Assembly: GCA_022841825.1 (NCBI GenBank)
Contig: JALHQT010000001.1
Coordinates: 62,001 to 126,000 of the forward strand
Length of the DNA: 64,000 nucleotides
DNA from: Anaerolineae bacterium
Lineage (GTDB): Bacteria; Chloroflexota; Anaerolineae; Aggregatilineales; Phototrophicaceae
Reading direction: 5' to 3'
The translations under genes were made by a program, and so were the position numbers. Positions 1 to 64,000 of this stretch are shown piece after piece. The notes under the pieces were generated by a model. That model was not told the origin of the DNA. It saw only the letters and a program-made list of their open reading frames with translations, and searched no databases. The first letter of the stretch is position 1, and every line of letters starts with the position of its first letter.

Positions 1-1
1 C

Positions 2-613
2 GGCATCGTTTCGGCGTTCGTCGGCTTTTTTGTCCCACGCATCTACGTTTCTTTCCTGGTTGGGAAGCGCCTCAAGCAGTTCGAGAGTCAACTGCCGGAT
101 ACAATCAGTCTGTGGGTGAACGCGCTTCGCTCCGGCTACAGCGTTCCACAGGCGATGGAGGCGATTGGGCGTGACGCCCCAGAACCTACCGCGACAGAGT
201 TCAAACGTGTGGTGCAAGAAATGCAGATTGGCATTCCAATGCCGGCAGCGCTGGGGCACATGTTGGATCGTATCGAAAGCGAAGACTTTGACCTGATCGC
301 GACGGCAGTCAACATTCAACGTGAGGTCGGTGGTAACCTGGCAGAAATCCTCGACGTGATCGGTCACACGGTTCGTGAGCGCATCAAACTCAAGGGCGAG
401 ATCAGTGTTCTCACAGCTCAGGGGCGTATCACGGGTTATCTGATCAGCTTTCTTCCGATTGTGCTCGCGCTGTTTCTCTATACCATCAACCGCGACTACA
501 TGTCCAACCTGTTTGAGAATCGGTCGTGTGGCTGGCCCCTTCTGGGTGTAGGTCTGACGTTGATCGGGATCGGTTCAGCTCTCATCAATAAAATCGTTGA
601 CATCGATATCTAG
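2..613 (+). CDS. tadB: TadB, Flp/Tad pilus inner-membrane platform protein (5' end cut by window)
   Basis: The reading frame is open from base 2, so the gene starts left of the window. The visible 203 residues contain one type II secretion F-type domain: the sequence LPDTISLWVNALRSGYSVPQAM is the usual T2SSF helix-turn-helix entry, followed by GGNLAEILDVIGHTVRERIKL and two C-terminal membrane segments. TadB and TadC together form the membrane platform that works with the TadA ATPase to assemble Flp pili. It is followed 21 nt later by tadC, which supports the assignment. A GTG at 116 is an internal codon, not the start. The N-terminal cytoplasmic part cannot be judged. Confidence 0.9.
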   Translation, partial: GIVSAFVGFFVPRIYVSFLVGKRLKQFESQLPDTISLWVNALRSGYSVPQAMEAIGRDAPEPTATEFKRVVQEMQIGIPMPAALGHMLDRIESEDFDLIATAVNIQREVGGNLAEILDVIGHTVRERIKLKGEISVLTAQGRITGYLISFLPIVLALFLYTINRDYMSNLFENRSCGWPLLGVGLTLIGIGSALINKIVDIDI

Positions 614-634
614 GCGGGAAGGTCGGAGAGAACT

Positions 635-1573
635 ATGGATCCCATACTTGTGCTGATCCTGGTCGTCGTTGGCGGCGTGATTATTGCCGGGCTGGTTTAT
701 GCAGGTCTGAAAGAAGACCCGAATCGCGACCCGTTGCAGGAACGCCTGGGGACATTCGAAGATCGGGATATACCCCAGTCGCTGGCGGACATCGAAATGT
801 CGCTTTCATTCCAGGATCGCGTGATCCTGCCCGCTTTGCGCTGGTTGTCGAAGACGACGACCAAGATGACTCCGCAGAAGCAGCTTGAAGACGCTCGTCA
901 TAAGCTGGAAATGGCAGGGATGAACATGGAACCCTCCATGTTCTTTGCGATGCGTATTGCCTTGATGATCGCTTTCGTCTTCCTCGCCTTTCTGGTGTTC
1001 TTCGTCTTTTCCGCCTCGACCCCAGGACCGCAGGGACTGCTGTACCTGCTGGGTGGCGCAGGGCTGGGCTTCCTGCTGCCTGAACTGCTGATTCGCAGTA
1101 AGATCTCCCGTCGGCAGCAGTCGATCCAACGAGCGCTGCCAGATGCACTCGATCTTCTGGTCATTTGCGTCGAAGCCGGGCTTGGGTTTGATATGGCAAT
1201 GGGTAAGGTCTACGAGAAGTGGGATAACGATCTTGCCGTCGCTTTTGGGCGTATCCTTCGGGAAATTCAGTTGGGCAAACTGCGCCGCGATGCCTTGCGT
1301 GACATGGCAACCCGTATGGATGTTCCGGATGTCACGGCGTTCACTGCCGCCATCATTCAGGCAGATCAACTGGGCGTCAGCATGGGGCGTATCCTGCGCG
1401 TACAGAGCGATCAGATGCGTGTCAAACGCCGTCAGCGCGCCCAGGAGAAAGCACATCAGGCACCTGTCAAGATGATGATACCGATGGTTCTGCTGATTTT
1501 CCCCTCGATTTGGATCGTACTTCTGGGACCTTCGGCGATCATTCTCCTGAACACCAGCACGCCGTTGTTCTAG
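635..1573 (+). CDS. tadC: TadC, Flp/Tad pilus inner-membrane platform protein
   Basis: This 312-residue protein has an N-terminal membrane segment (about residues 3-23), two central membrane helices (about 105-150), a T2SSF domain (ALPDALDLLVICVEAGLGFDMAMGKV, then LGVSMGRILRVQSDQMRVKRRQRAQEKA) and a C-terminal membrane helix. This is the usual TadC layout and length. The ATG at 635 has a GGAGAG ribosome site 6 nt upstream. It lies directly after tadB and is presumably co-transcribed with it. Further Tad-type envelope proteins are encoded at 19.3-26 kb, so the pilus genes are split into at least two loci. Confidence 0.92.
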   Translation: MDPILVLILVVVGGVIIAGLVYAGLKEDPNRDPLQERLGTFEDRDIPQSLADIEMSLSFQDRVILPALRWLSKTTTKMTPQKQLEDARHKLEMAGMNMEPSMFFAMRIALMIAFVFLAFLVFFVFSASTPGPQGLLYLLGGAGLGFLLPELLIRSKISRRQQSIQRALPDALDLLVICVEAGLGFDMAMGKVYEKWDNDLAVAFGRILREIQLGKLRRDALRDMATRMDVPDVTAFTAAIIQADQLGVSMGRILRVQSDQMRVKRRQRAQEKAHQAPVKMMIPMVLLIFPSIWIVLLGPSAIILLNTSTPLF

Positions 1574-1576
1574 ATC

Positions 1577-2293
1577 ATGGACCGCGGCGACGACCCTTCG
1601 GGTGAAGGCGAGCCTGCCCGGCGCGCGAGGATTTCCTATGCGTACTGGATGCAAACGGCTGCCGATTATGCGCTTGACCTGATCTTTCCACCGTCCTGCG
1701 TAGGATGTGGAAGGGTCGGTCAGTCATGGTGTGGTCGTTGTCAGCGGGCGACCGAGTCACTTGAGCCGATCTTTCACCTGGCGCACGGTGCTGCACTCAC
1801 CGCCGCAGCGGCGACAGCGCCGCATGAGGGACGGCTGCGCGAAGCCGTGCAGGCGCTGAAATACGAGAATGTGCGCACACTCGCGCTGTTCATGGCAGAA
1901 CGTATGGCTCGCTGTCTGCGTCAGTTAGAGTGGACGTATGACATGGTGCTGCCCGTGCCTATCAGCAGTGCTCGCCTGCGCGAACGGCGGTATAATCAAG
2001 CTGGATTGATCGCCGCAGCACTCGCTCAGGAGGTCGGCGTGGCGGTTCAACCAAACTTCATCTGGCGAACCCGCGAGACCCGTTCTCAGGTTGGGCTGAC
2101 TGCCGAGGAACGGCAGCAGAACGTTGCGGATGCCTTTGCCGCTCATCCCGACTTGCTTCGCCAGCATTCCATCCTGTTGATCGACGATGTGTACACGACC
2201 GGTGCCACGCTCCAAGCGTGTGCAGAAGCTCTGCGTGCAGTGAGTGCGCAGGAAGTTTTCGCGTTGACAGTCACTGCCGCACATCATCAATAA
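1577..2293 (+). CDS. comF: ComF family phosphoribosyltransferase-like protein
   Basis: The protein opens with a CxxC-x8-CxxC zinc-ribbon-like segment (SCVGCGRVGQSWCGRC) and ends with a type I phosphoribosyltransferase fold carrying the PRPP loop ILLIDDVYTTGATLQAC. Between them VLPVPISSARLRERRYNQA is the ComF signature. ComF proteins act in natural transformation, probably on incoming single-stranded DNA; the reaction is unsettled. The ATG at 1577 lies 3 nt after tadC. The in-frame ATG at 1649 gives the N-terminus usual for the family (MQTAADYALDLIFPP) but lacks a good ribosome site, so the start is uncertain. Its position next to tad genes fits a DNA-uptake role. Confidence 0.88.
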   Translation: MDRGDDPSGEGEPARRARISYAYWMQTAADYALDLIFPPSCVGCGRVGQSWCGRCQRATESLEPIFHLAHGAALTAAAATAPHEGRLREAVQALKYENVRTLALFMAERMARCLRQLEWTYDMVLPVPISSARLRERRYNQAGLIAAALAQEVGVAVQPNFIWRTRETRSQVGLTAEERQQNVADAFAAHPDLLRQHSILLIDDVYTTGATLQACAEALRAVSAQEVFALTVTAAHHQ

Positions 2294-2323
2294 TGCCATC
2301 ATTGTATGAGTGAGAGGTGTTTT

Positions 2324-2935
2324 ATGGACGTGCAGATTAACGGACGCAACCTGCGGATATCTGAGAAACTGGAGGAGTATGCCCAGCGCAAGCTCAACCG
2401 TCTCGACCGCTACCTTCCCAACATCTCGGATGTGCGCCTGGAGTTAACACGCCAGAACACGCGCCAGGGTAAGGATGTGGTGGTTGTGCAATTGACTGTA
2501 CGTCACCAGCGCGGCGCGATTCTCCGCACGGAGGAACGTGCGACTGAACCGGAACTCGCGACCGCATTGACCAATGTCATCGACAACATGTATCGGCGCA
2601 TTGAACGCTTCAAAGGAAAGCAGTCTCGCAAAGGGCTGGAGCGATTCAGTGAGGTATACGCCGCGACCGACGAAGAACTGGAGGCTGCGGAAGAAATCCC
2701 GGCGGAAGAGATGTCGGAAGCGGCATCGTCCGAGGAATTGGTCATGACGCCCGAGGTGGCGCGCCGCAAGACGATTAAGATGCAGCCGATGACTGAACAC
2801 GAAGCAATCGAACAGATGGAGCTGCTTGGGCACGGATTTTTCGTCTTCCACAATCAGGCGACCGGCGGTGTAGAGGTACTGTATCGACGTGCGGATGGCG
2901 ACTACGGCATCTTAGTCCCCGATGCACGAAGTTGA
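2324..2935 (+). CDS. hpf: Long-form ribosome hibernation promoting factor
   Basis: The 203-residue product has an N-terminal S30AE/RaiA domain (VQINGRNLRISEKLEEYAQRKLNRLDRYLP, about residues 1-100), an acidic Ala/Glu linker (about 110-140) and the C-terminal dimerisation domain of long HPFs (MTEHEAIEQMELLGHGFFVFHN, GILVPD). Long HPF joins two 70S ribosomes into inactive 100S dimers in stationary phase. I chose the ATG at 2324 because GAGAGGTG lies 5 nt upstream; an in-frame ATG at 2306 would add six residues but has no ribosome site. Confidence 0.95.
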   Translation: MDVQINGRNLRISEKLEEYAQRKLNRLDRYLPNISDVRLELTRQNTRQGKDVVVVQLTVRHQRGAILRTEERATEPELATALTNVIDNMYRRIERFKGKQSRKGLERFSEVYAATDEELEAAEEIPAEEMSEAASSEELVMTPEVARRKTIKMQPMTEHEAIEQMELLGHGFFVFHNQATGGVEVLYRRADGDYGILVPDARS

Positions 2936-2966
2936 CAAGTCGGGGTCTCTCTACGCGGTTCACGGA

Positions 2967-2987
2967 GGCGGACTGACAAGGTCCGCC
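2967..2987. terminator. Hairpin between convergent hpf and glycosyltransferase genes
   Basis: GGCGGAC and GTCCGCC form a perfect 7-bp stem with a 7-nt loop exactly between the ends of two convergent genes. There is no run of T after it on the plus strand, so it is at best a moderate bidirectional terminator. Confidence 0.5.
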
Positions 2988-2988
2988 C

Positions 2989-3750
2989 CTACTTCTTCCG
3001 GGTCTGCATGGCAGCCAGCAATCGATACTTCCGGTAGGTGTAACGCGCCATCAGAAGGCTGAGATGCAGCCCGTGCAAGCCGTCCTGATAGCCCTTGAGG
3101 GTCACGAATCGCCACCAGAAATGGCGCAGGGGCTGCGTGATGTAATGATGTGGCTTGACCAACACACCTTGTTCAAGGAGCGTCTTTGCATCATGCGCAG
3201 CGTAGCGTCGTTGTTTTTCTGCAAACTGCGCAACATCCTGATAATTGTAGTGGATGAACGGGTTTTCCAGGGTGCCGAGGTCGCCATCGAGGAGTGCGAC
3301 CTCGTGCACAGGACGCGCGGGGTCAAAGCGGGCTTTGCCGACGCGCAGCAGGCGCGTCTGATAATCGGGATACCAGCCTGCGCCTTTGGTGAGTTTGCCA
3401 AAGATAAAGTTATGCCTGGGTATGCGAAAGCCCACGACATTGCCCGCTTTTTCAATGACCTTTCTGACTTCGTTTGCCAGCGCCTCGGTTACGCGCTCGT
3501 CCGCATCCACAAACAGCACCCAATCCGCGACATCCTTGACTGCTTCCAGGGCTGCATTGCGCTGTAAGGCATAGTTCTCAAAGGGATGCTGGACAAGCTG
3601 TACCCCTGCCCATAGTGCGTGACTCATCGTGTCATCGGTGCTGAACGAATCGAACACGACGATCTGATCGCAGAAGCGCAGCGCTTCGATGCAGTCGGTG
3701 ATGTGCCGGCTTTCGTTGTAGGTGAGGATGATCCCAACAAGTGTCGTCAT
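2989..3750 (-). CDS. Glycosyltransferase family 2 (WaaE/KdtX-like)
   Basis: This 253-residue GT-A protein begins GIILTYNESRHITDCIEAL, has the short DSFSTDD segment and the metal-binding LFVDADERV (DxD-type) typical of the WaaE/KdtX lineage of family 2 enzymes. The C-terminal half is rich in His and aromatic residues (HYNYQDVAQFAEKQRRYAAHDA), as in that lineage. It likely transfers a sugar in cell-surface glycan synthesis; donor and acceptor cannot be read from sequence. Its ATG overlaps the stop codon of the upstream glycosyltransferase (ATGA), so the two are translationally coupled. Confidence 0.9.
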   Translation of the reverse strand: MTTLVGIILTYNESRHITDCIEALRFCDQIVVFDSFSTDDTMSHALWAGVQLVQHPFENYALQRNAALEAVKDVADWVLFVDADERVTEALANEVRKVIEKAGNVVGFRIPRHNFIFGKLTKGAGWYPDYQTRLLRVGKARFDPARPVHEVALLDGDLGTLENPFIHYNYQDVAQFAEKQRRYAAHDAKTLLEQGVLVKPHHYITQPLRHFWWRFVTLKGYQDGLHGLHLSLLMARYTYRKYRLLAAMQTRKK

Positions 3751-4673
3751 GATTGGCGCGCCAGGTTGTCAATCTGTCGATATGCATCCGCGACCTCTGC
3801 CGAGATGCCTGGAGTATGCAGTTTGCGCTGCATCCCGATGCTGATCATGCGTTTGGCGAGCATAAATTTCCAGGGCGGATAGTGCTTGCGAAAGAGCAGC
3901 AGGCGGCTCGTCCACAGGTTGAGGAGCGCGCGAGGGCGTACCTGCGCGCTGCTCTGCCCGCTCAGATGGGTAACGCGGGCACTCGGAACGCAGCGTGCAC
4001 CCCAGCCTGCTTTATGGATACGCCAAGCCCAATCGATCTCCTCACAGTACATGAAGAACGCTTCGTCGAAGATGCCCGTCTGTTCGATGACCTCGCGACG
4101 CAGCATCAGCGCCGCACCCAGGACAAAATCGACCGGGAAGGGCGATTGTGACTGGTACGCCTCAGGCGGATAACGCCCGTTGAACCCGCTTTCGACCAGT
4201 CTGCCCGGCGTCGGGAAAAGCTCAACCCAAAGCTGGCGCAGCCCCGGAAAGGCAAATGCGCCGTGCTGAAAGCTGCCATCCCCATAGGCAAGCTGCGCAC
4301 CGACAATGCCGACTTTCGGGTCATTTAGCAGCGCGTTGTAGAGCGTGCGCGTCGCACCGGGTTGGGTAATGGTGTCCGGGTTGAGCAGATAGACCGCATT
4401 GGGGAGGTTTGCACCTGAAGATCCGAAGCCAATTTGCCTGAGGGCGACGTTGTTGGCGCGCGCAAAGCCGAGATTCTCCGGGCTGGCGGTGACATGCACC
4501 TGTGGGAACGCCCGCGTGATGGCGTCGGCGGTACCATCGGAGGAGGCGCTGTCCACCACGTAAACCTCAGTGGAGGGTCCGTGCGCCTCGACATCACGCA
4601 GGAGGCTGCCGACCGCGTCCAGAGCCAACTCACGCACATTCCAGGTGACGACGACAACCGCAAGCTCTGTCAT
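3747..4673 (-). CDS. Glycosyltransferase family 2 (rhamnosyltransferase-like)
   Basis: The 308-residue protein has [47 protein letters not shown], then YLLNPDT (DxD-type metal site) and [19 protein letters not shown], the acceptor-side ED motif of WcaA/rhamnosyltransferase-like GT2 enzymes. It probably adds a deoxysugar or hexose to a surface glycan or lipid carrier. Its start codon follows the stop of the upstream lipoprotein gene without a gap, and its stop overlaps the next glycosyltransferase, so three genes form one operon. Confidence 0.88.
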
Positions 4674-5603
4674 TCAGCGACCGATCTGCGCCAGATCCAG
4701 GTTTGCATCACGAAGCGCATCGCGCAGCGAGTCCATATCATCACGCTCGATTGCGCGGACGCTGTCCGCCATCACGACTGCAACCTGTTCTACGTCCCCG
4801 ATGATTGAGGTCATGGCATTGTCAATCGCAGTTCGTAGGTTAAGCGATACCTGTTGTGGATAGAGCAGCGCGCCGTACGCCACGTCCAGCGAAGGCGTGA
4901 GCACATTCAGGTCGTCCCGCACCGCCTCGTCCAACTCTGCCAGCGACTGAGCCGAGATGCCTGCACCATCGCAAGCGCCGTCGGCAACCGCTGCTGCCAT
5001 CTCGCCTACGGTCTCGAATTCGTTTATCTCGTCGATGCTGCGTGCCACATCAACCCCGTTTGCTTTGAGCAGGATACTGGGGTAGAGCCAGGTCTCAAAA
5101 TCACTTGCGCTGATGCGGCACATGCTGCCATCTGTCAGGGCGGCGAAGTCCCCAACGCGGCGTCGTGTGATAATCTGGAATGTCCGCGCTGCCTGCGCAC
5201 CCTGGTCGCTGTTGCGCTCCAGCACGAGTGTCATGGTTCCGCAGCCTTGTGCCTCGGCAGCCAGAGCGGTCAAGCCATCGAGCCATGCGATGCTGACGGT
5301 GCTCTCGGCTGAGGCACATAACGCCGCAAGCGCGTCGGCTGGGCGTTCCGTCAGGAGGACATTGATCGTGAGACCCGTCAGATCCGTGAGTGCTGCTTGC
5401 AGATTGGTGACATCCGCATCCATGCTGACGACATTGCTCTCGGTAATGTACATCTGGAGGGGATTTTCCGTGCTGCCCAACGGAACGGAAGTCGGTAATG
5501 CGGGCAGCGCAGTGGATCGTGGGGTGGGCGAAAGAGTCGGCAGGGGAGTCGGTCCGACGTCGAGTCGTCGGCAGCCCGCCATCAGGAGGCAAAGGACGAG
5601 CAC
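4674..5603 (-). CDS. Lipoprotein with PhnD-like substrate-binding fold
   Basis: The N-terminus ends in a lipobox (LLMAGC), followed by a Pro/Thr/Ser linker (about residues 18-40). The rest, PLQMYITESNVVSMDADVTNLQAALTDLTGLTINVLL with SAESTVSIAWLDGLTALAAEAQGCG and ISASDFETWLYPSILLKANGVD, resembles the phosphate/phosphonate-type binding proteins (PF12974). It would sit outside the membrane and bind a small ligand, but no ABC permease or ATPase is adjacent, so it may have a sensory or orphan role. The GTG start at 5603 gives a signal peptide with no basic residue, so the true start may lie slightly upstream at a non-ATG codon. Confidence 0.72.
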   Translation of the reverse strand: MLVLCLLMAGCRRLDVGPTPLPTLSPTPRSTALPALPTSVPLGSTENPLQMYITESNVVSMDADVTNLQAALTDLTGLTINVLLTERPADALAALCASAESTVSIAWLDGLTALAAEAQGCGTMTLVLERNSDQGAQAARTFQIITRRRVGDFAALTDGSMCRISASDFETWLYPSILLKANGVDVARSIDEINEFETVGEMAAAVADGACDGAGISAQSLAELDEAVRDDLNVLTPSLDVAYGALLYPQQVSLNLRTAIDNAMTSIIGDVEQVAVVMADSVRAIERDDMDSLRDALRDANLDLAQIGR

Positions 5604-5706
5604 GATGCTCAGGTTGCGGAAGTTAATGGCGCACCCCCGGTCGTTGGTAAGTTCAATACAGTCTCAGAAGATCGTACAGACGATTCACCCCTCATACAAT
5701 TCAGGT

Positions 5707-7092
5707 TCATTCGCCCACTTCAACCAATTCGACGGAACGCGCGCCCACATTCTGGTTGATCAGGGCAATACCGACATCTTCGTGAATCAGCCCTGCCCAA
5801 CAGTTCTGCGGATTGCGCGCTTCGATCTCAGTCAACCGCACGGCTCCCCAGACTATCGTCGTCACGCCGGGTGGAAGGTAGCGATAAATGCGCCCATCCA
5901 CAGGATCGACCTCCTCAATCAGTTGGTCGTCGCTGCCGATTGCCCAGCGCCAGGGGTAATCGCTGGCTGCGGTTGTGCAGTCGATGCCCACCCGCCACGC
6001 ACCTGATTCATCGAACAAGCCAAAGGTCGCTGCGCGTTGGTTCCAGGCGTAGACAAAACCAGGAGCAGGTCCGGTCGTTCGCAGTGGCACACGCCCGACA
6101 TTCTCGATCGTGAGTTTGAAGACCAGCAGGTCGCCGACAGGCATGGTGATCGTGTTGAGGCTGAGTGCCTGCGGGTCGCCAGGGACGCCGATGAGCGCGC
6201 CAGAAGTGTCGGGCGTGTTGGTGAAGCGTTCTTCCCAGGCTTGGCTGGCGAAGACGACCGTCGCCCCGTTGGGCTGCGGCACAATCTGCCCGTAAGGTTT
6301 GCCACCGAGGGCGATGGTGAGCGCGCTGCGCCGTTCGACAACCTGCCCGATGGCATCCTGCGCGCGCGCAACGACGACGTATTCACCGTCGGCGGGGGGA
6401 TCGGCATTTCGATCTACGCCGCCTTCATAGTCATAGACATGCATTCCGGATTCGCCGGGGCGGCTTTCTTCGACGCGCGGCGGCACGAAGATCTGCTGCG
6501 CATCTGGCGTCAGCAGGTAGACCGAAAGCGCGCTTGGCTCCGTGACGAACACGTTGATCTGCGTGCGGTCACTGATGCCATCCTGGTTGGGGGTGAATAT
6601 CGACGGCGCGACATCGAGCGCTGTGATGTCGGGCAGGTTGGCGCTGCCATCGGTAAGCGTCAGACTGCCACTGACTTCGGAGGTTTCGCCGTCTTCGGCG
6701 ACCGCGCGCAGCGTCCAGGTATAGACCCCGTTTGGCATGAGGCGGCGCAAAACTGTCGCGGTACTGGTCTCATTATCGTTGAGGTAGCCATCGACCACGC
6801 CGCTGAACAACACCTGATAGTCATCGGCAATCCGGCGCTCGCTCTGGCGAAAGTCGAAGGTATTTCCGTTGCCATCATCGAGCGTAATGCTGATCGTGGC
6901 AGCGCGCGACAGTCCGTACCGAAATTCTGCCACGTCGTCGTTTCCGTCCGCGTTCGGACTGATGACGTTCGGCTGAAAGCCTGCGTTCAGGATGAGCGGG
7001 CGGGGTGGGGCGATGATCGCGATGCCAAGCACGATCATGACAGCCAGTGTCACCAGCGCAGCCAAGAGGGTAAGCCAGGTGTACTTGCGCAT
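5707..7092 (-). CDS. Membrane-anchored exported protein with FlgD/gliding-type Ig-like domains
   Basis: I place the start at 7092 (MRKYTWLTLLAALVTLAVMIVLGIAI), which gives a signal anchor and a 461-residue product; the frame stays open upstream but that part reads like the antisense of lon. Two repeats of the type 'SPNADGNDD' (about residue 42) and 'TPNQDGISD' (about 145) open Ig-like domains similar to FlgD-type and CHU_C-type folds. The C-terminal half has no motif I recognise. It is probably a cell-surface or periplasmic structural protein. It is divergent from lon. Confidence 0.7.
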   Translation of the reverse strand: MRKYTWLTLLAALVTLAVMIVLGIAIIAPPRPLILNAGFQPNVISPNADGNDDVAEFRYGLSRAATISITLDDGNGNTFDFRQSERRIADDYQVLFSGVVDGYLNDNETSTATVLRRLMPNGVYTWTLRAVAEDGETSEVSGSLTLTDGSANLPDITALDVAPSIFTPNQDGISDRTQINVFVTEPSALSVYLLTPDAQQIFVPPRVEESRPGESGMHVYDYEGGVDRNADPPADGEYVVVARAQDAIGQVVERRSALTIALGGKPYGQIVPQPNGATVVFASQAWEERFTNTPDTSGALIGVPGDPQALSLNTITMPVGDLLVFKLTIENVGRVPLRTTGPAPGFVYAWNQRAATFGLFDESGAWRVGIDCTTAASDYPWRWAIGSDDQLIEEVDPVDGRIYRYLPPGVTTIVWGAVRLTEIEARNPQNCWAGLIHEDVGIALINQNVGARSVELVEVGE

Positions 7093-7173
7093 AAATCTCC
7101 TGCCGGGACGGAATTTACAGTACAGGAGTCTAGACGATGCGCGGTTGGCTTTCCAGCGTCGGTTGCCCTGCGC

Positions 7174-7202
7174 TTTACCCATAGGGTGGCGTGCGTTACA
7201 AT
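7174..7202 (+). promoter_or_regulatory. Sigma-70-type promoter of lon
   Basis: TTTACC (7174-7179), a 17-bp spacer and TACAAT (7197-7202) lie just ahead of the lon start at 7223. The predicted transcript begins about 14 nt before the ATG, leaving a very short leader without a Shine-Dalgarno sequence. Confidence 0.6.
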
Positions 7203-7222
7203 GCCAGTTTGCTTTCCCCATC

Positions 7223-9715
7223 ATGACGCGATCCCAATCGCGTGAGGGTACCGCGATCTTGGCAGATGCAACGCTCCCGACCGAAGCCTCGCTCGTTTCG
7301 CTTGCTGTTCCGGAGGCGGATGGTACTTTCGCGCGTGCAGTCATCCTGCTGGGCAGCGCGGTCGTCTTTCCCGGAGTCATGACCACCGTTTCCCTTTCGA
7401 CTTCGGAGGCACGCGCGGCAGCCCAGACGGCGATGCGCCTTGGCGAAACCGTGCTGCTTTTGCCACACCTGCCGATGACAGATCCTGCGGATGGGTCGCC
7501 ACCTACCGGTATTGCGACGGAAGTGGCATTTGGTCGCCTGATGCGGGTGCCGGATGATGGTTACGTCGGGTTGGTGCAGGGGCGGCGGCGCGTAGAAGTG
7601 ATCGACTACGTCCAGCGCGAGCCTTACCTGGTTGCGCGCGCGCGGGTCGCTCAACCGCCCGCTGGCGCTTCAGTCGCGGAGACTGCTGCGGTCATCCAGA
7701 CGATGACGACGCTGTTCAAGCGTGTTTCAGAAATCACGGACACTATCCCCGACGATGTGCTGTTTCATGTTCTGAATTCCGATGATCCGGGTACTTTGTC
7801 CGATCTTGTCGCTTCGACGTTAAGTCTCTCGTTTGAGGAGCGACTGCGCCTCATCCAGATGGTAGATCCTGAAAAGCGGGTGCACCATCTTGCGCTGCTG
7901 CTTTCGCAGGAACTCAGCATGTTGGAGCTGAAGGATGAGATCGCCCAGCAGATCCAACAGGAGATGGATCGCGAACAGCGCGAAGTGTATCTGCGTGAGC
8001 AGATGCGGGTCATTCAAAGCGAGCTGGGGGAGCAGGACTTCTTTCAGCAGGAGTTGAATGACGTTCGAGAGCAGATCGTCACGGCACAGCTTCCGAGCGA
8101 GGTGCAGGAACGCGCGATGAAGGAGCTGTCTCGGCTCTCCATCATGTCGCCGCTGGCACCGGAAGTTGGCATGGTGCGTACGTACATCGACTGGCTGACG
8201 GGTGTTCCCTGGCACGCGGCGACAGAGGATCTGCTGGATCTCAAACATGCGCAGAAAGTGCTTGACGACGAGCACTACGGGCTGCCAAAGGTCAAGGATC
8301 GCGTGCTTGAGTACATCGCCGTCCGGCAGCTTGTCAAGGACAATCGCAGCAGTCCAATTCTGTGTTTCGTGGGACCGCCGGGTGTTGGCAAGACTTCATT
8401 GGGCAAGAGCATCGCCAATGCGTTGGGGCGCAATTTCGTGCGCGTGAGCCTTGGCGGAGTGCGCGATGAGGCGGAGATTCGTGGGCATCGTCGGACGTAC
8501 ATCGGCGCGCTTCCGGGGCGTATTCTGCAAACGCTGCGGCGTTCCGGGACGACCAATCCTGTGTTCATGCTGGATGAAATTGACAAGCTCGGCGCAGACT
8601 TCCGAGGCGATCCGGCAGCAGCGCTGCTGGAGGTGCTCGATCCGGAACAAAACCACGCATTTGTCGATCACTATCTCGACGTGCCCTACGATCTCTCCAA
8701 AGTGCTGTTCATCACGACCGCCAATGATCTGGACCCGCTGCAATCCGCCCTGCTTGATCGCCTGGAGGTGATCGAGTTCAATGGCTACACGGAAGAAGAA
8801 AAAATCGCCATTGCGCGGCGCTTCCTGATCCCGCGACAGTTGGAGGCACATGGGCTGGCTGGGGTGGGGCTGCGTTTCGATACCGCCGTCTTGCAGCTTC
8901 TCATCCGCGAGTACACCTATGAAGCAGGTGTGCGAAATCTGGAACGTGAAATCGCCAATGTGAGCCGCAAGATTGCCCGGATGATCGCGGAGAAACGGCG
9001 GCATCCTAAGCGCATCACACCCGCTCTCGTTCGCCGATTTCTCGGTCCCGCGCCATTCGACGACCTGGGCGCGAACGACCAGGATGAGATTGGGGTGGCG
9101 ACCGGGCTGGCATGGACTCCCGTCGGCGGTGACCTGCTGCTGATTGAAGCGGTTGTCGTCCCCGGAAAAGGTAACCTGACGATGACCGGATCTCTGGGTG
9201 ATGTGATGCAGGAGTCTGCGCAGACTGCCTTGAGCTATTTACGGACACGCGCCGAGGATTTCGGGGTTCCGTTTGATGATTTTGAAGGCTTTGACATTCA
9301 TCTTCATCTGCCGGAGGGTGCCGTCCCAAAGGAAGGTCCATCGGCGGGCATCACGCTCGCCGTTGCCATCATCTCCGCTTTCACCGAGCGCAAAGTGCGC
9401 AGCAGTATCGCCATGACAGGTGAAATCACACTGCGTGGGAAGATACTGCCGGTCGGTGGCGTGAAGGAGAAAGTCCTTGCCGCACGACGTGGGCGCATAC
9501 GGCATGTTCTGCTTCCCAAGCAGAACGAGAAAGATCTCGTCGATATCCCCAAAGATGCGCTAGCCGACATGAAAATCACCCTGGTCAGCGACATGGACGA
9601 TGTGCTGGATCTGGTACTGCTTGAGGGCCCTCCTCCAGGTGAACGCCGACTGGATCGCCTCCGTGACGAAAAAGAGAAAGCACAGGAGGAGAGTGATGGA
9701 GATGACGAGTCGTGA
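7223..9715 (+). CDS. lon: ATP-dependent protease La (LonA type)
   Basis: The 830-residue protein has the N-terminal substrate-binding LON domain (about 1-210), a coiled-coil region, an AAA+ module with Walker A GPPGVGKTS near residue 383 and Walker B VFMLDEIDK, and the C-terminal Ser/Lys protease: PKEGPSAGITLA with Ser near 707 and GGVKEKVLAAR with Lys near 748. Length and order are standard for cytosolic LonA, which unfolds and degrades damaged or regulatory proteins. The ATG at 7223 follows a short leader; the frame upstream of it lies over the antisense gene and is not used. The stop overlaps the next gene. Confidence 0.97.
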   Translation: MTRSQSREGTAILADATLPTEASLVSLAVPEADGTFARAVILLGSAVVFPGVMTTVSLSTSEARAAAQTAMRLGETVLLLPHLPMTDPADGSPPTGIATEVAFGRLMRVPDDGYVGLVQGRRRVEVIDYVQREPYLVARARVAQPPAGASVAETAAVIQTMTTLFKRVSEITDTIPDDVLFHVLNSDDPGTLSDLVASTLSLSFEERLRLIQMVDPEKRVHHLALLLSQELSMLELKDEIAQQIQQEMDREQREVYLREQMRVIQSELGEQDFFQQELNDVREQIVTAQLPSEVQERAMKELSRLSIMSPLAPEVGMVRTYIDWLTGVPWHAATEDLLDLKHAQKVLDDEHYGLPKVKDRVLEYIAVRQLVKDNRSSPILCFVGPPGVGKTSLGKSIANALGRNFVRVSLGGVRDEAEIRGHRRTYIGALPGRILQTLRRSGTTNPVFMLDEIDKLGADFRGDPAAALLEVLDPEQNHAFVDHYLDVPYDLSKVLFITTANDLDPLQSALLDRLEVIEFNGYTEEEKIAIARRFLIPRQLEAHGLAGVGLRFDTAVLQLLIREYTYEAGVRNLEREIANVSRKIARMIAEKRRHPKRITPALVRRFLGPAPFDDLGANDQDEIGVATGLAWTPVGGDLLLIEAVVVPGKGNLTMTGSLGDVMQESAQTALSYLRTRAEDFGVPFDDFEGFDIHLHLPEGAVPKEGPSAGITLAVAIISAFTERKVRSSIAMTGEITLRGKILPVGGVKEKVLAARRGRIRHVLLPKQNEKDLVDIPKDALADMKITLVSDMDDVLDLVLLEGPPPGERRLDRLRDEKEKAQEESDGDDES

Positions 9716-11139
9716 ATGGCGGGACGGATGACATACTCAGCCTGATTCGTAATGGGCGACACGAGCGTCTCGATTGGCTAGGCGAAGGCGCGGCGCTGGA
9801 GAGCATGGCGACGACCCTGACTGCGCTGGCAAACTGCCAGGGCGGATGGCTGGTCGTTGGGATCGTCGGCAATCAACCTTCGTTGAACGGCGTTCGTGAT
9901 GCGGAGATGGTGATTGACCGAGTCCTGCAAGCTGCGCTGTTGATCGACCCGGCGCTGATTATTCCGCTGCCGCGCGTGATCCGCGCCCAGGAGCGCGCGT
10001 TCGTTGTGGTGCAAATTCCGGCTGGGATGCCGCATGTCTATGCCTATGATGGGCGCTACCTGACACGCGTGGGCGCTGACAATACAGCGTTGAAGCCGCG
10101 CGACCTGCGCCGCCTGATGATGGAACGGGGCGAGGCGAGCTTTGAAATGGAAGTCGTGCGCGGTGCCAGCGGCGATGATATTGATTGGGACAAGGCACGC
10201 GCCTATGTTGCCAGCCTGCCGAGCATCGTCGAGACGAACCCGGAGAAGGCGCTGCTGCGCCGAGGCTGCCTTGTCCTCAACGATGGGCGTGTGCGCCCCA
10301 CGCACGCGGGCATTCTGCTGTTTGGCAAAGATCCACAGCGCTTTGTTCGCGGGGCAGAAGTTCTGGCGGCGCGTTTCAGCGGCGACATGATGAGCGACAG
10401 TTTTGAGCGGCAGGACATCGCCGGCTCACTGCCTGACCAGCTCCGCCGCGTTGAGACGTTCTTACACGAGCGACTGCGTCGTGTCGCACATCTGGGGCGT
10501 TCGATGGCGAGGGACGAGCAGTATGAATATCCGTTTGAAGCGGCGCGCGAATTGGTCGTCAATGCCGTCGCGCATCGCGATTACAGCGTCGGCGGCGATT
10601 CGGTTCGACTGTTGATGTTCAGCGACCGCATGGAGGTTCACAGCCCTGGTGGGCTGGCAGGACCCGTGACCATCGACAATATCAAGGACGAACGATTTTC
10701 ACGCAATCCCGTGATCGTGCAGGTACTGTCTGACATGGGGTTTATCGAACGCCTCGGTTATGGAGTTGATCGCGTCATCGACCTGATGACGCAGCGCGAC
10801 CTGCGGTCGCCAGAATTCGTCGAGACTGCGGGTGGATTCCGCGTGACTCTCTATAACCAGATGCAGACCCCGGTCGATACGAAGGTGATGCCGGAAGCCG
10901 CACCGCTGTCGTTTCACGGAGAGTTTCGGGAGACGGCGATCAATCCGCGTCAGGAGGCGGCGCTGGTCTATCTGCATTCCGGCTCTACGCGCATCACAAA
11001 CAGCGACTTACAGCAGCTTTTTCCCGACGTGCATCCGGAAACGATCCGGCGCGATCTTTCGGATCTGGTCACAAAGAATATCCTGCGTAAGCTGGGGGAA
11101 AAGCGCGGTTCTTATTACGTGTTGCTGGAGAAAGCTTAA
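9712..11139 (+). CDS. AlbA_2 / Schlafen-type ATP-binding regulator-like protein
   Basis: The 475-residue protein starts at a GTG that overlaps the lon stop (GTGA), so it is coupled to lon. Residues about 10-130 form an AlbA_2 (Schlafen-like) domain (ERLDWLGEGAALESMATTLTALANCQGGWLVVGI, RYLTRVGADNTAL). Residues about 260-370 are the ATPase-like HATPase_c_4 part (YPFEAARELVVNAVAHRDYSVGGDSVRLLMFSDRMEVHSPG, GYGVDRVI), and the C-terminus is a winged helix (ITNSDLQQLFPDVHPETIRRDLSDLV). This is the 'putative DNA-binding / RecG-like' family of transcription regulators. Its target is unknown; coupling to lon suggests a stress-related role, which is inference. Confidence 0.8.
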   Translation: MNGGTDDILSLIRNGRHERLDWLGEGAALESMATTLTALANCQGGWLVVGIVGNQPSLNGVRDAEMVIDRVLQAALLIDPALIIPLPRVIRAQERAFVVVQIPAGMPHVYAYDGRYLTRVGADNTALKPRDLRRLMMERGEASFEMEVVRGASGDDIDWDKARAYVASLPSIVETNPEKALLRRGCLVLNDGRVRPTHAGILLFGKDPQRFVRGAEVLAARFSGDMMSDSFERQDIAGSLPDQLRRVETFLHERLRRVAHLGRSMARDEQYEYPFEAARELVVNAVAHRDYSVGGDSVRLLMFSDRMEVHSPGGLAGPVTIDNIKDERFSRNPVIVQVLSDMGFIERLGYGVDRVIDLMTQRDLRSPEFVETAGGFRVTLYNQMQTPVDTKVMPEAAPLSFHGEFRETAINPRQEAALVYLHSGSTRITNSDLQQLFPDVHPETIRRDLSDLVTKNILRKLGEKRGSYYVLLEKA

Positions 11140-11211
11140 CGCGATTCTGGCATCGCGCCGCGATCCTCTGTAAGCTATGGGGCGCTTTGCCGCCCTCAGG
11201 AAGTATGCTGG

Positions 11212-12777
11212 ATGCTGATTCGTCGTACTCTACTCGCTCTTCTCACTGCCTGTCTTTTCGCAGCCTCGGGTTGCGAAAGTTTTGCGCCAGCGCCCACAGC
11301 GACGTTGACGCCGTCTGTGACCCCGACGCTGACCCCGACGTTTACGGCGACCGCTTCGCCATCGCCGACCATGACGCCGACGGATTTGCCAACGCTGACC
11401 CCGACGCCGACGGATACGCCGACAATCACCCCCAGTCCCACGATTGCACCAACACCATCCAATACTCCTGCTCCGGTTGCCGCCTTTATTTATGACGAAT
11501 GGGAAAACATCCCCTTTCCAGAGGAGACAGTAGCTGCTTTGGGGCGTTTGCCATTCATCGCATTCGTTAACCAGAACAACCGCGACAATGTCGGCGATTT
11601 ACGTACCCCGCAGCCGGGTCGGGCGGTTCAGACGCTGTACTACATGTCGCCGGGCGTGACGGGCTTGATCCCGGTGCTGGAAATGGATGCGGCGACAGGA
11701 GATCAGATCTACATTGCGCCATCGGGAGACGTATTCGCCTATTTCCGCCAGGACTCGCCGAGCACTGCCGGCTTGTATATCGTCGATCTGTCGATTCGCT
11801 TCAGTGGGCGCGTCCTGCCCATCGAAAGCCTGGTACAACGCGGCTTCCGCAGTGAGCCAAGCTGGTCACCGGATGGTGCTCGGATGGCGATTGCGCTCGC
11901 AACGGGGTACGACATGGATATCTACGCAGTGGGGCGAGACGGCACCAATCCGACGCCGATTACGCGCAGCGGCGCATACGACTTCTTTCCCGCCTGGTCG
12001 CCGAACGGGCAGTACATTGCCTTCCTTTCTGACCGCGTGACGTGCCCAAGCTGGATTCCTGGCGAGACTGGGACCTGTGACGGTACAGGCGCACTGCCGC
12101 CACGCGGCGGGCAGTTGTTCATCATCGAGGTGGCGACGGGGACGGTCACACAGTTAAGTGACGTCTTCATCACGGAGCCGCCTCGCTGGATTAATGAGCG
12201 GCAGATCGCTTTTTCGAGCGGTCAGCCTGCCCTGGGCGATCCTGGTCGCAGCCTCTGGATCGTCGATGTCTTCGAGCGCGCCCCGCGCGAGTTCCGTTTG
12301 ACGGACGGCAGCGACACGCCGATCAAGCTGTCTGAGGCTTGGTCGCCAGGCGGCAGTCAGGTGCTTTTCCAGGCTGCGGATGGCGAGACAGAAATCGTAC
12401 TGGCGAATGGCGATGGCAGCGTGGTAGGGCGCTTACCTGAATTGCAGTTCTCGCGTTTTGGTATGGCTGCGTCGTGGTCTCCGGATGGCACGCGCCTGGC
12501 AATCGGCGGAGTCGGCGGGCAGTGCCCGTTTGGGGTCGTTGTTCTCAGCAACACGGCAGAGGTGGTTGCCCAGGCAAATCCGCCGCCGAGCATGTGTGAG
12601 CCGGTCTACTCTCCGGACGGGCGTTTCATCGCCTTCGTCGGGGTCAATCCTCGTCTGGATGGTCGGTTGGATGTCTATTTCGCCAATAACAATGGCTTTG
12701 GTGCCCAAAACGTGACGGCGAGCCTGCGCGGGCAAATGGCGCTGATCGGTTGGGTTGGCGTGGCAGGCGGCGGTTAG
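11212..12777 (+). CDS. TolB-like WD40/PD40 beta-propeller lipoprotein
   Basis: A signal peptide with lipobox (LFAASGC) is followed by a Thr/Pro linker of about 60 residues and then by repeats of the PD40 type ([59 protein letters not shown]), giving a six- or seven-bladed propeller. It is 521 residues long. Such propellers act as binding scaffolds outside the cytoplasmic membrane; no partner is identifiable here. The Thr/Pro linker is typical of Chloroflexota surface lipoproteins. Confidence 0.85.
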
Positions 12778-12824
12778 CGCCGTTACGCTTTCAGGGATGC
12801 ATTTATCCGAAAGGAATGGTTTCG

Positions 12825-13571
12825 ATGGTGCAATTTGCCGAAAAAATAGCGGTGGTCACCGGTGCGTCGCGTGGGATTGGGCGGGCAATCGCACTTGAAT
12901 TGGCGCAGGGTGGCGCGACTGTCATCGTCAACTATCAGAAGAACGCGGCGGCGGCTGAGGAGGTTGTCCAGCAGATCATCGCTGCGGGCGGCAGCGCTAG
13001 CTCGTTTGGCGCAGATGTTGGGCTGGAAGAGGGTGCCAACGGTCTCATCAAGTATGCGACTGATACCTACGGCAAGATCGATATTCTGGTCAACAATGCG
13101 GGCACGACGCGCGATAATGTCATCATGCTGATGAGCGCCGACGACTTTGACAGCGTCATGCAGACGAACCTGCGGAGCACATGGCTGTGTTCCAAAGCGG
13201 CGGTGCGCGCGATGATGCGTAAACGGTATGGGCGCATTGTCAATATCACAAGTATCAGCGGGATCATGGGCAACGGCGGGCAGACCAACTACAGCGCCAG
13301 TAAAGCGGGGATCATTGGCTTGACGAAAGCATTGGCACGCGAAGTATCAGCGCGCAACATTACGGTCAACGCGGTCGCGCCTGGGTTCGTCATGACGGAT
13401 CTGACCTCCAGCCTCCCCGAAGATATGCTCAAGAAGCTGAACGAGAACATTCCGCTGGGGCGGTGGGGATCTGTCGAAGATGTCGCGCACGCGACCACGT
13501 TTCTTGCCTCGGATGCGGCGTCGTATATTACCGGGCACATCCTCGTCGTGGACGGCGGCTTGGCGATGTAG
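12825..13571 (+). CDS. fabG: 3-oxoacyl-[acyl-carrier-protein] reductase (SDR family)
   Basis: The 248-residue product has the NADP-binding TGASRGIG near residue 13, NNAG, the catalytic Ser-Tyr-Lys set (ITSISG, YSASKAG) and the typical end YITGHILVVDGGL. It reduces 3-ketoacyl-ACP in fatty acid elongation. I chose the ATG at 12825 because AAGGA lies 9 nt upstream; the ATG at 12816 touches that ribosome site. The HIT gene follows after 12 nt. A broader SDR role is possible, since no other fab gene is in view. Confidence 0.85.
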   Translation: MVQFAEKIAVVTGASRGIGRAIALELAQGGATVIVNYQKNAAAAEEVVQQIIAAGGSASSFGADVGLEEGANGLIKYATDTYGKIDILVNNAGTTRDNVIMLMSADDFDSVMQTNLRSTWLCSKAAVRAMMRKRYGRIVNITSISGIMGNGGQTNYSASKAGIIGLTKALAREVSARNITVNAVAPGFVMTDLTSSLPEDMLKKLNENIPLGRWGSVEDVAHATTFLASDAASYITGHILVVDGGLAM

Positions 13572-13583
13572 AAAGGGTCTGAT

Positions 13584-13934
13584 GTGACGTCGATTTTTTC
13601 ACGGATTATTGCCAGGGAGATTCCGGCAGAGATTGTCTATCAGGATGATCTGGTGACGGCGTTTAAGGATATTCACCCCCAGGCACCTTATCATGTCCTG
13701 ATCGTGCCAAACAAAGAAATCCCGACGGTTGACGACGTGACGGCTGATGACGAGTTGATGCTGGGTCGAATGTTCAGCGCAGCGCGGTCAATAGCGCGCG
13801 ACCTGGGAATTGGCGACAAAGGTTACCGCCTGATTGTGAACTGCAAGGATGATGGCGGGCAAGAAGTCTACCATCTCCATATGCACCTGGTGGGTGGATA
13901 CGCTCTGGGGCGAATGCTGCCCAAGCGCGATTAA
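13584..13934 (+). CDS. HIT family nucleotide-binding protein (HINT type)
   Basis: The 116-residue protein starts at a GTG and carries the histidine triad HLHMHLVGG near its C-terminus, with [18 protein letters not shown] upstream, as in HINT/PKCI proteins. These hydrolyse phosphoramidates such as AMP-lysine or act on aminoacyl adenylates. The histidines needed for catalysis are all present. It is probably co-transcribed with fabG. Confidence 0.93.
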
Positions 13935-13938
13935 CCGG

Positions 13939-13970
13939 ACGTGGGGCAGGTTGAATCGCCTGCCCCATGT
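13939..13970. terminator. Strong hairpin between convergent HIT and DsbA-like genes
   Basis: TGGGGCAGG and CCTGCCCCA form a perfect 9-bp stem, extended by a G-T wobble and two further pairs, with an 8-nt loop. It fills the gap between two convergent genes and probably ends both transcripts, although no long T run follows. Confidence 0.6.
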
Positions 13971-13978
13971 GATAGCGA

Positions 13979-14908
13979 TCAGCCGCCGGGGGTTGCGGTT
14001 GAGACGTTTGTCGGATCGGCTGTTGGCTCGGCTGTCGGTTCTTCTGTCACGTCCTCGGCGGTGGGCTGCGGCGTCGATTCCGGTGTGCTCTCAGCGGTTG
14101 CCTCAGGTGTTACGTCCTCAGTTGCCTCGGCTTCAGGTTCGGGTGCGCGCTGCGAATCGGCTATCGCGGCGTCGATGCGTTCGAGGATCGCCGTCACGTC
14201 GGTGAGCGGGAGGTTTTCATCGGTCAGCGGGACCGCTCCGTTGATCGTGACCGTCGGCATCCCGGCGAAGTTCAGCAGTCCCTCGGCGTCTGTTTCTGCC
14301 GTGTTCAGCGCGTCCCCAGGGCGCGAGCTGCTGAGACATGCGGTATAAGCACTCTGATCCATTTGTAAGGCGTCCAGCCCCGCCACAATGCGGTTGTTGG
14401 TGAATGCCTGATTGACGTAGAGACCTTGCCAACTAAAGAACGCATCGGCAAGCTGCCAGAAGCGTCCTTGTTCAATGGCACAGAGTGCCGCGCGGGCAGT
14501 TCCGACACCATTTGCGATCTGTGAACCATCGACGTTGCCGAGTGTCATCGGGATGTAGATCAATTGGGCTGAACCTGCGCGAACGCGCTCCACCAGTGCG
14601 TCAATCGCGCTGGTGTGCAATGCCCCTGCACTGGTGCTGGCGAAGCTTGTGTACACAGATACGTTCACGGGTGCTGCGGGATCGCCCAGGCGCGCAAACC
14701 CATCTTCAGTACGGCTTTGTTCAATGTCGGCGTAGCGGGCTGTGCTCGCTTCCACCAGGGGTGCTTCGGCGGGCTGTCGGACAAGAAAGACCAGAACGGC
14801 GATAACGACGACCGCCAGGACAATGCCGATTACAGTCCATCGACGCTGCTGTGCGCGTTTCTCAGTTTCGCGTTGTTCTCGACGCTCCACTGCTCTAGAA
14901 CGTGCCAT
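13979..14908 (-). CDS. Membrane-anchored DsbA-fold protein lacking the CxxC site
   Basis: The start at 14908 (MARSRAVERREQRETEKRAQQRRW) gives a basic cytoplasmic tail, one membrane helix (about residues 25-45) and a thioredoxin-like domain of the DsbA/Thioredoxin_4 type (VNVSVYTSFASTSAGALHTSAIDALV, FSWQGLYVNQAFTNNRIVAGLDALQMDQSAYTACL, GLLNFAGMPTVTINGAVPL). Where DsbA relatives have FxCPxC the sequence reads FASTSA, so both catalytic cysteines are gone. The last 60 residues are a Thr/Pro/Glu-rich tail. A thiol-oxidoreductase activity is therefore unlikely; a chaperone or scaffold role outside the membrane is inference. Confidence 0.78.
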   Translation of the reverse strand: MARSRAVERREQRETEKRAQQRRWTVIGIVLAVVVIAVLVFLVRQPAEAPLVEASTARYADIEQSRTEDGFARLGDPAAPVNVSVYTSFASTSAGALHTSAIDALVERVRAGSAQLIYIPMTLGNVDGSQIANGVGTARAALCAIEQGRFWQLADAFFSWQGLYVNQAFTNNRIVAGLDALQMDQSAYTACLSSSRPGDALNTAETDAEGLLNFAGMPTVTINGAVPLTDENLPLTDVTAILERIDAAIADSQRAPEPEAEATEDVTPEATAESTPESTPQPTAEDVTEEPTAEPTADPTNVSTATPGG

Positions 14909-15081
14909 GAGACTCCTCGTTTCATTGCGGTGTGACTTCATACGACGCATGAGTCTACTGCTTAGAGGGCAAAAGGCAACCTCAGCCTCATCGTTAATCA
15001 TCGGCAATTGTGAAAATCGTATTATCATGAAAGAAGTCTCGGTTTACGATTATCGCCTGTTCAATGCAAGCCCACTAAATC

Positions 15082-17673
15082 ATGGACTCTCGCAAGATAC
15101 TCGTCGCTTCGGGCGACTTCGATCTCATTTATCATGCTCGCCAATCCCTTACGGACCTGGGGTTCAGTTTTCAGGGGGCATTCTCGCATCGTGATGCGCT
15201 CCACGCCCTGCGCGTGGGGAACTTTGATGCCGTCCTGGTGCATGGTCACATGCGCGACCGCATGAGTGGTCAATCGACGGCTGTCGCATTAGGTGTCGAG
15301 AACCACCATGTTCCCCTCGTGATGTACCTCCCTGCTGAACGACAGGTTCCTCTGGAGCTTCGGAGTCCGCAGTACAGTTTTACTGGGTTGGATGACTCGG
15401 TTATCCGCAACTCTGTACTGGGCGCGCTCCATCATTTCACCGCGCCTCTGCGTAACACGCAGAGTCTAAAGGGGCGTGATGACGCGGAGTATTGGGATGT
15501 TGACGAGGTTCAGACTCTCCTTGCGCTGACGCGGTCGCTGACCGAGGTGTTGGATCTGAGCGAGGTACTTAACCGTGTCGTTGAGGCGGCGCGTGAGCTT
15601 ACGGGGGCAGAGGAGGGGCTGATCCTGCTGCCCGAAGGGGAGTCCTCCGATTTGTTCCTGCGAGCGCGCGTCGGCATGGATATTCAGACCGCGCGTAACT
15701 TTCGCGTCAGAACGACGGATGGTATTCCCGGACAGGTGTATCGCACCGGGATGCCCGTCATGGTGGGCAAACAAGGTCCGACAAAGGTTAAGACCGAGTA
15801 TTTCGTCAATTCAGCCTTATACGTCCCCATTCTGTTCAAGGGGCAGCCCATTGGCGTTCTTGGCGTGAACAATCGCAGTGGACAGCAGGGCTTCAGCAGT
15901 CACCATGAGGCGATGCTGCTCAATCTGGCGGCGTATGCAGCAATCGCGATTGAAAATGCGCGGATTCATGGACAGAGCGTCCGCAGGGCGCGCGAGATGC
16001 GGGCGCTGGTTGACGCCAGCCAAGCTATCAATGCTTCGCTTTCTCTCACGCATACGCTGCCGACAATTTGCGAGCAGGTCGCTCATGCTTTGGGTGTCAA
16101 CCAGGTCGAGATCCTGGAGTGGGATCGGGAGCAGACGATCCTTCGTCCGATTGCGCGCTATTACAAGTCGATGTGGCGTCCTGGGCATGAGCCTACACTC
16201 TTGTTCAACGATTTTCCCGGCGTCCACACTGCTGTGAGTGAGCGCCGCCCTCTGCTGCTGCGTGCGGATCGCGGTGAACAACGAGGAGAAGCTGCATTGT
16301 TGCGGCGGATCGGCGTTGAAGCATTGCTGGTCATCCCAATTGCTACCCCAGAGGAGACTTTCGGCGCATACTTCGCCTGTTATGCCAAGCCCCCGGAACA
16401 GCTTCCGTCACTGGACGTATGCCAGAAAATCCAGGGGCAAGCCCTAACCACGCTGGTGAATCACATCGACAAAGGAAACTCGCTTTCGACCCAGACACTG
16501 GCGGATGGGCAATCTACCAACGAGTTGTGCCATGCAGATTGGGGGGAATACTGGCTCCTGACGCCGAAGCGCGATGGCATGACGCTGCACCTGGCGCTGG
16601 GGCAGGTGGCATGGATCGATGGGAATGCACCCGCGACAGATGTCTCTGCATTGAGCGATCTGGTCGAAATTCTGGAAACGCAGACGCTCGTTAATCAGCA
16701 CATAGATGGCGACATGCTGCAACCCGGAGTGCACGCGCTCCTGCAAATGGTGCGTGGTCGGTCGCTCCTGGGTCTTCCATTGGTCATTCGCGGGCAGTCG
16801 CATGGGATTGTCCTGTGTGTCGATACCGAAGGCAGTCGTGTGTTTGCCTCGCGTGATGTCGACATGGCGCGCGCAGTGGTAGCGCAGGCAGCAACAGCCT
16901 TTGAGAATGCGCGTCTTGTTCACGATCTTGAAGCAAGTCTCACGGAACTGCGCCGAACTCAGGCGCGCTTAATCGAAGCGGAACGCTTGTCTGCAATGGG
17001 AGAACTGGCTGCGGCGGTGGCTCATCAAATCAACAACCCATTGACGACTATTCTGGTCGATACCGAACTTATGCTGCTTAGAGAACCGCCCGATAGTGAG
17101 GATTATGGGACTCTGGAGGCGATTCATCGCGCGGGGAAACGGGCGGGTTCGGTTGTGCGACGGCTGCTGGCTTCGGTACATCGCCATCCCGTGAACTCGC
17201 CGCCTGCGCCCGTCAATGTCATCACAACGATTGAGGAAACACTATCTCTAGTAAAATCTCATATAGAACGCGACGGCATTCGGTTGGTCTGGCATCAGCC
17301 GGAACGTTCACTGCCTATGGTCATGGCGATTCCAGGTGAACTTGAAGACGTGTGGCTGAATCTTGTTCTGAACGCGCATGATGCCCTGATCGGACGCCCG
17401 AAACCTGTCATCACAGTTACGGCGGGATTGGACGCTGAGGAGCGAATGATACAGGTGCATGTGATGGACAATGGTCCTGGTATACCTGAAGCGGTGCGCG
17501 GAGAGATCTTCAATGCCTTTTTTACCACCAAGCCAGTGGGGGAAGGCACCGGGCTTGGGCTTCACATCTGCCGTCAGGTCATCCAACGTACCGGCGGGAG
17601 TATTTATGTCGAGAGCGTCGTCGATCAATGGACGCGCTTCACTGTTCAGATTCCTGTTCAGAAAGGTTACTAG
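15082..17673 (+). CDS. Multi-GAF sensor histidine kinase with pseudo-receiver N-terminus
   Basis: The 863-residue soluble protein has an N-terminal receiver-like domain (about 1-120), a clear GAF domain (about 145-300), a second GAF (about 315-465), a weaker third (about 500-620), a short coiled coil, a HisKA box (MGELAAAVAHQINNPLTT, phospho-acceptor His near 648) and a HATPase_c domain (NLVLNAHDAL, DNGPGIPEAVRGEIFNAFFTTK, GTGLGLHICRQV). No membrane segment is seen, so it senses a cytoplasmic signal or a partner. The receiver-like part lacks the acidic cluster and has His instead of the acceptor Asp. The response regulator gene begins 3 nt after its stop, which makes the two an obvious pair. 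Confidence 0.93.
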   Translation: MDSRKILVASGDFDLIYHARQSLTDLGFSFQGAFSHRDALHALRVGNFDAVLVHGHMRDRMSGQSTAVALGVENHHVPLVMYLPAERQVPLELRSPQYSFTGLDDSVIRNSVLGALHHFTAPLRNTQSLKGRDDAEYWDVDEVQTLLALTRSLTEVLDLSEVLNRVVEAARELTGAEEGLILLPEGESSDLFLRARVGMDIQTARNFRVRTTDGIPGQVYRTGMPVMVGKQGPTKVKTEYFVNSALYVPILFKGQPIGVLGVNNRSGQQGFSSHHEAMLLNLAAYAAIAIENARIHGQSVRRAREMRALVDASQAINASLSLTHTLPTICEQVAHALGVNQVEILEWDREQTILRPIARYYKSMWRPGHEPTLLFNDFPGVHTAVSERRPLLLRADRGEQRGEAALLRRIGVEALLVIPIATPEETFGAYFACYAKPPEQLPSLDVCQKIQGQALTTLVNHIDKGNSLSTQTLADGQSTNELCHADWGEYWLLTPKRDGMTLHLALGQVAWIDGNAPATDVSALSDLVEILETQTLVNQHIDGDMLQPGVHALLQMVRGRSLLGLPLVIRGQSHGIVLCVDTEGSRVFASRDVDMARAVVAQAATAFENARLVHDLEASLTELRRTQARLIEAERLSAMGELAAAVAHQINNPLTTILVDTELMLLREPPDSEDYGTLEAIHRAGKRAGSVVRRLLASVHRHPVNSPPAPVNVITTIEETLSLVKSHIERDGIRLVWHQPERSLPMVMAIPGELEDVWLNLVLNAHDALIGRPKPVITVTAGLDAEERMIQVHVMDNGPGIPEAVRGEIFNAFFTTKPVGEGTGLGLHICRQVIQRTGGSIYVESVVDQWTRFTVQIPVQKGY

Positions 17674-17676
17674 ACG

Positions 17677-18363
17677 ATGACACATATTTTGGCGGTAGAT
17701 GACGATAACGAAGTTCTGCAAACATTAGGTCGCGTTATGCGCCATGAGTCATACGATGTCCAACTGGCAAGCTCTGCCCATGAAGCGGCGCAACTCCTGG
17801 ATCGTCGCATTCCTGATGTGATGATCCTGGACATCATCATGCCGGAAGTGGATGGCATTACGTTTTGCCGCCAGCTTCGGCGCGATCCGCGTTATGTCGC
17901 GCTTCCAATCCTGTTTCTGACCGCGAAAGGCGGGACAGATGACATCGTGAATGGATTGGATGCGGGTGCCGATGACTATGTCGTGAAGCCATTTGAGTTG
18001 AATGAACTGCGCGCGCGGGTTGCGGCGCTGCTGCGTCGTGGAACGCGGGAAAAGACGGGCAGCGTGATGCTGCAACTGAGCGACCTGAAGCTGGATTCGG
18101 ACACGTACCAGGTCGTGATCCGTGATGAACCTGTCCAGCTTACGTCCACCGAGCATCGCCTGCTGCGTTATCTCATGGAACACGCAAACCAGGCGCTCTC
18201 GCCAGGGCATCTGCTTCAGATGGTGTGGGAGTACCCCCAGGGTACGGGCGATCCTGATTTAGTACGTGCCCATGTCCGAAACCTTCGTGCGAAGATCGAA
18301 CGCAACAATGGGCGCAAGTACATTCGCACGATCCATGGGGTCGGCTACATGATCTCGTCGTGA
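17677..18363 (+). CDS. OmpR/PhoB-type response regulator (partner of the GAF kinase)
   Basis: The receiver domain (1-120) has VDDD at 7-10, the acceptor Asp52 in MILDIIMPEVDG, LTAKGG and VKPFE. The C-terminal winged helix (about 130-228) has the OmpR pattern (VQLTSTEHRLLRYLMEHANQALSPGHLLQMVW, VRAHVRNLRAKIE, IRTIHGVGYMI). It should bind DNA as a dimer after phosphorylation by the kinase encoded just upstream. Target genes are not known from the sequence. Confidence 0.95.
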   Translation: MTHILAVDDDNEVLQTLGRVMRHESYDVQLASSAHEAAQLLDRRIPDVMILDIIMPEVDGITFCRQLRRDPRYVALPILFLTAKGGTDDIVNGLDAGADDYVVKPFELNELRARVAALLRRGTREKTGSVMLQLSDLKLDSDTYQVVIRDEPVQLTSTEHRLLRYLMEHANQALSPGHLLQMVWEYPQGTGDPDLVRAHVRNLRAKIERNNGRKYIRTIHGVGYMISS

Positions 18364-18461
18364 TGCTGGTGTGCGCAACGGATTTCACGAAAGTTTCATA
18401 GGATTTCGATCCATGAAGAGCTTAATGGTCGCTATACTGATCCTAAATCATCCGTTCGCAC

Positions 18462-19181
18462 ATGGACACAAGCATTATGCACGACATACTCATTGTTGAC
18501 GACGACGCCCAGATGTTGGATATGGTTGAACTGGTCTTGCGGCGGGAGGGCTTCAATGTGAACCGCGCATTCTCGGCACAGGATGCGATGTCACTCCTCG
18601 AACATGAAACGCCAGACCTGCTCCTGATTGATTCGTTGCTGCCGGATATTGATGGCATTGCGCTTTGCCGCAAACTGCGGGCGCAAACTGCCACCGCCAA
18701 CACGCCGATAATTTTCCTCACGGGTTTTGACGCGCCCTTCAGCGTCGTTGATGCACTGGGTGCTGGGGGTGATGACTTCATCCGCAAGCCGTTCGTGCCG
18801 CGCGAACTCGCCGCACGCGTTCGTGCACACATCCGCCGCGCTGCGTTCTACATCGATGCGCAAATGCCGGTGATCCGTATCCTGCCGGACAGCTATCAGC
18901 TTTTCATCAATGATCGTGAGGTCACGTTGACTCGCGTCGAGTTCGACCTCCTCCTCTACTTGTGCAGGCAGCCCCATAAGCTGCATTCGACCGAGGACTT
19001 GCTGGTCAACGTCTGGCATTATCCGAACGGGGTCGGCGACGCGGCTTTGGTGCGCAACCATGTTCACAATCTTCGTCAGAAGCTGGAGCTTGATCCAGAT
19101 CGTCCGACAATCATTCAGTCGCGCCACGGTCGTGGATACGTCGTAAAGGCACACATCCAGCTCGAACCTCGTACCGCATGA
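18462..19181 (+). CDS. OmpR/PhoB-type response regulator (second, orphan)
   Basis: The 239-residue protein has a receiver domain (VDDD at 12-15, Asp57 in LLIDSLLPDIDG, IRKPF) and an OmpR-type winged helix (VTLTRVEFDLLLYLCRQPHKLHSTEDLLVNVW, IQSRHGRGYVV). It lies 98 nt after the first regulator with its own TATACT-like -10 near 18435, so it may be transcribed separately. An in-frame ATG at 18477 is an alternative start. No second kinase gene is nearby; it may share the GAF kinase or respond to one elsewhere. Confidence 0.93.
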   Translation: MDTSIMHDILIVDDDAQMLDMVELVLRREGFNVNRAFSAQDAMSLLEHETPDLLLIDSLLPDIDGIALCRKLRAQTATANTPIIFLTGFDAPFSVVDALGAGGDDFIRKPFVPRELAARVRAHIRRAAFYIDAQMPVIRILPDSYQLFINDREVTLTRVEFDLLLYLCRQPHKLHSTEDLLVNVWHYPNGVGDAALVRNHVHNLRQKLELDPDRPTIIQSRHGRGYVVKAHIQLEPRTA

Positions 19182-19315
19182 GCGGCGACTTCTAGACAAA
19201 ATCCTATCAAAGCCTTTACACAAGCCGCACGCTGGTAAGGCAAGCCTTATGGTAAGATCCAATCGTTGGAAAAGGCTTGTCAGCGCTGCGGCTTTTCAGT
19301 TATAGCGAGTGTGCG

Positions 19316-20566
19316 ATGCGAAGGTTAATGCACAAGATCATTCAACTCCTCGATGGTACGCCCGCCGTCTATGGCAAGCGCCAGGCAGGGCAAAGCCTGG
19401 TGGAAATGGCGCTCATCACCCCCATTCTGATCATCATGCTGATGGGTATGGTCGAGATTGGCTGGTTCGCCAACAATTATCTGACATTGCTTGATGTGGC
19501 ACGCGCGGGTGCCCGCCGCGCTGCGGTGCTCCAGGAGCAATTTTCGCCTCTGGAGTGGAACAACGCTGCAAGCTATGTTCCCGTGACGACTGTTGACGCG
19601 AACGACTACACGGAGCAGGGACTGGTACCGTCTGCAACATACAAGCTGACGATGCCCGTAACCTATGCTGTTGACCCGAATAATCCTGGCGCGCTGACGG
19701 ATACCGGCGGTGCGCGCAATAACCAACGACTGTGCGATCCGCTCGTGCCTGATCCGCGTTTTTACCGCGAGTTGGTGTGCGTGATGCTGGCATCGCTCAA
19801 TCCACTCGCCATCGACAGCGCCAACAACGTCGATGACATTGTGATATCCGGTTTTTCACTGGCACGCATCACCAGCCCTCAGATTACCGACCCGCCGGGG
19901 GCGTCAAACGATGTCCTGGGTGCGGATGTGCGTCCGGGTGGGGCAGGCGCGACAACACATGTGGTCGTGACTGGGCGTTATCCCACGAACGCGAATGAAT
20001 GCGATGTCATGGTGACGAACCCGGACACCACCCCATCGTTTGCGGTGGTATCGGCGGGTGATCCGCTGCGTGCAAATGCCAATGGCATGTTCGAGAATCG
20101 CGATCCATTTGACTTCAATCAGAACAACCAGCGCGATGTGCGCGCCATTGATAACAATGGCACGGCTCTGGGCAATACGCTGTTTACCGAAGCGGCAGGT
20201 TACGACCCGATCGTCACAACGCTGGAAACCGCCGAAAAAGCGGTGGGGTTCTCATTCACAGGTCAGCGCTGGATTCCAGACACCGGCTGCTTAGGCTCGA
20301 ACTTTACGGTTCGCCGCGTCGAGCAGTTGGTCAACCTGCCTAACTTCCAGATGACGGACGAGGAACGGCGCTTAAGGCTGCCGCATCAGGGCATTGTCCT
20401 GGTCGAGATTTTCTGGGAGCACAGTATGCTGCTCCAGTTTCCGGTCTTCAATCCGGTGATCGATGCATTCGCTGGCGATGTTACGCCAACCATCAGCGTG
20501 TGGGCGATCTTCCCGCTGCCCCAGGCTGAACCGTCGAATGCAACGCTGGGTCTGCCCAATAACTAA
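19316..20566 (+). CDS. TadE-like envelope protein
   Basis: The start at 19316 gives a short basic N-terminus and then GQSLVEMALITPILIIMLMGMVEIGW (about residues 25-50), the pseudopilin-like TadE signature with Glu at +5. About 360 extracytoplasmic residues follow, with no recognised domain. Standard TadE proteins are shorter (about 150-200 residues), so this is an enlarged version. It heads a run of three related envelope proteins that should act in assembly or surface presentation of the Flp pilus system whose platform genes are at the left edge. Confidence 0.8.
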   Translation: MRRLMHKIIQLLDGTPAVYGKRQAGQSLVEMALITPILIIMLMGMVEIGWFANNYLTLLDVARAGARRAAVLQEQFSPLEWNNAASYVPVTTVDANDYTEQGLVPSATYKLTMPVTYAVDPNNPGALTDTGGARNNQRLCDPLVPDPRFYRELVCVMLASLNPLAIDSANNVDDIVISGFSLARITSPQITDPPGASNDVLGADVRPGGAGATTHVVVTGRYPTNANECDVMVTNPDTTPSFAVVSAGDPLRANANGMFENRDPFDFNQNNQRDVRAIDNNGTALGNTLFTEAAGYDPIVTTLETAEKAVGFSFTGQRWIPDTGCLGSNFTVRRVEQLVNLPNFQMTDEERRLRLPHQGIVLVEIFWEHSMLLQFPVFNPVIDAFAGDVTPTISVWAIFPLPQAEPSNATLGLPNN

Positions 20567-20614
20567 CGTGCATCATGGGTTCACAGTGGTCATGGTGAAC
20601 TGAAGGATTAGGAT

Positions 20615-23512
20615 ATGCGACTGTTTTCATCCCGCTACTTCAGACGAATTCGCCGCAAAGGGCAGACAGGTCAATCGCTCGTCATCCTGGCGATTGGCTT
20701 TCTGGCGCTGATCGGTTTCGTTGGCATTGTTACGGATGTATCGCTGTTGTTCGTGCGTTACAGCACGCTGCGGCGCGCCGTCGACGCTGGCGCGGTTGCT
20801 GCGGCTGGGCAGATGCGCCGTGTCGAAATCCCCGATAGCGATCCTGTCTTACAGGCGAAATGGTTGGGCGTGACCGATCCTGTGCAGCGCGAACTCATTC
20901 GCGAGGGCGAATCCCAGGCGCGGAGTTTCGCCAATATGAATCTGGCTGCGCGCCAGTTTATCGAGTTCTATGGGTTGAATCCCAGTGAGGTGATTGTCGA
21001 GTACTGTCGTGTGGAGGCAGTCGACACCACTGGCACCACCGTCGTCATTCCTGCGGCTGTGGCTGCACAGCAGCCGCTGTGTACGCTTGACCAGCGTAAG
21101 CTGGTGCGCGTCACCGCGCAGATTGACTCGCCAACTGCATTCTTCAACTTGTTCAATATCCGGACGATTCGCCTTCAGGCGTCATCGGTGTCCGAGACCG
21201 CCGTGCTTGACCTCGTGTTCATCATGGACGTGTCCGAGTCGATGCTGCTGGAGACGACGCCGACGACCTGGGCAGAAGCCGGGTACAACCGGATGTACGT
21301 GCCGCCCGTTCTGGCGTATCCGAATGGCGCCACGCAGAACAGTTCATGGACAACGATCCTGGCAATGACCAACAGCCAGGTGCGTAACGATATCATGCCG
21401 AACGGATCGTCCAACGGTTCTGGTGGCACCTATACTGGGGGAGCAGGTGCCTATTTTGCCAACCTGCTTGTTCCTTCTGAGTTGAACGTGCGCACGCACA
21501 GTTTGCCGCTGCCATCAGGCGTGAGCCAGGTCAATGGCGGCGTGCCGCGTCAGGAGTGCCAGGTGCGCTTCCATCCCGGCTCTATTCTGGATGGACGTTT
21601 TCGCAGCCGCGAGGCGTTTGATGATGTTCTCGAATCATTCGGGAATTCAACGGTCGCAATGGCACAGTGGTTCAAGATGCCCACAAGCTGGACGGCTGAC
21701 GAACTGTTTGCCGGTCAAGCCGGGGCTGAACCTGCGCGTTGGTTCGGTCTGGTGCCGATGTACAACTTCTATGGCTGCTGCAACGATCCGAATGGTGACT
21801 GGGACTTCTCAGACGCGATCTGTGAGCCATTTATCCAGGCGCGTAATGCCAGTACGGACTTCATGCAGCGCCTCGACTTCGTGCGCGGCGACCGCGTGGC
21901 CATTGTGACGTTCGACCGCGCGGCGACACTGCTCGACCCAACGCCGGGGGACAACGACACGCGCGATGCATTCTTCACCAATCAGCAGCAAGCGCAGGAA
22001 GCGATGCGGCAGCGGGTGGGTGTGCGTGCCGAGAATACCTACTACAGCAACAATGATGCCGATACACTCTGGGATGGCTTCCGCACCTCATTTGTTGATG
22101 GGTCAGGCAATCCAATCGTCCGCGGTTGGGGGGGTGTCGAAAGCGAACAGATCGGTGCAATGCGCGATCATCCTGCGTTTGGTGCCTGCCCCTTTGATGA
22201 CGCCATTCTGCCGTATCCGATGAGCGGCTTGCTGCAACTGAATCCGGACAGTCCGCCCATTCCCCCGGATGGTCCCGCCGTTCCGCGAAATGTCTTCCTG
22301 CCGGGACGCCAGGTGGCATTGGACGAGATTGACAGTCTGCCAGCCTGGCTCGAGACCGCCTGGCAGACCGACCGCGTGCGCAGCAGCTACCTGAATTTCT
22401 ACTATGGCGACTATTCGGGTGTTGTGAGCTTTTTCGACCGGATGCGCCAGACCTACGAATGGCAGGCGTCCTGTCGCGGAACCAACATTGGCGAAGGCTT
22501 GGCGATGGCGAGTCAAACGCTTGGGCGCATTGGTCGCCGCGAAGGTGCCGTCTGGATTATGGTGCTTCTGAGCGATGGGGCTGCGGGCGCGACCAGCCCG
22601 GCGACCAACAATGCGGCGCTGGCCGCGGGTCCGAATGTTGGTCTCTCGCAGGCGCAGCCCTTCCAGATTAATGGTGCGACGGGCGCGACTGTGCCGATTG
22701 CTGGGCAGTATGGTGCTTATGGCGTATGCCCCTACGGCGAAAACCCGAACGGGTTGACAACCGACCCGCGTCAGGCGAGCTACTACACGGCACCAAATCG
22801 CCCGTATGCAGGTGAACTGGTGCATGATCGCCAGTTCCCAGCCTGCGGCGACATTGATCCTGCAACACGCAACTGGTGTCCGGACAGTGCGGTGCCGACG
22901 AATCCGGCAGACCGTAACAGCGTTGGTCCTGTGCGCATCAATCTGGACGACAACGGCTCCTGTGTCGCTTACTACGATGCGGACGATTTCGCGCGTGACT
23001 GGGCGGATTTCATCACGCTGCGTGAACTGAATGTCTTCAATCAGGGCATCCCTAATCCGCCGCTGCGCAACACATCGGATACGCTGCTGCCGACCATCTT
23101 CACGATTGGATTCGGTCTCAATTTTGAGAAGCAGAACTGCGGTGTGGACTATTTTGGTGCAGCGGATACTAACCAGCGATGGGCATGCAACCTGGAAGAT
23201 TATCTGGGCGAAGAGCTGCTGCGCTACATTGCCGATGCGGGTGACAACTTCCGCATGGACAGTGACTACTGGCAATTCCAATTGGGGTATCGCATTCCCA
23301 ACCGTGTCACCAATCTGACAGGTGGGGCAGCACCGGAATGGGGACCGCCGGGTCCGTGTGAAAGGACGACAGGCTCACAGGGTTCCTGGCGACCGTTGGC
23401 ACCTCAGACTGACTGCGGCAACTACTGGTCGGTGAGCGACCAGAACCGCCGCGAACTGGATCAGGTGTTCGCAGAAATCGCAGCTCGAATGTTTACGAGA
23501 TTGTCCGGGTAG
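20615..23512 (+). CDS. TadG-like protein with von Willebrand factor A domain
   Basis: The 965-residue protein starts with a Tad-type N-terminal anchor (GQTGQSLVILAIGFLALIGFVGIV, about residues 11-35). A vWFA domain follows with an intact MIDAS start (VFIMDVSESML, about 206), VAIVTFDRAATLLDP and WIMVLLSDGAA, but a large insertion of about 220 residues separates the MIDAS Asp-x-Ser-x-Ser from the next element. It contains many cysteines (for example NFYGCCNDPNGDW). TadG-type vWFA proteins are thought to help anchor or present pili at the surface. It follows the TadE-like gene by 48 nt. Confidence 0.85.
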   Translation: MRLFSSRYFRRIRRKGQTGQSLVILAIGFLALIGFVGIVTDVSLLFVRYSTLRRAVDAGAVAAAGQMRRVEIPDSDPVLQAKWLGVTDPVQRELIREGESQARSFANMNLAARQFIEFYGLNPSEVIVEYCRVEAVDTTGTTVVIPAAVAAQQPLCTLDQRKLVRVTAQIDSPTAFFNLFNIRTIRLQASSVSETAVLDLVFIMDVSESMLLETTPTTWAEAGYNRMYVPPVLAYPNGATQNSSWTTILAMTNSQVRNDIMPNGSSNGSGGTYTGGAGAYFANLLVPSELNVRTHSLPLPSGVSQVNGGVPRQECQVRFHPGSILDGRFRSREAFDDVLESFGNSTVAMAQWFKMPTSWTADELFAGQAGAEPARWFGLVPMYNFYGCCNDPNGDWDFSDAICEPFIQARNASTDFMQRLDFVRGDRVAIVTFDRAATLLDPTPGDNDTRDAFFTNQQQAQEAMRQRVGVRAENTYYSNNDADTLWDGFRTSFVDGSGNPIVRGWGGVESEQIGAMRDHPAFGACPFDDAILPYPMSGLLQLNPDSPPIPPDGPAVPRNVFLPGRQVALDEIDSLPAWLETAWQTDRVRSSYLNFYYGDYSGVVSFFDRMRQTYEWQASCRGTNIGEGLAMASQTLGRIGRREGAVWIMVLLSDGAAGATSPATNNAALAAGPNVGLSQAQPFQINGATGATVPIAGQYGAYGVCPYGENPNGLTTDPRQASYYTAPNRPYAGELVHDRQFPACGDIDPATRNWCPDSAVPTNPADRNSVGPVRINLDDNGSCVAYYDADDFARDWADFITLRELNVFNQGIPNPPLRNTSDTLLPTIFTIGFGLNFEKQNCGVDYFGAADTNQRWACNLEDYLGEELLRYIADAGDNFRMDSDYWQFQLGYRIPNRVTNLTGGAAPEWGPPGPCERTTGSQGSWRPLAPQTDCGNYWSVSDQNRRELDQVFAEIAARMFTRLSG

Positions 23513-23567
23513 GCGCTGCGCCTACCCCTTCTCCCGTTGTCCGCCGCAGAGCAGTACTGGAGGAATC

Positions 23568-26021
23568 ATGGAAGTGGATGAGCGGCAAACGACCATAACA
23601 AGAAGACGGCGGCATGGGCAGACGCTGGTTGAGTTCGCTTTAACTCTGCCTATTCTCCTCGTCTTGTTGTTTGGCATTATCGAATTTGGGCGTATTTTTC
23701 AGGCATGGGTGACGCTGCAAAATGCAGCGCGCGCCGCCGCACGATACGCCACCACCGGACAGTACAACGTGAGCTTGTACACAATACGCACCGATGGCAG
23801 CGATGATCCGAATTCGCCCGTGCCCTGTATGCGCTCTGCCAGCGGCTTTGAGCGTGGCGTGCGCGGCTTCCTCAATCCCAATGGCAATGCCGCAATGGGC
23901 ATTGAATTGTACGAACAGGGCGGCGAAAGTCTGTACGCCAGTTGGTACAGCGGCGATGATTGCGATACCGAGCAAGAGGAAGACCAGAACCGCCGCAAGG
24001 ACATGGTGCGCCTGCTTTCGATCATCGAAGAAGCGCGGCGCGGGGCAGCAGGGTTGTCGGTTGGGGCAATCCCGTATCTGACGACGCCACTGCCTGCGGA
24101 TGCCAATGCTTACACCAGCTTCCGTACCGATGGGACTGGCTTAACCTTCCGGCAAGTGCCCTGGTTCCACATTTGGGATCGCCCGCTTGCCAACGGCGGT
24201 ATTTCAAACACTCGTTTGGCAGGTTCCGACCAGCCAAGCTTCTTTGACGTCATGATTTGCAGCAACCGTGCCAAGATTGACCCCAACAACGGAAGTGCCT
24301 ATTACACAACCCAGTTTGGGGCAGCAGCCGAGACGCAGCGTTTCATCACAGTCCTGGACGCCAATACTGACGGCGTTGCGCCGGGGAGCTATGAAGCGTC
24401 CATTGCGCCCGCCTGCCTCTTGAACGAAACTGCCAGCCCCAGCAATGTTCTGGTGGGTTGGAACAATGCCCCCCGCCGTCCCTGGCTGGACGCAGGTGGA
24501 CCCGGTGATGTCATCAATATCGTGATCACCTTCAATCATCCGCTCATCACGCCGCTGGGGCTTGCTCAGTATCTGCCCCTTCAGGCACGCCGCAGCGCGG
24601 TCAACGAGTCGTTCCGTACGTCGCGTGCTGCGAATCTCGGTCAGTCGATCCCACAGAATGATGGGCAAATTCTGGAAGAGGGGACTCCACCGCCACCTCC
24701 GGACGTGCCGACGAATACGCCGACCAACACGAATACACCGTCCGTCGTTGGCACGAACACGTCGACTCCGACAAATTCGCCGACCCCTGTCCAGGAATTT
24801 GACTGCGCACGTCTCTCGCTCGCGTTCGGGTCGATTGGCGCAAACAATGCGAGTTTTGTCATCACCAATGGCAATGCCCAGCAGACGGTGCTGGTCGGCG
24901 CAAACTTGCAGTGGCGCGTACTCGGTCCGCCTGCCAGCGTCTCGGCAGTGCAAACGGCTCGTGTGGACGGCGGCGCGATTTGGACTGGCTTCGATACAGG
25001 TCCGTCAACCAGCATTGGCGCAGGCGGAACGGATGGCCCAATTTCTGGGTCGGCGATCATCAAGAACAATACGGGCGGCAGCACGGTTGTGAGTTTCGAC
25101 TTTAGCACGGTAGCAAGTCTCGCGTCCGTGTACCAGTCGAACTTCTTCAACGGTACGACGTTCACGATTGACGATCCCGTGAACACGACGAACTGTACAT
25201 TAACCTACAATGATACTTCGCCAACCGTCACGCCAACCGCAACGATACCGGGTACGGCAACCAATACGCCGATCCCGGACTGCCGACCAGGCTTGGTTTT
25301 CATCAGCTTCGGCGGTTTCCTGAATGTCGGTGGCGTTGTGCAGTGGAACATTGTCAATGGTCGCAGCGTCCCCGCGACTCTGGTCGGTTTCGGGCTCGCC
25401 TGGAACAACTCGCGCGCGACGGGATATTCGGTTGCGGGCGTCTATGCCGGCGCGCCGCCGCTTGCTGCTGGCAGCATCCAGGTCTGGGGGTCTGGTGCCG
25501 CTGGGCAGGACAACACACCGCCCACCAACGGTCGGGCAGGGACGGCTCCTGCTGTTGTTCCCGCTGGTGAAGGCAGTTGGACGAACACGATCAGCATCCC
25601 GGCAGGGGAAACCCTCCAGCTCTATGTCGATTTCGAGGGAGCAGGCGGTTCACTCGCAGGTTCGTCATTGGGCACAGACGCACAGTTGCGCGCTGATTTC
25701 GCCCCAAGCCGCTTCTACTTCACGAGTGCGAACTGCGCCGACACGGGTGGCCCTGGTACGCCAGGGTATGAAGATGTGCCGGTGACCGTGCCGACTCCGC
25801 CGCCGACGGCGACGCGGACTCCAACACGTACGCCGACGAATACCGTGCCGCCGACGACGCCACCCGCACCGACGGCGACCAGGACTCCAGGTCCAACGGC
25901 GACGGCAACGAATACGCGCCCACCGTCTACGCCAACCAACACGCGGGCACCAACGAACACTCCCGCTCCACCCACCGCTACGCCATTCGGCGGTCCGGGA
26001 TCGGGTGGCGGCGGTCAGTAA
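23568..26021 (+). CDS. TadE-like protein with duplicated surface domains and Thr/Pro stalks
   Basis: A strong GGAGGA site precedes the ATG at 23568. The N-terminus has the TadE signature GQTLVEFALTLPILLVLLFGIIEFG (about 15-40). After about 330 residues without a known domain come a Thr/Pro linker (about 375-410), a beta-rich domain starting DCARLSLAFGSIGANN, a second Thr/Pro linker, a related domain starting DCRPGLVFISFGGFLN, and a final Thr/Pro/Ala tail of about 80 residues. The two middle domains look like an internal duplication. The layout suggests a surface-exposed, stalk-bearing protein anchored by its TadE helix. A terminator follows. Confidence 0.8.
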   Translation: MEVDERQTTITRRRRHGQTLVEFALTLPILLVLLFGIIEFGRIFQAWVTLQNAARAAARYATTGQYNVSLYTIRTDGSDDPNSPVPCMRSASGFERGVRGFLNPNGNAAMGIELYEQGGESLYASWYSGDDCDTEQEEDQNRRKDMVRLLSIIEEARRGAAGLSVGAIPYLTTPLPADANAYTSFRTDGTGLTFRQVPWFHIWDRPLANGGISNTRLAGSDQPSFFDVMICSNRAKIDPNNGSAYYTTQFGAAAETQRFITVLDANTDGVAPGSYEASIAPACLLNETASPSNVLVGWNNAPRRPWLDAGGPGDVINIVITFNHPLITPLGLAQYLPLQARRSAVNESFRTSRAANLGQSIPQNDGQILEEGTPPPPPDVPTNTPTNTNTPSVVGTNTSTPTNSPTPVQEFDCARLSLAFGSIGANNASFVITNGNAQQTVLVGANLQWRVLGPPASVSAVQTARVDGGAIWTGFDTGPSTSIGAGGTDGPISGSAIIKNNTGGSTVVSFDFSTVASLASVYQSNFFNGTTFTIDDPVNTTNCTLTYNDTSPTVTPTATIPGTATNTPIPDCRPGLVFISFGGFLNVGGVVQWNIVNGRSVPATLVGFGLAWNNSRATGYSVAGVYAGAPPLAAGSIQVWGSGAAGQDNTPPTNGRAGTAPAVVPAGEGSWTNTISIPAGETLQLYVDFEGAGGSLAGSSLGTDAQLRADFAPSRFYFTSANCADTGGPGTPGYEDVPVTVPTPPPTATRTPTRTPTNTVPPTTPPAPTATRTPGPTATATNTRPPSTPTNTRAPTNTPAPPTATPFGGPGSGGGGQ

Positions 26022-26031
26022 AGTGAAAGCA

Positions 26032-26062
26032 GAACCCCTGGGTGACCAGGGGTTCGTTTTTT
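26032..26062 (+). terminator. Rho-independent terminator after the TadE/G cluster
   Basis: GAACCCCTGG and CCAGGGGTTC form a perfect 10-bp stem with a GTGA loop, followed by G and six T residues. It lies 10 nt after the last gene of the cluster and is the clearest terminator in the window. Confidence 0.92.
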
Positions 26063-26078
26063 GTGGGGGATAGTTGCT

Positions 26079-26837
26079 CTAAACGCGGATGCCTGCGCGC
26101 ATCAGCTTGTCATACAGAACGTCGCGCGTTTCGCGGAATGATGCATCCAGGTACGGGAAGGCAAGCCAGGCGTTCATGAAACCGAAAAGTGCGCCTGTCA
26201 ATACTCGAAATTCCGGAGATGTCTCGCGGACGGGCCAGAGCATGAAGGGCGGGTAACTGAGGAGCTGACTCATGCCGTCCATGCCGATCGGCGCGATACC
26301 CAGCAGCAGGTAAAGCCAGATGGGGACTGGGCGAATTCTGCGGCGGACGACTGGGAGGCTGTAGATGACGCCGCCGATAAAGAGTGCTGTGTATATGGCG
26401 ACATCACGCGCGCATACCGCAGTTTTGTAGCCCATCTGCTCATTGCCGATGAACGCCCGTGCTGCGAACAACATGTTTGCGAATCCCTGTGGGTTTTCAC
26501 TGGCGTACACGTCAATGGTCTCGAATTCCGGCAGCGCATCCGCATAGACCTCGAAGGGCGTCATTTCCGTGCCGCTGACCGCTCGGGGGTAAAACGGCTG
26601 ATCTCCAAACAGGAATGCCGACCGAAAGGCGAGTTGGTGACAAAAGGGGCTGTAGAGACTGTAGAGGACGCTGGCGGGTCCCGTCCAGCCCGCGCGCATC
26701 ATAATGGGCGTAATGTACATGAAGGCGACATACAGCCCGACAATGGAAAGCGCGATCTGCAACCAGTTGCGTGCCATGCGATAAAGCCCAATGTTGAGCG
26801 CGCGAGCGAATGGGCGGTTTCGTTGAGTCGGCTGCAT
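26079..26837 (-). CDS. DUF2085 integral membrane protein
   Basis: The 252-residue protein has about five hydrophobic segments and the family pattern SPFCHQLAFRSAFLFGDQ near residue 57 and YKTAVCARDVAIYTALFIGG in the middle, with GIAPIGMDGMSQLL downstream. The paired Cys/His residues are conserved in DUF2085, whose function is unknown. It is the last gene of a minus-strand run that includes ccdA and tlpA, so a link to membrane redox or metal handling is possible but unproven. Confidence 0.83.
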   Translation of the reverse strand: MQPTQRNRPFARALNIGLYRMARNWLQIALSIVGLYVAFMYITPIMMRAGWTGPASVLYSLYSPFCHQLAFRSAFLFGDQPFYPRAVSGTEMTPFEVYADALPEFETIDVYASENPQGFANMLFAARAFIGNEQMGYKTAVCARDVAIYTALFIGGVIYSLPVVRRRIRPVPIWLYLLLGIAPIGMDGMSQLLSYPPFMLWPVRETSPEFRVLTGALFGFMNAWLAFPYLDASFRETRDVLYDKLMRAGIRV

Positions 26838-26863
26838 ATGAGGGTATTCCTCCTCGACTTTGG

Positions 26864-27418
26864 CTATTTGAGTAAGGGCTGGACTGCTCTGTTCAGCGTG
26901 TCGAAATCGACTGCGCCAAAGAAAATATCCCGGACAACACCGTATCGATCTATCACAAACGTCTGGGGCTGCCCACGAACGGCAAAAGCAGTCATGATTT
27001 GGAAATCTGGGTCAAGTGCTATTTCAAGCGACAATTGTAACTGCGCCGCCCAGGGTGCGATAGTCTCGATGGGTTCCCCTGTGTTGATGGCGATGATACG
27101 AAGCTCATCCGAGGGGTATCGTTCGTGAAGGCGTTGCAGATGGGGCAATTCGATGGCGCATGGCTGGCACCAGGTTGCCCAGAAGTTAAGAATGACCGGC
27201 GTCCCGCGTAATTCCGCAAGTGAAAGCGTTCCGCTGTCGCTCATTGTGGCGCGGAACTGTGGCGCGAGGGCACCCAATTCCGGCGCAGTGAGCACGCCGC
27301 CGATCTCCAAACCGGTGAATGTGGCGCGCTCTGGCAGCCCCGCCTGAAGGATGAGCAGAGCGGCGGCGACGAAACATGTCGCTGCGCCCAACCCGGCGGC
27401 GGCACGAGCGGCTTTCAT
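26864..27418 (-). CDS. TlpA/ResA-type membrane-anchored thiol-disulfide oxidoreductase
   Basis: One N-terminal membrane helix (about residues 8-28) precedes an AhpC/TSA-type thioredoxin domain with the active site FWATWCQPCAIELPHLQ and LRIIAINTGE. Length (184) is normal. ResA/TlpA proteins reduce disulfides outside the membrane, for instance in apocytochrome c, using electrons from CcdA. The ccdA gene lies 6 nt upstream, which supports that pairing. Confidence 0.93.
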   Translation of the reverse strand: MKAARAAAGLGAATCFVAAALLILQAGLPERATFTGLEIGGVLTAPELGALAPQFRATMSDSGTLSLAELRGTPVILNFWATWCQPCAIELPHLQRLHERYPSDELRIIAINTGEPIETIAPWAAQLQLSLEIALDPDFQIMTAFAVRGQPQTFVIDRYGVVRDIFFGAVDFDTLNRAVQPLLK

Positions 27419-27424
27419 AGGAAC

Positions 27425-28693
27425 TTACCGGGCGGCAGCGGCAGGTTGGGCGATGTCGCCGTTCATGCAGCTCCCAAAGTCTCCCAAGTTCACCGCGCCC
27501 TCAATAACTCCGAGTGCGCAGTGTTCCAGATTGTAGGAGAAATCGGCAAACTGCTGCGCATAATCGCGGCTGAGTTCCTGAAGGCGTCCGCTGGCGACGG
27601 CAATGCCGATGATCAGCAGCAGGCTACCACTGATGAGCTTGATGGTGCGCATGTGGCGCTGGAGTCGTCGCAGAACGGTCTGCGCGCCATCGAGCATGAT
27701 TGCCGCGAACAGGAAGGGTGCCCCCAAGCCGAGCGAGTAACTGAGGAGCTGGGCGCTGGCAAGCCCCACGTTGCCCGTGGTCGCCGCCAGGGTGAGGATG
27801 CCCCCGTAGATGGGACCGATGCAGGGTGTCCATCCGGCAGAGAAGACCACACCCATGAAGAACGAGCCGCCCAAGCCGTGCTGCGCGCTGCCGTCAATCT
27901 GGCGGCGCGTATCGGCATAGAAGAGCGACTGCAATGTGTCGTGCGTGCGCTGCCAGAATGTAGCTGGCGAATCCAGGGCATTCCAGAGGAAAAACCACAA
28001 CAGGAGGAGTGCGATCAGCGGCAGTGCCAGCAGGATATCAATCGTCATCCACAGGATGATACGAGCGGCTATCAGCCCGAAAATGATCAGCGAGATTGGG
28101 CTGCGCATGATGGCAAGCGGCTGAAGCGAGCCACTCAGGAAGAGCCAGGCGGCGAATATCCAAAAGACGATATAGACGCTCCACCAGTGGGTCAGCCATT
28201 CCGGCACGAGGGTGCGCAGCATGTCGAGGTTCGCTGCTCCCACGTCACCGAGCAGCGCCAGGGCGACGACGACGATGAGCAGCAGCCCAAGCTGCTTTGC
28301 GGGCAACGACCGTTTGGCGATGATGCGCGCGAAGTCGATGATTTGCAGGCTGAGGAAGATCAGGAACACACCGCCGACGCGACCTAGTACGTCCGTGACG
28401 AGGCGGATGTTCTGCCCGCCAATTGCCTGCACGAAGATGGTTGTTGCCAAGCCCAGCGCGACGAAGACGGTCGTAAACCCGGCGACAAATGCCAGCCCAT
28501 GCAGGGCAGTGCTCAGTCGATCCAGGAGTGACGTGCTTGTGGTGATCACGCCCGCACCTGCAGATTGCGCCGCGACCGTCTGAGTGACGCGCCCACCCAG
28601 GTAACCGATGTACGCGGGTACCAATGGCAGCACACAGGGAGAAAGGAATGAAAGCAGTCCGCCAAGGAATGCCAGTCCGAGCGAGATATCCAT
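27425..28693 (-). CDS. ccdA: CcdA-type thiol electron-transfer membrane protein, enlarged
   Basis: The N-terminus GLAFLGGLLSFLSPCVLPLVPAYIGYLGG and the later GVVFSAGWTPCIGPIYGGILTLAA carry the two membrane cysteines that pass electrons across the membrane. The protein is 422 residues, against about 230-240 for usual CcdA. The extra length is an insertion of roughly 150 residues between the third and fourth core helices, itself rich in membrane segments (LGLLLIVVVALALLGDV, VYIVFWIFAAWLFLSG, ILLALPLIALLLLWFFLW). It should feed reducing equivalents to the TlpA protein encoded directly downstream. What the added membrane module does is unknown. Confidence 0.88.
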   Translation of the reverse strand: MDISLGLAFLGGLLSFLSPCVLPLVPAYIGYLGGRVTQTVAAQSAGAGVITTSTSLLDRLSTALHGLAFVAGFTTVFVALGLATTIFVQAIGGQNIRLVTDVLGRVGGVFLIFLSLQIIDFARIIAKRSLPAKQLGLLLIVVVALALLGDVGAANLDMLRTLVPEWLTHWWSVYIVFWIFAAWLFLSGSLQPLAIMRSPISLIIFGLIAARIILWMTIDILLALPLIALLLLWFFLWNALDSPATFWQRTHDTLQSLFYADTRRQIDGSAQHGLGGSFFMGVVFSAGWTPCIGPIYGGILTLAATTGNVGLASAQLLSYSLGLGAPFLFAAIMLDGAQTVLRRLQRHMRTIKLISGSLLLIIGIAVASGRLQELSRDYAQQFADFSYNLEHCALGVIEGAVNLGDFGSCMNGDIAQPAAAAR

Positions 28694-28756
28694 GTCTTAA
28701 TCCGTCACATCACTTTTTCTTGAGAAGCGCTTTCCGACGGTGATCTTACCTGCTCT

Positions 28757-29602
28757 TCAGCAGAAATCGACGATTGCTCCATCGAAGAAGTGTTGGTAAA
28801 GCCATTTCGCCAGAAACGGGTGAATTTCGATTTGGGGTAAGTGACCTGGCAAGCCGAAATCGTTGTGCCAATCCACGCCACCGATGCGGACACCATTCGC
28901 CAGTTCGACAGCCCAGGTGAGCGGGCTGTCGGGGCTGCCAGACCGTACCCTGCGTCGGACGACATACGTCTGTGATGGAAAGTCTGCTGCGCCGCTGCGC
29001 ATTTGCCATTCTGCAACGATGGAGTCGTCTTTGATGAGCGACATCGTCTGGCTGCGATGATTGATCCGCGAGCGCTGCGCGGCTTCCGGGGATGACTCCG
29101 CACTCGGCACGGCTGCCCAGCAGGTCTCCTGTGACCAGCCGATCAGTGCGCCGTCGTCATCGGCAAGCGCGAACCAGCCCGGCGATCCTGCGGAGGATGG
29201 AAGAAGATAGTCCACTGCCCAGGCTCCACTGCCGTACCCCATCCGCGCGACGACTTCTGATTGCACGTCGCAGCAGCGATAGAGGGGGGCGGTTGGCGTG
29301 CATACTTCTGTCAGGAATGGGAAGCTCGTCGGAATTGGCGCTGGTCGATTGCGCGGCAGATAACCGGGCATCGCCTGGATGTCTGAGCTTCTGAGCCAGG
29401 GGAAGTCGTGCACACCACGCTGACCCAAGCTCACGACGCTGTCCTGGAGCAACTGCTGCCTGCCGTCCGGGCTAGCGACGGGATGCAGGACTCTTGCGTA
29501 CCGCGTTTCGCGCGCCATGCCGCGCGCGACATCCGGCAGACCAGAGGCTGTGACAGCGATGAGGGTCGTCCACTTCAGAAACGTTCGTCGGGAGAGAGTC
29601 AT
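28757..29602 (-). CDS. Tat-exported L,D-transpeptidase-like (YkuD-fold) protein, probably inactive
   Basis: A Tat-type signal (SRRTFLKWTTLIAVTASGLPDVA) opens this 281-residue protein. The C-terminal part, ANGVRIGGVDWHNDFGLPGHLPQIEIHPFLAKWLYQHF, aligns by eye with the YkuD end (usually IHGTYWHNNFG.P.SHGC-N-...AKWLY). The two catalytic histidines and the cysteine of HG...SHGC are absent (IGG and GHLPQIEI instead). The fold is likely kept but cross-linking activity is not expected. It starts 2 nt after the stop of the sulfite-oxidase-fold gene, so both are made together. Confidence 0.65.
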   Translation of the reverse strand: MTLSRRTFLKWTTLIAVTASGLPDVARGMARETRYARVLHPVASPDGRQQLLQDSVVSLGQRGVHDFPWLRSSDIQAMPGYLPRNRPAPIPTSFPFLTEVCTPTAPLYRCCDVQSEVVARMGYGSGAWAVDYLLPSSAGSPGWFALADDDGALIGWSQETCWAAVPSAESSPEAAQRSRINHRSQTMSLIKDDSIVAEWQMRSGAADFPSQTYVVRRRVRSGSPDSPLTWAVELANGVRIGGVDWHNDFGLPGHLPQIEIHPFLAKWLYQHFFDGAIVDFC

Positions 29603-29604
29603 TG

Positions 29605-30444
29605 TCAGGCTGTTTCAACTCTAATCTTGCAGAATGTTTCGCCGGCAGATTCCGCTGCCCATGCTCGGATACGGATGATGGAGTCCCCTGCGCTGGGGGG
29701 AGACCATCGACAGCTCCAGCGCGACCATACCCCAGGTTCACCCTGGGTGACTGCGATGGGCTGCCACGCGCTTCCGTTGATGCTGATGTCTACCCGGTCG
29801 ATACGTTCCAGGGCGGCGTACGCATAGCCCCCCAGCAGAACTGGCGTATGGGCAATCAGCCGACCGGATGTAGGTAGAATTGTGACATATACGGGTGGTT
29901 GAACAGGGTGATTGTGAAGTCCAGCGTCGTCTATCACTTCGATTCGCCGCACCCAACCGGGCATCATGCCTGCGTCCCCACCTGGGACGATTAACCGCAG
30001 CGGCGCCCCTTGTTCAGGCGGAAGTGGCTGCCCACCCATCTGGTACGCCAGAAACGCCGTCGCGGCAAGCGCAGCGGAGAGATGGGTTACTTTGCCATGA
30101 GCGGACATCACGCGCAGAGCCGGCATTGTACCTGGGAAGACTTGCGAGAGATGCACTCCGCGCCAGCGTGCGGTTGCAAGTTGCAGGTCGCCTGTAGGGG
30201 CGGGTGCATTGGAGATTGTGGCGTCACGCTCAATATAGGGAAGCGCGAGCAGGTCTGTCAAAGAGATGGTTTCGCGTTTTGCATCTGCACGGATAATCGT
30301 CAGTCGCCAGCGCTGGGCATCGATGACCGGATAGGTTGTCATCAGCGGGCGGAGAAACTGGTTCGCAGGGGTATGGAGGGGCGGAAAATCAGTTTGTAGA
30401 GGTGTTCTCAATGGAGCACCCAACAACTCGCGCCGAGAGAGCAT
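29605..30444 (-). CDS. Sulfite-oxidase-fold protein lacking the molybdenum-ligand cysteine
   Basis: I chose the ATG at 30444 (MLSRRELLGAPLRTPLQ), which clears the upstream cupin gene by 34 nt; the frame stays open to 30513. Residues about 35-200 match the oxidoreductase molybdopterin-binding domain: LTDLLALPYIERDATISNAPAPTGDLQLATARWRGVHLSQVF, then GGDAGMMPGWVRRIEVID. In related enzymes the stretch before SN is CxSN with Cys binding molybdenum; here it is TISN. The C-terminal part resembles the Mo-co dimerisation Ig-like domain (VDISINGSAWQPIAV). It is probably not a working molybdoenzyme. Confidence 0.7.
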   Translation of the reverse strand: MLSRRELLGAPLRTPLQTDFPPLHTPANQFLRPLMTTYPVIDAQRWRLTIIRADAKRETISLTDLLALPYIERDATISNAPAPTGDLQLATARWRGVHLSQVFPGTMPALRVMSAHGKVTHLSAALAATAFLAYQMGGQPLPPEQGAPLRLIVPGGDAGMMPGWVRRIEVIDDAGLHNHPVQPPVYVTILPTSGRLIAHTPVLLGGYAYAALERIDRVDISINGSAWQPIAVTQGEPGVWSRWSCRWSPPSAGDSIIRIRAWAAESAGETFCKIRVETA

Positions 30445-30478
30445 GTGTGAGGCAGTCACTAAGATGCTTGGTTCCGCG

Positions 30479-30808
30479 CTACAGTGAAGCCGCAGCTTCG
30501 ACGCACTTGGCACCGCCGTTACCTATCGTCACCGCGTGGTGGATACCCGCGGGGATGTCAATGCGGTCACCCGCGCGCATTCGCACACTCTGGCGCGTGT
30601 CCGGGAAGCTGACTTCCAGTGAGCCTTCGACAACAAACATAACTTTGCTGAAGCCATGGCTGCGAACCGGGTAGCGGTAATTTGGACTGTTTTCCCAGAG
30701 ATACGGGCGCAGACCCTCTTTTTGCATGAGGCGTGTGATGCTGGACATCGTGGGATTCTGACCACCGTTCCAACGAGTCAGGTGGATTTCTGTCTGTCGA
30801 GTTGCCAT
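30479..30808 (-). CDS. Small cupin-domain protein
   Basis: A 109-residue single cupin: SHGFSKVMFVVEGSLEVSFPDTRQSVRMRAGDRIDIPAGIHHAVTIG gives the two cupin motifs, with a His pair near the end (GIHHAV) and Glu in VVEGSLEV. The metal site is partly kept, so metal binding is plausible. I use the ATG at 30808. It heads the run leading to the two degenerate exported proteins and the CcdA/TlpA pair, but is itself cytoplasmic; its substrate is unknown. Confidence 0.8.
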   Translation of the reverse strand: MATRQTEIHLTRWNGGQNPTMSSITRLMQKEGLRPYLWENSPNYRYPVRSHGFSKVMFVVEGSLEVSFPDTRQSVRMRAGDRIDIPAGIHHAVTIGNGGAKCVEAAASL

Positions 30809-30871
30809 GCGCGAAGATTTGCCTTGGATCACACTACACAATCATTACATTGTATAACAGATTTTTAGATT

Positions 30872-31408
30872 CTATCGCACTCTCAAGTTTTTTTCTAGCA
30901 GCCAACACGGATCGTGTACATATTGCACGATATTTCTATGATCAGTGTAACTCCAGTCGCCGGGATCTTCGCCGAATACGCGATAGCCGAGGCGCTCGTA
31001 CAGGTTTCGAGCTTTGGCGTTGGTCTTCGCCGCTGCAATCGTCACCCAGGTATAGCCCATTGCCGCCAGGATAGATTCCGCTTCATAGACGAGTCGCGAG
31101 CCGATTCCCAAGCCTCGGAACATTTCCATCACGCGGAGCGAATAAAGATAGGCGCGCCGCCCATCCTGGGCGATATGTTGTTCCTGACTCCGAAGCTGGA
31201 TGAAGACCTGTCCAATCGGGTAATCCTGGCAGTCGGCGACCAGCATCAGCCGATTACCACTCTGCATCTCATGAAATGTGCGCCTGTAGACGGCACGGAA
31301 ATGCGCGTACTGCCCGTACCACTCCAGCTTAGGGAGATCGCTGCGTTTAGCCAGGCGCAGGACGACATCCACCGACAGTGCCAGACGACGTTCATGAAAC
31401 GTTGTCAT
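30872..31408 (-). CDS. GNAT family N-acetyltransferase
   Basis: The 178-residue product has the acetyl-CoA loop in RVMEMFRGLGIGSRLVYEAESILAAMGY (R/Q-x-x-G-x-G type) and the C-terminal NAKARNLYERLGYRVFGE of GNAT enzymes. The acceptor cannot be predicted. Its start overlaps the last 17 nt of the tRNA nucleotidyltransferase fusion gene, so the two are translationally coupled. Confidence 0.87.
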   Translation of the reverse strand: MTTFHERRLALSVDVVLRLAKRSDLPKLEWYGQYAHFRAVYRRTFHEMQSGNRLMLVADCQDYPIGQVFIQLRSQEQHIAQDGRRAYLYSLRVMEMFRGLGIGSRLVYEAESILAAMGYTWVTIAAAKTNAKARNLYERLGYRVFGEDPGDWSYTDHRNIVQYVHDPCWLLEKNLRVR

Positions 31409-33992
31409 CGCAGATTCCTTCTGCCAGCCACTGATGAACCTGATCGATTTCCTGGTCGTGCGAAAACTCGTCATCCAATATGCCAGCGCGCAGTCGCGTA
31501 AGGATTCGCTGGAAGCAAGGTCCCGGCTTTATGCCGAGGGCGATGAGTGTGTGCCCGTTGGTCCGCGGCACGATATGCTGCCATTGATTGATGTACCTGG
31601 CGATGAACTCTCTGAAGATTGGATTGTTCGACACAGAGAACACCGCGCGCAGCACCCGCTCGTCATGGTCTTTGAGGAGGTTGACGATTTCGCTGGGCTT
31701 CATGAACTCCCGCACGCCTGCTTCTCGCTGGCGAAGCAGGGCAGCGGCGGTCATCATGGTTTGCAGGCTGCCCGTAATCAGGAGGCGTTCACAGATTTGT
31801 GACACCGCCGTCGGCGACAGCGTGGCTGCGAGAACGATCCAGCTATCCTGGGGCATTTGTGGCATCAGGTTGTCTGGCGTGCCGGCTGCCCTGGTGGTGC
31901 GAAGGACATCGATTGTTTCCGGGGTGAGCGCCAATGCTGGATGAATCGCGTTCAGTGCGCCGATCTGCAACAACCGGGACAAGCCCGCTTCTGGCGCGTC
32001 TTCTTTGAAGAGAAGCTCAAGCTCACTCCGGATGCGTTCGCCGGTGATGCGCCCCAACATCGGCAGTGCGGACTCGATGAGTGCGGCGGTTCGGGCTTCG
32101 ATGGCGAACCCGAGACGCTGTTCAAAGCGCACCGCGCGCAGGATGCGAGTGGGGTCGTCGATGAAGCTGAGGCTGTGCAGCACCCGTATCAGCCGGCTCT
32201 GCAAATCCTGGAGACCGCCGTAAAAGTCGATCACGCGACCGTACTGCGGCGCGATTTGGATTGCCAGCGTGTTGATTGTGAAGTCGCGGCGAAGCAGATC
32301 GAGTTTGATTGACCCGTTGTAGACAGTCGGCAGGGCAGTGGGGTGTTCATAAAATTCGTTCCGCGCGCTGGCGAAGTCGATGTGATCGGGAAGCTGCGCA
32401 ACGTCCAGTGTGTCGATTGTGCCCTGGTCAGGCCACCACTTTGCAGTCCCAAAGGGCGGGAAGCTGCTGATATGACCGCCGAGGGTTTTTGCGAGCGCTT
32501 TTGCAAAGGCTATCGCGTCTCCCTCAACCACGAAGTCCAGGTCGAGGTTCTTGCGCTGCAGCAAGAGATCGCGCACACAGCCGCCGACCATGTAGAGGGT
32601 TGCATTCTGGTCGGCTGCGATGTCCGCGATTGTTCGTATCAGGACTGCCGTATCTTTGCCGAGTGTCTCTTCGATGCGGGTTGGCGAAACTTGGACGTCT
32701 GCTCGTGCGACGTGGGGATGTGAGTGCGCCCAGTGTTTGATCAGGTCTGTTCTCGTGACAATACCGAGCAGCTTGTCGTCCCTGCCGACGACGGGGATTT
32801 GCCCCCAGCCGCTCTCGACAATCAACGTTTCGAGCATCTCCACCGAGTCATCGGGCGTGACTTGAGTCGAGCCACTTTCCATGATCTCACGGACTTGCAA
32901 TCGCCCAAGCCCGTGCTCAACCGCACGATCTGCGTCCCGGCGCGTCAGCAGCCCGACGACGCGCCCATTGTCGAGCACGGGATACCCCTCGTGACCGATG
33001 CGGCGGATCTTGCCGATGATGTCGCCCACCGCGTCCTGTGCGTGGACGGTATGAACCCCTTGAGACATCAGTTGGGCGATGCGCACGGCTGGGCGGGTTG
33101 TCTGCGCGATGTGCGACCACAGGTCAGCGACCAGTGCTTCCAGGCTGGGATGGGAAAGTGTGGCGGCAGCCGCGCGCGGATGTCCACCGCCGCCAAAGGC
33201 ACGGGCAACCGCCGCGACATCGATATCATCTGTGATTGAACGGCAGATCAGGTGCGTGCCTGATGGCGTTTGCACGAGAGTCACAAGCGCCGCCAGATCG
33301 AGCATCTCGCCGAGGCGATGTGCAACACGGCTGACTTCGGCGATGGAGTTTTCGACGCGCGCGCTGGCAATCGCAACGGCATAGCCCTGGATGCTGCGAT
33401 GTTCCACTCGTGTCACGAGCTGCTCCAGCAGCGATTGCTGCTCGTCGTTGAGCGGCATGCTGAGGAAGCGGCGCACGGTGTCGAGGACGGCTCCCGAACG
33501 AAGCAGCCAGGTCGCAGCTTGGAGATCGCGGTCGGTCGTCCGCCCATAGGTGAAGGAACCCGTATCTTCGTAAATCCCCAGCGCCAGAAGCGTCGCCTCG
33601 AGGGAATTGACCGCGATGTTGGCGTCGATCATCTGCTCGATCAGGAGGGTGGTCGTCGCCCCAACATTCTCGCATAGCCGAGTGTCCTGAGGTCTGAGCG
33701 GCGCGGTCGGCGTATGGTGATCGATGTAGTCAACAGGCGTTTCTTTTCCGATGCCGCGCAGCAGTTGTACCTTCTGCGTATCGACGAGAGTCAGGCGTTC
33801 AACCTTTTGCCGTCGCCAGTTCTGGCGCGGCATGAAAGGCAGCGCACTGGAGTAGAGCGCGATGAAGGCGGCGGCATTGCTGTTGATGTGGCTGGGCAGC
33901 ACGGCAACGGCTTCGGGATGCAGTTTGACCACCCCCAGGAGGGACGCGATGGCATCGAAGTCCGCATTCTCGTGCGTCAGGACGATATGCAT
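31392..33992 (-). CDS. DHH-DHHA1-CBS-CBS tRNA nucleotidyltransferase / poly(A) polymerase fusion
   Basis: From the ATG at 33992 the 866-residue protein starts MHIVLTHENADFDAIASLLG (DHH phosphoesterase), with VDYIDHHTPT (DHH motif), and a DHHA1 end GGGGHPRAAAATL near 310. Two CBS domains follow (about 330-450). The nucleotidyltransferase head has YMVGGCVRDLLLQRKNLDLDFVVEGDA (GGxVRD and DxD) and RRDFTINTLAI, then RNA-binding helices (DDPTRILRAVRFEQRLGF). It is of the class II CCA-adding or A-adding type. The fusion is known from several deep bacterial lineages; whether it adds CCA or only A, or also acts as nanoRNase through DHH, cannot be told here. Confidence 0.93.
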   Translation of the reverse strand: MHIVLTHENADFDAIASLLGVVKLHPEAVAVLPSHINSNAAAFIALYSSALPFMPRQNWRRQKVERLTLVDTQKVQLLRGIGKETPVDYIDHHTPTAPLRPQDTRLCENVGATTTLLIEQMIDANIAVNSLEATLLALGIYEDTGSFTYGRTTDRDLQAATWLLRSGAVLDTVRRFLSMPLNDEQQSLLEQLVTRVEHRSIQGYAVAIASARVENSIAEVSRVAHRLGEMLDLAALVTLVQTPSGTHLICRSITDDIDVAAVARAFGGGGHPRAAAATLSHPSLEALVADLWSHIAQTTRPAVRIAQLMSQGVHTVHAQDAVGDIIGKIRRIGHEGYPVLDNGRVVGLLTRRDADRAVEHGLGRLQVREIMESGSTQVTPDDSVEMLETLIVESGWGQIPVVGRDDKLLGIVTRTDLIKHWAHSHPHVARADVQVSPTRIEETLGKDTAVLIRTIADIAADQNATLYMVGGCVRDLLLQRKNLDLDFVVEGDAIAFAKALAKTLGGHISSFPPFGTAKWWPDQGTIDTLDVAQLPDHIDFASARNEFYEHPTALPTVYNGSIKLDLLRRDFTINTLAIQIAPQYGRVIDFYGGLQDLQSRLIRVLHSLSFIDDPTRILRAVRFEQRLGFAIEARTAALIESALPMLGRITGERIRSELELLFKEDAPEAGLSRLLQIGALNAIHPALALTPETIDVLRTTRAAGTPDNLMPQMPQDSWIVLAATLSPTAVSQICERLLITGSLQTMMTAAALLRQREAGVREFMKPSEIVNLLKDHDERVLRAVFSVSNNPIFREFIARYINQWQHIVPRTNGHTLIALGIKPGPCFQRILTRLRAGILDDEFSHDQEIDQVHQWLAEGICDDNVS

Positions 33993-34006
33993 GGGCTGCA
34001 CGCTGT

Positions 34007-34408
34007 CTAGCCCGCGTCCGGGCTTATCCAGGGACCGACCAGACCCCGCGACCACATGCTGAAGGATGTGCTGGCGTTGAAGAAACTCAGTATGGCGAAG
34101 GCGATGGCGGCAGAGCGGTCGTCGCGCCCACGCAGCAGGGTGAACAAGCCGGGCATGATGACGACCAGCCATGCCATGTAGAGAAAGTAAATCGTGACAC
34201 GGGCGATGCGCAGCCCACTGAGCGCCATGATGATGCCGACGAGCAGTGTGAGTGCTGCGAGCACGGTGATGGTAGCGACAGCGCCCCAGAAATTGCCTGA
34301 TATGGATTGATTTCTCGTCGCCATCCCGACCGACCAGACGCCGAGGATGAGCGAAAAGAGGATATGGGCGTTAAAGAGCACCCCATGAATGTCATTCAGA
34401 GCCGTCAC
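34007..34408 (-). CDS. Small four-helix membrane protein of unknown function
   Basis: A GTG at 34408 with GAAGGG upstream gives a 133-residue protein with four hydrophobic helices (for example AHILFSLILGVWSVGM, FWGAVATITVLAALTLLVGIIMAL, VTIYFLYMAWLVVIMPGLFTLL, AIAFAILSFFNASTSF). No family is recognised. It sits 14 nt ahead of the tRNA nucleotidyltransferase fusion and behind a UbiA prenyltransferase, in the same direction, so it is probably part of that operon. Confidence 0.65.
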   Translation of the reverse strand: MTALNDIHGVLFNAHILFSLILGVWSVGMATRNQSISGNFWGAVATITVLAALTLLVGIIMALSGLRIARVTIYFLYMAWLVVIMPGLFTLLRGRDDRSAAIAFAILSFFNASTSFSMWSRGLVGPWISPDAG

Positions 34409-34475
34409 ACGAGACCCTTCAACTCTTGCGCGATACACCAGAATACCCGGAAGATTATCGCGCAAGGGCGCGCAT

Positions 34476-35393
34476 TTAGCGAATGAAGAGCTGCGAAACC
34501 ACGACTTGCACGAGCCAGACTGCGATGATGATATTGAGGTTGAGGAGGAATTGTCCCTGCACTTTGCCACTCATGTCCAGAGCGGCTGTGCCGCGCATAT
34601 CGGTCTTGCCAGAATAGAAATAGAGGCTGACCGGAACACTGACCAGGACGACCAGCCCCAGCCATAACGGGAAAACGCCCCGGAAAATCGCAGCCAGGAT
34701 GCAGATCCCTGCCAACGCCAGCGAAAAGTACATCAGGCGCTTGGTGTTGTTTTCACCCAGGATGATGGCGGTATTGAACAATCCCGCCGCCTTATCCATA
34801 TCGTAGTCTCGGAGCTGGTTGTAGAGCTGCCCGTAGACGGATACGAGTGTCACGCCCGCCGCGACAAACCAGACGATGCCCGGTGCCATGTCGTAGACGA
34901 AGTAGCCCGCCAACAGCAGCAACCCACTCAGCATCAGCGAGTGTGAGACGATGTCCGTCACGGGCCATGCCTTCAACCGCACGGGACGCCACGAATAGAG
35001 GTGGGAAAGCAGCAGGGTGATGCCGCCGATCAGGAGTGCGGAAGTGCCGCCGAGCGCATATAAGATGAGTGTAGCGGCGGCGACCAGACGGCAAGCGGCA
35101 TACCCTACGCGCACGCCGATTTCGCCCATCGTGATGGGATTACGCGCTGCGCGGTCTGGGTCACGAGCATCATCCGGCGCATCTTCAATGTCATTAATCA
35201 TGAATGCATAGGCAACTGCAAGAATATTGGCAAGGGTTACGGCTGCCAGTCGCCAATCGAGCGCGACGTTACGCGGTTGGGCAGCGAGAAGCGCGCCGAG
35301 GAGCGTAAGCGGAACCACAAATGGGATGTATTCCTTCCAGCGCGTGAGCTTTACTAAGCCCATGAGTTGGGCTTTTAGAGTCGGTGTCTTCAC
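34476..35393 (-). CDS. UbiA family prenyltransferase
   Basis: The GTG at 35393 is preceded by GGAGG at good distance and gives 305 residues with about eight membrane helices. The first Asp-rich motif is NDIEDAPDDARDPDRAARNP and the second is YNQLRDYDMDKAAG, both intact for Mg-prenyl diphosphate binding. It would transfer a prenyl group to an aromatic or sugar-phosphate acceptor (quinone, heme-like or decaprenyl-phosphoribose type). No quinone genes are adjacent, so the acceptor is open. Confidence 0.87.
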   Translation of the reverse strand: MKTPTLKAQLMGLVKLTRWKEYIPFVVPLTLLGALLAAQPRNVALDWRLAAVTLANILAVAYAFMINDIEDAPDDARDPDRAARNPITMGEIGVRVGYAACRLVAAATLILYALGGTSALLIGGITLLLSHLYSWRPVRLKAWPVTDIVSHSLMLSGLLLLAGYFVYDMAPGIVWFVAAGVTLVSVYGQLYNQLRDYDMDKAAGLFNTAIILGENNTKRLMYFSLALAGICILAAIFRGVFPLWLGLVVLVSVPVSLYFYSGKTDMRGTAALDMSGKVQGQFLLNLNIIIAVWLVQVVVSQLFIR

Positions 35394-35481
35394 AATACCT
35401 CCGTCGTTCTGGGCGCTCCTGAAATGAGCGCACGATAAGGATAACACACATCAACTCTGTACGTTGCAGCCCGTCACTGAG

Positions 35482-35510
35482 TTGTATGGCGCATTTGGAC
35501 GCGCTATAGT
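35482..35510 (+). promoter_or_regulatory. Promoter of the M1-type peptidase gene, probably leaderless
   Basis: TTGTAT (35482-35487), a 17-bp spacer and TATAGT (35505-35510). The ATG at 35518 lies only 7 nt past the -10 hexamer, so transcription should start at or next to the start codon. Confidence 0.55.
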
Positions 35511-35517
35511 GCAGTGC

Positions 35518-37050
35518 ATGTTCAGAATCCTTCTCATCACACTCATCATGTGTTCCAGCGCCTGCGCGCCGCGCGTCGAGGTTGCCGTTTCACTCCCGAC
35601 TGCCACCGCGCTGCGGGTGCTACAGGCGACATCGGTGCCGACATTTGACCGCAGGATGCAGACGGTGGATACGCCGACCGCGACGACCCCCGTCTGCGAG
35701 CCGACTTCGCTTAAACGTCCCTCGCATGACATCTCTGCGCAGGTGGATTATGCTGCGCGGGTGGTTGACGTGACTCAGGTGACTCGGTTTCCGAACCTGA
35801 CCGAGTCAGTCCTGGATGCGATGGTGTTTGATGTCGAACCGAATCGGTTTCCTGGGGCTTTTACTCTGCAAGAACTGCTTGTGGATGGTACAGCGCCCGC
35901 GTCCTATGAGCTACTGGATCGACGACTGACGATTGGCTTGGATGCGCGGGCGCTTCGTGTAGGCTGCGCCGCCACGATCCAGATGCGCTTTCAACTTGCG
36001 CTGCCGCGTATTGCCGATGGATGGGCGGGGCGTACAGGTTATTTTGGCTATACAGAACGCCAGGTCAACCTGGGGCGCTGGCTGCCAGTGGTGGCGCATC
36101 GCCAGGGTGCCGACTGGATCGTCCATCAGACCACGCCGATTGGGGAGCAGTCGGTTGCTGGGGTCGCTGACTGGCAGGTGACGGTTTCCGTCGTCAATGC
36201 GCCGGAGGATACGTTGATCGCTGCTCCCGGTCGTTCCTCGCGCACGACGGTCGATAACGAGCGCTTTACGCTGTTGTCCGCGCGCGACTTCGCTCTCAGC
36301 ATCAGCCCCCAGTTTGCCAAGCAGGCGATCGTGACCCGGAGCGGGGTCACGGTCGAGCTGTTTACCTTGGGCGATACTCAGGTTCAGACCGATCGCGGGC
36401 TTGCCGATGGCGCGGAACATGCGCTGGAAGTCGCTGCTCGAAGCCTGGAAATGTTCGGCGAAGTCTTCGGAAGCTATCTTTATCAGAGCCTGGTGGTGGT
36501 CGAAGGCGATTTCGCCGATGGGATGGAGTTCAGCGGGCTGATTTTTGTGGGTGGTGCATGGTTTCGTACTTGGAATGGGACACCGCAGTCTTATCTCACG
36601 CTGATCACAGTGCACGAAGTCGCGCATCAGTGGTGGTACGCAAGCGTCGGCAGCGACCAGGCGATGTCCCCTTGGCTGGACGAGGCGTTGGCGACCTACA
36701 GCGAATACGTCTTTTTTCAGGAGGCGTATCCCCAACTTGATGACTGGTGGTGGCAGTTCCGCGTCTACAGCTATGTGCCAGCGGGTTTCACGGGGCTGGA
36801 GCCTGTCAACAGCACCGTGTATCAATTTGTGGATGTGCGCGCGTACATTAATGCGGTCTACCTGCGCGGCGCGCAGATGCTGGAGCAACTGCGGCGTGAT
36901 ATGGGGACAGAGGCGTTCTTCGACTGGCTCGCGGCATATGCGATGGCAGGACGCGAAACGGTCGTGTCGCCGGATTTGCTCTGGCAGCTTCTGACGCCTC
37001 AGCAGCAGCTTCTCACAGACGCAACGCGCCTGGCGTACTTCGGTTCGTAG
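35518..37050 (+). CDS. M1-family-like zinc metallopeptidase lipoprotein
   Basis: The start at 35518 gives a lipoprotein signal (MFRILLITLIMCSSAC) on a 510-residue protein. The zinc site is complete: TVHEVAHQWWYASVGSDQAMSPWLDEALATYSEYVFF (HExxH plus the downstream Glu), and GMEFSGLIFV stands where M1 aminopeptidases have GAMEN. The N-terminal half is a beta-rich domain. It is likely an exported peptidase of the gluzincin clan. The missing canonical GAMEN leaves aminopeptidase specificity uncertain. Confidence 0.88.
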   Translation: MFRILLITLIMCSSACAPRVEVAVSLPTATALRVLQATSVPTFDRRMQTVDTPTATTPVCEPTSLKRPSHDISAQVDYAARVVDVTQVTRFPNLTESVLDAMVFDVEPNRFPGAFTLQELLVDGTAPASYELLDRRLTIGLDARALRVGCAATIQMRFQLALPRIADGWAGRTGYFGYTERQVNLGRWLPVVAHRQGADWIVHQTTPIGEQSVAGVADWQVTVSVVNAPEDTLIAAPGRSSRTTVDNERFTLLSARDFALSISPQFAKQAIVTRSGVTVELFTLGDTQVQTDRGLADGAEHALEVAARSLEMFGEVFGSYLYQSLVVVEGDFADGMEFSGLIFVGGAWFRTWNGTPQSYLTLITVHEVAHQWWYASVGSDQAMSPWLDEALATYSEYVFFQEAYPQLDDWWWQFRVYSYVPAGFTGLEPVNSTVYQFVDVRAYINAVYLRGAQMLEQLRRDMGTEAFFDWLAAYAMAGRETVVSPDLLWQLLTPQQQLLTDATRLAYFGS

Positions 37051-37076
37051 CGTTGTGTTCATCAGAGCCTGAGGCG

Positions 37077-37499
37077 CTAGGCATCCGAATTGACAGGGGC
37101 ATCCGTCAGCAAGAATCGCGGGTTTGCGATGGCGAGCTGTTCGCGGGCAGTCGCCACGAGATGCGCGAGGAGCAGCGCGCGCGGCGCGGGTTCATCATAG
37201 CCTCCGTCGCGAATGGACTCTGCCAGGAGCTGGTTGCGCTGACTTAGCCCACTCCTAAGCTCCTCAAGCGGTGTTGGCGCTGGGATGTCAACGCCTTCTA
37301 AGCCGTTGAGCCGATCCCACTCGGCGCGCATGGTTGCCGTACCAAGCTCGACCTCGCGTTCGACAATCTTCAGCAGGTTGACCGCGATGAGTGTGCGATA
37401 GTTGAGTACGCTGTCGTTCCTGGCGATGGGAGCAATCTCTTTTTCCAGGAATCCCTGCACTGCCTGAAGCAGCTCCTGGAGCGAAGGGCGATTCACCAT
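37077..37499 (-). CDS. DUF6285-type protein
   Basis: A 140-residue helical protein (PSLQELLQAVQGFLEKEIAPIARNDSVLNYRTLIAVNLLKIVEREVELG). It matches the DUF6285 pattern that is commonly found next to an ACAD10-type phosphotransferase and an acyl-CoA dehydrogenase, which is the arrangement here. The ATG at 37499 has GGAGATG upstream and follows the phosphotransferase stop by 4 nt. Its function is unknown, but the constant company suggests acyl-CoA metabolism. Confidence 0.75.
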   Translation of the reverse strand: MVNRPSLQELLQAVQGFLEKEIAPIARNDSVLNYRTLIAVNLLKIVEREVELGTATMRAEWDRLNGLEGVDIPAPTPLEELRSGLSQRNQLLAESIRDGGYDEPAPRALLLAHLVATAREQLAIANPRFLLTDAPVNSDA

Positions 37500-37503
37500 C
37501 AAA

Positions 37504-38535
37504 TCATCTCCAAGCCTCGATCAACCGAAGCATCTCCAGCTGCATTTCAGCGGAACGCCGCCCCAGACTTGCCAACTCGATATTGAATTCCTTGCCGCTC
37601 AGGTGGCGGTTCGCTTGTGCCAGACTGGTGATACCCCAGCGAACATTGCCCAGGATCTCCCAGAACTGAACCGCCTGGCGATCCACCGTCACTTCTGCAT
37701 AGTGTTCATATGCCCGTAAGAACGGTTCGAGATCCGCGACGCCACCCACACGCCGATCAATACTGCCGAAGCGCCAGTCGCGCAGACAGATGTAGCCCAG
37801 TTCCTCACATGGGTCCCCCATGTGCGCAAACTCCCAATCCGCAACAGCTTGCAAACCCTGCGTATCGACGATCAGGTTGCCCACTCGGAAGTCTCCATGC
37901 AGGAAGGTCAAACGCGACTGCCTGGGAGCATACTGTTCTGCCCAGCGCAGCGCGAACTCGAACGCAGGATGGTCAATTTCAAGCTGCTGCAACTGCTCGT
38001 GGCACTGGTCAATCGCTTCCTGAGCGGGCGTATTTCCAGCTCTGGGGACGGGGAGAAACGACAGATGATGCTGGATGGTATTGACGCGATGGATTTTTGC
38101 CAGCTCTGCCGCAAGCTGGTCGGCGAGGTGTTCGCGCGCTGGAGCAAGATCTGGTGAGCTGACCACTTTGCGACCGATGGCGACTCCTGGCACGAAGTCC
38201 ATCAGGAAAAATGGCGCACCCAGGACTGCCGCATCGTCACATATCCAGCGCGGCTGCGCGATCCTGATACCGCTCTTGAACGCCGCCATCATCACTTCGT
38301 ATTCTTGCTTGCGAGTAAGCGCCCCCTCGAACATGATCGTTGGCAGGTCTCGACGAAGGACGAGGATCTGCTGTGTATCCCCTATGGCGACATCCACACG
38401 CCACATATCGCGTGACGCTCCCCCCGCTATCCGCGCGAGCGCTGTGATTGTGGCGGTGCTGCCCGTCACTTCGGTAAGATAAGCACCAAGATTGCGGGAA
38501 AAGTCGGGAAGTGTGCTGCTAAACATGTCGTTCAT
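37504..38535 (-). CDS. APH/ACAD10-like phosphotransferase
   Basis: The 343-residue protein has the aminoglycoside-phosphotransferase kinase fold: LTFLHGDFRVGNLIVDTQGLQAVADWEFAHMGDPCEELGYI gives the catalytic HGD-x4-N and the DxE/D metal segment. In this family the enzyme is thought to phosphorylate 4-hydroxyacyl-CoA so that a partner acyl-CoA dehydrogenase can act on it. The divergent acyl-CoA dehydrogenase 56 nt away is the natural partner. An antibiotic resistance role is unlikely. Confidence 0.86.
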   Translation of the reverse strand: MNDMFSSTLPDFSRNLGAYLTEVTGSTATITALARIAGGASRDMWRVDVAIGDTQQILVLRRDLPTIMFEGALTRKQEYEVMMAAFKSGIRIAQPRWICDDAAVLGAPFFLMDFVPGVAIGRKVVSSPDLAPAREHLADQLAAELAKIHRVNTIQHHLSFLPVPRAGNTPAQEAIDQCHEQLQQLEIDHPAFEFALRWAEQYAPRQSRLTFLHGDFRVGNLIVDTQGLQAVADWEFAHMGDPCEELGYICLRDWRFGSIDRRVGGVADLEPFLRAYEHYAEVTVDRQAVQFWEILGNVRWGITSLAQANRHLSGKEFNIELASLGRRSAEMQLEMLRLIEAWR

Positions 38536-38591
38536 TCACATGTGGGAACGACAGTGGATTTGACCATGTTTATTGTTTAACCGCAAAGGGA

Positions 38592-39782
38592 ATGGCAGCA
38601 ATGGACTTTTCTACCCCTGCTCATGTTCGGGAACTCGTTACTCGCGTGGAGCATTTTGTCAGGCATGAGGTGATCCCGGTCGAGACGTTGTCCGGCGCGA
38701 CCGAGGATGGTTTACCCGCTGATGTATTCCATACCCTGCGGGCAAAAGCGCAGGCGGCTCGTCTCTGGGCACCACAGCTCCCGCCAGAACTGGGTGGCTT
38801 GGGGTTATCCCTCAGCGAGCTGGTGCCCGTGTTCGAGGCGGCGGGTCGCAGTCTGTGGGGTCCTGTCGCTTTGAACTGTGCCGCGCCTGATGAAGGCAAC
38901 ATGCACTTGCTTCACCTCTACGCGACTGAGGAGCAGAAGGCGCAATACCTGCTGCCGCTGGCGGCGGGGAGGGTGCGGTCGGCATTTGCGATGACAGAGC
39001 CGCCGCCAGGAGTCGGCAGCGACCCGTCGATGCTCCGCACGACCGCACGGCGGGACGGGGATCACTGGGTCATTGATGGGCATAAGTGGTGGACGACGGG
39101 GGCAGATGGCGCGGCTTTTCTGCTGATCATGGCGCGGACAGACGCGAACACAGCGGGACAGTCTGGCGCGACGATCTTCATCGCCCCAAGCGAGACCCCC
39201 GGCATTGAGATTGTGCGGCGAATTCCCCACATGGGCGGCAGCACGCCAGGCGGTCACTGCGAGGTCAGGCTTCACGAAGTGCGCCTGCCTGCCAGCAGTG
39301 TGTTAGGGCAGGTGGGCGCGGGGTTTTCATTGGTGCAGGCGCGGTTGGGTCCGGCGCGTTTGACGCATTGTATGCGCTGGACAGGCATTGCCCAGCGTGC
39401 GCTGGAGATTGCGACTCAGTACGCGGCGGAGCGCAGCGCTTTTGGCAAACACTTGAGTGAACATCAGGCGGTCGCATGGATGCTGGCGGACAGCGCTACA
39501 GAACTCCATGCGGGGCGACTGATGGTGTCCCATGCGGCGTGGTTGTTGGAACGCGGCGAAAAAGCGCGACGAGAAACGTCGATGACGAAGGTGTTTGTCG
39601 CGGAAGCGGTCAACCGCACCCTGGATCGGGCGATCCAGATTTGTGGGGGAACGGGCATCTCGCGTGATCTGCCGCTGAGTGAGTGGTATGAAGCGGCGCG
39701 GGCATTTCGCATCTATGATGGTGCGTCGGAAGTGCATCGGATGGTCATCGCACGAGACATCATCAAGCAGTACGGCGAATGA
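38592..39782 (+). CDS. Acyl-CoA dehydrogenase (ACAD10/11-like)
   Basis: A full-length 396-residue acyl-CoA dehydrogenase: FAMTEPPPGVGSDPSMLRTTARRDGDHWVIDGHKWWTTGA (FAD and substrate loop), ARLGPARLTHCMRWTGIAQRALEIA, AFGKHLSEHQAVAWMLAD and ICGGTGISRDLPLSEWYEAARAFRIYDGASEVHRMVIARD. It uses FAD to desaturate an acyl-CoA. The end RIYDGASEVHRM corresponds to the ACAD10/11 group that works with the phosphotransferase encoded divergently. Its stop overlaps the tex start. Confidence 0.93.
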   Translation: MAAMDFSTPAHVRELVTRVEHFVRHEVIPVETLSGATEDGLPADVFHTLRAKAQAARLWAPQLPPELGGLGLSLSELVPVFEAAGRSLWGPVALNCAAPDEGNMHLLHLYATEEQKAQYLLPLAAGRVRSAFAMTEPPPGVGSDPSMLRTTARRDGDHWVIDGHKWWTTGADGAAFLLIMARTDANTAGQSGATIFIAPSETPGIEIVRRIPHMGGSTPGGHCEVRLHEVRLPASSVLGQVGAGFSLVQARLGPARLTHCMRWTGIAQRALEIATQYAAERSAFGKHLSEHQAVAWMLADSATELHAGRLMVSHAAWLLERGEKARRETSMTKVFVAEAVNRTLDRAIQICGGTGISRDLPLSEWYEAARAFRIYDGASEVHRMVIARDIIKQYGE

Positions 39783-41920
39783 GGGACAATCCATTGGATA
39801 TCGCTGCAAAGATCGCAAAGGAACTTGGCATCGGCGCTGCCCAGGCGAACGCTGCCATCGAACTGCTCGACGCGGGAAATACGCTGCCGTTTATCGCCCG
39901 CTATCGCAAGGAAGCAACACGCGGGTTGGATGAAGATCAACTACGCCGCCTGACTGAGTCGCTGGAGCGGCTGCGTGCACTCGACGAACGGCGCGCGACA
40001 GTGCTGGCGTCTATCGAGGAACAGGGCAAGCTGACCGATGCACTCCGTGCGCAGATCGATGGCGCGCAGACGATGACGGTGCTTGAAGACTTGTATCTGC
40101 CTTATAAGCCGAAGCGCCGCACGCGGGCGATGATCGCGCGTGAACGCGGCTTGGACGAACTGGCGCAGCAGATTCTCGCACAGCCGAAGACGGCAAAGAC
40201 TCTTGCTCAGGTTGTACAGCCCTACCTGAACGAACAGGTATCGACCGAGGAAGAAGCGTTGGCGGGCGCACGCGATATCGTCGCAGAGACCATCAGCGAT
40301 CACGCTGGCGTGCGTGGAGCGCTGCGCGAGAAGGCGCTGCGTTGGGGGCTGCTGCGTTCTGCGAAGATTGCTGACGCGGTGGACGAAAAGCGTACCTTCG
40401 AGCTGTACTATGCCTATGAGGTTGCCCTGCCCAGGCTGAAGCCGTATCAGATACTGGCGATCAATCGCGGCGAAGGAGAGAAGGTGCTGCGCGTCCATGT
40501 TGATGTCGCCGAACGAGACTGGCGTGCGGCAGTCGAGCAGCATTTCCACGCGGATCGCCGGTCGTTGATGGCAGAACAATTGGAGATGGCGATTGTGGAT
40601 GCAGCAAATCGGCTTCTGCTGCCCGCGATTGAACGCGATGTTCGGCGTACGCTGACCGAGACGGCTGAGTCACATGCCATCGAGGTGTTCGCCAACAATC
40701 TGCGGGGGCTGCTCCTGCAACCACCGCTGCAAGGGCGTGTCGTGCTTGGGATTGACCCTGGTTATCGCACTGGCTGCAAGATTGCTGTCGTGGACGCGCG
40801 TGGTGGCGTACTGACAACCACGACGATTTACCCCCACGCGCCCCAGAATCAGTGGGCGAGCGCGCTTGAGACGCTGCATAAACTCGTCAAGGCGCATGGG
40901 GTCTCGCTGATCACGATTGGCAATGGCACTGCCTCGCGCGAGACAGAGCGGTTGGCTGCGGAGCTGACGCGCGATCAGGACGAACTCTACTATATGATTG
41001 TGAGCGAAGCAGGCGCGAGTGTGTACAGTGCCAGCACGCTCGCCCGCGCCGAGCTACCCGATCTCGATGTTTCCCTGCGCGGCGCGGTCTCGATTGCGCG
41101 ACGTGCTCAAGATCCATTGGCGGAGTTGGTCAAGATCGATGCGAAGGCAATTGGTATCGGCATGTACCAGCACGATGTTGACCAGAAGGCGCTGGCGCGC
41201 TCGCTCGATGGGGTGGTTGAGTTTGTCGTCAATCGTGTCGGTGTTGATGTCAATACGGCGTCGCCCGCGCTGTTGACCTACGTGGCGGGCATCGGAGAGA
41301 AGCTGGCGCAGAACATCGTCGCGTACCGGCAGACGAGTGGGGGAATCGGCTCGCGGGCGGAACTGCGCAAGGTGACGGGGCTGGGCGCACGCGCTTTTGA
41401 GCAGGCAGCGGGCTTTCTGCGCGTGATCGGCGGCGTTCAACCGCTGGATGCAACGGCGATCCATCCCGAAAGCTACCCACTGGCGGCGGAAGTCCTCAAG
41501 CGTGCATCGCTCAAGCCTGATGCGCCCAGGCAGGAGCGAGAAGACGCCATCGCGGGGCTGCTGGAAGCGCAGCCCGTGAGTGCGCTGGCGGAGGTGTTGG
41601 GCGCTGGCGAATTGACCCTTGCCGATGTCCTGGAGCAGCTCGCGCGTCCGGGGCGCGACCCGCGCGCCGACCTGCCGCCGCCGATCTTGCGCAGCGATGT
41701 GCTATCGATGGAGGATTTGCAGCCAGGGATGCGCCTGAGCGGGACGGTGCGGAATGTGGTCGATTTCGGCGCGTTTATCGACATCGGCGTGAAGCAGGAT
41801 GGGCTGCTGCATCGCTCGCAGATGACGCCCGGGATGGCGCTGACAGTCGGGACTGTCCTGGAAGTCGCCATCCTGGGTATCGAGATCGAACGCGGACGGA
41901 TTCAGTTGGGGCTGCCTTAA
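39779..41920 (+). CDS. tex: Tex-type S1 RNA-binding protein
   Basis: The 713-residue protein has the complete Tex layout: N-terminal helical region (LGIGAAQANAAIELLDAGNTLPFIARYRKEATRGLDEDQL), YqgF-like RNase H fold (VVLGIDPGYRTGCKIAVVDARG), helix-hairpin-helix pair (DVNTASPALLTYVAGIGEKLAQNIVAYR), and a C-terminal S1 domain (GMRLSGTVRNVVDFGAFIDIGVKQDGLLHRSQM). Tex binds nucleic acids and affects transcription. Its start overlaps the acyl-CoA dehydrogenase stop by 4 nt, an unexpected operon partner. Confidence 0.97.
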   Translation: MRDNPLDIAAKIAKELGIGAAQANAAIELLDAGNTLPFIARYRKEATRGLDEDQLRRLTESLERLRALDERRATVLASIEEQGKLTDALRAQIDGAQTMTVLEDLYLPYKPKRRTRAMIARERGLDELAQQILAQPKTAKTLAQVVQPYLNEQVSTEEEALAGARDIVAETISDHAGVRGALREKALRWGLLRSAKIADAVDEKRTFELYYAYEVALPRLKPYQILAINRGEGEKVLRVHVDVAERDWRAAVEQHFHADRRSLMAEQLEMAIVDAANRLLLPAIERDVRRTLTETAESHAIEVFANNLRGLLLQPPLQGRVVLGIDPGYRTGCKIAVVDARGGVLTTTTIYPHAPQNQWASALETLHKLVKAHGVSLITIGNGTASRETERLAAELTRDQDELYYMIVSEAGASVYSASTLARAELPDLDVSLRGAVSIARRAQDPLAELVKIDAKAIGIGMYQHDVDQKALARSLDGVVEFVVNRVGVDVNTASPALLTYVAGIGEKLAQNIVAYRQTSGGIGSRAELRKVTGLGARAFEQAAGFLRVIGGVQPLDATAIHPESYPLAAEVLKRASLKPDAPRQEREDAIAGLLEAQPVSALAEVLGAGELTLADVLEQLARPGRDPRADLPPPILRSDVLSMEDLQPGMRLSGTVRNVVDFGAFIDIGVKQDGLLHRSQMTPGMALTVGTVLEVAILGIEIERGRIQLGLP

Positions 41921-41921
41921 C

Positions 41922-43007
41922 CTAGGCGAGCGCCTTGTCCGCGTCCATCGCTTCGAGCGCGTCCATGACCGCGTGGAACTGCTCAAAGTAAAGCTGCTGT
42001 TTGGCATCACTCATGGCGACGGGCGGGTTGGGATGGACTTCGACCATCATGCCATCTGCGCCGCTTGCCTTCGCCACGCGCGCCATCGGGATGGCGATAT
42101 CGCGGCGACCCGCCGAGTGTGAGATGTCGATGACGACCGGCAGGTGGCTTTCCAACTTGAGCACCATCGCGCCGCCAATGTCGAGCATATTGCGCGTCGA
42201 TTTTTCGTAGGTGCGAATGCCGCGCTCGATTAGGATGACATTCGGATTGCCGCCGCTGACGATGTACTCGGCGGCGTACATGAATTCTTCCAGGGTCGCG
42301 GCAAGACCGCGCTTGAGGATGACGGGCTTGCTCTGCTTGCCGATGGCGCGCAGCAAGAAGCTGTTCTGCATGTTACGCGCGCCGATCCAGAAGATGTCCA
42401 CATAGTCGGACATCATCGGAATTTGGCTGGCGTCCATGATTTCGCTGACGATGTACATGCCGTACTTATCGGCGACCTGGCGCGCGATCTGCAAGCCGGG
42501 TTCGCCCATGCCCTGGAATTCATAAGGCGAGGTGCGCGGCTTGTACGCCATCCCGCGCAGGAACTTGACGCCGCGTTTGGCGAGTTCGGCGGCGGTGGAA
42601 TCCATCTGCTCGAAGCTTTCGACGGCGCACGGACCGGCGATGATCTGGAAGTGGCTGTTTCCCAGCTCCGTGCCATCAGGCATGGTGATGATGGTCTTCT
42701 GGTCGGGGCTGGTGCGCTGTACCTTGATCTTTGCCTTCGCCTGCTGTTCCTCCAGCGCCATTGATGCGCGGAAGATTTCGCGGAAGAGCGCTTTGATCGT
42801 TTCGTTGGGGAAGGGACCCTGGTTCGCCATCTCTAGCGTGGTCAGCATCTCTGCTTCGCGCTGGGGATCGTAGTGCTCGACGCCGAGTTGGGTATGGATC
42901 TTGCCGATTTCCGAGACGACGCGCGCGCGCTGACTGAGCAGCTCCAAAAGCTGCATGTTGATCGTGTCGATTTGACCACGAAGTTCCTGCACACGTTCCT
43001 TAGACAT
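41922..43007 (-). CDS. Bifunctional chorismate mutase / DAHP synthase
   Basis: Residues about 1-90 form an AroQ-type chorismate mutase (VQELRGQIDTINMQLLELLSQRARVVSEIGKIHTQLG, DPQREAEML). Residues about 110-350 are a type I-beta DAHP synthase (IIAGPCAVESFEQMDSTAAELAKRGVKFLRGMAYKPRTSPYEFQG, ILKRGLAATLEEFMYAAEYI, DISHSAGRRD, MVEVHPNPPVAMSDAKQQL). This is the AroA(G)-type fusion, which starts the shikimate pathway and is feedback-controlled through its mutase domain. A TATAAT -10 box lies upstream. It stands alone, convergent with tex. Confidence 0.95.
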   Translation of the reverse strand: MSKERVQELRGQIDTINMQLLELLSQRARVVSEIGKIHTQLGVEHYDPQREAEMLTTLEMANQGPFPNETIKALFREIFRASMALEEQQAKAKIKVQRTSPDQKTIITMPDGTELGNSHFQIIAGPCAVESFEQMDSTAAELAKRGVKFLRGMAYKPRTSPYEFQGMGEPGLQIARQVADKYGMYIVSEIMDASQIPMMSDYVDIFWIGARNMQNSFLLRAIGKQSKPVILKRGLAATLEEFMYAAEYIVSGGNPNVILIERGIRTYEKSTRNMLDIGGAMVLKLESHLPVVIDISHSAGRRDIAIPMARVAKASGADGMMVEVHPNPPVAMSDAKQQLYFEQFHAVMDALEAMDADKALA

Positions 43008-43051
43008 GGAAAAACTTTGCCCCTGATGCCGACTTATGGTGAAAGGACAAC

Positions 43052-43057
43052 ATTATA
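43052..43057 (-). promoter_or_regulatory. -10 box of the chorismate mutase/DAHP synthase gene
   Basis: A perfect TATAAT on the minus strand preceded by GCG, 44 nt ahead of the start codon. The -35 region is weak (GGTAAA at a 15-bp distance). Confidence 0.45.
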
Positions 43058-43086
43058 CGCAGATGGGCGGTCTTTACCACTCGATT

Positions 43087-44235
43087 TCACGGATTGTGAA
43101 ATGCCAACATGCCCTCGGTATTGCTGGCGAGGTAAAGGACGCCCTCGATGAGCACCGGTGATGAGGAACGCCAATCGCCCTGCGCACCTGTCACATAGCG
43201 CCACAGTTCGCTGCCTGTCACCGCGTCAAATGCATACAGCAGTCCGCCTGCCTCAGTGACCACATAGACCACGCCATCGGCGTAGCTGGGCGAGGAGTAG
43301 GCGGGTCCGCCGATATTGACGTCCCACACAAGCGACAATTCGCTCTCTTCGTACGAGAATTCAAAACGCGCCAGTGTCCCGTCCATGGCGATCAGATAGA
43401 TACCGTCCGGGGTCACCGCGGCGGACGCCTCGACTCCACCGCTGCCGAACTCGGCGGTTGCCAGAATGTCACCCGTTTGCAGGTCAATCGCCGACAGGCG
43501 GTTTGCGCCGCCGCCGACAAAGACGACCCCGCCATGGATGGCGGGCGTGGCGCGGGTGGAGCCAACGTCTGCTGTCCATGTCGTACTGCCATCGTCGGTA
43601 TCGAAGGCATACAGCAATCCATCGGTGCCGCCGATCACGACGAGACCTTCTGCCACCGCTGGCGAAGACCACAGCTCGCCGCCCGCCTCCGTCTGCCAGA
43701 GCAGTTCGCCCGTCACTGAAAGGGCGTAAGCGTTACGGTCGCGGCTGCCGAAGTAGAGCACATCGTCGTTGAGCGCAGGCGAGGAATACACCTGCCCTGC
43801 TGTCTCGAACTGCCAGACCGGGTCGCCAGTCGCTGCATCCAGTGCATAGAAGTTGTTATCGAGGCTGCCGAAATACAGCCGATCATCCTGAACGGCGGGC
43901 GTCGAGACGACGGACCCACCCGCATCGAAACGCCAGCGCGGCTCGCCTGTGTCGGCGTCGAGCGCGTACAGTCGCCCGTCTTCGCCGCCGATATAGACGA
44001 CCCCTTCCGCGATTGCCGGGGTCATGCGCACCGGTCGCGGCATCTCGAACTGCCAGAGGAGCATCGGATCATCGCGTAGGGCAGGGGAGTCGAATGCGCC
44101 CGTGCGGAGGGTGCTGCCTCGGAATTGGGAACTCGCATCCGGCGGTTCTACTGTGACTTGAGCAAAAACAGGCGTATTTACCAACCAGGGTATCCACACC
44201 AGAAGTAGTGCCAACTTGTAGCCCGTTCTAAACAT
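43087..44235 (-). CDS. Exported PQQ-type beta-propeller repeat protein
   Basis: The ATG at 44235 gives a signal peptide (MFRTGYKLALLLVWIPWLVNTPVFA) on a 382-residue protein made of about eight repeats of the PQQ/BamB type (GVVYIGGEDGRLYALDADTGEPRWRFDAGGSVVSTPAV, LYFGSLDNNFYALDAATGDPVWQFE and so on). No catalytic residues are expected; such propellers act as scaffolds or binding proteins outside the membrane. It stands alone on the minus strand. Confidence 0.88.
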   Translation of the reverse strand: MFRTGYKLALLLVWIPWLVNTPVFAQVTVEPPDASSQFRGSTLRTGAFDSPALRDDPMLLWQFEMPRPVRMTPAIAEGVVYIGGEDGRLYALDADTGEPRWRFDAGGSVVSTPAVQDDRLYFGSLDNNFYALDAATGDPVWQFETAGQVYSSPALNDDVLYFGSRDRNAYALSVTGELLWQTEAGGELWSSPAVAEGLVVIGGTDGLLYAFDTDDGSTTWTADVGSTRATPAIHGGVVFVGGGANRLSAIDLQTGDILATAEFGSGGVEASAAVTPDGIYLIAMDGTLARFEFSYEESELSLVWDVNIGGPAYSSPSYADGVVYVVTEAGGLLYAFDAVTGSELWRYVTGAQGDWRSSSPVLIEGVLYLASNTEGMLAFHNP

Positions 44236-44340
44236 AAGAACCTCGTTTTCCGCGATCACCATCAACACTTTACGCGAGCATTGTGAGCTTATGCTACACA
44301 TAAGCAAAGTCCTTGTTGAGCAACCTTGGGGGGAATGCTT

Positions 44341-44736
44341 ATGGAACCAAATTGGGTCAAAGAACCTATGGAACTGCCGCCTGTTGAAAAAGAGCGTGGT
44401 GGTTGCCTCAGTATCTACCTTGTAGTGGGTCTGGGTGCAGCAGTGGTTGCGCTGTTTCTATTCTTGGGACTTGCATCCGACTCACGCGCGCGCTTTTTGC
44501 CACCCTCGTATTTGATAGTGACTCTCGCCGTGACTGTGGCGTATATCGTGTTTACGTATCAAACGTGGAACTGGAAGCGTTGGGGACTGTATGGACTTTA
44601 CGCGACCATGATCATCAGCAATGTCTATGACCTTGTTGTTGGGATTAGCGATCCTGGGCGGAATATTCTGCAGTTATTCGTGCAGCCGCTCATCCTGTAT
44701 CTGCTTACGTATAAGAAGATGGAATACTTCGAGTGA
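44341..44736 (+). CDS. Small membrane protein of unknown function
   Basis: GGGGGGA lies 7 nt before the ATG at 44341, which I take as the start in preference to the TTG at 44326 and the ATG at 44335. The 131-residue protein has three to four membrane helices (SIYLVVGLGAAVVALFLFLGL, SYLIVTLAVTVAYIVFTYQTW, WGLYGLYATMIISNVYDLVVGI, LQLFVQPLILYLLTY). No family is recognised. Confidence 0.65.
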   Translation: MEPNWVKEPMELPPVEKERGGCLSIYLVVGLGAAVVALFLFLGLASDSRARFLPPSYLIVTLAVTVAYIVFTYQTWNWKRWGLYGLYATMIISNVYDLVVGISDPGRNILQLFVQPLILYLLTYKKMEYFE

Positions 44737-44744
44737 TGACCCAA

Positions 44745-44777
44745 TGCGGCTCAGAATGTTCTTATCTCTGAGCCGCA
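44745..44777. terminator. Bidirectional hairpin terminator
   Basis: TGCGGCTCAGA and TCTGAGCCGCA form a perfect 11-bp stem with an 11-nt T-rich loop, placed between the ends of the small membrane protein and the acyl-CoA dehydrogenase genes, which are convergent. Confidence 0.75.
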
Positions 44778-44801
44778 CGTTGAAATGTGAACTAGACTCG
44801 A

Positions 44802-46010
44802 TCAGGCGATTGCGTTGATGCCCGTCAGCGAACGCCCGACAAGCAGCATGTTGATCTCGTTGGTGCCTTCGTAGGTGTAGATCACCTCTGCGTCCGTCAT
44901 CAGGCGGGCGACATGGTTTTCGACCAGCAGCCCGACGCCGCCCATTGTCTCGCGCGCAAGCTGGGTGACGTAGCGCGCTTTGCGGGCGTTGTTGTACTTC
45001 GCCATCGACAGAATGCCCTCGTTGAGCGCGCCCTTCGCCATCAGGTCAGCCATCTGGAAGCACAACCCGTGCATGAGCGTGACCTCGGTCGCCATCTCAA
45101 CCAGCTTTTGCTGGATGAGCTGATAGCTGGCGATGGGCTTGCCGAACTGCTCGCGCTGCTTTGCGTACTCAAGCGCATACTCAAAGGCGGCGGCGGCGAC
45201 ACCAGCAGCTTCCCAGGCAACTCCATAGCGCCCCATGCCGAGCACCATCGCCGTGTCCTTAAAGGAGTTGACATAAGCAAGGCGATTCTCAGCCGGGACT
45301 CGCACGTCATCGAGGAAGATGTTGGCGTTCAGGATCGCGCGTTTACCAATCTTGCCGCCCATATTCTCGAAGCGGATGCCTTCGACCTGCTGCGGGTCTT
45401 CAATGACGAATCCACAGAACTTGCCATCCTCATCGCGCGCCCAGATGATGAGGATGTCCGCGATCTCGGCATTGCCGATCCAGCGCTTTGCGCCATTCAG
45501 CACATAGTGCGCACCATCGCGGCGGGCGCGGGTCTGCACGTCCACAGCCGCGCTGCCGCGCTCCGGTTCCGTCAGCCCGAAGGCACCAATTTTCTCCAGT
45601 CGTGACATGGCGGGCAGCCAGCGTGCTTTCTGGTCTTCTGAAGCGAGCAGCCCAATGGTCCCCATCGCCAAGCCAGAATGGACGCCGAAGAAGGTGGCGA
45701 TACTGCCATCGCCTTTCGCCAGTTCGTAACAGACGATGCCCATGCTTAACGCATCCAAACCCGGTCCACCATATTCGGGCGGCAGCATTCCACCGACGAT
45801 GCCAAGATCGCTGATGCGCAGGGCAAGCTCGCGCGGGAACTCTGCCTTGTCCCAATAGGCGTTGATCTTTGGCAGGACGACCGAGTGATTCCACTGGCGA
45901 ATGTCTGCCTGAAGCGCGCGTTGATTGGGATTCAGTTTGTCTTCAAAGAAGCGATAGAAGTCAATCTCAGTCGGAGTCGTGGCAGTCGCTAGAGACTCGG
46001 CAATCATCAT
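44802..46010 (-). CDS. Acyl-CoA dehydrogenase (glutaryl-CoA dehydrogenase-like)
   Basis: The 402-residue enzyme has IGAFGLTEPERGSAAVDVQTRARRDGAHYVLNGAKRWIGNA, GMGRYGVAWEAAGVAAAAFEYALEYAKQREQFGKPIASYQLIQQKL and the end VIYTYEGTNEINMLLVGRSLTG, where Glu of YEGT is the catalytic base. The pattern is nearest to the glutaryl-CoA dehydrogenase branch. It is a single gene under a long palindromic operator (46024-46049), so it is probably repressed by a TetR-type regulator in the absence of an acyl-CoA. Confidence 0.92.
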   Translation of the reverse strand: MMIAESLATATTPTEIDFYRFFEDKLNPNQRALQADIRQWNHSVVLPKINAYWDKAEFPRELALRISDLGIVGGMLPPEYGGPGLDALSMGIVCYELAKGDGSIATFFGVHSGLAMGTIGLLASEDQKARWLPAMSRLEKIGAFGLTEPERGSAAVDVQTRARRDGAHYVLNGAKRWIGNAEIADILIIWARDEDGKFCGFVIEDPQQVEGIRFENMGGKIGKRAILNANIFLDDVRVPAENRLAYVNSFKDTAMVLGMGRYGVAWEAAGVAAAAFEYALEYAKQREQFGKPIASYQLIQQKLVEMATEVTLMHGLCFQMADLMAKGALNEGILSMAKYNNARKARYVTQLARETMGGVGLLVENHVARLMTDAEVIYTYEGTNEINMLLVGRSLTGINAIA

Positions 46011-46023
46011 GTCCCTCTGTTTG

Positions 46024-46049
46024 TAATTAAACGAACGTTCGTTTAATTA
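46024..46049. promoter_or_regulatory. 26-bp perfect palindrome, probable TetR-type operator
   Basis: TAATTAAACGAAC is followed by its exact reverse complement without a gap. It lies 14 nt upstream of the acyl-CoA dehydrogenase start codon, inside the promoter region. The core ACGAACGTTCGT is typical of TetR-family repressors of acyl-CoA metabolism. No such repressor gene is in the window. Confidence 0.82.
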
Positions 46050-46219
46050 AGTGTATCACAACCAGCGACTGAATCCATAAATTGTCCATGAGTCTCTACA
46101 GAATCCGAATGTCATGCCTTGAGCATGATGAAGATCATCTGATCTGACAGCCCTGTAAGGCTGCGTTGGTGCCGAGCATCTGAACAGCAATTGAAGTTTG
46201 CATTGAGGAAACAATCATC

Positions 46220-46645
46220 ATGGCACAGGTCAATATCACCTGGGTTGAAAACAAGACCTTTATTGGCGTTGACAGCACGAAGCATTCCGTAGTCATCTCC
46301 AGCGCGGATGATGGGGTGGGGTGCAAGCCGTCGGAATTGATGTTGATGGCGCTGGGAAGCTGCAGTGCCTACGATGTTGTCGGCATTTTGACGAAGAAGC
46401 GTTACGTGCTGGACGATCTGCGCGTACAACTCACTGGTGAGCAGGACGCCGATCCGCCATGGCAGTTCCGCCGCATCCACATTCATTACGTCGTGAAAGG
46501 CGCTAACCTGCGCGAGGACGATGTTCGGCGCGCCATTGAACTTTCCGAGGAGAAGTACTGCTCGGTGGCGGCGACGCTGCGACACGGTGCAGAGCTGACA
46601 TTCGACTTTGAGATCGTCGCATCGACCGCGTTATTGGTTGGCTGA
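46220..46645 (+). CDS. OsmC-family peroxiredoxin-like protein
   Basis: The 141-residue protein shows the OsmC/YhfA pattern: KPSELMLMALGSCSAYDVVGILTKKR and AIELSEEKYCSVAATL, each with one conserved cysteine that form the peroxidatic/resolving pair. It belongs to the YhfA-like branch. It removes organic hydroperoxides. It is convergent with the comM fragment and ends 1 nt before it. Confidence 0.92.
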   Translation: MAQVNITWVENKTFIGVDSTKHSVVISSADDGVGCKPSELMLMALGSCSAYDVVGILTKKRYVLDDLRVQLTGEQDADPPWQFRRIHIHYVVKGANLREDDVRRAIELSEEKYCSVAATLRHGAELTFDFEIVASTALLVG

Positions 46646-46646
46646 T

Positions 46647-47129
46647 CTACGAGAAGGAGGCAGCGCGCGCTCGATACTGCACCGCCTCGGCAACATGCTG
46701 CGCCAGGATGACCTCGCTGTCGCCAAGATCGGCAATGGTGCGGCTGAGTTTGAGCACGCGATGGTAGGCGCGGGCGCTCAACTGCATCCGCTTGACGGAT
46801 AGATCGAGCAGTTGACGGGCGTCCGCCGCCAGACTACAGAAGGTCGTCACTTCTCCTGGACCCATATCCGCATTGGCGTAGAGTCCCGGTCGCTCTCGAA
46901 AGCGGTCTGCCTGTCTTGCGCGTGCAGCCATGACGCGGGAGCGCACAGCCGCACTCGATTCGGCGCGTTCGTCGCCGAGTAGCTTGTCGTACTCGACGCG
47001 CGGTACTTCAACATGCAAATCGATGCGGTCAAGCAGCGGTCCGCTGATGCGCGATTGATACCGGATGATCATGCTGGGCGAGCAGGTGCAGGCACGCAGC
47101 GTGTCTCCGTGATAGCCGCACTGGCAGGG
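46647..47129 (-). pseudogene. comM: 3' fragment of comM (yifB), split by element integration
   Basis: Read from 47129 the minus strand gives PCQCGYHGDTLRACTCSPSMIIRYQSRI..., the zinc-finger and AAA segment of ComM, and continues through DRIDLHVEVPRVEY, ESSAAVRSRVMAARARQ and SARAYHRVLKLSRTIADLGDSEVI to the normal end. A TAG precedes the first Pro codon, exactly where full-length ComM would have further coding sequence. The missing N-terminal two thirds should lie beyond the far end of the element. ComM is a helicase that aids branch migration in natural transformation. An internal ATG at 47072 could still express the end, but such a piece lacks the Walker motifs. Confidence 0.92.
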
Positions 47130-48838
47130 CTACTCACAATCGGTGTGATTTCCCCCTTATTGCCAAACTGAAACGCTCCACTCAAGACGCCCTGCATGAT
47201 AAAGGTCCGGTTTGTGGCGTCAAGAACGATAGTATCAACAACGGTACGCACAATTTGCCGTTTGATGGCAAACGGTGCATCCTGCACAATCCCGGTCTTG
47301 ATGGCTCTCTCAGACAACGCGAGCAAGACCTTAGTATGGGCTTCAAATTGCTCGCGGGTCATTGTCTTGCCCTTGAGGCGGGAAAGCTCCTCAGTAAGCA
47401 TTCCCTCGCGTTCTTTGAGTAGTCGCCTCCTTGCAGAGAACTCATGCTCATCAAACGCTCCCGCTTGGTAGGCACGGTACAGCCGTTCGTCCTCAAGTTC
47501 TTTGCCTGCCAATTCCTGCTCGATATAGCGAATTTGCGATTGCAATTGATCGCTTTCTTCGCCAAAGTACTGGCGTTCCAACGCCTCAATCAGAATGTGA
47601 GGCTTCAGAAGAACCGAACAGACCGCTGCCCATACCGCTGGCTCTAAAATTCGGTCAGAGACTTGGCTATTTGTGCAGGCGATTTCCTCTCTGATAACCG
47701 GCATTCTGGTGCTCATAGAACTGCATTTGTATGCTGCCATCACATACGTTTTGCCTTTTCGCCTTGTCGTCTTTTGACTGGCACAGTAGTTATGTCCACA
47801 TACCACACAGCGGACAAGCCCTGTGAGGAGATAGTCTCGCTTTGAGTTACGCCGACTGGTTTGACGGTTCTTATCCAAGGCGTTGTTTGCCAACTCCCAC
47901 AGTTCAGGAGAGACAATGGCAGGCACAGGAACCCGTATCCATTCGCTCTCCGGTCGTTCTACCTTGTGCGTTACCATCCGTGTACCAAGTCCATCTTTCG
48001 TAGGCTTAGGAACTTTCACTTCCATATGCCGATGAGCAATAAATTCGCCCTTATAGAGGGGTTTTCTAATCATGAGGGAGAGAAGTCGAGGCTCCCAATT
48101 CTTCATCTGCTTGGGAGGTGGGTACCGCCCTTCAAGAGTGCGTGCAACCTGACGGACGGGTAATCCATGAATGGCGATCTGCTCGTAAATGTAACGAACG
48201 ACATGAGCTTCATCGTCGCGGATGGCGTAATACGTCATCCGGCGCGACCGGCTGCTTTCTTGCCCCTTATCATCGACAATCTTGTACCCATAGGCAGGTG
48301 TCCGCGCAGTTATCCGTCCATCACGCGCCTTGTGAAGTACTCCCTCCCGATAGCGAGCCTTGGTTAGCTCCATGCCGTCCTGAGCAACTGCCCCCAAAAC
48401 AGCTCGCTCAATACGAGATGAGAACGACTTCCAAAAGACTGTAACCAGTCCGAACTTTTGCATCTCATCGAGAAGATACCCTTGATGCCAGTCAGCATTG
48501 CGACTCAAGCGGTCAAGATGTTCTATGACCACCGCTGACGCCCGCTTGTGGCTTGATTTGTATTCACGGCGCAGGCGAGACAATTCGCGGCGGCGTTCAA
48601 ACTCAAATCCCGTTGCATCATCGGCAAAGACCAGCTCCCAAGGAACTCGGTAGCCATCCCGCGAGGCTGCTTCATGTACATTCTGAATTTGCCGGGGCAA
48701 CCCCGATCTTCCCTCATCAGCCTGATCGCTATCTGAAACGCGAATATAGGCATAGGCGGGCTTACCGTTCGGATCGCCGATAAACCCTCCGACTGCAATC
48801 TGGTCGAACGTCTGCTTGAAACCTTTTGAATCTGCCAT
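47069..48838 (-). CDS. Large serine recombinase (integrase of the element)
   Basis: The start at 48838 has AGAAGGTG 8 nt upstream and gives 589 residues. The resolvase domain (about 26-170) has YAYIRVSDSDQADEG with the nucleophilic Ser in RVS, ALVVIEHLDRLSR-type core (AVVIEHLDRLSRNADW) and the E helix. A recombinase domain follows (about 190-320), then a zinc ribbon (VRCVVCGHNYCASQ ... KCSS ... ACTN, about 350-410), a coiled coil (about 425-500) and a C-terminal part. These enzymes integrate and excise elements by double-strand exchange at short cores. The last about 20 residues (SPASAAITETRCVPAPARPA) are coded by comM DNA in another frame, so they depend on the integration site. Confidence 0.95.
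   Translation of the reverse strand: MADSKGFKQTFDQIAVGGFIGDPNGKPAYAYIRVSDSDQADEGRSGLPRQIQNVHEAASRDGYRVPWELVFADDATGFEFERRRELSRLRREYKSSHKRASAVVIEHLDRLSRNADWHQGYLLDEMQKFGLVTVFWKSFSSRIERAVLGAVAQDGMELTKARYREGVLHKARDGRITARTPAYGYKIVDDKGQESSRSRRMTYYAIRDDEAHVVRYIYEQIAIHGLPVRQVARTLEGRYPPPKQMKNWEPRLLSLMIRKPLYKGEFIAHRHMEVKVPKPTKDGLGTRMVTHKVERPESEWIRVPVPAIVSPELWELANNALDKNRQTSRRNSKRDYLLTGLVRCVVCGHNYCASQKTTRRKGKTYVMAAYKCSSMSTRMPVIREEIACTNSQVSDRILEPAVWAAVCSVLLKPHILIEALERQYFGEESDQLQSQIRYIEQELAGKELEDERLYRAYQAGAFDEHEFSARRRLLKEREGMLTEELSRLKGKTMTREQFEAHTKVLLALSERAIKTGIVQDAPFAIKRQIVRTVVDTIVLDATNRTFIMQGVLSGAFQFGNKGEITPIVSSPASAAITETRCVPAPARPA
47115..47135. other. Element-comM junction (attachment site, left end in this view)
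   Basis: The comM frame becomes homologous to full-length ComM at the CCC codon at 47127-47129 and is closed by TAG at 47130-47132. The recombinase frame runs through this point without a break. The crossover should therefore lie within a few bases of 47115-47135. The other attachment site is outside the window. Confidence 0.75.
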
Positions 48839-48854
48839 GAGCTTTGCACCTTCT

Positions 48855-49064
48855 CTAATCCTTTGACGGTGACGTCTCGTTTGACGCACTACCTTTGCTA
48901 AGGTGCAATTCCTGATCCGATGAAGACACTAAACTTCGCTTTTGAGAATCCGCCCACTCTGAAATCCAGTTCAGCATAAGATTGGCAGCCATCAGAATTG
49001 CAAGTCGATGCGACTTGCGCTCGTCGCTCTCAATCCCAGTATCTTGGGGTCCCGGCTTAGTCAC
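48855..49064 (-). CDS. Small protein of unknown function upstream of the recombinase
   Basis: A GTG start with TGGAGGA 8 nt upstream codes for 69 residues, mostly polar, with one amphipathic helix (SHRLAILMAANLMLNWISEWADSQKRS). It lies between the RelE-like toxin gene and the recombinase gene, all in one direction with short gaps. It could be an antitoxin or a recombination directionality factor, since either would be expected here, but I see no HTH or ribbon-helix-helix pattern. Confidence 0.55.
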   Translation of the reverse strand: MTKPGPQDTGIESDERKSHRLAILMAANLMLNWISEWADSQKRSLVSSSDQELHLSKGSASNETSPSKD

Positions 49065-49082
49065 GATGATGTCCTCCAGCCG

Positions 49083-49352
49083 CTATGGGCGGCTTAGAAT
49101 GTCATGCATTCCGACGGCGCGTAACCGGATACCGTTTTCAAGACGCTCAAAGGTAAACCGATAATGGTAATCAACTCGTCCTTCCCAGACGTTCGTATCT
49201 CCGAACATTTTCTTGAGTCGCAATCCGGGAGAGGGGGATTTCGCAGCCAGTTGTTGAAGCTGCTTATCTACTTTTCGTTGTATATGAGGGGGAAGAGTGT
49301 TATACGCTGTAACGAAGCGATTGCTGTATTTCACATTGGGAAGTGAGACCAC
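49083..49352 (-). CDS. RelE/ParE-superfamily toxin-like protein
   Basis: An 89-residue protein, GTG start at 49352 with AGGAG 8 nt upstream. The pattern KYSNRFVTAYNTLPPHIQRKVDKQLQQLAAKSPSPGLRLKKM, VDYHYRFTFERLENGIRLRAVGMHDIL is that of RelE/HigB-type mRNA interferases (basic core, C-terminal VGxHDxL). The usual partner would be a small DNA-binding antitoxin; only the unrecognised 69-residue gene follows. It has its own promoter with a perfect GTCTCA-N4-TGAGAC palindrome. Confidence 0.8.
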   Translation of the reverse strand: MVSLPNVKYSNRFVTAYNTLPPHIQRKVDKQLQQLAAKSPSPGLRLKKMFGDTNVWEGRVDYHYRFTFERLENGIRLRAVGMHDILSRP

Positions 49353-49386
49353 GATCAACTCTCCTTACGCTGTGACTGTTTCCACA

Positions 49387-49419
49387 AGCGTACGAAAAGT
49401 CAGGTCTCACTCTTGAGAC
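49387..49419 (-). promoter_or_regulatory. Palindromic-operator promoter of the toxin-recombinase genes
   Basis: On the minus strand a perfect palindrome GTCTCA-AGAG-TGAGAC (49419-49404) is followed after 11 nt by TACGCT (49392-49387), and the toxin start codon is 34 nt further on. The layout matches four other promoters in the element. Confidence 0.75.
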
Positions 49420-49435
49420 AACGGGTGTGCGCTCA

Positions 49436-49675
49436 CTATGGGGGTACGTCTATGCCCGATGAGGTAAGAAGTATCTGACTAGCGATGATATGGCTACAGG
49501 TGTCATGCTCCGCGTAAAATGGGCAGGTGCAATGCCAGACACCGTTTTCCAACGAGACGACACGTTCACCATGTTCTGAGGTCATCACGATCTCAATGCT
49601 GTTGAACCTGAACCGACCAGGCTCATTAGCATACGTTTGTGCTTTGCGGCGTTTGTCTTCAATGGCACTGCTCAT
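49436..49675 (-). CDS. SWIM zinc-finger protein
   Basis: A 79-residue protein with HCTCPFYAEHDTCSHIIA, the CxC-x8-CxH pattern of SWIM fingers. SWIM domains bind nucleic acid or protein. It starts 8 nt after the OMP decarboxylase stop, with AGGA upstream of the ATG. It is much shorter than most SWIM proteins and consists of little more than the finger and a beta hairpin in front of it. Confidence 0.8.
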   Translation of the reverse strand: MSSAIEDKRRKAQTYANEPGRFRFNSIEIVMTSEHGERVVSLENGVWHCTCPFYAEHDTCSHIIASQILLTSSGIDVPP

Positions 49676-49683
49676 GACAAGTC

Positions 49684-50550
49684 CTATTTGGACGGAAGAC
49701 AGTCATTGATACTGTCACGAAGCTCACGAGCCGCTCGCGCACTTGCATCAGTAAAGGTTTCACGAGAAAGAGGACTTGCAAACATAATGCCACGCGATGA
49801 AGGAACAAAGAACCCCGCTCCGTGCCGATCAACAACATGTGAAACCGTTGATCGCAGGTCACCACCCTGTGCTCCTACTCCAGCTAACAGTACAGGAGCA
49901 TCGCCGATTTGCGCTCTGACGTTGAAGACATCAGCGGGCGAATTGGCACTAAGCACCAAGCCGATGTTTCCGTTTTCGTTCCACACCTCAAGAGACAACC
50001 GCATGATCTCCCGCCACAGGACGTTACCGTTAGCAAGCGGCAGATCAAGAATATCCACGGAACTGGGGTTCGATGTTTTGCAAAGGACAAAGACGCCCTT
50101 CTCTTGGCGCTCGATAAACGGACGCACCGTGTCTGAACCCATCAGCGGATTGACCAATACCGCATGAGCACCGAGGTCATCGAATACTTTCTGCACGTAC
50201 TGCATCACGGTATTGGTAATGTCCGAGATTTTGCCGTCCATGATGACTGGGATTTGCGGATAGGACGTATGAAGGAAGGACATGACGGCTTTCAGTGCGC
50301 GTTCGCCGTCAGCGCCAAAACGCGAAAAGAACGCTGGCTGTACTTTGTAGGCGCAAACATATTCCGCTGTTGCAGCGATGATTTCTTTGCAAAACGCTTC
50401 AACAATAATTCCTTTGTCCTCGGTACGAAATCGCTTGAGAAACGCCTCAGGAATTAACGAGAAGTCAGGATCAAGACCTGCTGCTGCCAGCGAGCCAACA
50501 GCAAGCGACCGCTGGCGCAATCGTTCGGGGAAGGTAGGGCTAACGGACAT
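49684..50550 (-). CDS. pyrF: Orotidine 5'-phosphate decarboxylase, element-borne
   Basis: The ATG at 50550 with AGGGAG upstream gives 288 residues, the size of the longer (type 2) OMP decarboxylases. Catalytic residues are kept: AYKVQPAFFSRFG, MDGKISDITNT (Asp-x-Lys-x-x-Asp), VLVNPLMGSDTVRPFIE, VLCKTSNPSS and AGVGAQGGDL. The enzyme makes UMP from OMP. Its presence in a mobile element, with a THEP1-type NTPase gene directly ahead and no other pyr gene, is unusual. It may supply UMP locally, replace a host gene, or alter pyrimidine pools; these are inferences. Confidence 0.9.
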   Translation of the reverse strand: MSVSPTFPERLRQRSLAVGSLAAAGLDPDFSLIPEAFLKRFRTEDKGIIVEAFCKEIIAATAEYVCAYKVQPAFFSRFGADGERALKAVMSFLHTSYPQIPVIMDGKISDITNTVMQYVQKVFDDLGAHAVLVNPLMGSDTVRPFIERQEKGVFVLCKTSNPSSVDILDLPLANGNVLWREIMRLSLEVWNENGNIGLVLSANSPADVFNVRAQIGDAPVLLAGVGAQGGDLRSTVSHVVDRHGAGFFVPSSRGIMFASPLSRETFTDASARAARELRDSINDCLPSK

Positions 50551-50566
50551 GCAATCTCCCTTCAAA

Positions 50567-51106
50567 CTAAAGCGAAAAGACCTGACAGACTACGCTGGAT
50601 AAGCTGTCTCGATTTTCCTGGTTGACAACCATGAGATTGAGACGTGACAACTGCTTAACCTCGTCTGCAAATGGAACCGACCGTTGGACAATTGCTCCCA
50701 AGATCGCCTGCCGATTGTCGTTCACTAGTTCTGATACAACCGCACAAAATGTATCTGAGGCTATTGACATCGGCGCAATCTCGTCAATGACGATGAGTTG
50801 GTCTTGCGAAGTATGGCGCTCCAAAGACGGAACAATAACATCAGCAATCGTGTCCAAATTGATCCGGTAATGTCCAAACAGGGTCTCACGCGGGAAGCAC
50901 GGGGTAGCGGATTTGAGCGCAAGAATGCCGCGCTTCCCATCGAGCGTAATGCTCTCAAATCCAACTCGTTCGCCAGAGCGACGAATTTCCTGGGTATAGA
51001 AACCTGACAAGGGACGGCGAATGCAAGAAAGTGCCTGCTTAATGGTTGTACTCTTGCCAATACCGGGTACGCCAGTCAGCAAAACGAGCGGCTGTTCAGT
51101 GAGCAT
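50567..51106 (-). CDS. THEP1-like nucleoside-triphosphatase
   Basis: The 179-residue protein matches NTPase_1/THEP1: Walker A LLTGVPGIGKSTTIKQA (residues about 9-25), the family signature GFYTQEIRRSGERVGFESITLDGKRGILA, and Walker B LIVIDEIAPM. THEP1 proteins hydrolyse NTPs slowly and some act on RNA. It lies 16 nt ahead of pyrF in the same operon. Confidence 0.88.
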   Translation of the reverse strand: MLTEQPLVLLTGVPGIGKSTTIKQALSCIRRPLSGFYTQEIRRSGERVGFESITLDGKRGILALKSATPCFPRETLFGHYRINLDTIADVIVPSLERHTSQDQLIVIDEIAPMSIASDTFCAVVSELVNDNRQAILGAIVQRSVPFADEVKQLSRLNLMVVNQENRDSLSSVVCQVFSL

Positions 51107-51140
51107 GAGAGGGTAGCACTCCTACCTTTACTACGTGTGC

Positions 51141-51983
51141 TTAAGATGACTGGGGTTCGTCAAGATACGCCCAATAAGTAGTGACAAGGTCTCCCTGACC
51201 TTGGTCACGTAATCTCTGAGCATAGTCGCGCAAGTCGCTGCAACTCTTATGAAACTTTTGAAGTAATTCAGGATCGTCGCGGTACTCCACAGGTTTGCCG
51301 TATGCTTCAATAAACTCTTCAAGTGGCTTCTGGGTGTTGAACCTACCCATGTGAGGTCCCATTTCCCGCTTAAATTTGTTCTCAAACCAATGCTTGTATG
51401 CATAATATTCGCTAGACAGGAGATTGCTATCTGGTTGTGCCCGCGCCCAATTGCGCCACGCTTCGCGTTCTTTACGCTCACGCCATTGCAAAGGACGACC
51501 AGGATGATTGTCGCTTGAAAACACTGGGTATGGCGGCTCTCCGTCACGATGAGTATGGTGACCAAGGGGAACTTCAGTGATGTCATAATAGAGTGGCAAG
51601 AAATCTAACCAACGCCTTCCCAATATTTCCCATTCGCCCTGATGATAGAGGCGATCAACCTGCTGATACATCGCATATTCCCATTCAGCCACTTGTTCTA
51701 TCGGTACTTTACCGCGACGCTGTCTCCATGTTGCCGACATGGTCATCTCCATGAGAAGGAGGGCTGCATCCGGTTGTTGGATTGCCCATCGATACCATTC
51801 TCCATCTGCTTGCACAACCTCCGCCTTGTTGGTTGGTGACGCCGGCTCACCAGGGATGCTCAGGGAATCGTGAAAGCTAAAGGGAAATGAAAAACTGATA
51901 TCGCCTTTCGCCATTTGCTCTCGCAATGGATCGCGTGGTGGTTCTTCTAAATTTTCAAACACACAATCAGCAACAACCACCAA
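51141..51983 (-). CDS. Trp/Tyr-rich protein of unknown function
   Basis: I do not recognise this 280-residue protein. It is soluble, rich in Trp, Tyr and charged residues (GEWYRWAIQQPDAALLLMEMTMSATWRQRRGK, EWEYAMYQQVDRLYHQGEWEILGRRWLDFLPLYYDI, WRNWARAQPDSNLLSSEYYAYKHWFENKFKREMGPHMG) and mostly helical. Two stretches, DGEWYRWAIQQPDAALLLME and WRNWARAQPDSNLLSSEYY, look like diverged copies of one unit. The start is uncertain (TTG at 51983, GTG at 51980 or ATG at 51914). It lies between the HTH-TPR regulator and the NTPase gene. Confidence 0.6.
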   Translation of the reverse strand: MVVVADCVFENLEEPPRDPLREQMAKGDISFSFPFSFHDSLSIPGEPASPTNKAEVVQADGEWYRWAIQQPDAALLLMEMTMSATWRQRRGKVPIEQVAEWEYAMYQQVDRLYHQGEWEILGRRWLDFLPLYYDITEVPLGHHTHRDGEPPYPVFSSDNHPGRPLQWRERKEREAWRNWARAQPDSNLLSSEYYAYKHWFENKFKREMGPHMGRFNTQKPLEEFIEAYGKPVEYRDDPELLQKFHKSCSDLRDYAQRLRDQGQGDLVTTYWAYLDEPQSS

Positions 51984-52000
51984 ACGACACGGCTTGTCGA

Positions 52001-53470
52001 TTATTGGTTCATTACTGCCTCAGCAGCCGTATGCAATTGATACCGCAAATAGGGGTTATCGATACGGGCTACTTTTCCTTCTATCACACTTAAAGCATGG
52101 TTTGCAACCGTGCGTTCACCTCTCCGGGCAGTGACTTCTGCATAGTGCATCTGCGCCTGCGCTTCAACATCCAGCGCTTTCGCCTCGTGAGCAAGTTGTC
52201 CGGCAGCAACAAAACTTGATTGTGCTTCAGGGAGTAAGCCATTGGCTAAAAGATTGCGCCCCTGGCTTACCAGTAAGAGTGCCTGAACCCGTTTGTTCCC
52301 TGTTTCAGCTAGTTCTTCGTTCCAGCTCTCAAGCGAGTAGGCAAGCTTCACATCACGGACAGGGGTGATAATGGACTGAGACGAGAGCAGCATTTGCCAA
52401 TGCGGATCAAACCAGTGATGAAGCGTCAAATACGCTTGCGGATTGCGATGGACATTGATTTGCTGATAAGCTTCAAACGCTTGATCGTAAGCGCCGATGC
52501 CAATGAGGATGTCCATCTTGGTTTCCAAGAAATGATCCTCTTGGCGCGAATACCCAAGCCCGCCTTGAGATTTCGAACCTGCATCCAAGAACAGTTCATA
52601 TTGGGCATATTGTTTGCGAGGTAACCCATAGGCGTGCAATTCGGCAAGTTCGACATACTCGCGTGCCATCTCTGTTTCCCCAAGAGCAACTGCACAGCGT
52701 GCCAGATACTCATACACATAAGGAATACGTTGATGAAAGTGACACGCCTTTAACTCCTCGATAATTGCTTCACCTTTGGCAATACTGCCCCGTGTCACAG
52801 CATGTGCCCAGCCATCAATCCACAAAGTTCTCAGCTTGCTATGAACTGCCAAACGGCTTCCCAGCCATGACAAAGCTTTATCCTGCTTCTTGTTGCCTTC
52901 TGCCTGAATTTTGAGCGCCACATCATGGGTTTCCTCAGACATCCGGCGTGCCTCATCGAGCCGTCCTGTCATCCAGAGGAGATTACTGACATATAGTTGC
53001 AAATAGGCTGCGAGATATGGCTCTTTGGCATATTGCGCATATTGATATGCCCGCTCGTAGATGGCAAGCGCTCTGGACATGTTTCCATCGTCAAAATACT
53101 GTTCTCTCGCGCTAATTGCTAGTTTTAGACATTCGGAAACAGCAGGTGTAGTTGCGCGCTCAAAATCACGGATGAGCGGATAAAGACGAAGGTCATCCAT
53201 ACTGAGGCGAGCCTGACCTTGTGGAACTGTGTGCACGTCAATACCGAGTCTCTGGAAGATAGACGCTGGTGTGCATCGATCTACTTCCGCCAGAGATGCA
53301 ACGATTGCGTACGGCACTTTCGTGACCAATCCACTGTCATTAAGCCAGCGAAAGACCGTTGCGCGACTGAACCCAAAGCGTGCGCAAAACGTATCAACAG
53401 ATACTTCATTTCGCACCAAAATCTCATGCATCAATTCGCCCAATGAGACGTGGTACAAGTTAATCTCCAT
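52001..53470 (-). CDS. HTH plus TPR regulator (RRNPP-like), probable master regulator of the element
   Basis: The 489-residue protein has an N-terminal helix-turn-helix (SVDTFCARFGFSRATVFRWLNDSGL, residues about 24-48) and then about 380 residues of TPR-type helical pairs (ALAIYERAYQYAQYAKEPYLAAYLQLYVSNLLWMTGRLDEARRMSEETHDVAL, YEYLARCAVALGETEMAREYVELAELHA, AKALDVEAQAQMHYAEVTARRGERTVANHAL). This layout is that of RRNPP regulators, whose TPR part binds a peptide or partner and controls conjugation or phage induction. The gene heads a minus-strand operon behind a perfect palindrome that recurs at other element promoters. No peptide gene was found next to it. Autoregulation is likely but inferred. 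Confidence 0.8.
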   Translation of the reverse strand: MEINLYHVSLGELMHEILVRNEVSVDTFCARFGFSRATVFRWLNDSGLVTKVPYAIVASLAEVDRCTPASIFQRLGIDVHTVPQGQARLSMDDLRLYPLIRDFERATTPAVSECLKLAISAREQYFDDGNMSRALAIYERAYQYAQYAKEPYLAAYLQLYVSNLLWMTGRLDEARRMSEETHDVALKIQAEGNKKQDKALSWLGSRLAVHSKLRTLWIDGWAHAVTRGSIAKGEAIIEELKACHFHQRIPYVYEYLARCAVALGETEMAREYVELAELHAYGLPRKQYAQYELFLDAGSKSQGGLGYSRQEDHFLETKMDILIGIGAYDQAFEAYQQINVHRNPQAYLTLHHWFDPHWQMLLSSQSIITPVRDVKLAYSLESWNEELAETGNKRVQALLLVSQGRNLLANGLLPEAQSSFVAAGQLAHEAKALDVEAQAQMHYAEVTARRGERTVANHALSVIEGKVARIDNPYLRYQLHTAAEAVMNQ

Positions 53471-53505
53471 CGCGTCCGTCTCCCGTGCTTTCTTCCCTAC
53501 TTCCC

Positions 53506-53537
53506 AGTATAGAGACTTTGTGTCTCATTAGTGAGAC
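53506..53537 (-). promoter_or_regulatory. Palindromic-operator promoter of the regulator operon
   Basis: On the minus strand GTCTCA-CTAA-TGAGAC (53537-53522) is followed after 10 nt by TATACT (53511-53506), 35 nt ahead of the regulator start. The arms extend to 7 bp (TGTCTCA/TGAGACA). Confidence 0.75.
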
Positions 53538-53599
53538 AACTTGATCACGCTCAAGATACCTGAACCAACATGGACTGAAAGTTATCCCTTGCCCTCACC

Positions 53600-53632
53600 G
53601 TATCACTTTTGAGACAGCAGATAGCGTATGGT
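53600..53632 (+). promoter_or_regulatory. Palindromic-operator promoter of the paralogue-ATPase operon
   Basis: GTATCA-CTTT-TGAGAC (53600-53615), one mismatch from a perfect palindrome, is followed after 11 nt by TATGGT (53627-53632). The first paralogue starts 46 nt later. Confidence 0.68.
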
Positions 53633-53678
53633 GGGCACAACGTTCGACATAACCCACCGCAGAAGGTGAGAGGTCAAC

Positions 53679-54116
53679 ATGGGAGACTACAAACATCCGG
53701 TACGGTTTTGGCACCAGAATCACAGCCATCCGGAATACCCCTCGGGACTGATTGACGGAGATCTGGTGGTGAATGACACGGGCCTCATCTTCTACCCCTA
53801 CAAGAAGCGCCTTTCCCCACTGGTCATTCACAATGACAACATTATCAGCACCTACACAGAGGTAACGCGTCCAGAGGCAGCAGGAACCATGATTTATGAC
53901 ATGGCAGAGTTTCTGAGCATAGTAGGGACGTTTGGCATCGTTCAGCCTCGGTGGTCTCACCTATCGATCAAGTTCAAGCTCGTTGACTATGACAAGCTGT
54001 GTGTCGTTGGCTTTGTCGTTCCCTTGGTCACCTTCATTGGACGTGACTGGGCAGAAAAAGTCGAAACGATGATCTGGACAAGCAAACGCAACACACGTAA
54101 CACGCGCATGGGCTAG
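53679..54116 (+). CDS. Tandem small-protein family, copy 1
   Basis: A 145-residue protein of a family I do not recognise. It shares with the next two genes the N-terminal block NHSHPEYPSGLIDGDLVVNDTGLIFYP, then PLVIHNDNIISTY, a hydrophobic middle, and the block LSIKFKLVDYDKLCVVGF ending in a helix (GRDWAEKVETMIW). The pattern of beta strands, a conserved 'H-x-DN-x-x-STY' turn and a C-terminal helix suggests a PH/GRAM-like fold with a membrane-associated insertion, which is inference. In this copy the middle segment is least hydrophobic. A strong ribosome site GAAGGTGAGAGG precedes it. Confidence 0.75.
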   Translation: MGDYKHPVRFWHQNHSHPEYPSGLIDGDLVVNDTGLIFYPYKKRLSPLVIHNDNIISTYTEVTRPEAAGTMIYDMAEFLSIVGTFGIVQPRWSHLSIKFKLVDYDKLCVVGFVVPLVTFIGRDWAEKVETMIWTSKRNTRNTRMG

Positions 54117-54131
54117 CATCAGGAGTTTCGC

Positions 54132-54581
54132 ATGGCTTCAAACACGTACCATGTCTCCCTGTGGAACAAAAACCACAGTCACCCGGAATACCCGGAGGGC
54201 ATCTTCGGCGGGACGCTGACCTTGAATGAGAATGGTCTACTGTTTCAGCCTGAACGCTCGTCGTTGCCGCCACTGGTTGTTCATTGGGATAACCTGACTA
54301 GCACCTACCCCGATGCACAATTGCATCCTTCGCCACTGCTGCACCTTGTCTGGTTTTTCTCTGGCTATCCCGGTCTCGTCACTGTTTTCACCTTTGGGAT
54401 TATCTATCTCTACTTGGGTTCGCTCTCCATCAAGTTCAAGGATGCGCGATACGACAAGATTTGTGTTGTTGAGTTCACCAAGTTCTCCATCATGTGGGCG
54501 TTTGGGAAGAACTGGGCAAACAACCTCGAACAAGAAATGTGGGAACTCAAGCGTAGTCTTCGCACCGAACGCAGAAACTAG
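54132..54581 (+). CDS. Tandem small-protein family, copy 2
   Basis: A 149-residue paralogue of copy 1 (NKNHSHPEYPEGIFGGTLTLNENGLLFQP, PLVVHWDNLTSTY, LSIKFKDARYDKICVVEF, GKNWANNLEQEMWELKRSL). The middle (LLHLVWFFSGYPGLVTVFTFGIIYLYLG) is a clear hydrophobic hairpin that should enter the membrane. AGGAG precedes the ATG; the gap to copy 1 is 15 nt. Confidence 0.75.
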   Translation: MASNTYHVSLWNKNHSHPEYPEGIFGGTLTLNENGLLFQPERSSLPPLVVHWDNLTSTYPDAQLHPSPLLHLVWFFSGYPGLVTVFTFGIIYLYLGSLSIKFKDARYDKICVVEFTKFSIMWAFGKNWANNLEQEMWELKRSLRTERRN

Positions 54582-54606
54582 CAGCTGCTCGTGAAGGGAA
54601 AATCTC

Positions 54607-55053
54607 ATGTCTCAAATCAGTTACGCAGTTACCCTCCGCAACAGTAACCACAGTCATCCGTCGTATCCCGTTGGCATGATCATGGGGACGTTAAGCCTTG
54701 ACGCTAACGGCATGGTGTTTCACCCGCAAAGCGACAAGCTCCAGCCGCTGGTCATTCACTGGCACAACCTCACCAGCACCTATACTCAGCTCATCCTCTA
54801 CCCGATGGAGTGGGTTATCTGGGCATGGTGGTTGTTGGCGTTACCCATCCTTTTGACGTTTGTCACCTTCGGTGTGATAGCTCCCAAGCTGGCGATTGTC
54901 TCGGTCAAGTTCAAGGACGCTGACTTCGACAAGATTTGTGTCGTTGAATTTTGCACTGATTCGGTGATTTCCTTCCTCGGACAATCCTGGGCAACCAACC
55001 TGGAACAAGAAATGTGGGAACTCAAGCGTGCCTACCGCAGGGCAAAGGGATAA
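54607..55053 (+). CDS. Tandem small-protein family, copy 3
   Basis: A 148-residue paralogue (NSNHSHPSYPVGMIMGTLSLDANGMVFHP, PLVIHWHNLTSTY, VSVKFKDADFDKICVVEF, GQSWATNLEQEMWELKRAYRR). The middle WVIWAWWLLALPILLTFVTFGVIAPKLA is strongly hydrophobic. Copies 2 and 3 are closer to each other than to copy 1. The order of copies with similar spacing indicates tandem duplication inside the element. Confidence 0.75.
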   Translation: MSQISYAVTLRNSNHSHPSYPVGMIMGTLSLDANGMVFHPQSDKLQPLVIHWHNLTSTYTQLILYPMEWVIWAWWLLALPILLTFVTFGVIAPKLAIVSVKFKDADFDKICVVEFCTDSVISFLGQSWATNLEQEMWELKRAYRRAKG

Positions 55054-55055
55054 CC

Positions 55056-55481
55056 ATGAGCAACTTAATCCTCCTGCGTGGCAATTTCCTTGCCCCAAAA
55101 GGGGCAATTGCAACCGCCGTTGTCCAATCGTTACCCGGCGTCTTTGAGTACGAAGGGCAAGTGGTGATTGCGGTGACGGATAATGCCTTTTGGATGGTTG
55201 CGCCCAATGAGGAACATCTGATGATCCCATATCGCAACATTCGTTCAGTGCGCCCTGACCAGTTCCCCGGCATCGTCTACCGTGAATATGTTGATGGCGT
55301 GGAAACCCTGGTTGCTCCCAACGATACCGCCGGGGTGACGGTGGAATTTAAGGAGTACGCGGAATTTTACCGTCGCCTCTCCTTCCTCACCTTCTATCCC
55401 AACAAAGCCCACGAATGGGCGCGAACGATTGAAAACGCTGTCTCGAATTTCAATCGTCGTAAGTTTGAGGAGAAGGGGTAG
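55056..55481 (+). CDS. Small protein, probably same structural class as the tandem family
   Basis: The ATG at 55056 (2 nt after the previous stop, AAAGGGA upstream) gives 141 residues: beta-rich N-terminus (GVFEYEGQVVIAVTDNAFWMVAPNEEHLMIPYRNIRSVRP), then GVTVEFKEYAEFYRRLSFLTFYPNKAHEWARTIENAVSNFNRRK. The order 'buried strand - read-out turn - C-terminal helix' is again PH/GRAM-like and resembles bacterial PH domains, although sequence identity with the three copies is low and there is no membrane segment. The function is unknown; it is tightly coupled to the ATPase that follows. Confidence 0.65.
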   Translation: MSNLILLRGNFLAPKGAIATAVVQSLPGVFEYEGQVVIAVTDNAFWMVAPNEEHLMIPYRNIRSVRPDQFPGIVYREYVDGVETLVAPNDTAGVTVEFKEYAEFYRRLSFLTFYPNKAHEWARTIENAVSNFNRRKFEEKG

Positions 55482-55485
55482 AACC

Positions 55486-56994
55486 ATGCCAGTTCTCGGA
55501 AAACACCTGAACCGCTTGTCCGATGGAACATTTGAGGAAACAGACGAGTGGATTGAACTCACGCCAGAAGCTCGTCGGCAAGGGGTTTATGTGCCTGGGA
55601 CAACGGGGGTAGGCAAAACCACCCTCCTTGAGTCCATCATCTACCAAGACATGGTAGCAGGTGACGGCTTGTGCTTTATCGACCCGCATGGCGATGCCGT
55701 CAATAACCTCTTGGAAATCGTTCCAGAACATCGAAAAGAGGATGTTATTCTCTTTGCTCCTGGTGACGATGACCAACTGGAACGCCCGTTAGGGATAAAC
55801 CTCTTGGCATGCAATCGTGATGATGCTCGCCAAGTCCGCCGAGTGACCTCAACTGTCATTGATACCCTGCACAAGCTTTTCTTCTATAGTTGGGGACCCA
55901 GGATGGAAGACCTCTTGAGAAACTCCATCCTGACCCTGATGCAGACACCCATGACGACGTTTCTTGACTTGTGGTTGCTTCTTGCCAGTCCGCTGCATCG
56001 GCACTGGTATACCGACCAAGTTGAAGACAAGTACCTTCAGCAGTTCTGGGAAGTCCAGTTTGCCGGATACACCAAAAGCCCTCGTGACCTGATTGAGCTG
56101 ATTGGGTCTTCCCTCAATAAGATTGGTCGCTTTCTTGCTGATCCGTCGATGCGTAGGGTGGTTGCTCAACCGCAGAACAGTTTTTCGCTCCGTGAGATTA
56201 TGGACAAGCGAAAAATCCTCCTGGTCAATCTCTCCAAAGGGGACTTGGGTGAAGACAATAGTGCGCTTCTGGGTGCTGTCTTGGTCAACCTCATTCTGAT
56301 TGCGGCACTCACCCGGCGTGATACTCCGCCAAGGCTTCGTGTTCCGTTTCATCTCATCGTTGATGAATTCCAAAACTTTGCCACCTCCGACACGTTTTCC
56401 GTACTTCAGAGTGAGGCACGTAAGTATGCCATTGACACGATTGTTGCTCATCAGTACCGGGATCAACTGGATGACCTCAACAAAGGCTCAACCTTAAACG
56501 TTGCCAACTTCATCGTCTTTCGCGTCACCGGGATTGATGCCCAAGAACTAGCAGTTCAATTTGACAATACGCCGCCACCGCCTGAGATGACCTTTCAGCA
56601 CGTCCATGAGCAGGATGCCAATATCTCCTGGCTCTATCACCAGCAACCGGAAATGATGCAGGTTCCCCTGCCTCGACGCCTCTACAGTGATGTTGCTTCA
56701 GAACGCGCCAACCGCTTTGCCTTGGAAGATAACTTCCAGGCAACAACTCGGCTGGTAGTTGATGGGAAACTTTCAGAAGATCCGGTACGAATTGTCCCCT
56801 ACCATGCGCTGCCGCTGCCTGACATTACGCCCCGGTCGCCTGAGAGGGCTGCCGCCATCCGTATCGCCTCGCTTGAGCTTGGGCAACCCAAAGAAGTCGT
56901 TGACGACTTCATCAAAGAACGGATCGGCAACGGGATTACCTTTGACGGTTTCCCTGATGTGGCGCACCGAAATTACGACGAAACAGACGAATAA
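55486..56994 (+). CDS. HerA/TraG-like DNA-pumping ATPase
   Basis: The ATG at 55486 has AGGAGAAGGGG upstream and gives 502 residues. Motifs: Walker A YVPGTTGVGKTTLLESIIYQD (about residues 35-55), LCFIDPHGDAVNNLLEIVPEHRKEDVILFAPGD, Walker B FHLIVDEFQNFAT (about 285-297) and SEARKYAIDTIVAHQYRDQL (sensor/TraG C-terminal pattern). No membrane anchor is seen. Proteins of this type act as coupling or DNA-transport ATPases in conjugative elements. The anchor may be supplied by the small membrane-associated proteins encoded just upstream, which is inference. Confidence 0.88.
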   Translation: MPVLGKHLNRLSDGTFEETDEWIELTPEARRQGVYVPGTTGVGKTTLLESIIYQDMVAGDGLCFIDPHGDAVNNLLEIVPEHRKEDVILFAPGDDDQLERPLGINLLACNRDDARQVRRVTSTVIDTLHKLFFYSWGPRMEDLLRNSILTLMQTPMTTFLDLWLLLASPLHRHWYTDQVEDKYLQQFWEVQFAGYTKSPRDLIELIGSSLNKIGRFLADPSMRRVVAQPQNSFSLREIMDKRKILLVNLSKGDLGEDNSALLGAVLVNLILIAALTRRDTPPRLRVPFHLIVDEFQNFATSDTFSVLQSEARKYAIDTIVAHQYRDQLDDLNKGSTLNVANFIVFRVTGIDAQELAVQFDNTPPPPEMTFQHVHEQDANISWLYHQQPEMMQVPLPRRLYSDVASERANRFALEDNFQATTRLVVDGKLSEDPVRIVPYHALPLPDITPRSPERAAAIRIASLELGQPKEVVDDFIKERIGNGITFDGFPDVAHRNYDETDE

Positions 56995-57004
56995 ACGGGT
57001 GTGC

Positions 57005-57010
57005 TATAGT
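57005..57010 (+). promoter_or_regulatory. -10 box of the replication-relaxation gene
   Basis: TATAGT ends 6 nt before the ATG at 57017, so a transcript from it would be leaderless. No good -35 is seen; the gene may also be read from the ATPase operon. Confidence 0.4.
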
Positions 57011-57016
57011 GCCAGT

Positions 57017-57973
57017 ATGGATACTGCCACGCTCACGTTTACTCAACCAACCGTTATTCGCTTTCCTGAAGTTGAGAGGGCGGACAAATCCATGACCGAT
57101 AAAGCCGACCGGCTCCCCTACTACACCCGTACCGAGAACCCGCCTTCTATCGCCATTACACCGCGCGACAAGGGCATTTTAGAAGCCTTCTATGACCACA
57201 ACGGCGTTCTCGCCGATTACCAACTTGCCAACCTCTTTTTCGGCAGTATGCGGCGGATGAAGGAACGGATGACCCTTCTCTACCAAAACCGCTATGTCAA
57301 CCGCTTCAACCGCAAAGAACGAAACAGCCATGACTACATGGCGTACTTTCTCGATGAATTGGGCGTTGCCTATATCAAACAGCAGTTTGGAGACACTGCC
57401 CGTATTCGCCTCAAAGGTGATCGGGATAGTCGCATTCACCATGATGTCGTCGTCAATGACATCCGGATTGCCATGAGGAAGTCGCTCTCCGCTCTGGGCG
57501 CAACGATTGTTGAAAGTTTCAACTCTCTGGATTTTGACAGTGACCATGATGTCGTCATGGTTCCTGAAGGTGGTCGGAAACCCCAACGACGGGCAGTTGT
57601 GCCGGATGACTTTCTCCATCTCCTCATGCCAAACGGGAAACATCGCAGGTATTTTGTTGAGGCAGAACTTTCACGGAAAGACAATCCCCGGCTGCTTGAG
57701 GAGAAGTTTCGCCCTCAAGCCTACTACGTTCTGGAAAGTCCAGAGTACAAAGCACGGTTCGGAGAAAAAGCGGGCGGAACCTTCCTCTACTTCGTCCACG
57801 ATGAGCCAACCGTTGAACGGATGAAACGAACGGCAGAAAAGCTTGGTGAGGTTGCCCGGATCTTCTACTTCACCACCTATGAAAGGGTCGCACAAGCTGC
57901 CTCGTTCTATACCGATCCCCTCTTTTGGCATGGAACCAAAGAAGTTGAAACCTCACTCATCCAAACTACCTGA
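57017..57973 (+). CDS. Replication-relaxation family protein
   Basis: The 318-residue protein from the ATG at 57017 has an N-terminal winged-helix part (ITPRDKGILEAFYDHNGVLADYQLANLFFGSMRRMKERMTLLYQNRYVNRF) and a nuclease-like core (HHDVVVNDIRIAMRKS, DFLHLLMPNGKHRRYFVEAELSRKDNPRLLEEKFRPQAYYV). This is the Replic_Relax pattern, found next to transfer ATPases in integrative and conjugative elements and plasmids, where it may start replication or act as relaxase. It follows the ATPase by 22 nt. No other relaxase candidate is visible. Confidence 0.85.
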   Translation: MDTATLTFTQPTVIRFPEVERADKSMTDKADRLPYYTRTENPPSIAITPRDKGILEAFYDHNGVLADYQLANLFFGSMRRMKERMTLLYQNRYVNRFNRKERNSHDYMAYFLDELGVAYIKQQFGDTARIRLKGDRDSRIHHDVVVNDIRIAMRKSLSALGATIVESFNSLDFDSDHDVVMVPEGGRKPQRRAVVPDDFLHLLMPNGKHRRYFVEAELSRKDNPRLLEEKFRPQAYYVLESPEYKARFGEKAGGTFLYFVHDEPTVERMKRTAEKLGEVARIFYFTTYERVAQAASFYTDPLFWHGTKEVETSLIQTT

Positions 57974-58297
57974 AAAATACCCCATATTAGCCCCTGTAGC
58001 GGCGTTTAACGGCGATTATGTGCCTTTGCTGACTAAGTGCCCATCCCGGTTCCTTTTCGTCGTTTTACGGGCTTTCCATCAATATGATACGATGAATGTC
58101 CGTTGAGGATCGAGGCGGGTGGAAGTAACTGCTCATGACCCGGTGAACCCATACTCCACGTTCTGTCCTGTGGAGCAACACGCACGGATTGTGCCTGCAC
58201 CAATGCAGGCGGAGTGGACAGTCCGGTAAAACCGTATTGCGTTGTTGGCACAAAACCCTGTCCTCTGTTGTGCCTCCCCTCATGCGGGCTAGGACTG
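57974..58297 (+). ncRNA. Non-coding interval with several hairpins; possible structured RNA
   Basis: About 325 bp without a convincing gene. A 19-nt sequence shared with the primase 3' end lies at 57992-58010. Downstream, stems CTCCAC/GTGGAG (58154-58175), GCCTGCA-CCAA-TGCAGGC (58193-58210), a longer-range CTGTCC/GGACAG (58163/58216) and GGCACAA/TTGTGCC (58247-58274) can form. TTGTGCC and CTGTCC each occur twice while each complement occurs once, so alternative pairings compete. This could be a structured RNA or a 3' regulatory region; no known RNA family is recognised. Confidence 0.35.
57992..58010 (+). repeat. 19-nt element shared with primase 3' end (copy 1)
   Basis: CCCTGTAGCGGCGTTTAAC lies 18 nt after the stop of the replication-relaxation gene. 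On the sense strand of the primase gene nearly the same sequence (one difference) follows the stop codon by 3 nt (62062-62044). Confidence 0.6.
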
Positions 58298-58714
58298 CTA
58301 CATGAGATTGTCACGCTTGAGGCTGACATATTCCGTCTCGGCAACTATAACGTGGTCAGTAACCTCGATCCGGAGAATTCTCCCCGCCTGTTGAAGCTCC
58401 CGCGTAAGTGCAATATCCTCTGGTGTCGGTGTCGGGTCATTGCTCGGATGATTGTGCGCAATGATGATTGACGCGGCGCTACATAAGATTGCCCGGACGA
58501 ATACTTCACGTGGGTGAATAACTGCGGACACAAGTCCACCCACACACACTAAATCAAATTTGATAAGCCGATGTCTGGTATTGAGAAGTAGTACCCAGAA
58601 GTGTTCTTTTGTCTGGTCAATCGCATCTTCACGCTTAAGAGCCGTCAAAAGTATCTGGTAAACCGTCTCAGGAGTGGTAACGAGTGGGTACCGTTCTTCA
58701 GTCTGAATAATCAT
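58298..58714 (-). CDS. RadC-like JAB-domain protein
   Basis: The 138-residue protein is a RadC/DUF2466 JAB domain without the usual N-terminal helix-hairpin-helix part: FWVLLLNTRHRLIKFDLVCVGGLVSAVIHPREVFVRAILCSAASIIIAHNHPSNDPTPTPEDIALTRELQQAGRILRIEVTDHVIV. The metal site HNHPSxD-x(n)-D is intact. Short RadC proteins are common in plasmids and integrative elements; their activity is unknown. It stands alone on the minus strand. Confidence 0.9.
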   Translation of the reverse strand: MIIQTEERYPLVTTPETVYQILLTALKREDAIDQTKEHFWVLLLNTRHRLIKFDLVCVGGLVSAVIHPREVFVRAILCSAASIIIAHNHPSNDPTPTPEDIALTRELQQAGRILRIEVTDHVIVAETEYVSLKRDNLM

Positions 58715-58797
58715 GATGGCTCAAAAGGTGAGACATGTGAGAAACACGTTCATTTCCCCTTTTGCCTCGTATCCTTCGCCTGGAATAGGTGGCTAGC

Positions 58798-58938
58798 CCG
58801 TAGCCACTGCACCAAACCAAGGCGCAGCAAAGGAAAGCCCTGATACCACATCATTGTGTCAAGGGTGTCAAAGTGAGCCGTGCGAACGTCCCTTGACACA
58901 ATCCCGATGGAGCCATAATGAGAAGGCAGTGGCTACGG
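58798..58938. repeat. Nested inverted repeat, cluster 1
   Basis: Outer arms CCGTAGCCACTGC (58798-58810) and GCAGTGGCTACGG (58926-58938) are a perfect 13-bp pair. Inside them ATTGTGTCAAGGG (58853-58865) and CCCTTGACACAAT (58890-58902) are another perfect 13-bp pair. Together they could form a long hairpin or cruciform, or serve as a replication or transfer origin. Confidence 0.75.
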
Positions 58939-58970
58939 CGAAGCCCTCTCCCCTCGTCTTTGCCTTCCTT

Positions 58971-59003
58971 GTCCCATTTTTGAGACATGACAGACTGTAC
59001 GCT
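58971..59003 (+). promoter_or_regulatory. Palindromic-operator promoter of the tiny-gene pair
   Basis: GTCCCA-TTTT-TGAGAC (58971-58986), one mismatch from a perfect palindrome, is followed after 11 nt by TACGCT (58998-59003). The same hexamer and spacing occur at the toxin-recombinase promoter. Confidence 0.68.
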
Positions 59004-59089
59004 TAAGTTGGAGCGCGTGCCTTCTTGCCGTCTTTAGGACGTGAAACAAGACCCTTGTTGGTCAATGCATACGCGAGGAGGTGATTGCT

Positions 59090-59251
59090 ATGGCTCGATG
59101 GGCTGAGATGACTATCGGGGAACAAGTGAAGTTACTTGAGAACCGATTGGAGCAAATCAAAACCTGTCAACGGCTATTGTCTGACTTTGAGCGCATGACA
59201 GCCTACAAGCTGGAAGGCTTGAAGAAAGAAATGGAAGAGAACGAACAGTGA
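59090..59251 (+). CDS. Tiny coiled-coil protein (53 residues)
   Basis: The ATG at 59090 is preceded by GAGGAGGTG, one of the best ribosome sites in the window. The product (MARWAEMTIGEQVKLLENRL then EQIKTCQRLLSDFERMTAYK, ending KKEMEENEQ) is almost wholly an acidic amphipathic helix with heptad-like leucines. It is of unknown function, perhaps a small regulator or assembly factor. It lies under a palindromic promoter of the element regulon. Confidence 0.6.
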   Translation: MARWAEMTIGEQVKLLENRLEQIKTCQRLLSDFERMTAYKLEGLKKEMEENEQ

Positions 59252-59399
59252 CCTTCCGAAACGATACCCGACTCGCCAGATGACACACCCATGCAAGTAG
59301 CAGCAAGGCACATCGCGTCCACGCTCTGAAAGATGAGAGATACTTGCAGTGATGTTGTGTCACTGTCCCTGGCGGGTCACTGAAGGGAGGTGAGACACC

Positions 59400-59531
59400 A
59401 TGCTACCAACCATTGAAGCATTGCTTCGTACCCCAGAGGGTCTTCTAGGTGCAGTTCTCGGAATAGGCATTGTCCTGGAACGATTGACTGCTCCGAAAAA
59501 GAAAAAAGCTTACCGACGTAACCGCCGATAA
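59400..59531 (+). CDS. Tiny membrane protein (43 residues)
   Basis: The ATG at 59400 follows GAAGGGAGGTGAGACACC, again a strong ribosome site. The product begins MLPTIEALLRTPEGLLGAVL, continues with a hydrophobic stretch up to GIGIVLERL and ends in a very basic tail (KKKKAYRRNRR). One membrane helix with a positively charged cytoplasmic end is the likely form. Function unknown. Confidence 0.5.
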   Translation: MLPTIEALLRTPEGLLGAVLGIGIVLERLTAPKKKKAYRRNRR

Positions 59532-59742
59532 GCCCTAAACACCCTTTGTAGCACGAGTGGCGAACCTGACAAATTCACACCCTGCTAGCTGTCTGAAATT
59601 TCTCATCTTTCAGCAGCGGTACTGTATCATACTGGATACGGATATGAGAAGTACCCAAAAATCGTTGCAGCTCTCCCCTATTGGCTCGGCTTTCTTCTTC
59701 TCTCGCCTTAGCTCTTCTCTGCTCTTTTCTCCGCTGTGCGAT

Positions 59743-59939
59743 CCACGTTCCCGTCGTGCGTAAGCGCGACCGCCCAGCCCAAGCGTGGTACAGACTATAA
59801 GACTGTAACCGCGTCCTCCTCCGCCAAAGAAACATGCTTGCTTGTTTATTGTTTTAGCTCTGGCGGAGGAGGTGGGATGGGCGGTCGCGCTTTTTGCGGC
59901 GTCCTCGAAGAGGCGACCAAAAGCGCGACGGGAACGTGG
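59743..59939. repeat. Triple nested inverted repeat, cluster 2
   Basis: Three pairs lie one inside another: CCACGTTCCCGTCG (59743-59756) with 59926-59939, exact over 14 bp; AAGCGCGACCGCCCAGCCC (59762-59780) with 59874-59892, 18 of 19 bp; CCTCCTCCGCCA (59815-59826) with 59861-59872, exact over 12 bp. The central loop is A+T-rich. As one structure it would be a long extruded hairpin. Confidence 0.8.
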
Positions 59940-60131
59940 TTTGACGAATGGGAGGGTGAGTACATTTGCAGCGTAACACGAGGGATTTATCCCGTAGAGT
60001 AAGCCAAATGTGCGAGACCCTCCTTGAGGAAAACCACATCGTACTGAGCGATTCTTTTCGGCTGCTTTCGGCTTCTCTACTTCCGCACTCTAATTGCTGA
60101 CCTTTCTGCTGAACCAACTGTTGAAAAATCT

Positions 60132-60304
60132 ATTGAACAAAAAGTACTCGTTCAATTTTTATCCACAAAATTTTTAACCCGGTTTGCTACTGCGTCTATT
60201 TTTGGGGTCTTCTTTTACTGTGTCTATTGTATATAGGACGCATCATCAGTGACGTGTCCGGCACGTCATCCATGTCGTATCGGAGACGACACCCATGTCG
60301 TCTC
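60132..60304. other. Candidate replication origin with DnaA box and short repeats
   Basis: TTATCCACA (60159-60167) is a perfect DnaA box within an A+T-rich tract. Next to it are TGACGTG-TCCGG-CACGTCA (60250-60268), two direct repeats CCATGTCGT (60270 and 60293, 23 bp apart) and GAGACGAC-ACCCAT-GTCGTCTC (60283-60304). The Rep-like gene ends 10 nt further on. The set is plasmid-origin-like. Confidence 0.55.
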
Positions 60305-60313
60305 AAGCTCACA

Positions 60314-60694
60314 TTATGCCACTTTATCAACAGTTTTCTTCCTTTTGAGCTTGAATGGCTTATTGCGTTCCAGAATGATATAGGTGTTGTTATATCTCCT
60401 ATCTTTTCGTTCGATTTCGACATACTTTGTATCCCTCAACTCATACAGATACCTCTGTAATTGCCGTTCACTTACGCCTAAATCCTTGGCAAGCGTCTGC
60501 TGCCCCGGAAAACAGCTACCCTCCTGCCACGCATACATGAGGAGAAAGGCATAAGTCATCTTCGCCCCAAGAGAAAGAGCTTTATCACGCATAACGAGGT
60601 ACGGAAAAGCGGCAAATCCGGAGCGCAAAATTTCATTCTGAATGACTACCCGGTCAAACCGGGACTGTAAGAGTGATTGTGACAAAAGCTCCAT
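60314..60694 (-). CDS. Winged-helix Rep-like protein
   Basis: The 126-residue protein has a HTH_36-type winged helix: LSLGAKMTYAFLLMYAWQEGSCFPGQQTLAKDLGVSERQLQRYLYELRDTKYVEIERKDRRYNNTYIILE (about residues 40-110). This domain is common in replication initiators and DnaD-like proteins of plasmids. It starts 4 nt after the stop of the preceding gene (TAACTCTATGG), is the last gene of the replication operon, and ends next to the candidate origin, which it may bind. Confidence 0.72.
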   Translation of the reverse strand: MELLSQSLLQSRFDRVVIQNEILRSGFAAFPYLVMRDKALSLGAKMTYAFLLMYAWQEGSCFPGQQTLAKDLGVSERQLQRYLYELRDTKYVEIERKDRRYNNTYIILERNKPFKLKRKKTVDKVA

Positions 60695-60698
60695 AGAG

Positions 60699-61079
60699 TT
60701 AGCGTTCTGGGGCTTCTACTTTGCCCAGAAACACGCCGATGATATAGGTGAGGAGTTCATACTTCCCCACCTTGAGCCGAAATGCTAAATCGTCAAGGTC
60801 TTCTTTCCACTCGTGAGGTATGTTGGCGTTGACTTTGCCCTGGGGTGTTTTCCTCAGCGTGAATGCCAATTCTTCAATAGCATCCTGAGAGAGAAGTTTG
60901 CGCAATTCCTTGCTCAAAGGCTTGCTCGCGGTTTTGCTTATTTGCTCAACTTTCTGAGCGGGTTTTTGAGCATCTTTTTGGGATGAGCTTTCTTGCTGCC
61001 AGTTGCTTGAAACACCATCTCGCAACACCTGCTCCTGACTGGCTTTTGCTTCCTGTAACTGTTTGAAAAGATCTGCCAT
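60699..61079 (-). CDS. Small partition-like protein
   Basis: From the ATG at 61079 the product has 126 residues: an N-terminal Gln/Ser/Lys-rich disordered part (about 1-55) and a C-terminal part PQGKVNANIPHEWKEDLDDLAFRLKVGKYELLTYIIGVFLGKV that reads like a ribbon-helix-helix (strand VNANIP, two helices). With the AAA ATPase gene directly upstream (4 nt, TAACGCTATGG) it could be a DNA-binding partner for replication or partition. No firm family assignment. Confidence 0.6.
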   Translation of the reverse strand: MADLFKQLQEAKASQEQVLRDGVSSNWQQESSSQKDAQKPAQKVEQISKTASKPLSKELRKLLSQDAIEELAFTLRKTPQGKVNANIPHEWKEDLDDLAFRLKVGKYELLTYIIGVFLGKVEAPER

Positions 61080-61083
61080 AGCG

Positions 61084-61917
61084 TTAGTCAACAAACCGCT
61101 TGCTTGCTGCCTCCTGAATAATTGATGGGGTAATGAATGTGTTCCGCGCTGCGGCTGCCTCAAGAGCAAGAACAGCAATCCCGCAAGCCGTGCGTGGATG
61201 CCCCTTGGTCAAACGATACAGTTCTTGAAGTGCCTGCGGTTCAAATGGAAACACTTTCCCTCCTGCTTGAATAAAACGCCATTCAAGCATTTTGGTTAGG
61301 TTCGCCTCGTTCATTCGGTCTAGCTCGGTGCGTACCAAACGGTTACGCAAACTCGGAACGTAAGCAAGTTTTCTCACAATATTGGGCATAGCAAACAGGA
61401 TGATTTGAAGAACTTTCTCCGTTGCCGTTTCAAAATTGAGATAGCCTCGCAAGCTCTCAAGTGCCTGCGCTTCCAATTGTTGCGCTTCGTCGATCAGCAG
61501 TACAGGCGTGATACTCCGTCTATAGTCCTCAAGTAAGATGGTTTTGAGTTGATCATAGCGCCCCTTACGGTTATTCGAGCGACACTCACCGCCAAACCCT
61601 TCAATGACCTCCTGCACGAGTTGAAAGGGGGTGGGGCAATGTTCACCTGCGGCAATGGTGGCAACATGAAACCGATCAGGTAGATTAGACATTTCAGTCA
61701 CCAACCGACGCATGATCGTTGTCTTGCCTGTGCCTTTTTCACCATAGATGAGGGCAGCGCCTTCGTGTTCCGTAATGACGCGGGCTGCCATTGCCAACGC
61801 CTCTTGATGATTGTCTGTCAGGAAGAGAAACCGTTCATCAGGGTTAGTAGAGTACGGCGGTTCTTTCAAACCGAATTTGTCTAAGTATGCAGGTCTGGTG
61901 AATGGCGAGGCAGTCAT
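61084..61917 (-). CDS. ExeA/TniB-like AAA ATPase
   Basis: I use the ATG at 61917 because a promoter -10 lies at the GTG that would give a longer form. The 277-residue protein begins YLDKFGLKEPPYSTNPDERFLFLTDNHQEALA, typical of ExeA-like ATPases, with Walker A IYGEKGTGKTTIMRRL and Walker B VLLIDEAQQL, then NRLVRTELDRMNEANLTKMLEWRFIQAGG and KGHPRTACGIAVLALEAA. Relatives recruit DNA or proteins in transposition and plasmid maintenance. It is followed by the partition-like and Rep-like genes. Confidence 0.83.
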   Translation of the reverse strand: MTASPFTRPAYLDKFGLKEPPYSTNPDERFLFLTDNHQEALAMAARVITEHEGAALIYGEKGTGKTTIMRRLVTEMSNLPDRFHVATIAAGEHCPTPFQLVQEVIEGFGGECRSNNRKGRYDQLKTILLEDYRRSITPVLLIDEAQQLEAQALESLRGYLNFETATEKVLQIILFAMPNIVRKLAYVPSLRNRLVRTELDRMNEANLTKMLEWRFIQAGGKVFPFEPQALQELYRLTKGHPRTACGIAVLALEAAAARNTFITPSIIQEAASKRFVD

Positions 61918-61924
61918 GGGATGT

Positions 61925-61942
61925 GAAAGTCTTGAGACTTTC
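61925..61942. promoter_or_regulatory. Inverted repeat in the leader of the ATPase operon
   Basis: GAAAGTC-TTGA-GACTTTC, a perfect 7-bp inverted repeat, lies 8 nt upstream of the ATG and inside the predicted leader. It could be an operator or a hairpin masking the start. Confidence 0.45.
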
Positions 61943-61965
61943 TCGACCTTGAGGGGGTCTATCAC

Positions 61966-61996
61966 ATAATAGGCATACTCGATAGAGAGATGTCAA
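61966..61996 (-). promoter_or_regulatory. Promoter of the ATPase-partition-Rep operon
   Basis: A perfect TTGACA on the minus strand (61996-61991) is followed after 19 bp by TATTAT (61971-61966). The transcript would start near 61959, which excludes the GTG at 61965 as a start codon and leaves a leader of about 40 nt. Confidence 0.5.
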
Positions 61997-62036
61997 GAGA
62001 AAGAACGGGGTAGAGGGAATATCAAGTAACAAGTAA

Positions 62037-62062
62037 AACCCCTGTTAAACGCCTCTACAGGG
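62037..62062 (-). terminator. 3' hairpin of the primase gene, containing the shared 19-nt element (copy 2)
   Basis: On the minus strand, 3 nt after the primase stop, CCCTGT and ACAGGG form a 6-bp stem with an 11-nt loop, followed by GTTTTAC. The strand reads CCCTGTAGAGGCGTTTAAC, almost the same as the sequence 3' of the replication-relaxation gene. Confidence 0.5.
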
Positions 62063-62064
62063 TC

Positions 62065-63054
62065 TCAGAGCAGCATTTTTGCAAGCTCCGTAATCGTCGG
62101 AACAAAACCACCATCCAGTCCAAAGCGTTCTCGGCGATACTTCTGCCAGAAGTGAATGACGGAGCCGCCATGAGGCTTCTCGCCACACTGCGCAAAGCAG
62201 CTCCAGAAGTTTTCCTGCCTGTTCACCCCAAAGCTCTCTTTGTGATCATCATGAAACGGGCACAGTCCACGCCCTCGACCATCAAGGTCAACGAAGTGTG
62301 AGACAAACTCCTCAACCGATACGGCATGTTTGATGCGTTCGGAAACCTGCCCGACATCGCCCGCAAGAAGTGCCTTCATCTCCTTAGGTTTCGGTGGAAG
62401 TGGCTCTTTGGGAAGTTGTGCGACAACCGTGAGAATGTGCTTGTGGGATGCTCGTTCAAGATCGACAAAAAGTCCAAGTTGCGCTCGGATTGAGGCAGCA
62501 AGAGGTGTTCCCTCAATCGTGACAAAGCCGTAGCGTTTCTTGTCCTTCTGGTGAATACCAAGAGGCAGCCGGACAAGTGAACCGGGACCCGTCTGCAATT
62601 CGTCCTGGCGAGGATAAATTTCTCGGATTGAGGTGATGCTGTTTTCTTCCAGCAGGTGACGGGCGTACCGTCTGACTGCTCTACCTGGTAGGGGAGAGTC
62701 AAGAAACAACCACAGATGACCGCCTCGGCGTGACTGCTCCAGATAAGCGGGAATCCCTTGGGTTGCCAAACTCAGGGTAAGGGTTTTCAAGTCCTGAAAG
62801 CTCGGTTCGTCGTCGCCATCAAAGCAGAGCCATTTCGCGCGATTTTGCCCATCAAGTGCATATACGCCGATTGTCCGTTGTCCGCGTAAATGCTGCTCAA
62901 TCGTCGCCTCGGTTAACGGGTACTTACGCGCAACATATGTGCCATCGGTAAGCTGCTCGGCAAAGTGTTCCCGTGTGTTGAAAAATGCTTCGGCGTATAT
63001 ATGGGTGAGGTCGGGATCGAGGGCTTCTTTGTGACGTTGCTCTGGTGGGGGCAT
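62065..63054 (-). CDS. Archaeo-eukaryotic-type primase with C-terminal CHC2 zinc finger
   Basis: From the ATG at 63054 the 329-residue product has a primase domain resembling that of TOTE-type elements: HFAEQLTDGTYVARKYPLTEATIEQHLRGQRTIGVYALDGQNRAKWLCFDGDDEP (with the DxDD metal site), QSRRGGHLWLFLDSPLPGRAVRRYARHLL, REIYPRQDELQTGPGSLVRLPLGIHQKDKKRYGFV. A DnaG-type CHC2 finger follows (GLCPFHDDHKESFGVNRQENFWSCFAQCGEKPHGGSVIHFW). Joining these two parts makes a complete primase without a helicase. The -10 TATAGT lies 6 nt before the ATG, so the transcript would be leaderless. Confidence 0.8.
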   Translation of the reverse strand: MPPPEQRHKEALDPDLTHIYAEAFFNTREHFAEQLTDGTYVARKYPLTEATIEQHLRGQRTIGVYALDGQNRAKWLCFDGDDEPSFQDLKTLTLSLATQGIPAYLEQSRRGGHLWLFLDSPLPGRAVRRYARHLLEENSITSIREIYPRQDELQTGPGSLVRLPLGIHQKDKKRYGFVTIEGTPLAASIRAQLGLFVDLERASHKHILTVVAQLPKEPLPPKPKEMKALLAGDVGQVSERIKHAVSVEEFVSHFVDLDGRGRGLCPFHDDHKESFGVNRQENFWSCFAQCGEKPHGGSVIHFWQKYRRERFGLDGGFVPTITELAKMLL

Positions 63055-63060
63055 AGAGCC

Positions 63061-63093
63061 ACTATAGCAAACTGAGTATCCCAATGTTGAGAC
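63061..63093 (-). promoter_or_regulatory. Palindromic-operator promoter of the primase gene
   Basis: On the minus strand GTCTCA-ACAT-TGGGAT (63093-63078), two mismatches from a perfect palindrome, is followed after 11 nt by TATAGT (63066-63061), and the ATG comes 6 nt after that. The arrangement is the same as at the other element promoters. Confidence 0.6.
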
Positions 63094-63113
63094 TGACTGC
63101 GCGTCCTGCCTAC

Positions 63114-63141
63114 TTGACACAATAGGGGAGAGCGATACTAT
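63114..63141 (+). promoter_or_regulatory. Promoter of the DUF3800 gene, probably leaderless
   Basis: TTGACA (63114-63119), a 16-bp spacer and TACTAT (63136-63141). The ATG at 63148 follows after 6 nt. It does not carry the palindrome. Confidence 0.65.
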
Positions 63142-63147
63142 GCCTTC

Positions 63148-63726
63148 ATGACCGCTGCACCCGAAAAGTTATACTGTTATGTTGATGAAACAGGTCTGGA
63201 TGTTCGCAGTACCACATTTTGTGTCTCGGTGATTGTCGCCCAAGCCGACCGTGAGCAAATGGACCAAGAATTGCTTGCTATAGAGAAGGCTTCCGGGAAA
63301 AAAGAGAGAAAATGGCTGGATAGTAACGACGAACGTAGAGTGAGATACATGACCGACGTTCTCACCACACCTCTCTTTCACGGCAAGCTGTACTTTGCTC
63401 TGTATCCACCAACCAAAAACTATCTACCCAAGACGATACTGACGATTGCCCGTGCAATTCTGCGACACGCTCACACTGAAAACTACAAAGCCACGGTCTT
63501 TGTTGACGGCTTGCCCAAGAGCCGAATAGGATATGTCGGCACGGCGTTACGACGCCTCCGGGTTAAAACCGACAAGGTGCGAGGGATACGTAGTGAGACT
63601 GAAAGTGCTCTCATCCGTTTAGCTGACGCGCTCTGTGGCTTTGTCCGTGCAGCGAAAGAGGGGAGAGACGACCTCGGTGAACTTCTTGAGGTTGCTTTGG
63701 AACACAAGGTGATTGTGGAGTTGTAG
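63148..63726 (+). CDS. DUF3800 family protein
   Basis: The 192-residue protein begins YCYVDETGLDVRSTTFCVSVIV, the DUF3800 'Y-x-DExG' strand, and ends with VRGIRSETESALIRLADALCGFVRAAKEG, where the LADALCG segment carries the second acidic residue. DUF3800 proteins have an RNase H-like core and occur often in mobile elements and defence islands; activity is unproven. It is transcribed away from the replication operon. Confidence 0.82.
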   Translation: MTAAPEKLYCYVDETGLDVRSTTFCVSVIVAQADREQMDQELLAIEKASGKKERKWLDSNDERRVRYMTDVLTTPLFHGKLYFALYPPTKNYLPKTILTIARAILRHAHTENYKATVFVDGLPKSRIGYVGTALRRLRVKTDKVRGIRSETESALIRLADALCGFVRAAKEGRDDLGELLEVALEHKVIVEL

Positions 63727-63737
63727 AAACGCGAAGA

Positions 63738-63756
63738 GGCAACCGTGATAGTTGCC
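63738..63756 (+). terminator. Short hairpin after the DUF3800 gene
   Basis: GGCAAC and GTTGCC form a 6-bp stem with a 7-nt loop 11 nt after the stop codon; a CCCTT tail follows. It is a weak terminator candidate. The rest of the window to 64000 shows no gene that I can support. Confidence 0.4.
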
Positions 63757-64000
63757 CCTTGTGTAACCAACGTTTGAAGTTGGAGCAGCCTATTCTTTTT
63801 TCAAAGACACCCGCCATAAGTGGCAGTTTTCAGCTGATATTTACTTGGAATGTAGCACACTGAAAGAGTACCTGTCAAATGTATTCACTTCACGGGCAGG
63901 GCAAACGCATTAAAAGTGAGCTTGCGACCAAAAGGGTTCAGAACGTGTCGTATAAACGTGAATTCTCGCGTCCGAGACGGTAGGTCCACTAAGCCTTTAT

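Follow-up and report, generated by a model that had tools for sequence, protein, structure and literature searches.

Organization of the Locus

The locus lies in a 64,000-nucleotide stretch of an Anaerolineae bacterium contig (GenBank assembly GCA_022841825.1, JALHQT010000001.1, positions 62,001 to 126,000; the window), which belongs to a 5.9-Mb draft genome that is 95.67% complete. Six genes form a head-to-tail array from 53679 to 57973 on the plus strand: three small paralogs (A, B, and C), a fourth small gene (D), a VirD4/TraG-like ATPase gene, and a Replic_Relax gene, separated by 15 (A–B), 25 (B–C), 2 (C–D), 4 (D–ATPase), and 22 nt (ATPase–Replic_Relax). The features of the array and its surroundings are as follows.

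47069..48889, minus strand: serine recombinase at the end of the element, adjoining the C-terminal piece of comM
52001..53470, minus strand: divergent HTH-TPR regulator candidate, all Pfam matches below cut-off
53521..53538, unstranded: palindrome TGTCTCATTAGTGAGACA, candidate operator of the operon, between the HTH-TPR gene and A
53599..53616, unstranded: second operator-like site, two mismatches
53679..54116, plus strand: gene A, predicted PH-like family, weakly hydrophobic insert (BLASTP, hydropathy)
54132..54581, plus strand: gene B, predicted PH-like family, hydrophobic insert at residues ~66–92 (BLASTP, predicted model)
54607..55053, plus strand: gene C, predicted PH-like family, hydrophobic insert (BLASTP, hydropathy)
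55056..55481, plus strand: gene D, separate small protein family, no transmembrane (TM) segment called (best hydropathy 1.25)
55486..56994, plus strand: VirD4/TraG-like ATPase (coupling-protein nucleotide-binding domain) lacking a transmembrane domain (TMD)
57017..57973, plus strand: Replic_Relax (PF13814) protein, MOBC-type relaxase candidate
62065..63120, minus strand: primase of the element (AEP-TOTE and DnaG zinc ribbon)

A, B, and C are paralogs of 36–50% identity (BLASTP: A–B 39%, E 5e-35; A–C 36%, E 3e-33; B–C 50%, E 1e-53), and B as a query of its own genome retrieves A, B, and C only. Non-synonymous divergence is below synonymous divergence in each of the three pairs (pN/pS 0.42/0.71, 0.43/0.71, and 0.34/0.66). 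These results agree with the original prediction, made from the letters of the window, of three tandem related small genes that are tightly packed and run directly into an ATPase gene. The hydrophobic middles differ among the three proteins, as had also been proposed, with mean hydropathies of 0.23 (A), 1.23 (B), and 1.48 (C) for 31-residue inserts whose limits were set by eye. Sequence motifs were said to recur throughout; NHSHPxYPxG and PLV(I/V)HxxNxxSTY are present in all three proteins, whereas two later blocks are strong in B and C only, the versions in A reading LSIKFKLVDYDKLCVVGF and WAEKVETMIWTSKR. The family was described as unrecognized, with a match to a known family named as the outcome that would count against the prediction, and searches of Pfam and NCBIfam returned no family at E ≤ 1 for any of A, B, C, or D. 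Two matches of C, to DrmMI (PADLOC, 11.8 bits) and to a PHROG entry (E 0.054), were attributed to chance.

The description of D as a fourth relative of A–C was dropped as a sequence claim: the BLASTP comparison of C with D gave E 1.1, and hhalign of the A/B/C profile against D gave a probability of 0.3% (E 0.21). The best cross-match between the two sets of families pairs C with the D protein of a relative, G111 (24% over 50 residues, E 0.077), and a single-sequence model of D reached a pLDDT of 35.4, too low for a fold. By sequence, D thus constitutes a gene family of its own without detectable kinship to A–C. Its homologs in the relatives G057 (32%) and G111 (28%) each adjoin an A/B/C-type gene; the hydropathy scan scores one TM segment in the G057 protein (residues 32–50) and none in the D protein of the window.

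The pattern TGTCTCA-N4-TGAGACA, allowing at most two mismatches, occurs at four sites in 124 kb (49403, 53521, 53599, and 58970), all within the 10 kb around the operon; the pattern was derived from the 53521 site, and hence three of the four are independent. Simulated sequences (n = 20) contained on average 0.5 such sites and never more than one. A similar-looking gene occupies the place of the divergent regulator in two relatives; inspection by eye of the corresponding gaps in G057 and G111 revealed no palindrome of this type.

Predicted Fold of A, B, and C

A model of B was built from the three-sequence alignment (mean pLDDT 77.6, pTM 0.69; the five models spanned 62.4 to 77.6). It contains seven strands (residues 4–12, 23–31, 35–40, 48–51, 55–64, 94–104, and 109–119) and a C-terminal helix (122–148), a layout that agrees with PH/PTB domains, with a low-confidence hydrophobic insert between strands 5 and 6 (pLDDT <50 at residues 68–72, 74–76, and 78–89). 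Foldseek gave no PDB match below E 0.001 for this model (best 2.8e-3, the ICAP1 PTB domain), and the fold assignment is therefore based on VIA-align Z scores, computed over Foldseek's top 1000, and on the uniformity of the match list. The CCM2 PTB domain scored Z 13.0 (rmsd 2.5, 103 residues), the Sin1 PH domain Z 12.4, and the AKT PH domain Z 11.1, and proteins named PH, PTB, or FERM account for most of the best 50 VIA-align rows among those 1000. A search of BFVD with the same model returned one match below 0.001 (Q331Z0). Bacterial PH families are absent among the best 50 VIA-align matches, an absence that does not count against kinship with them.

The model, which is of B, thus has the seven-stranded, PH-like barrel closed by a C-terminal helix. 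A PH/GRAM-like fold had been put forward for checking by structure prediction, and the model of B, at Z 11–13, backs it for A–C. The likeness to PH/PTB-fold domains lies in this predicted fold; B differs from them in its hydrophobic insert between strands 5 and 6, and A–C have no sequence-family match. We infer that the insert may form a re-entrant loop, because 31 residues seem too few for two complete membrane helices. The strand 1–2 loop of canonical PH domains sits at the ligand edge and apart from the strand 5–6 loop; the NHSHPxYPxG motif of A–C is located in the strand 1–2 loop and might consequently face the cytosol.

A Coupling Protein-like ATPase and a Relaxase Candidate

The ATPase matches the Pfam family TrwB_AAD_bind at E 2.4e-6 (27.1 bits, cut-off 20.5) and T4SS-DNA_transf at its cut-off (20.1 bits), with every NCBIfam match below cut-off, and aligns by sequence with TrwB structures at E 7e-6, from which it is judged to carry the nucleotide-binding domain of a type IV coupling protein (T4CP; VirD4/TrwB/TraG). 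A hydropathy scan at a threshold of 1.6 found no N-terminal TM segment, and the only stretch to reach this value is internal (residues 258–276), bearing out the earlier description of a TraG-like ATPase without a membrane anchor. A match to mads_8 (51.5 bits) was read as a shared ATPase fold.

The adjoining protein matches PF13814 (Replic_Relax) at E 1e-8 (35.9 bits, cut-off 25.3) and also phrog_9381, annotated as replication initiation by nicking. In all seven aligned Replic_Relax sequences, H142-D143, P196-D197, E215, and K230 are invariant. Invariant residues of this kind are expected of a PD-(D/E)XK-type enzyme. MOBC relaxases are described as related to PD-(D/E)XK nucleases (PMC12857230), and PF13814 is listed as the MobC relaxase superfamily in a survey of streptococcal mobilizable elements (PMC5357655). 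The protein thus has both the domain and the residues of a candidate MOBC relaxase, with a presumed catalytic role.

Apparent Exchange of Membrane Partners within an ATPase Clade

The distribution of these genes was placed on a midpoint-rooted tree of 51 ATPase sequences (55 were found and four short rows dropped), in which the ATPase of the window is one of nine short enzymes (490–521 aa as called), all apparently anchorless, that form a clade (support 0.993). Longer relatives can have N-terminal TM segments, as in the 936-aa enzyme of the neighboring element; others have none in the stretch examined. The ATPases of the window, G057, and G111 form a subclade (0.996), with which those of loci L004 and L005 group (0.958).

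In six of the nine, a two-TM protein of a family denoted Y/Z is encoded within 2 kb of the ATPase (four loci in G067 and G092, plus L004 and L005), on the same strand as the ATPase in G067 and G092 and divergently in L004 and L005; a hydropathy scan of these six loci scored at least two TM segments in three and one in the others. The remaining three (the window, G057, and G111, all of the bacterial family of the window) have A/B/C-type and D genes in the place of Y/Z. Y and Z are related to one another (hhalign E 3e-7), and hhalign found no kinship of Y/Z to A–C or D (E 0.12 or worse). A single replacement of the membrane partner would be the simplest reading of this pattern. Members of the Y/Z TM-protein family near short coupling-protein-like ATPases lie at L004:7136–7864 (no Pfam match), L005:6385–7344, L051:7352–9098, and L052:5139–6011.

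The strict form of the partner exchange is weakened because the scan, at its threshold of 1.6, calls no TM segment in the A/B/C-type protein of G111 (insert mean 0.44). Membrane anchoring by this protein and by A (insert mean 0.23) is doubtful, since their inserts are hardly hydrophobic or have no TM segment called. In G111, moreover, the ATPase and relaxase genes are on one strand and the A/B/C-type and D genes on the other. An automatic count of TM-encoding neighbors on the same strand gave 7/9 for the clade, 10/44 for other ATPases, and 32/154 for control genes, which agrees in direction with the partner exchange but is weak evidence because its rows are non-independent, a wrong gene instead of the divergent TM gene is counted for L004, and D itself is counted for L049. 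Eight of the nine clade loci have a relaxase-type gene at most three open reading frames from the ATPase; in L005, a large ATP-binding gene (9968–13327, STAND-like by eye) lies between the two.

G057 and G111 each have a single A/B/C-type gene, recognized by position and weak similarity (E 2e-4 and 3e-3 in BLASTP with C; E 6e-4 and 1e-5 in hhalign). A three-row A/B/C profile found this genome alone among 200 relatives and missed the G057 and G111 genes, and a five-row profile found this genome and one marginal match among 396 genomes of the class (G382, E 0.0097), which was taken as chance. A D profile likewise found this genome alone in the class sample, which evidently lacks G057 and G111, whose sequences are in the profiles. 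The ATPase was detected at E ≤ 1e-80 in 3 of 98 genomes of the bacterial family and in two from the class sample of 396, and D in 3 of the 200 relatives (which we take to include all 98 family genomes), the same three family genomes as the ATPase. Homologs that in most genomes occur without the ATPase had been named as evidence against the docking proposal, and all three D genes found are within 2 kb of this ATPase. Among viral contigs there was no relative of A–C or of Y and one distant ATPase; plasmids gave no match for B or the Replic_Relax protein, and ATPase matches in 69 records, none with one place covering 80% of the query.

A Putative Integrative Element in comM

The array lies within a split host gene, comM (Mg chelatase-like), of which the C-terminal piece (Mg_chelatase_C) is at 46647–47072 and the N-terminal piece, by reading, at ~103739–104863 on the window scale. 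The halves are ~56.7 kb apart, a different serine recombinase stands at each end, and ~42 codons seem to be missing relative to the comM copy in L054; in that genome (G092), a further comM piece is found beside a short ATPase gene of the clade of the window. Exact att sites were not found, the two junction regions having only a 9-base word in common. Gene names in the interval come mostly from reading translations, some from profile tests, and on this basis it contains two sets of primase, VirD4-like ATPase, and Replic_Relax genes together with defence-like cargo.

A self-transmissible integrative and conjugative element (ICE) with a type IV secretion system would encode a VirB4-type ATPase. 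PF19044 had no match in the genome of the window (95.67% complete) in a search that was positive in 7 of 14 genomes as a control, and among eight other genomes it matched in G092 alone, with none in G057, G111, or G067. PF12846 matched the genome of the window below cut-off only, and a VirB4-like query from G092 found nothing there, which by itself shows little. Since no VirB4 was found, the element is probably mobilizable through a helper.

A Split Coupling Protein as the Favored Explanation

We hypothesize, with a probability of roughly one in two, that a T4CP without a TMD is docked at the membrane by subunits encoded as genes of their own, namely A, B, and C and probably D. In this scheme, the PH-fold domains of A–C would touch the inner membrane through their hydrophobic strand 5–6 loops, A–D would hold a soluble ATPase hexamer at the membrane, and the ATPase would take DNA processed by the neighboring MOBC-type relaxase and pump it out of the cell, on behalf of an element made integrative by its serine recombinase. 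The original prediction of a hetero-oligomeric membrane docking platform for the ATPase is retained in part: docking fits a described class of coupling proteins that have no TMD and pair with small membrane proteins (PMC7434980), as well as the exchange of partners within the clade. The kinship of D to A–C that it included is not supported. The hetero-oligomer would follow solely from there being three paralogs in the window, two relatives having one A/B/C-type gene each.

Comparable systems have been described. Interaction with small membrane proteins is described for some TMD-less T4CPs, TraJ and TraI of pIP501 being the example, in a review that gives the mode of oligomerization of such T4CPs as unknown (PMC7434980), and TraI has been proposed as the anchor of TraJ (PMC12857230, PMC13037476). 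The pIP501 pair resembles the locus in joining a TMD-less VirD4-like ATPase to a small membrane protein as its proposed anchor (PMC7434980, PMC12857230, PMC13037476), a likeness at the level of description; it differs in that the proposed anchor of the window would comprise three copies of a PH-fold family together with D, and no VirB4 was detected for the element. CloDF13 similarly combines a T4CP (MobB) and a MOBC-type relaxase (MobC) in a mobilizable element, but MobB has its own TM domain, described as essential for mobilization (PMC7431656), and the ATPase of the window has none. By analogy, a functional likeness to a MOBC-type mobilizable element with its coupling protein divided between a soluble motor and PH-fold proteins at the membrane seems fairly clear.

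The lack of a PF19044 match in the genomes of the window, G057, G111, and G067 (G092 alone of the eight others matching) also accords with an ATPase that, together with membrane partners, moves double-stranded DNA without any VirB4-type channel, in the manner of TraB/Spd or TdtA. Pock formation by Streptomyces plasmids is reported to need three to six highly diverse spd genes, SpdB2 interacting with TraB (PMC4170104), and TdtA of Thermus is described as an ATPase that forms hexamers, is partly recovered with membranes, and is encoded by an ICE-like element (PMC5365140). TraB/Spd and the locus have in common that multiple, diverse membrane-associated genes accompany a DNA translocase gene; TraB, however, is FtsK-like and transfers double-stranded DNA, whereas the ATPase here matches TrwB/TraG-type models, with no FtsK model among the matches listed, and adjoins a relaxase-like gene that points to a nicked, single-stranded route. 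As a VirB4 gene could also be missed in a genome of 95.67% completeness, we consider such stand-alone translocation unlikely.

A–D could instead serve accessory functions (exclusion or immunity, envelope sensing, or regulation together with the divergent HTH-TPR protein), for which the regulator candidate and palindromes upstream of A, the opposite strands of the A/B/C-type and D genes and the ATPase gene in G111, and a fast divergence and triplication that would suit an exclusion or arms-race role can all be adduced. The 2-nt C–D and 4-nt D–ATPase junctions of the window and the replacement of Y/Z genes by A/B/C-type and D genes beside the same ATPase clade speak against this, and it seems to us quite unlikely. 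That the Replic_Relax protein starts replication by nicking while the ATPase and membrane proteins segregate the excised element is highly improbable: the phrog_9381 match and ParA-like genes (by reading) in related elements would fit, but the element has primase and AAA genes of its own and PF13814 is classed with MobC relaxases (PMC5357655).

Within the split coupling protein that we favor, a more specific architecture can be imagined, in which A, B, and C form a hetero-oligomeric ring with two copies of each, matching the hexamer, their re-entrant loops in the membrane and NHSHPxYPxG clamping the ATPase, and no VirB4 channel is needed; we regard this elaboration as improbable. The arrangement appears to be of a known kind, an anchorless ATPase with docking proteins, built from an unexpected protein fold. 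The PH fold is known mainly from eukaryotic membrane recruitment, and our search of the literature collection used found no paper joining pleckstrin homology, conjugative, coupling protein, and type IV secretion; if the hypothesis is true, it would bring this fold into DNA transfer. One ATPase clade, moreover, appears to have exchanged its membrane partner for an unrelated one, such that the anchor of a coupling protein could be studied as a replaceable module.

Other Genes of the Contig

The region 49684–51106, located between the recombinase and regulator genes and within the comM-splitting interval, encodes an orotidine-phosphate decarboxylase and an NTPase_1 (PF03266) protein. The segment at 63148–72303 (window scale) contains genes that are defence-like by reading (SIR2-like, STAND-like ATPase, and type I restriction-like). 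Two further pairs of VirD4-like ATPase and Replic_Relax genes are found on the same contig at 89356–92985 and 112458–114951 (window scale); one of the two ATPases has N-terminal TM segments, and the other (at 112458) is short, at 519 aa, and follows two small TM genes.
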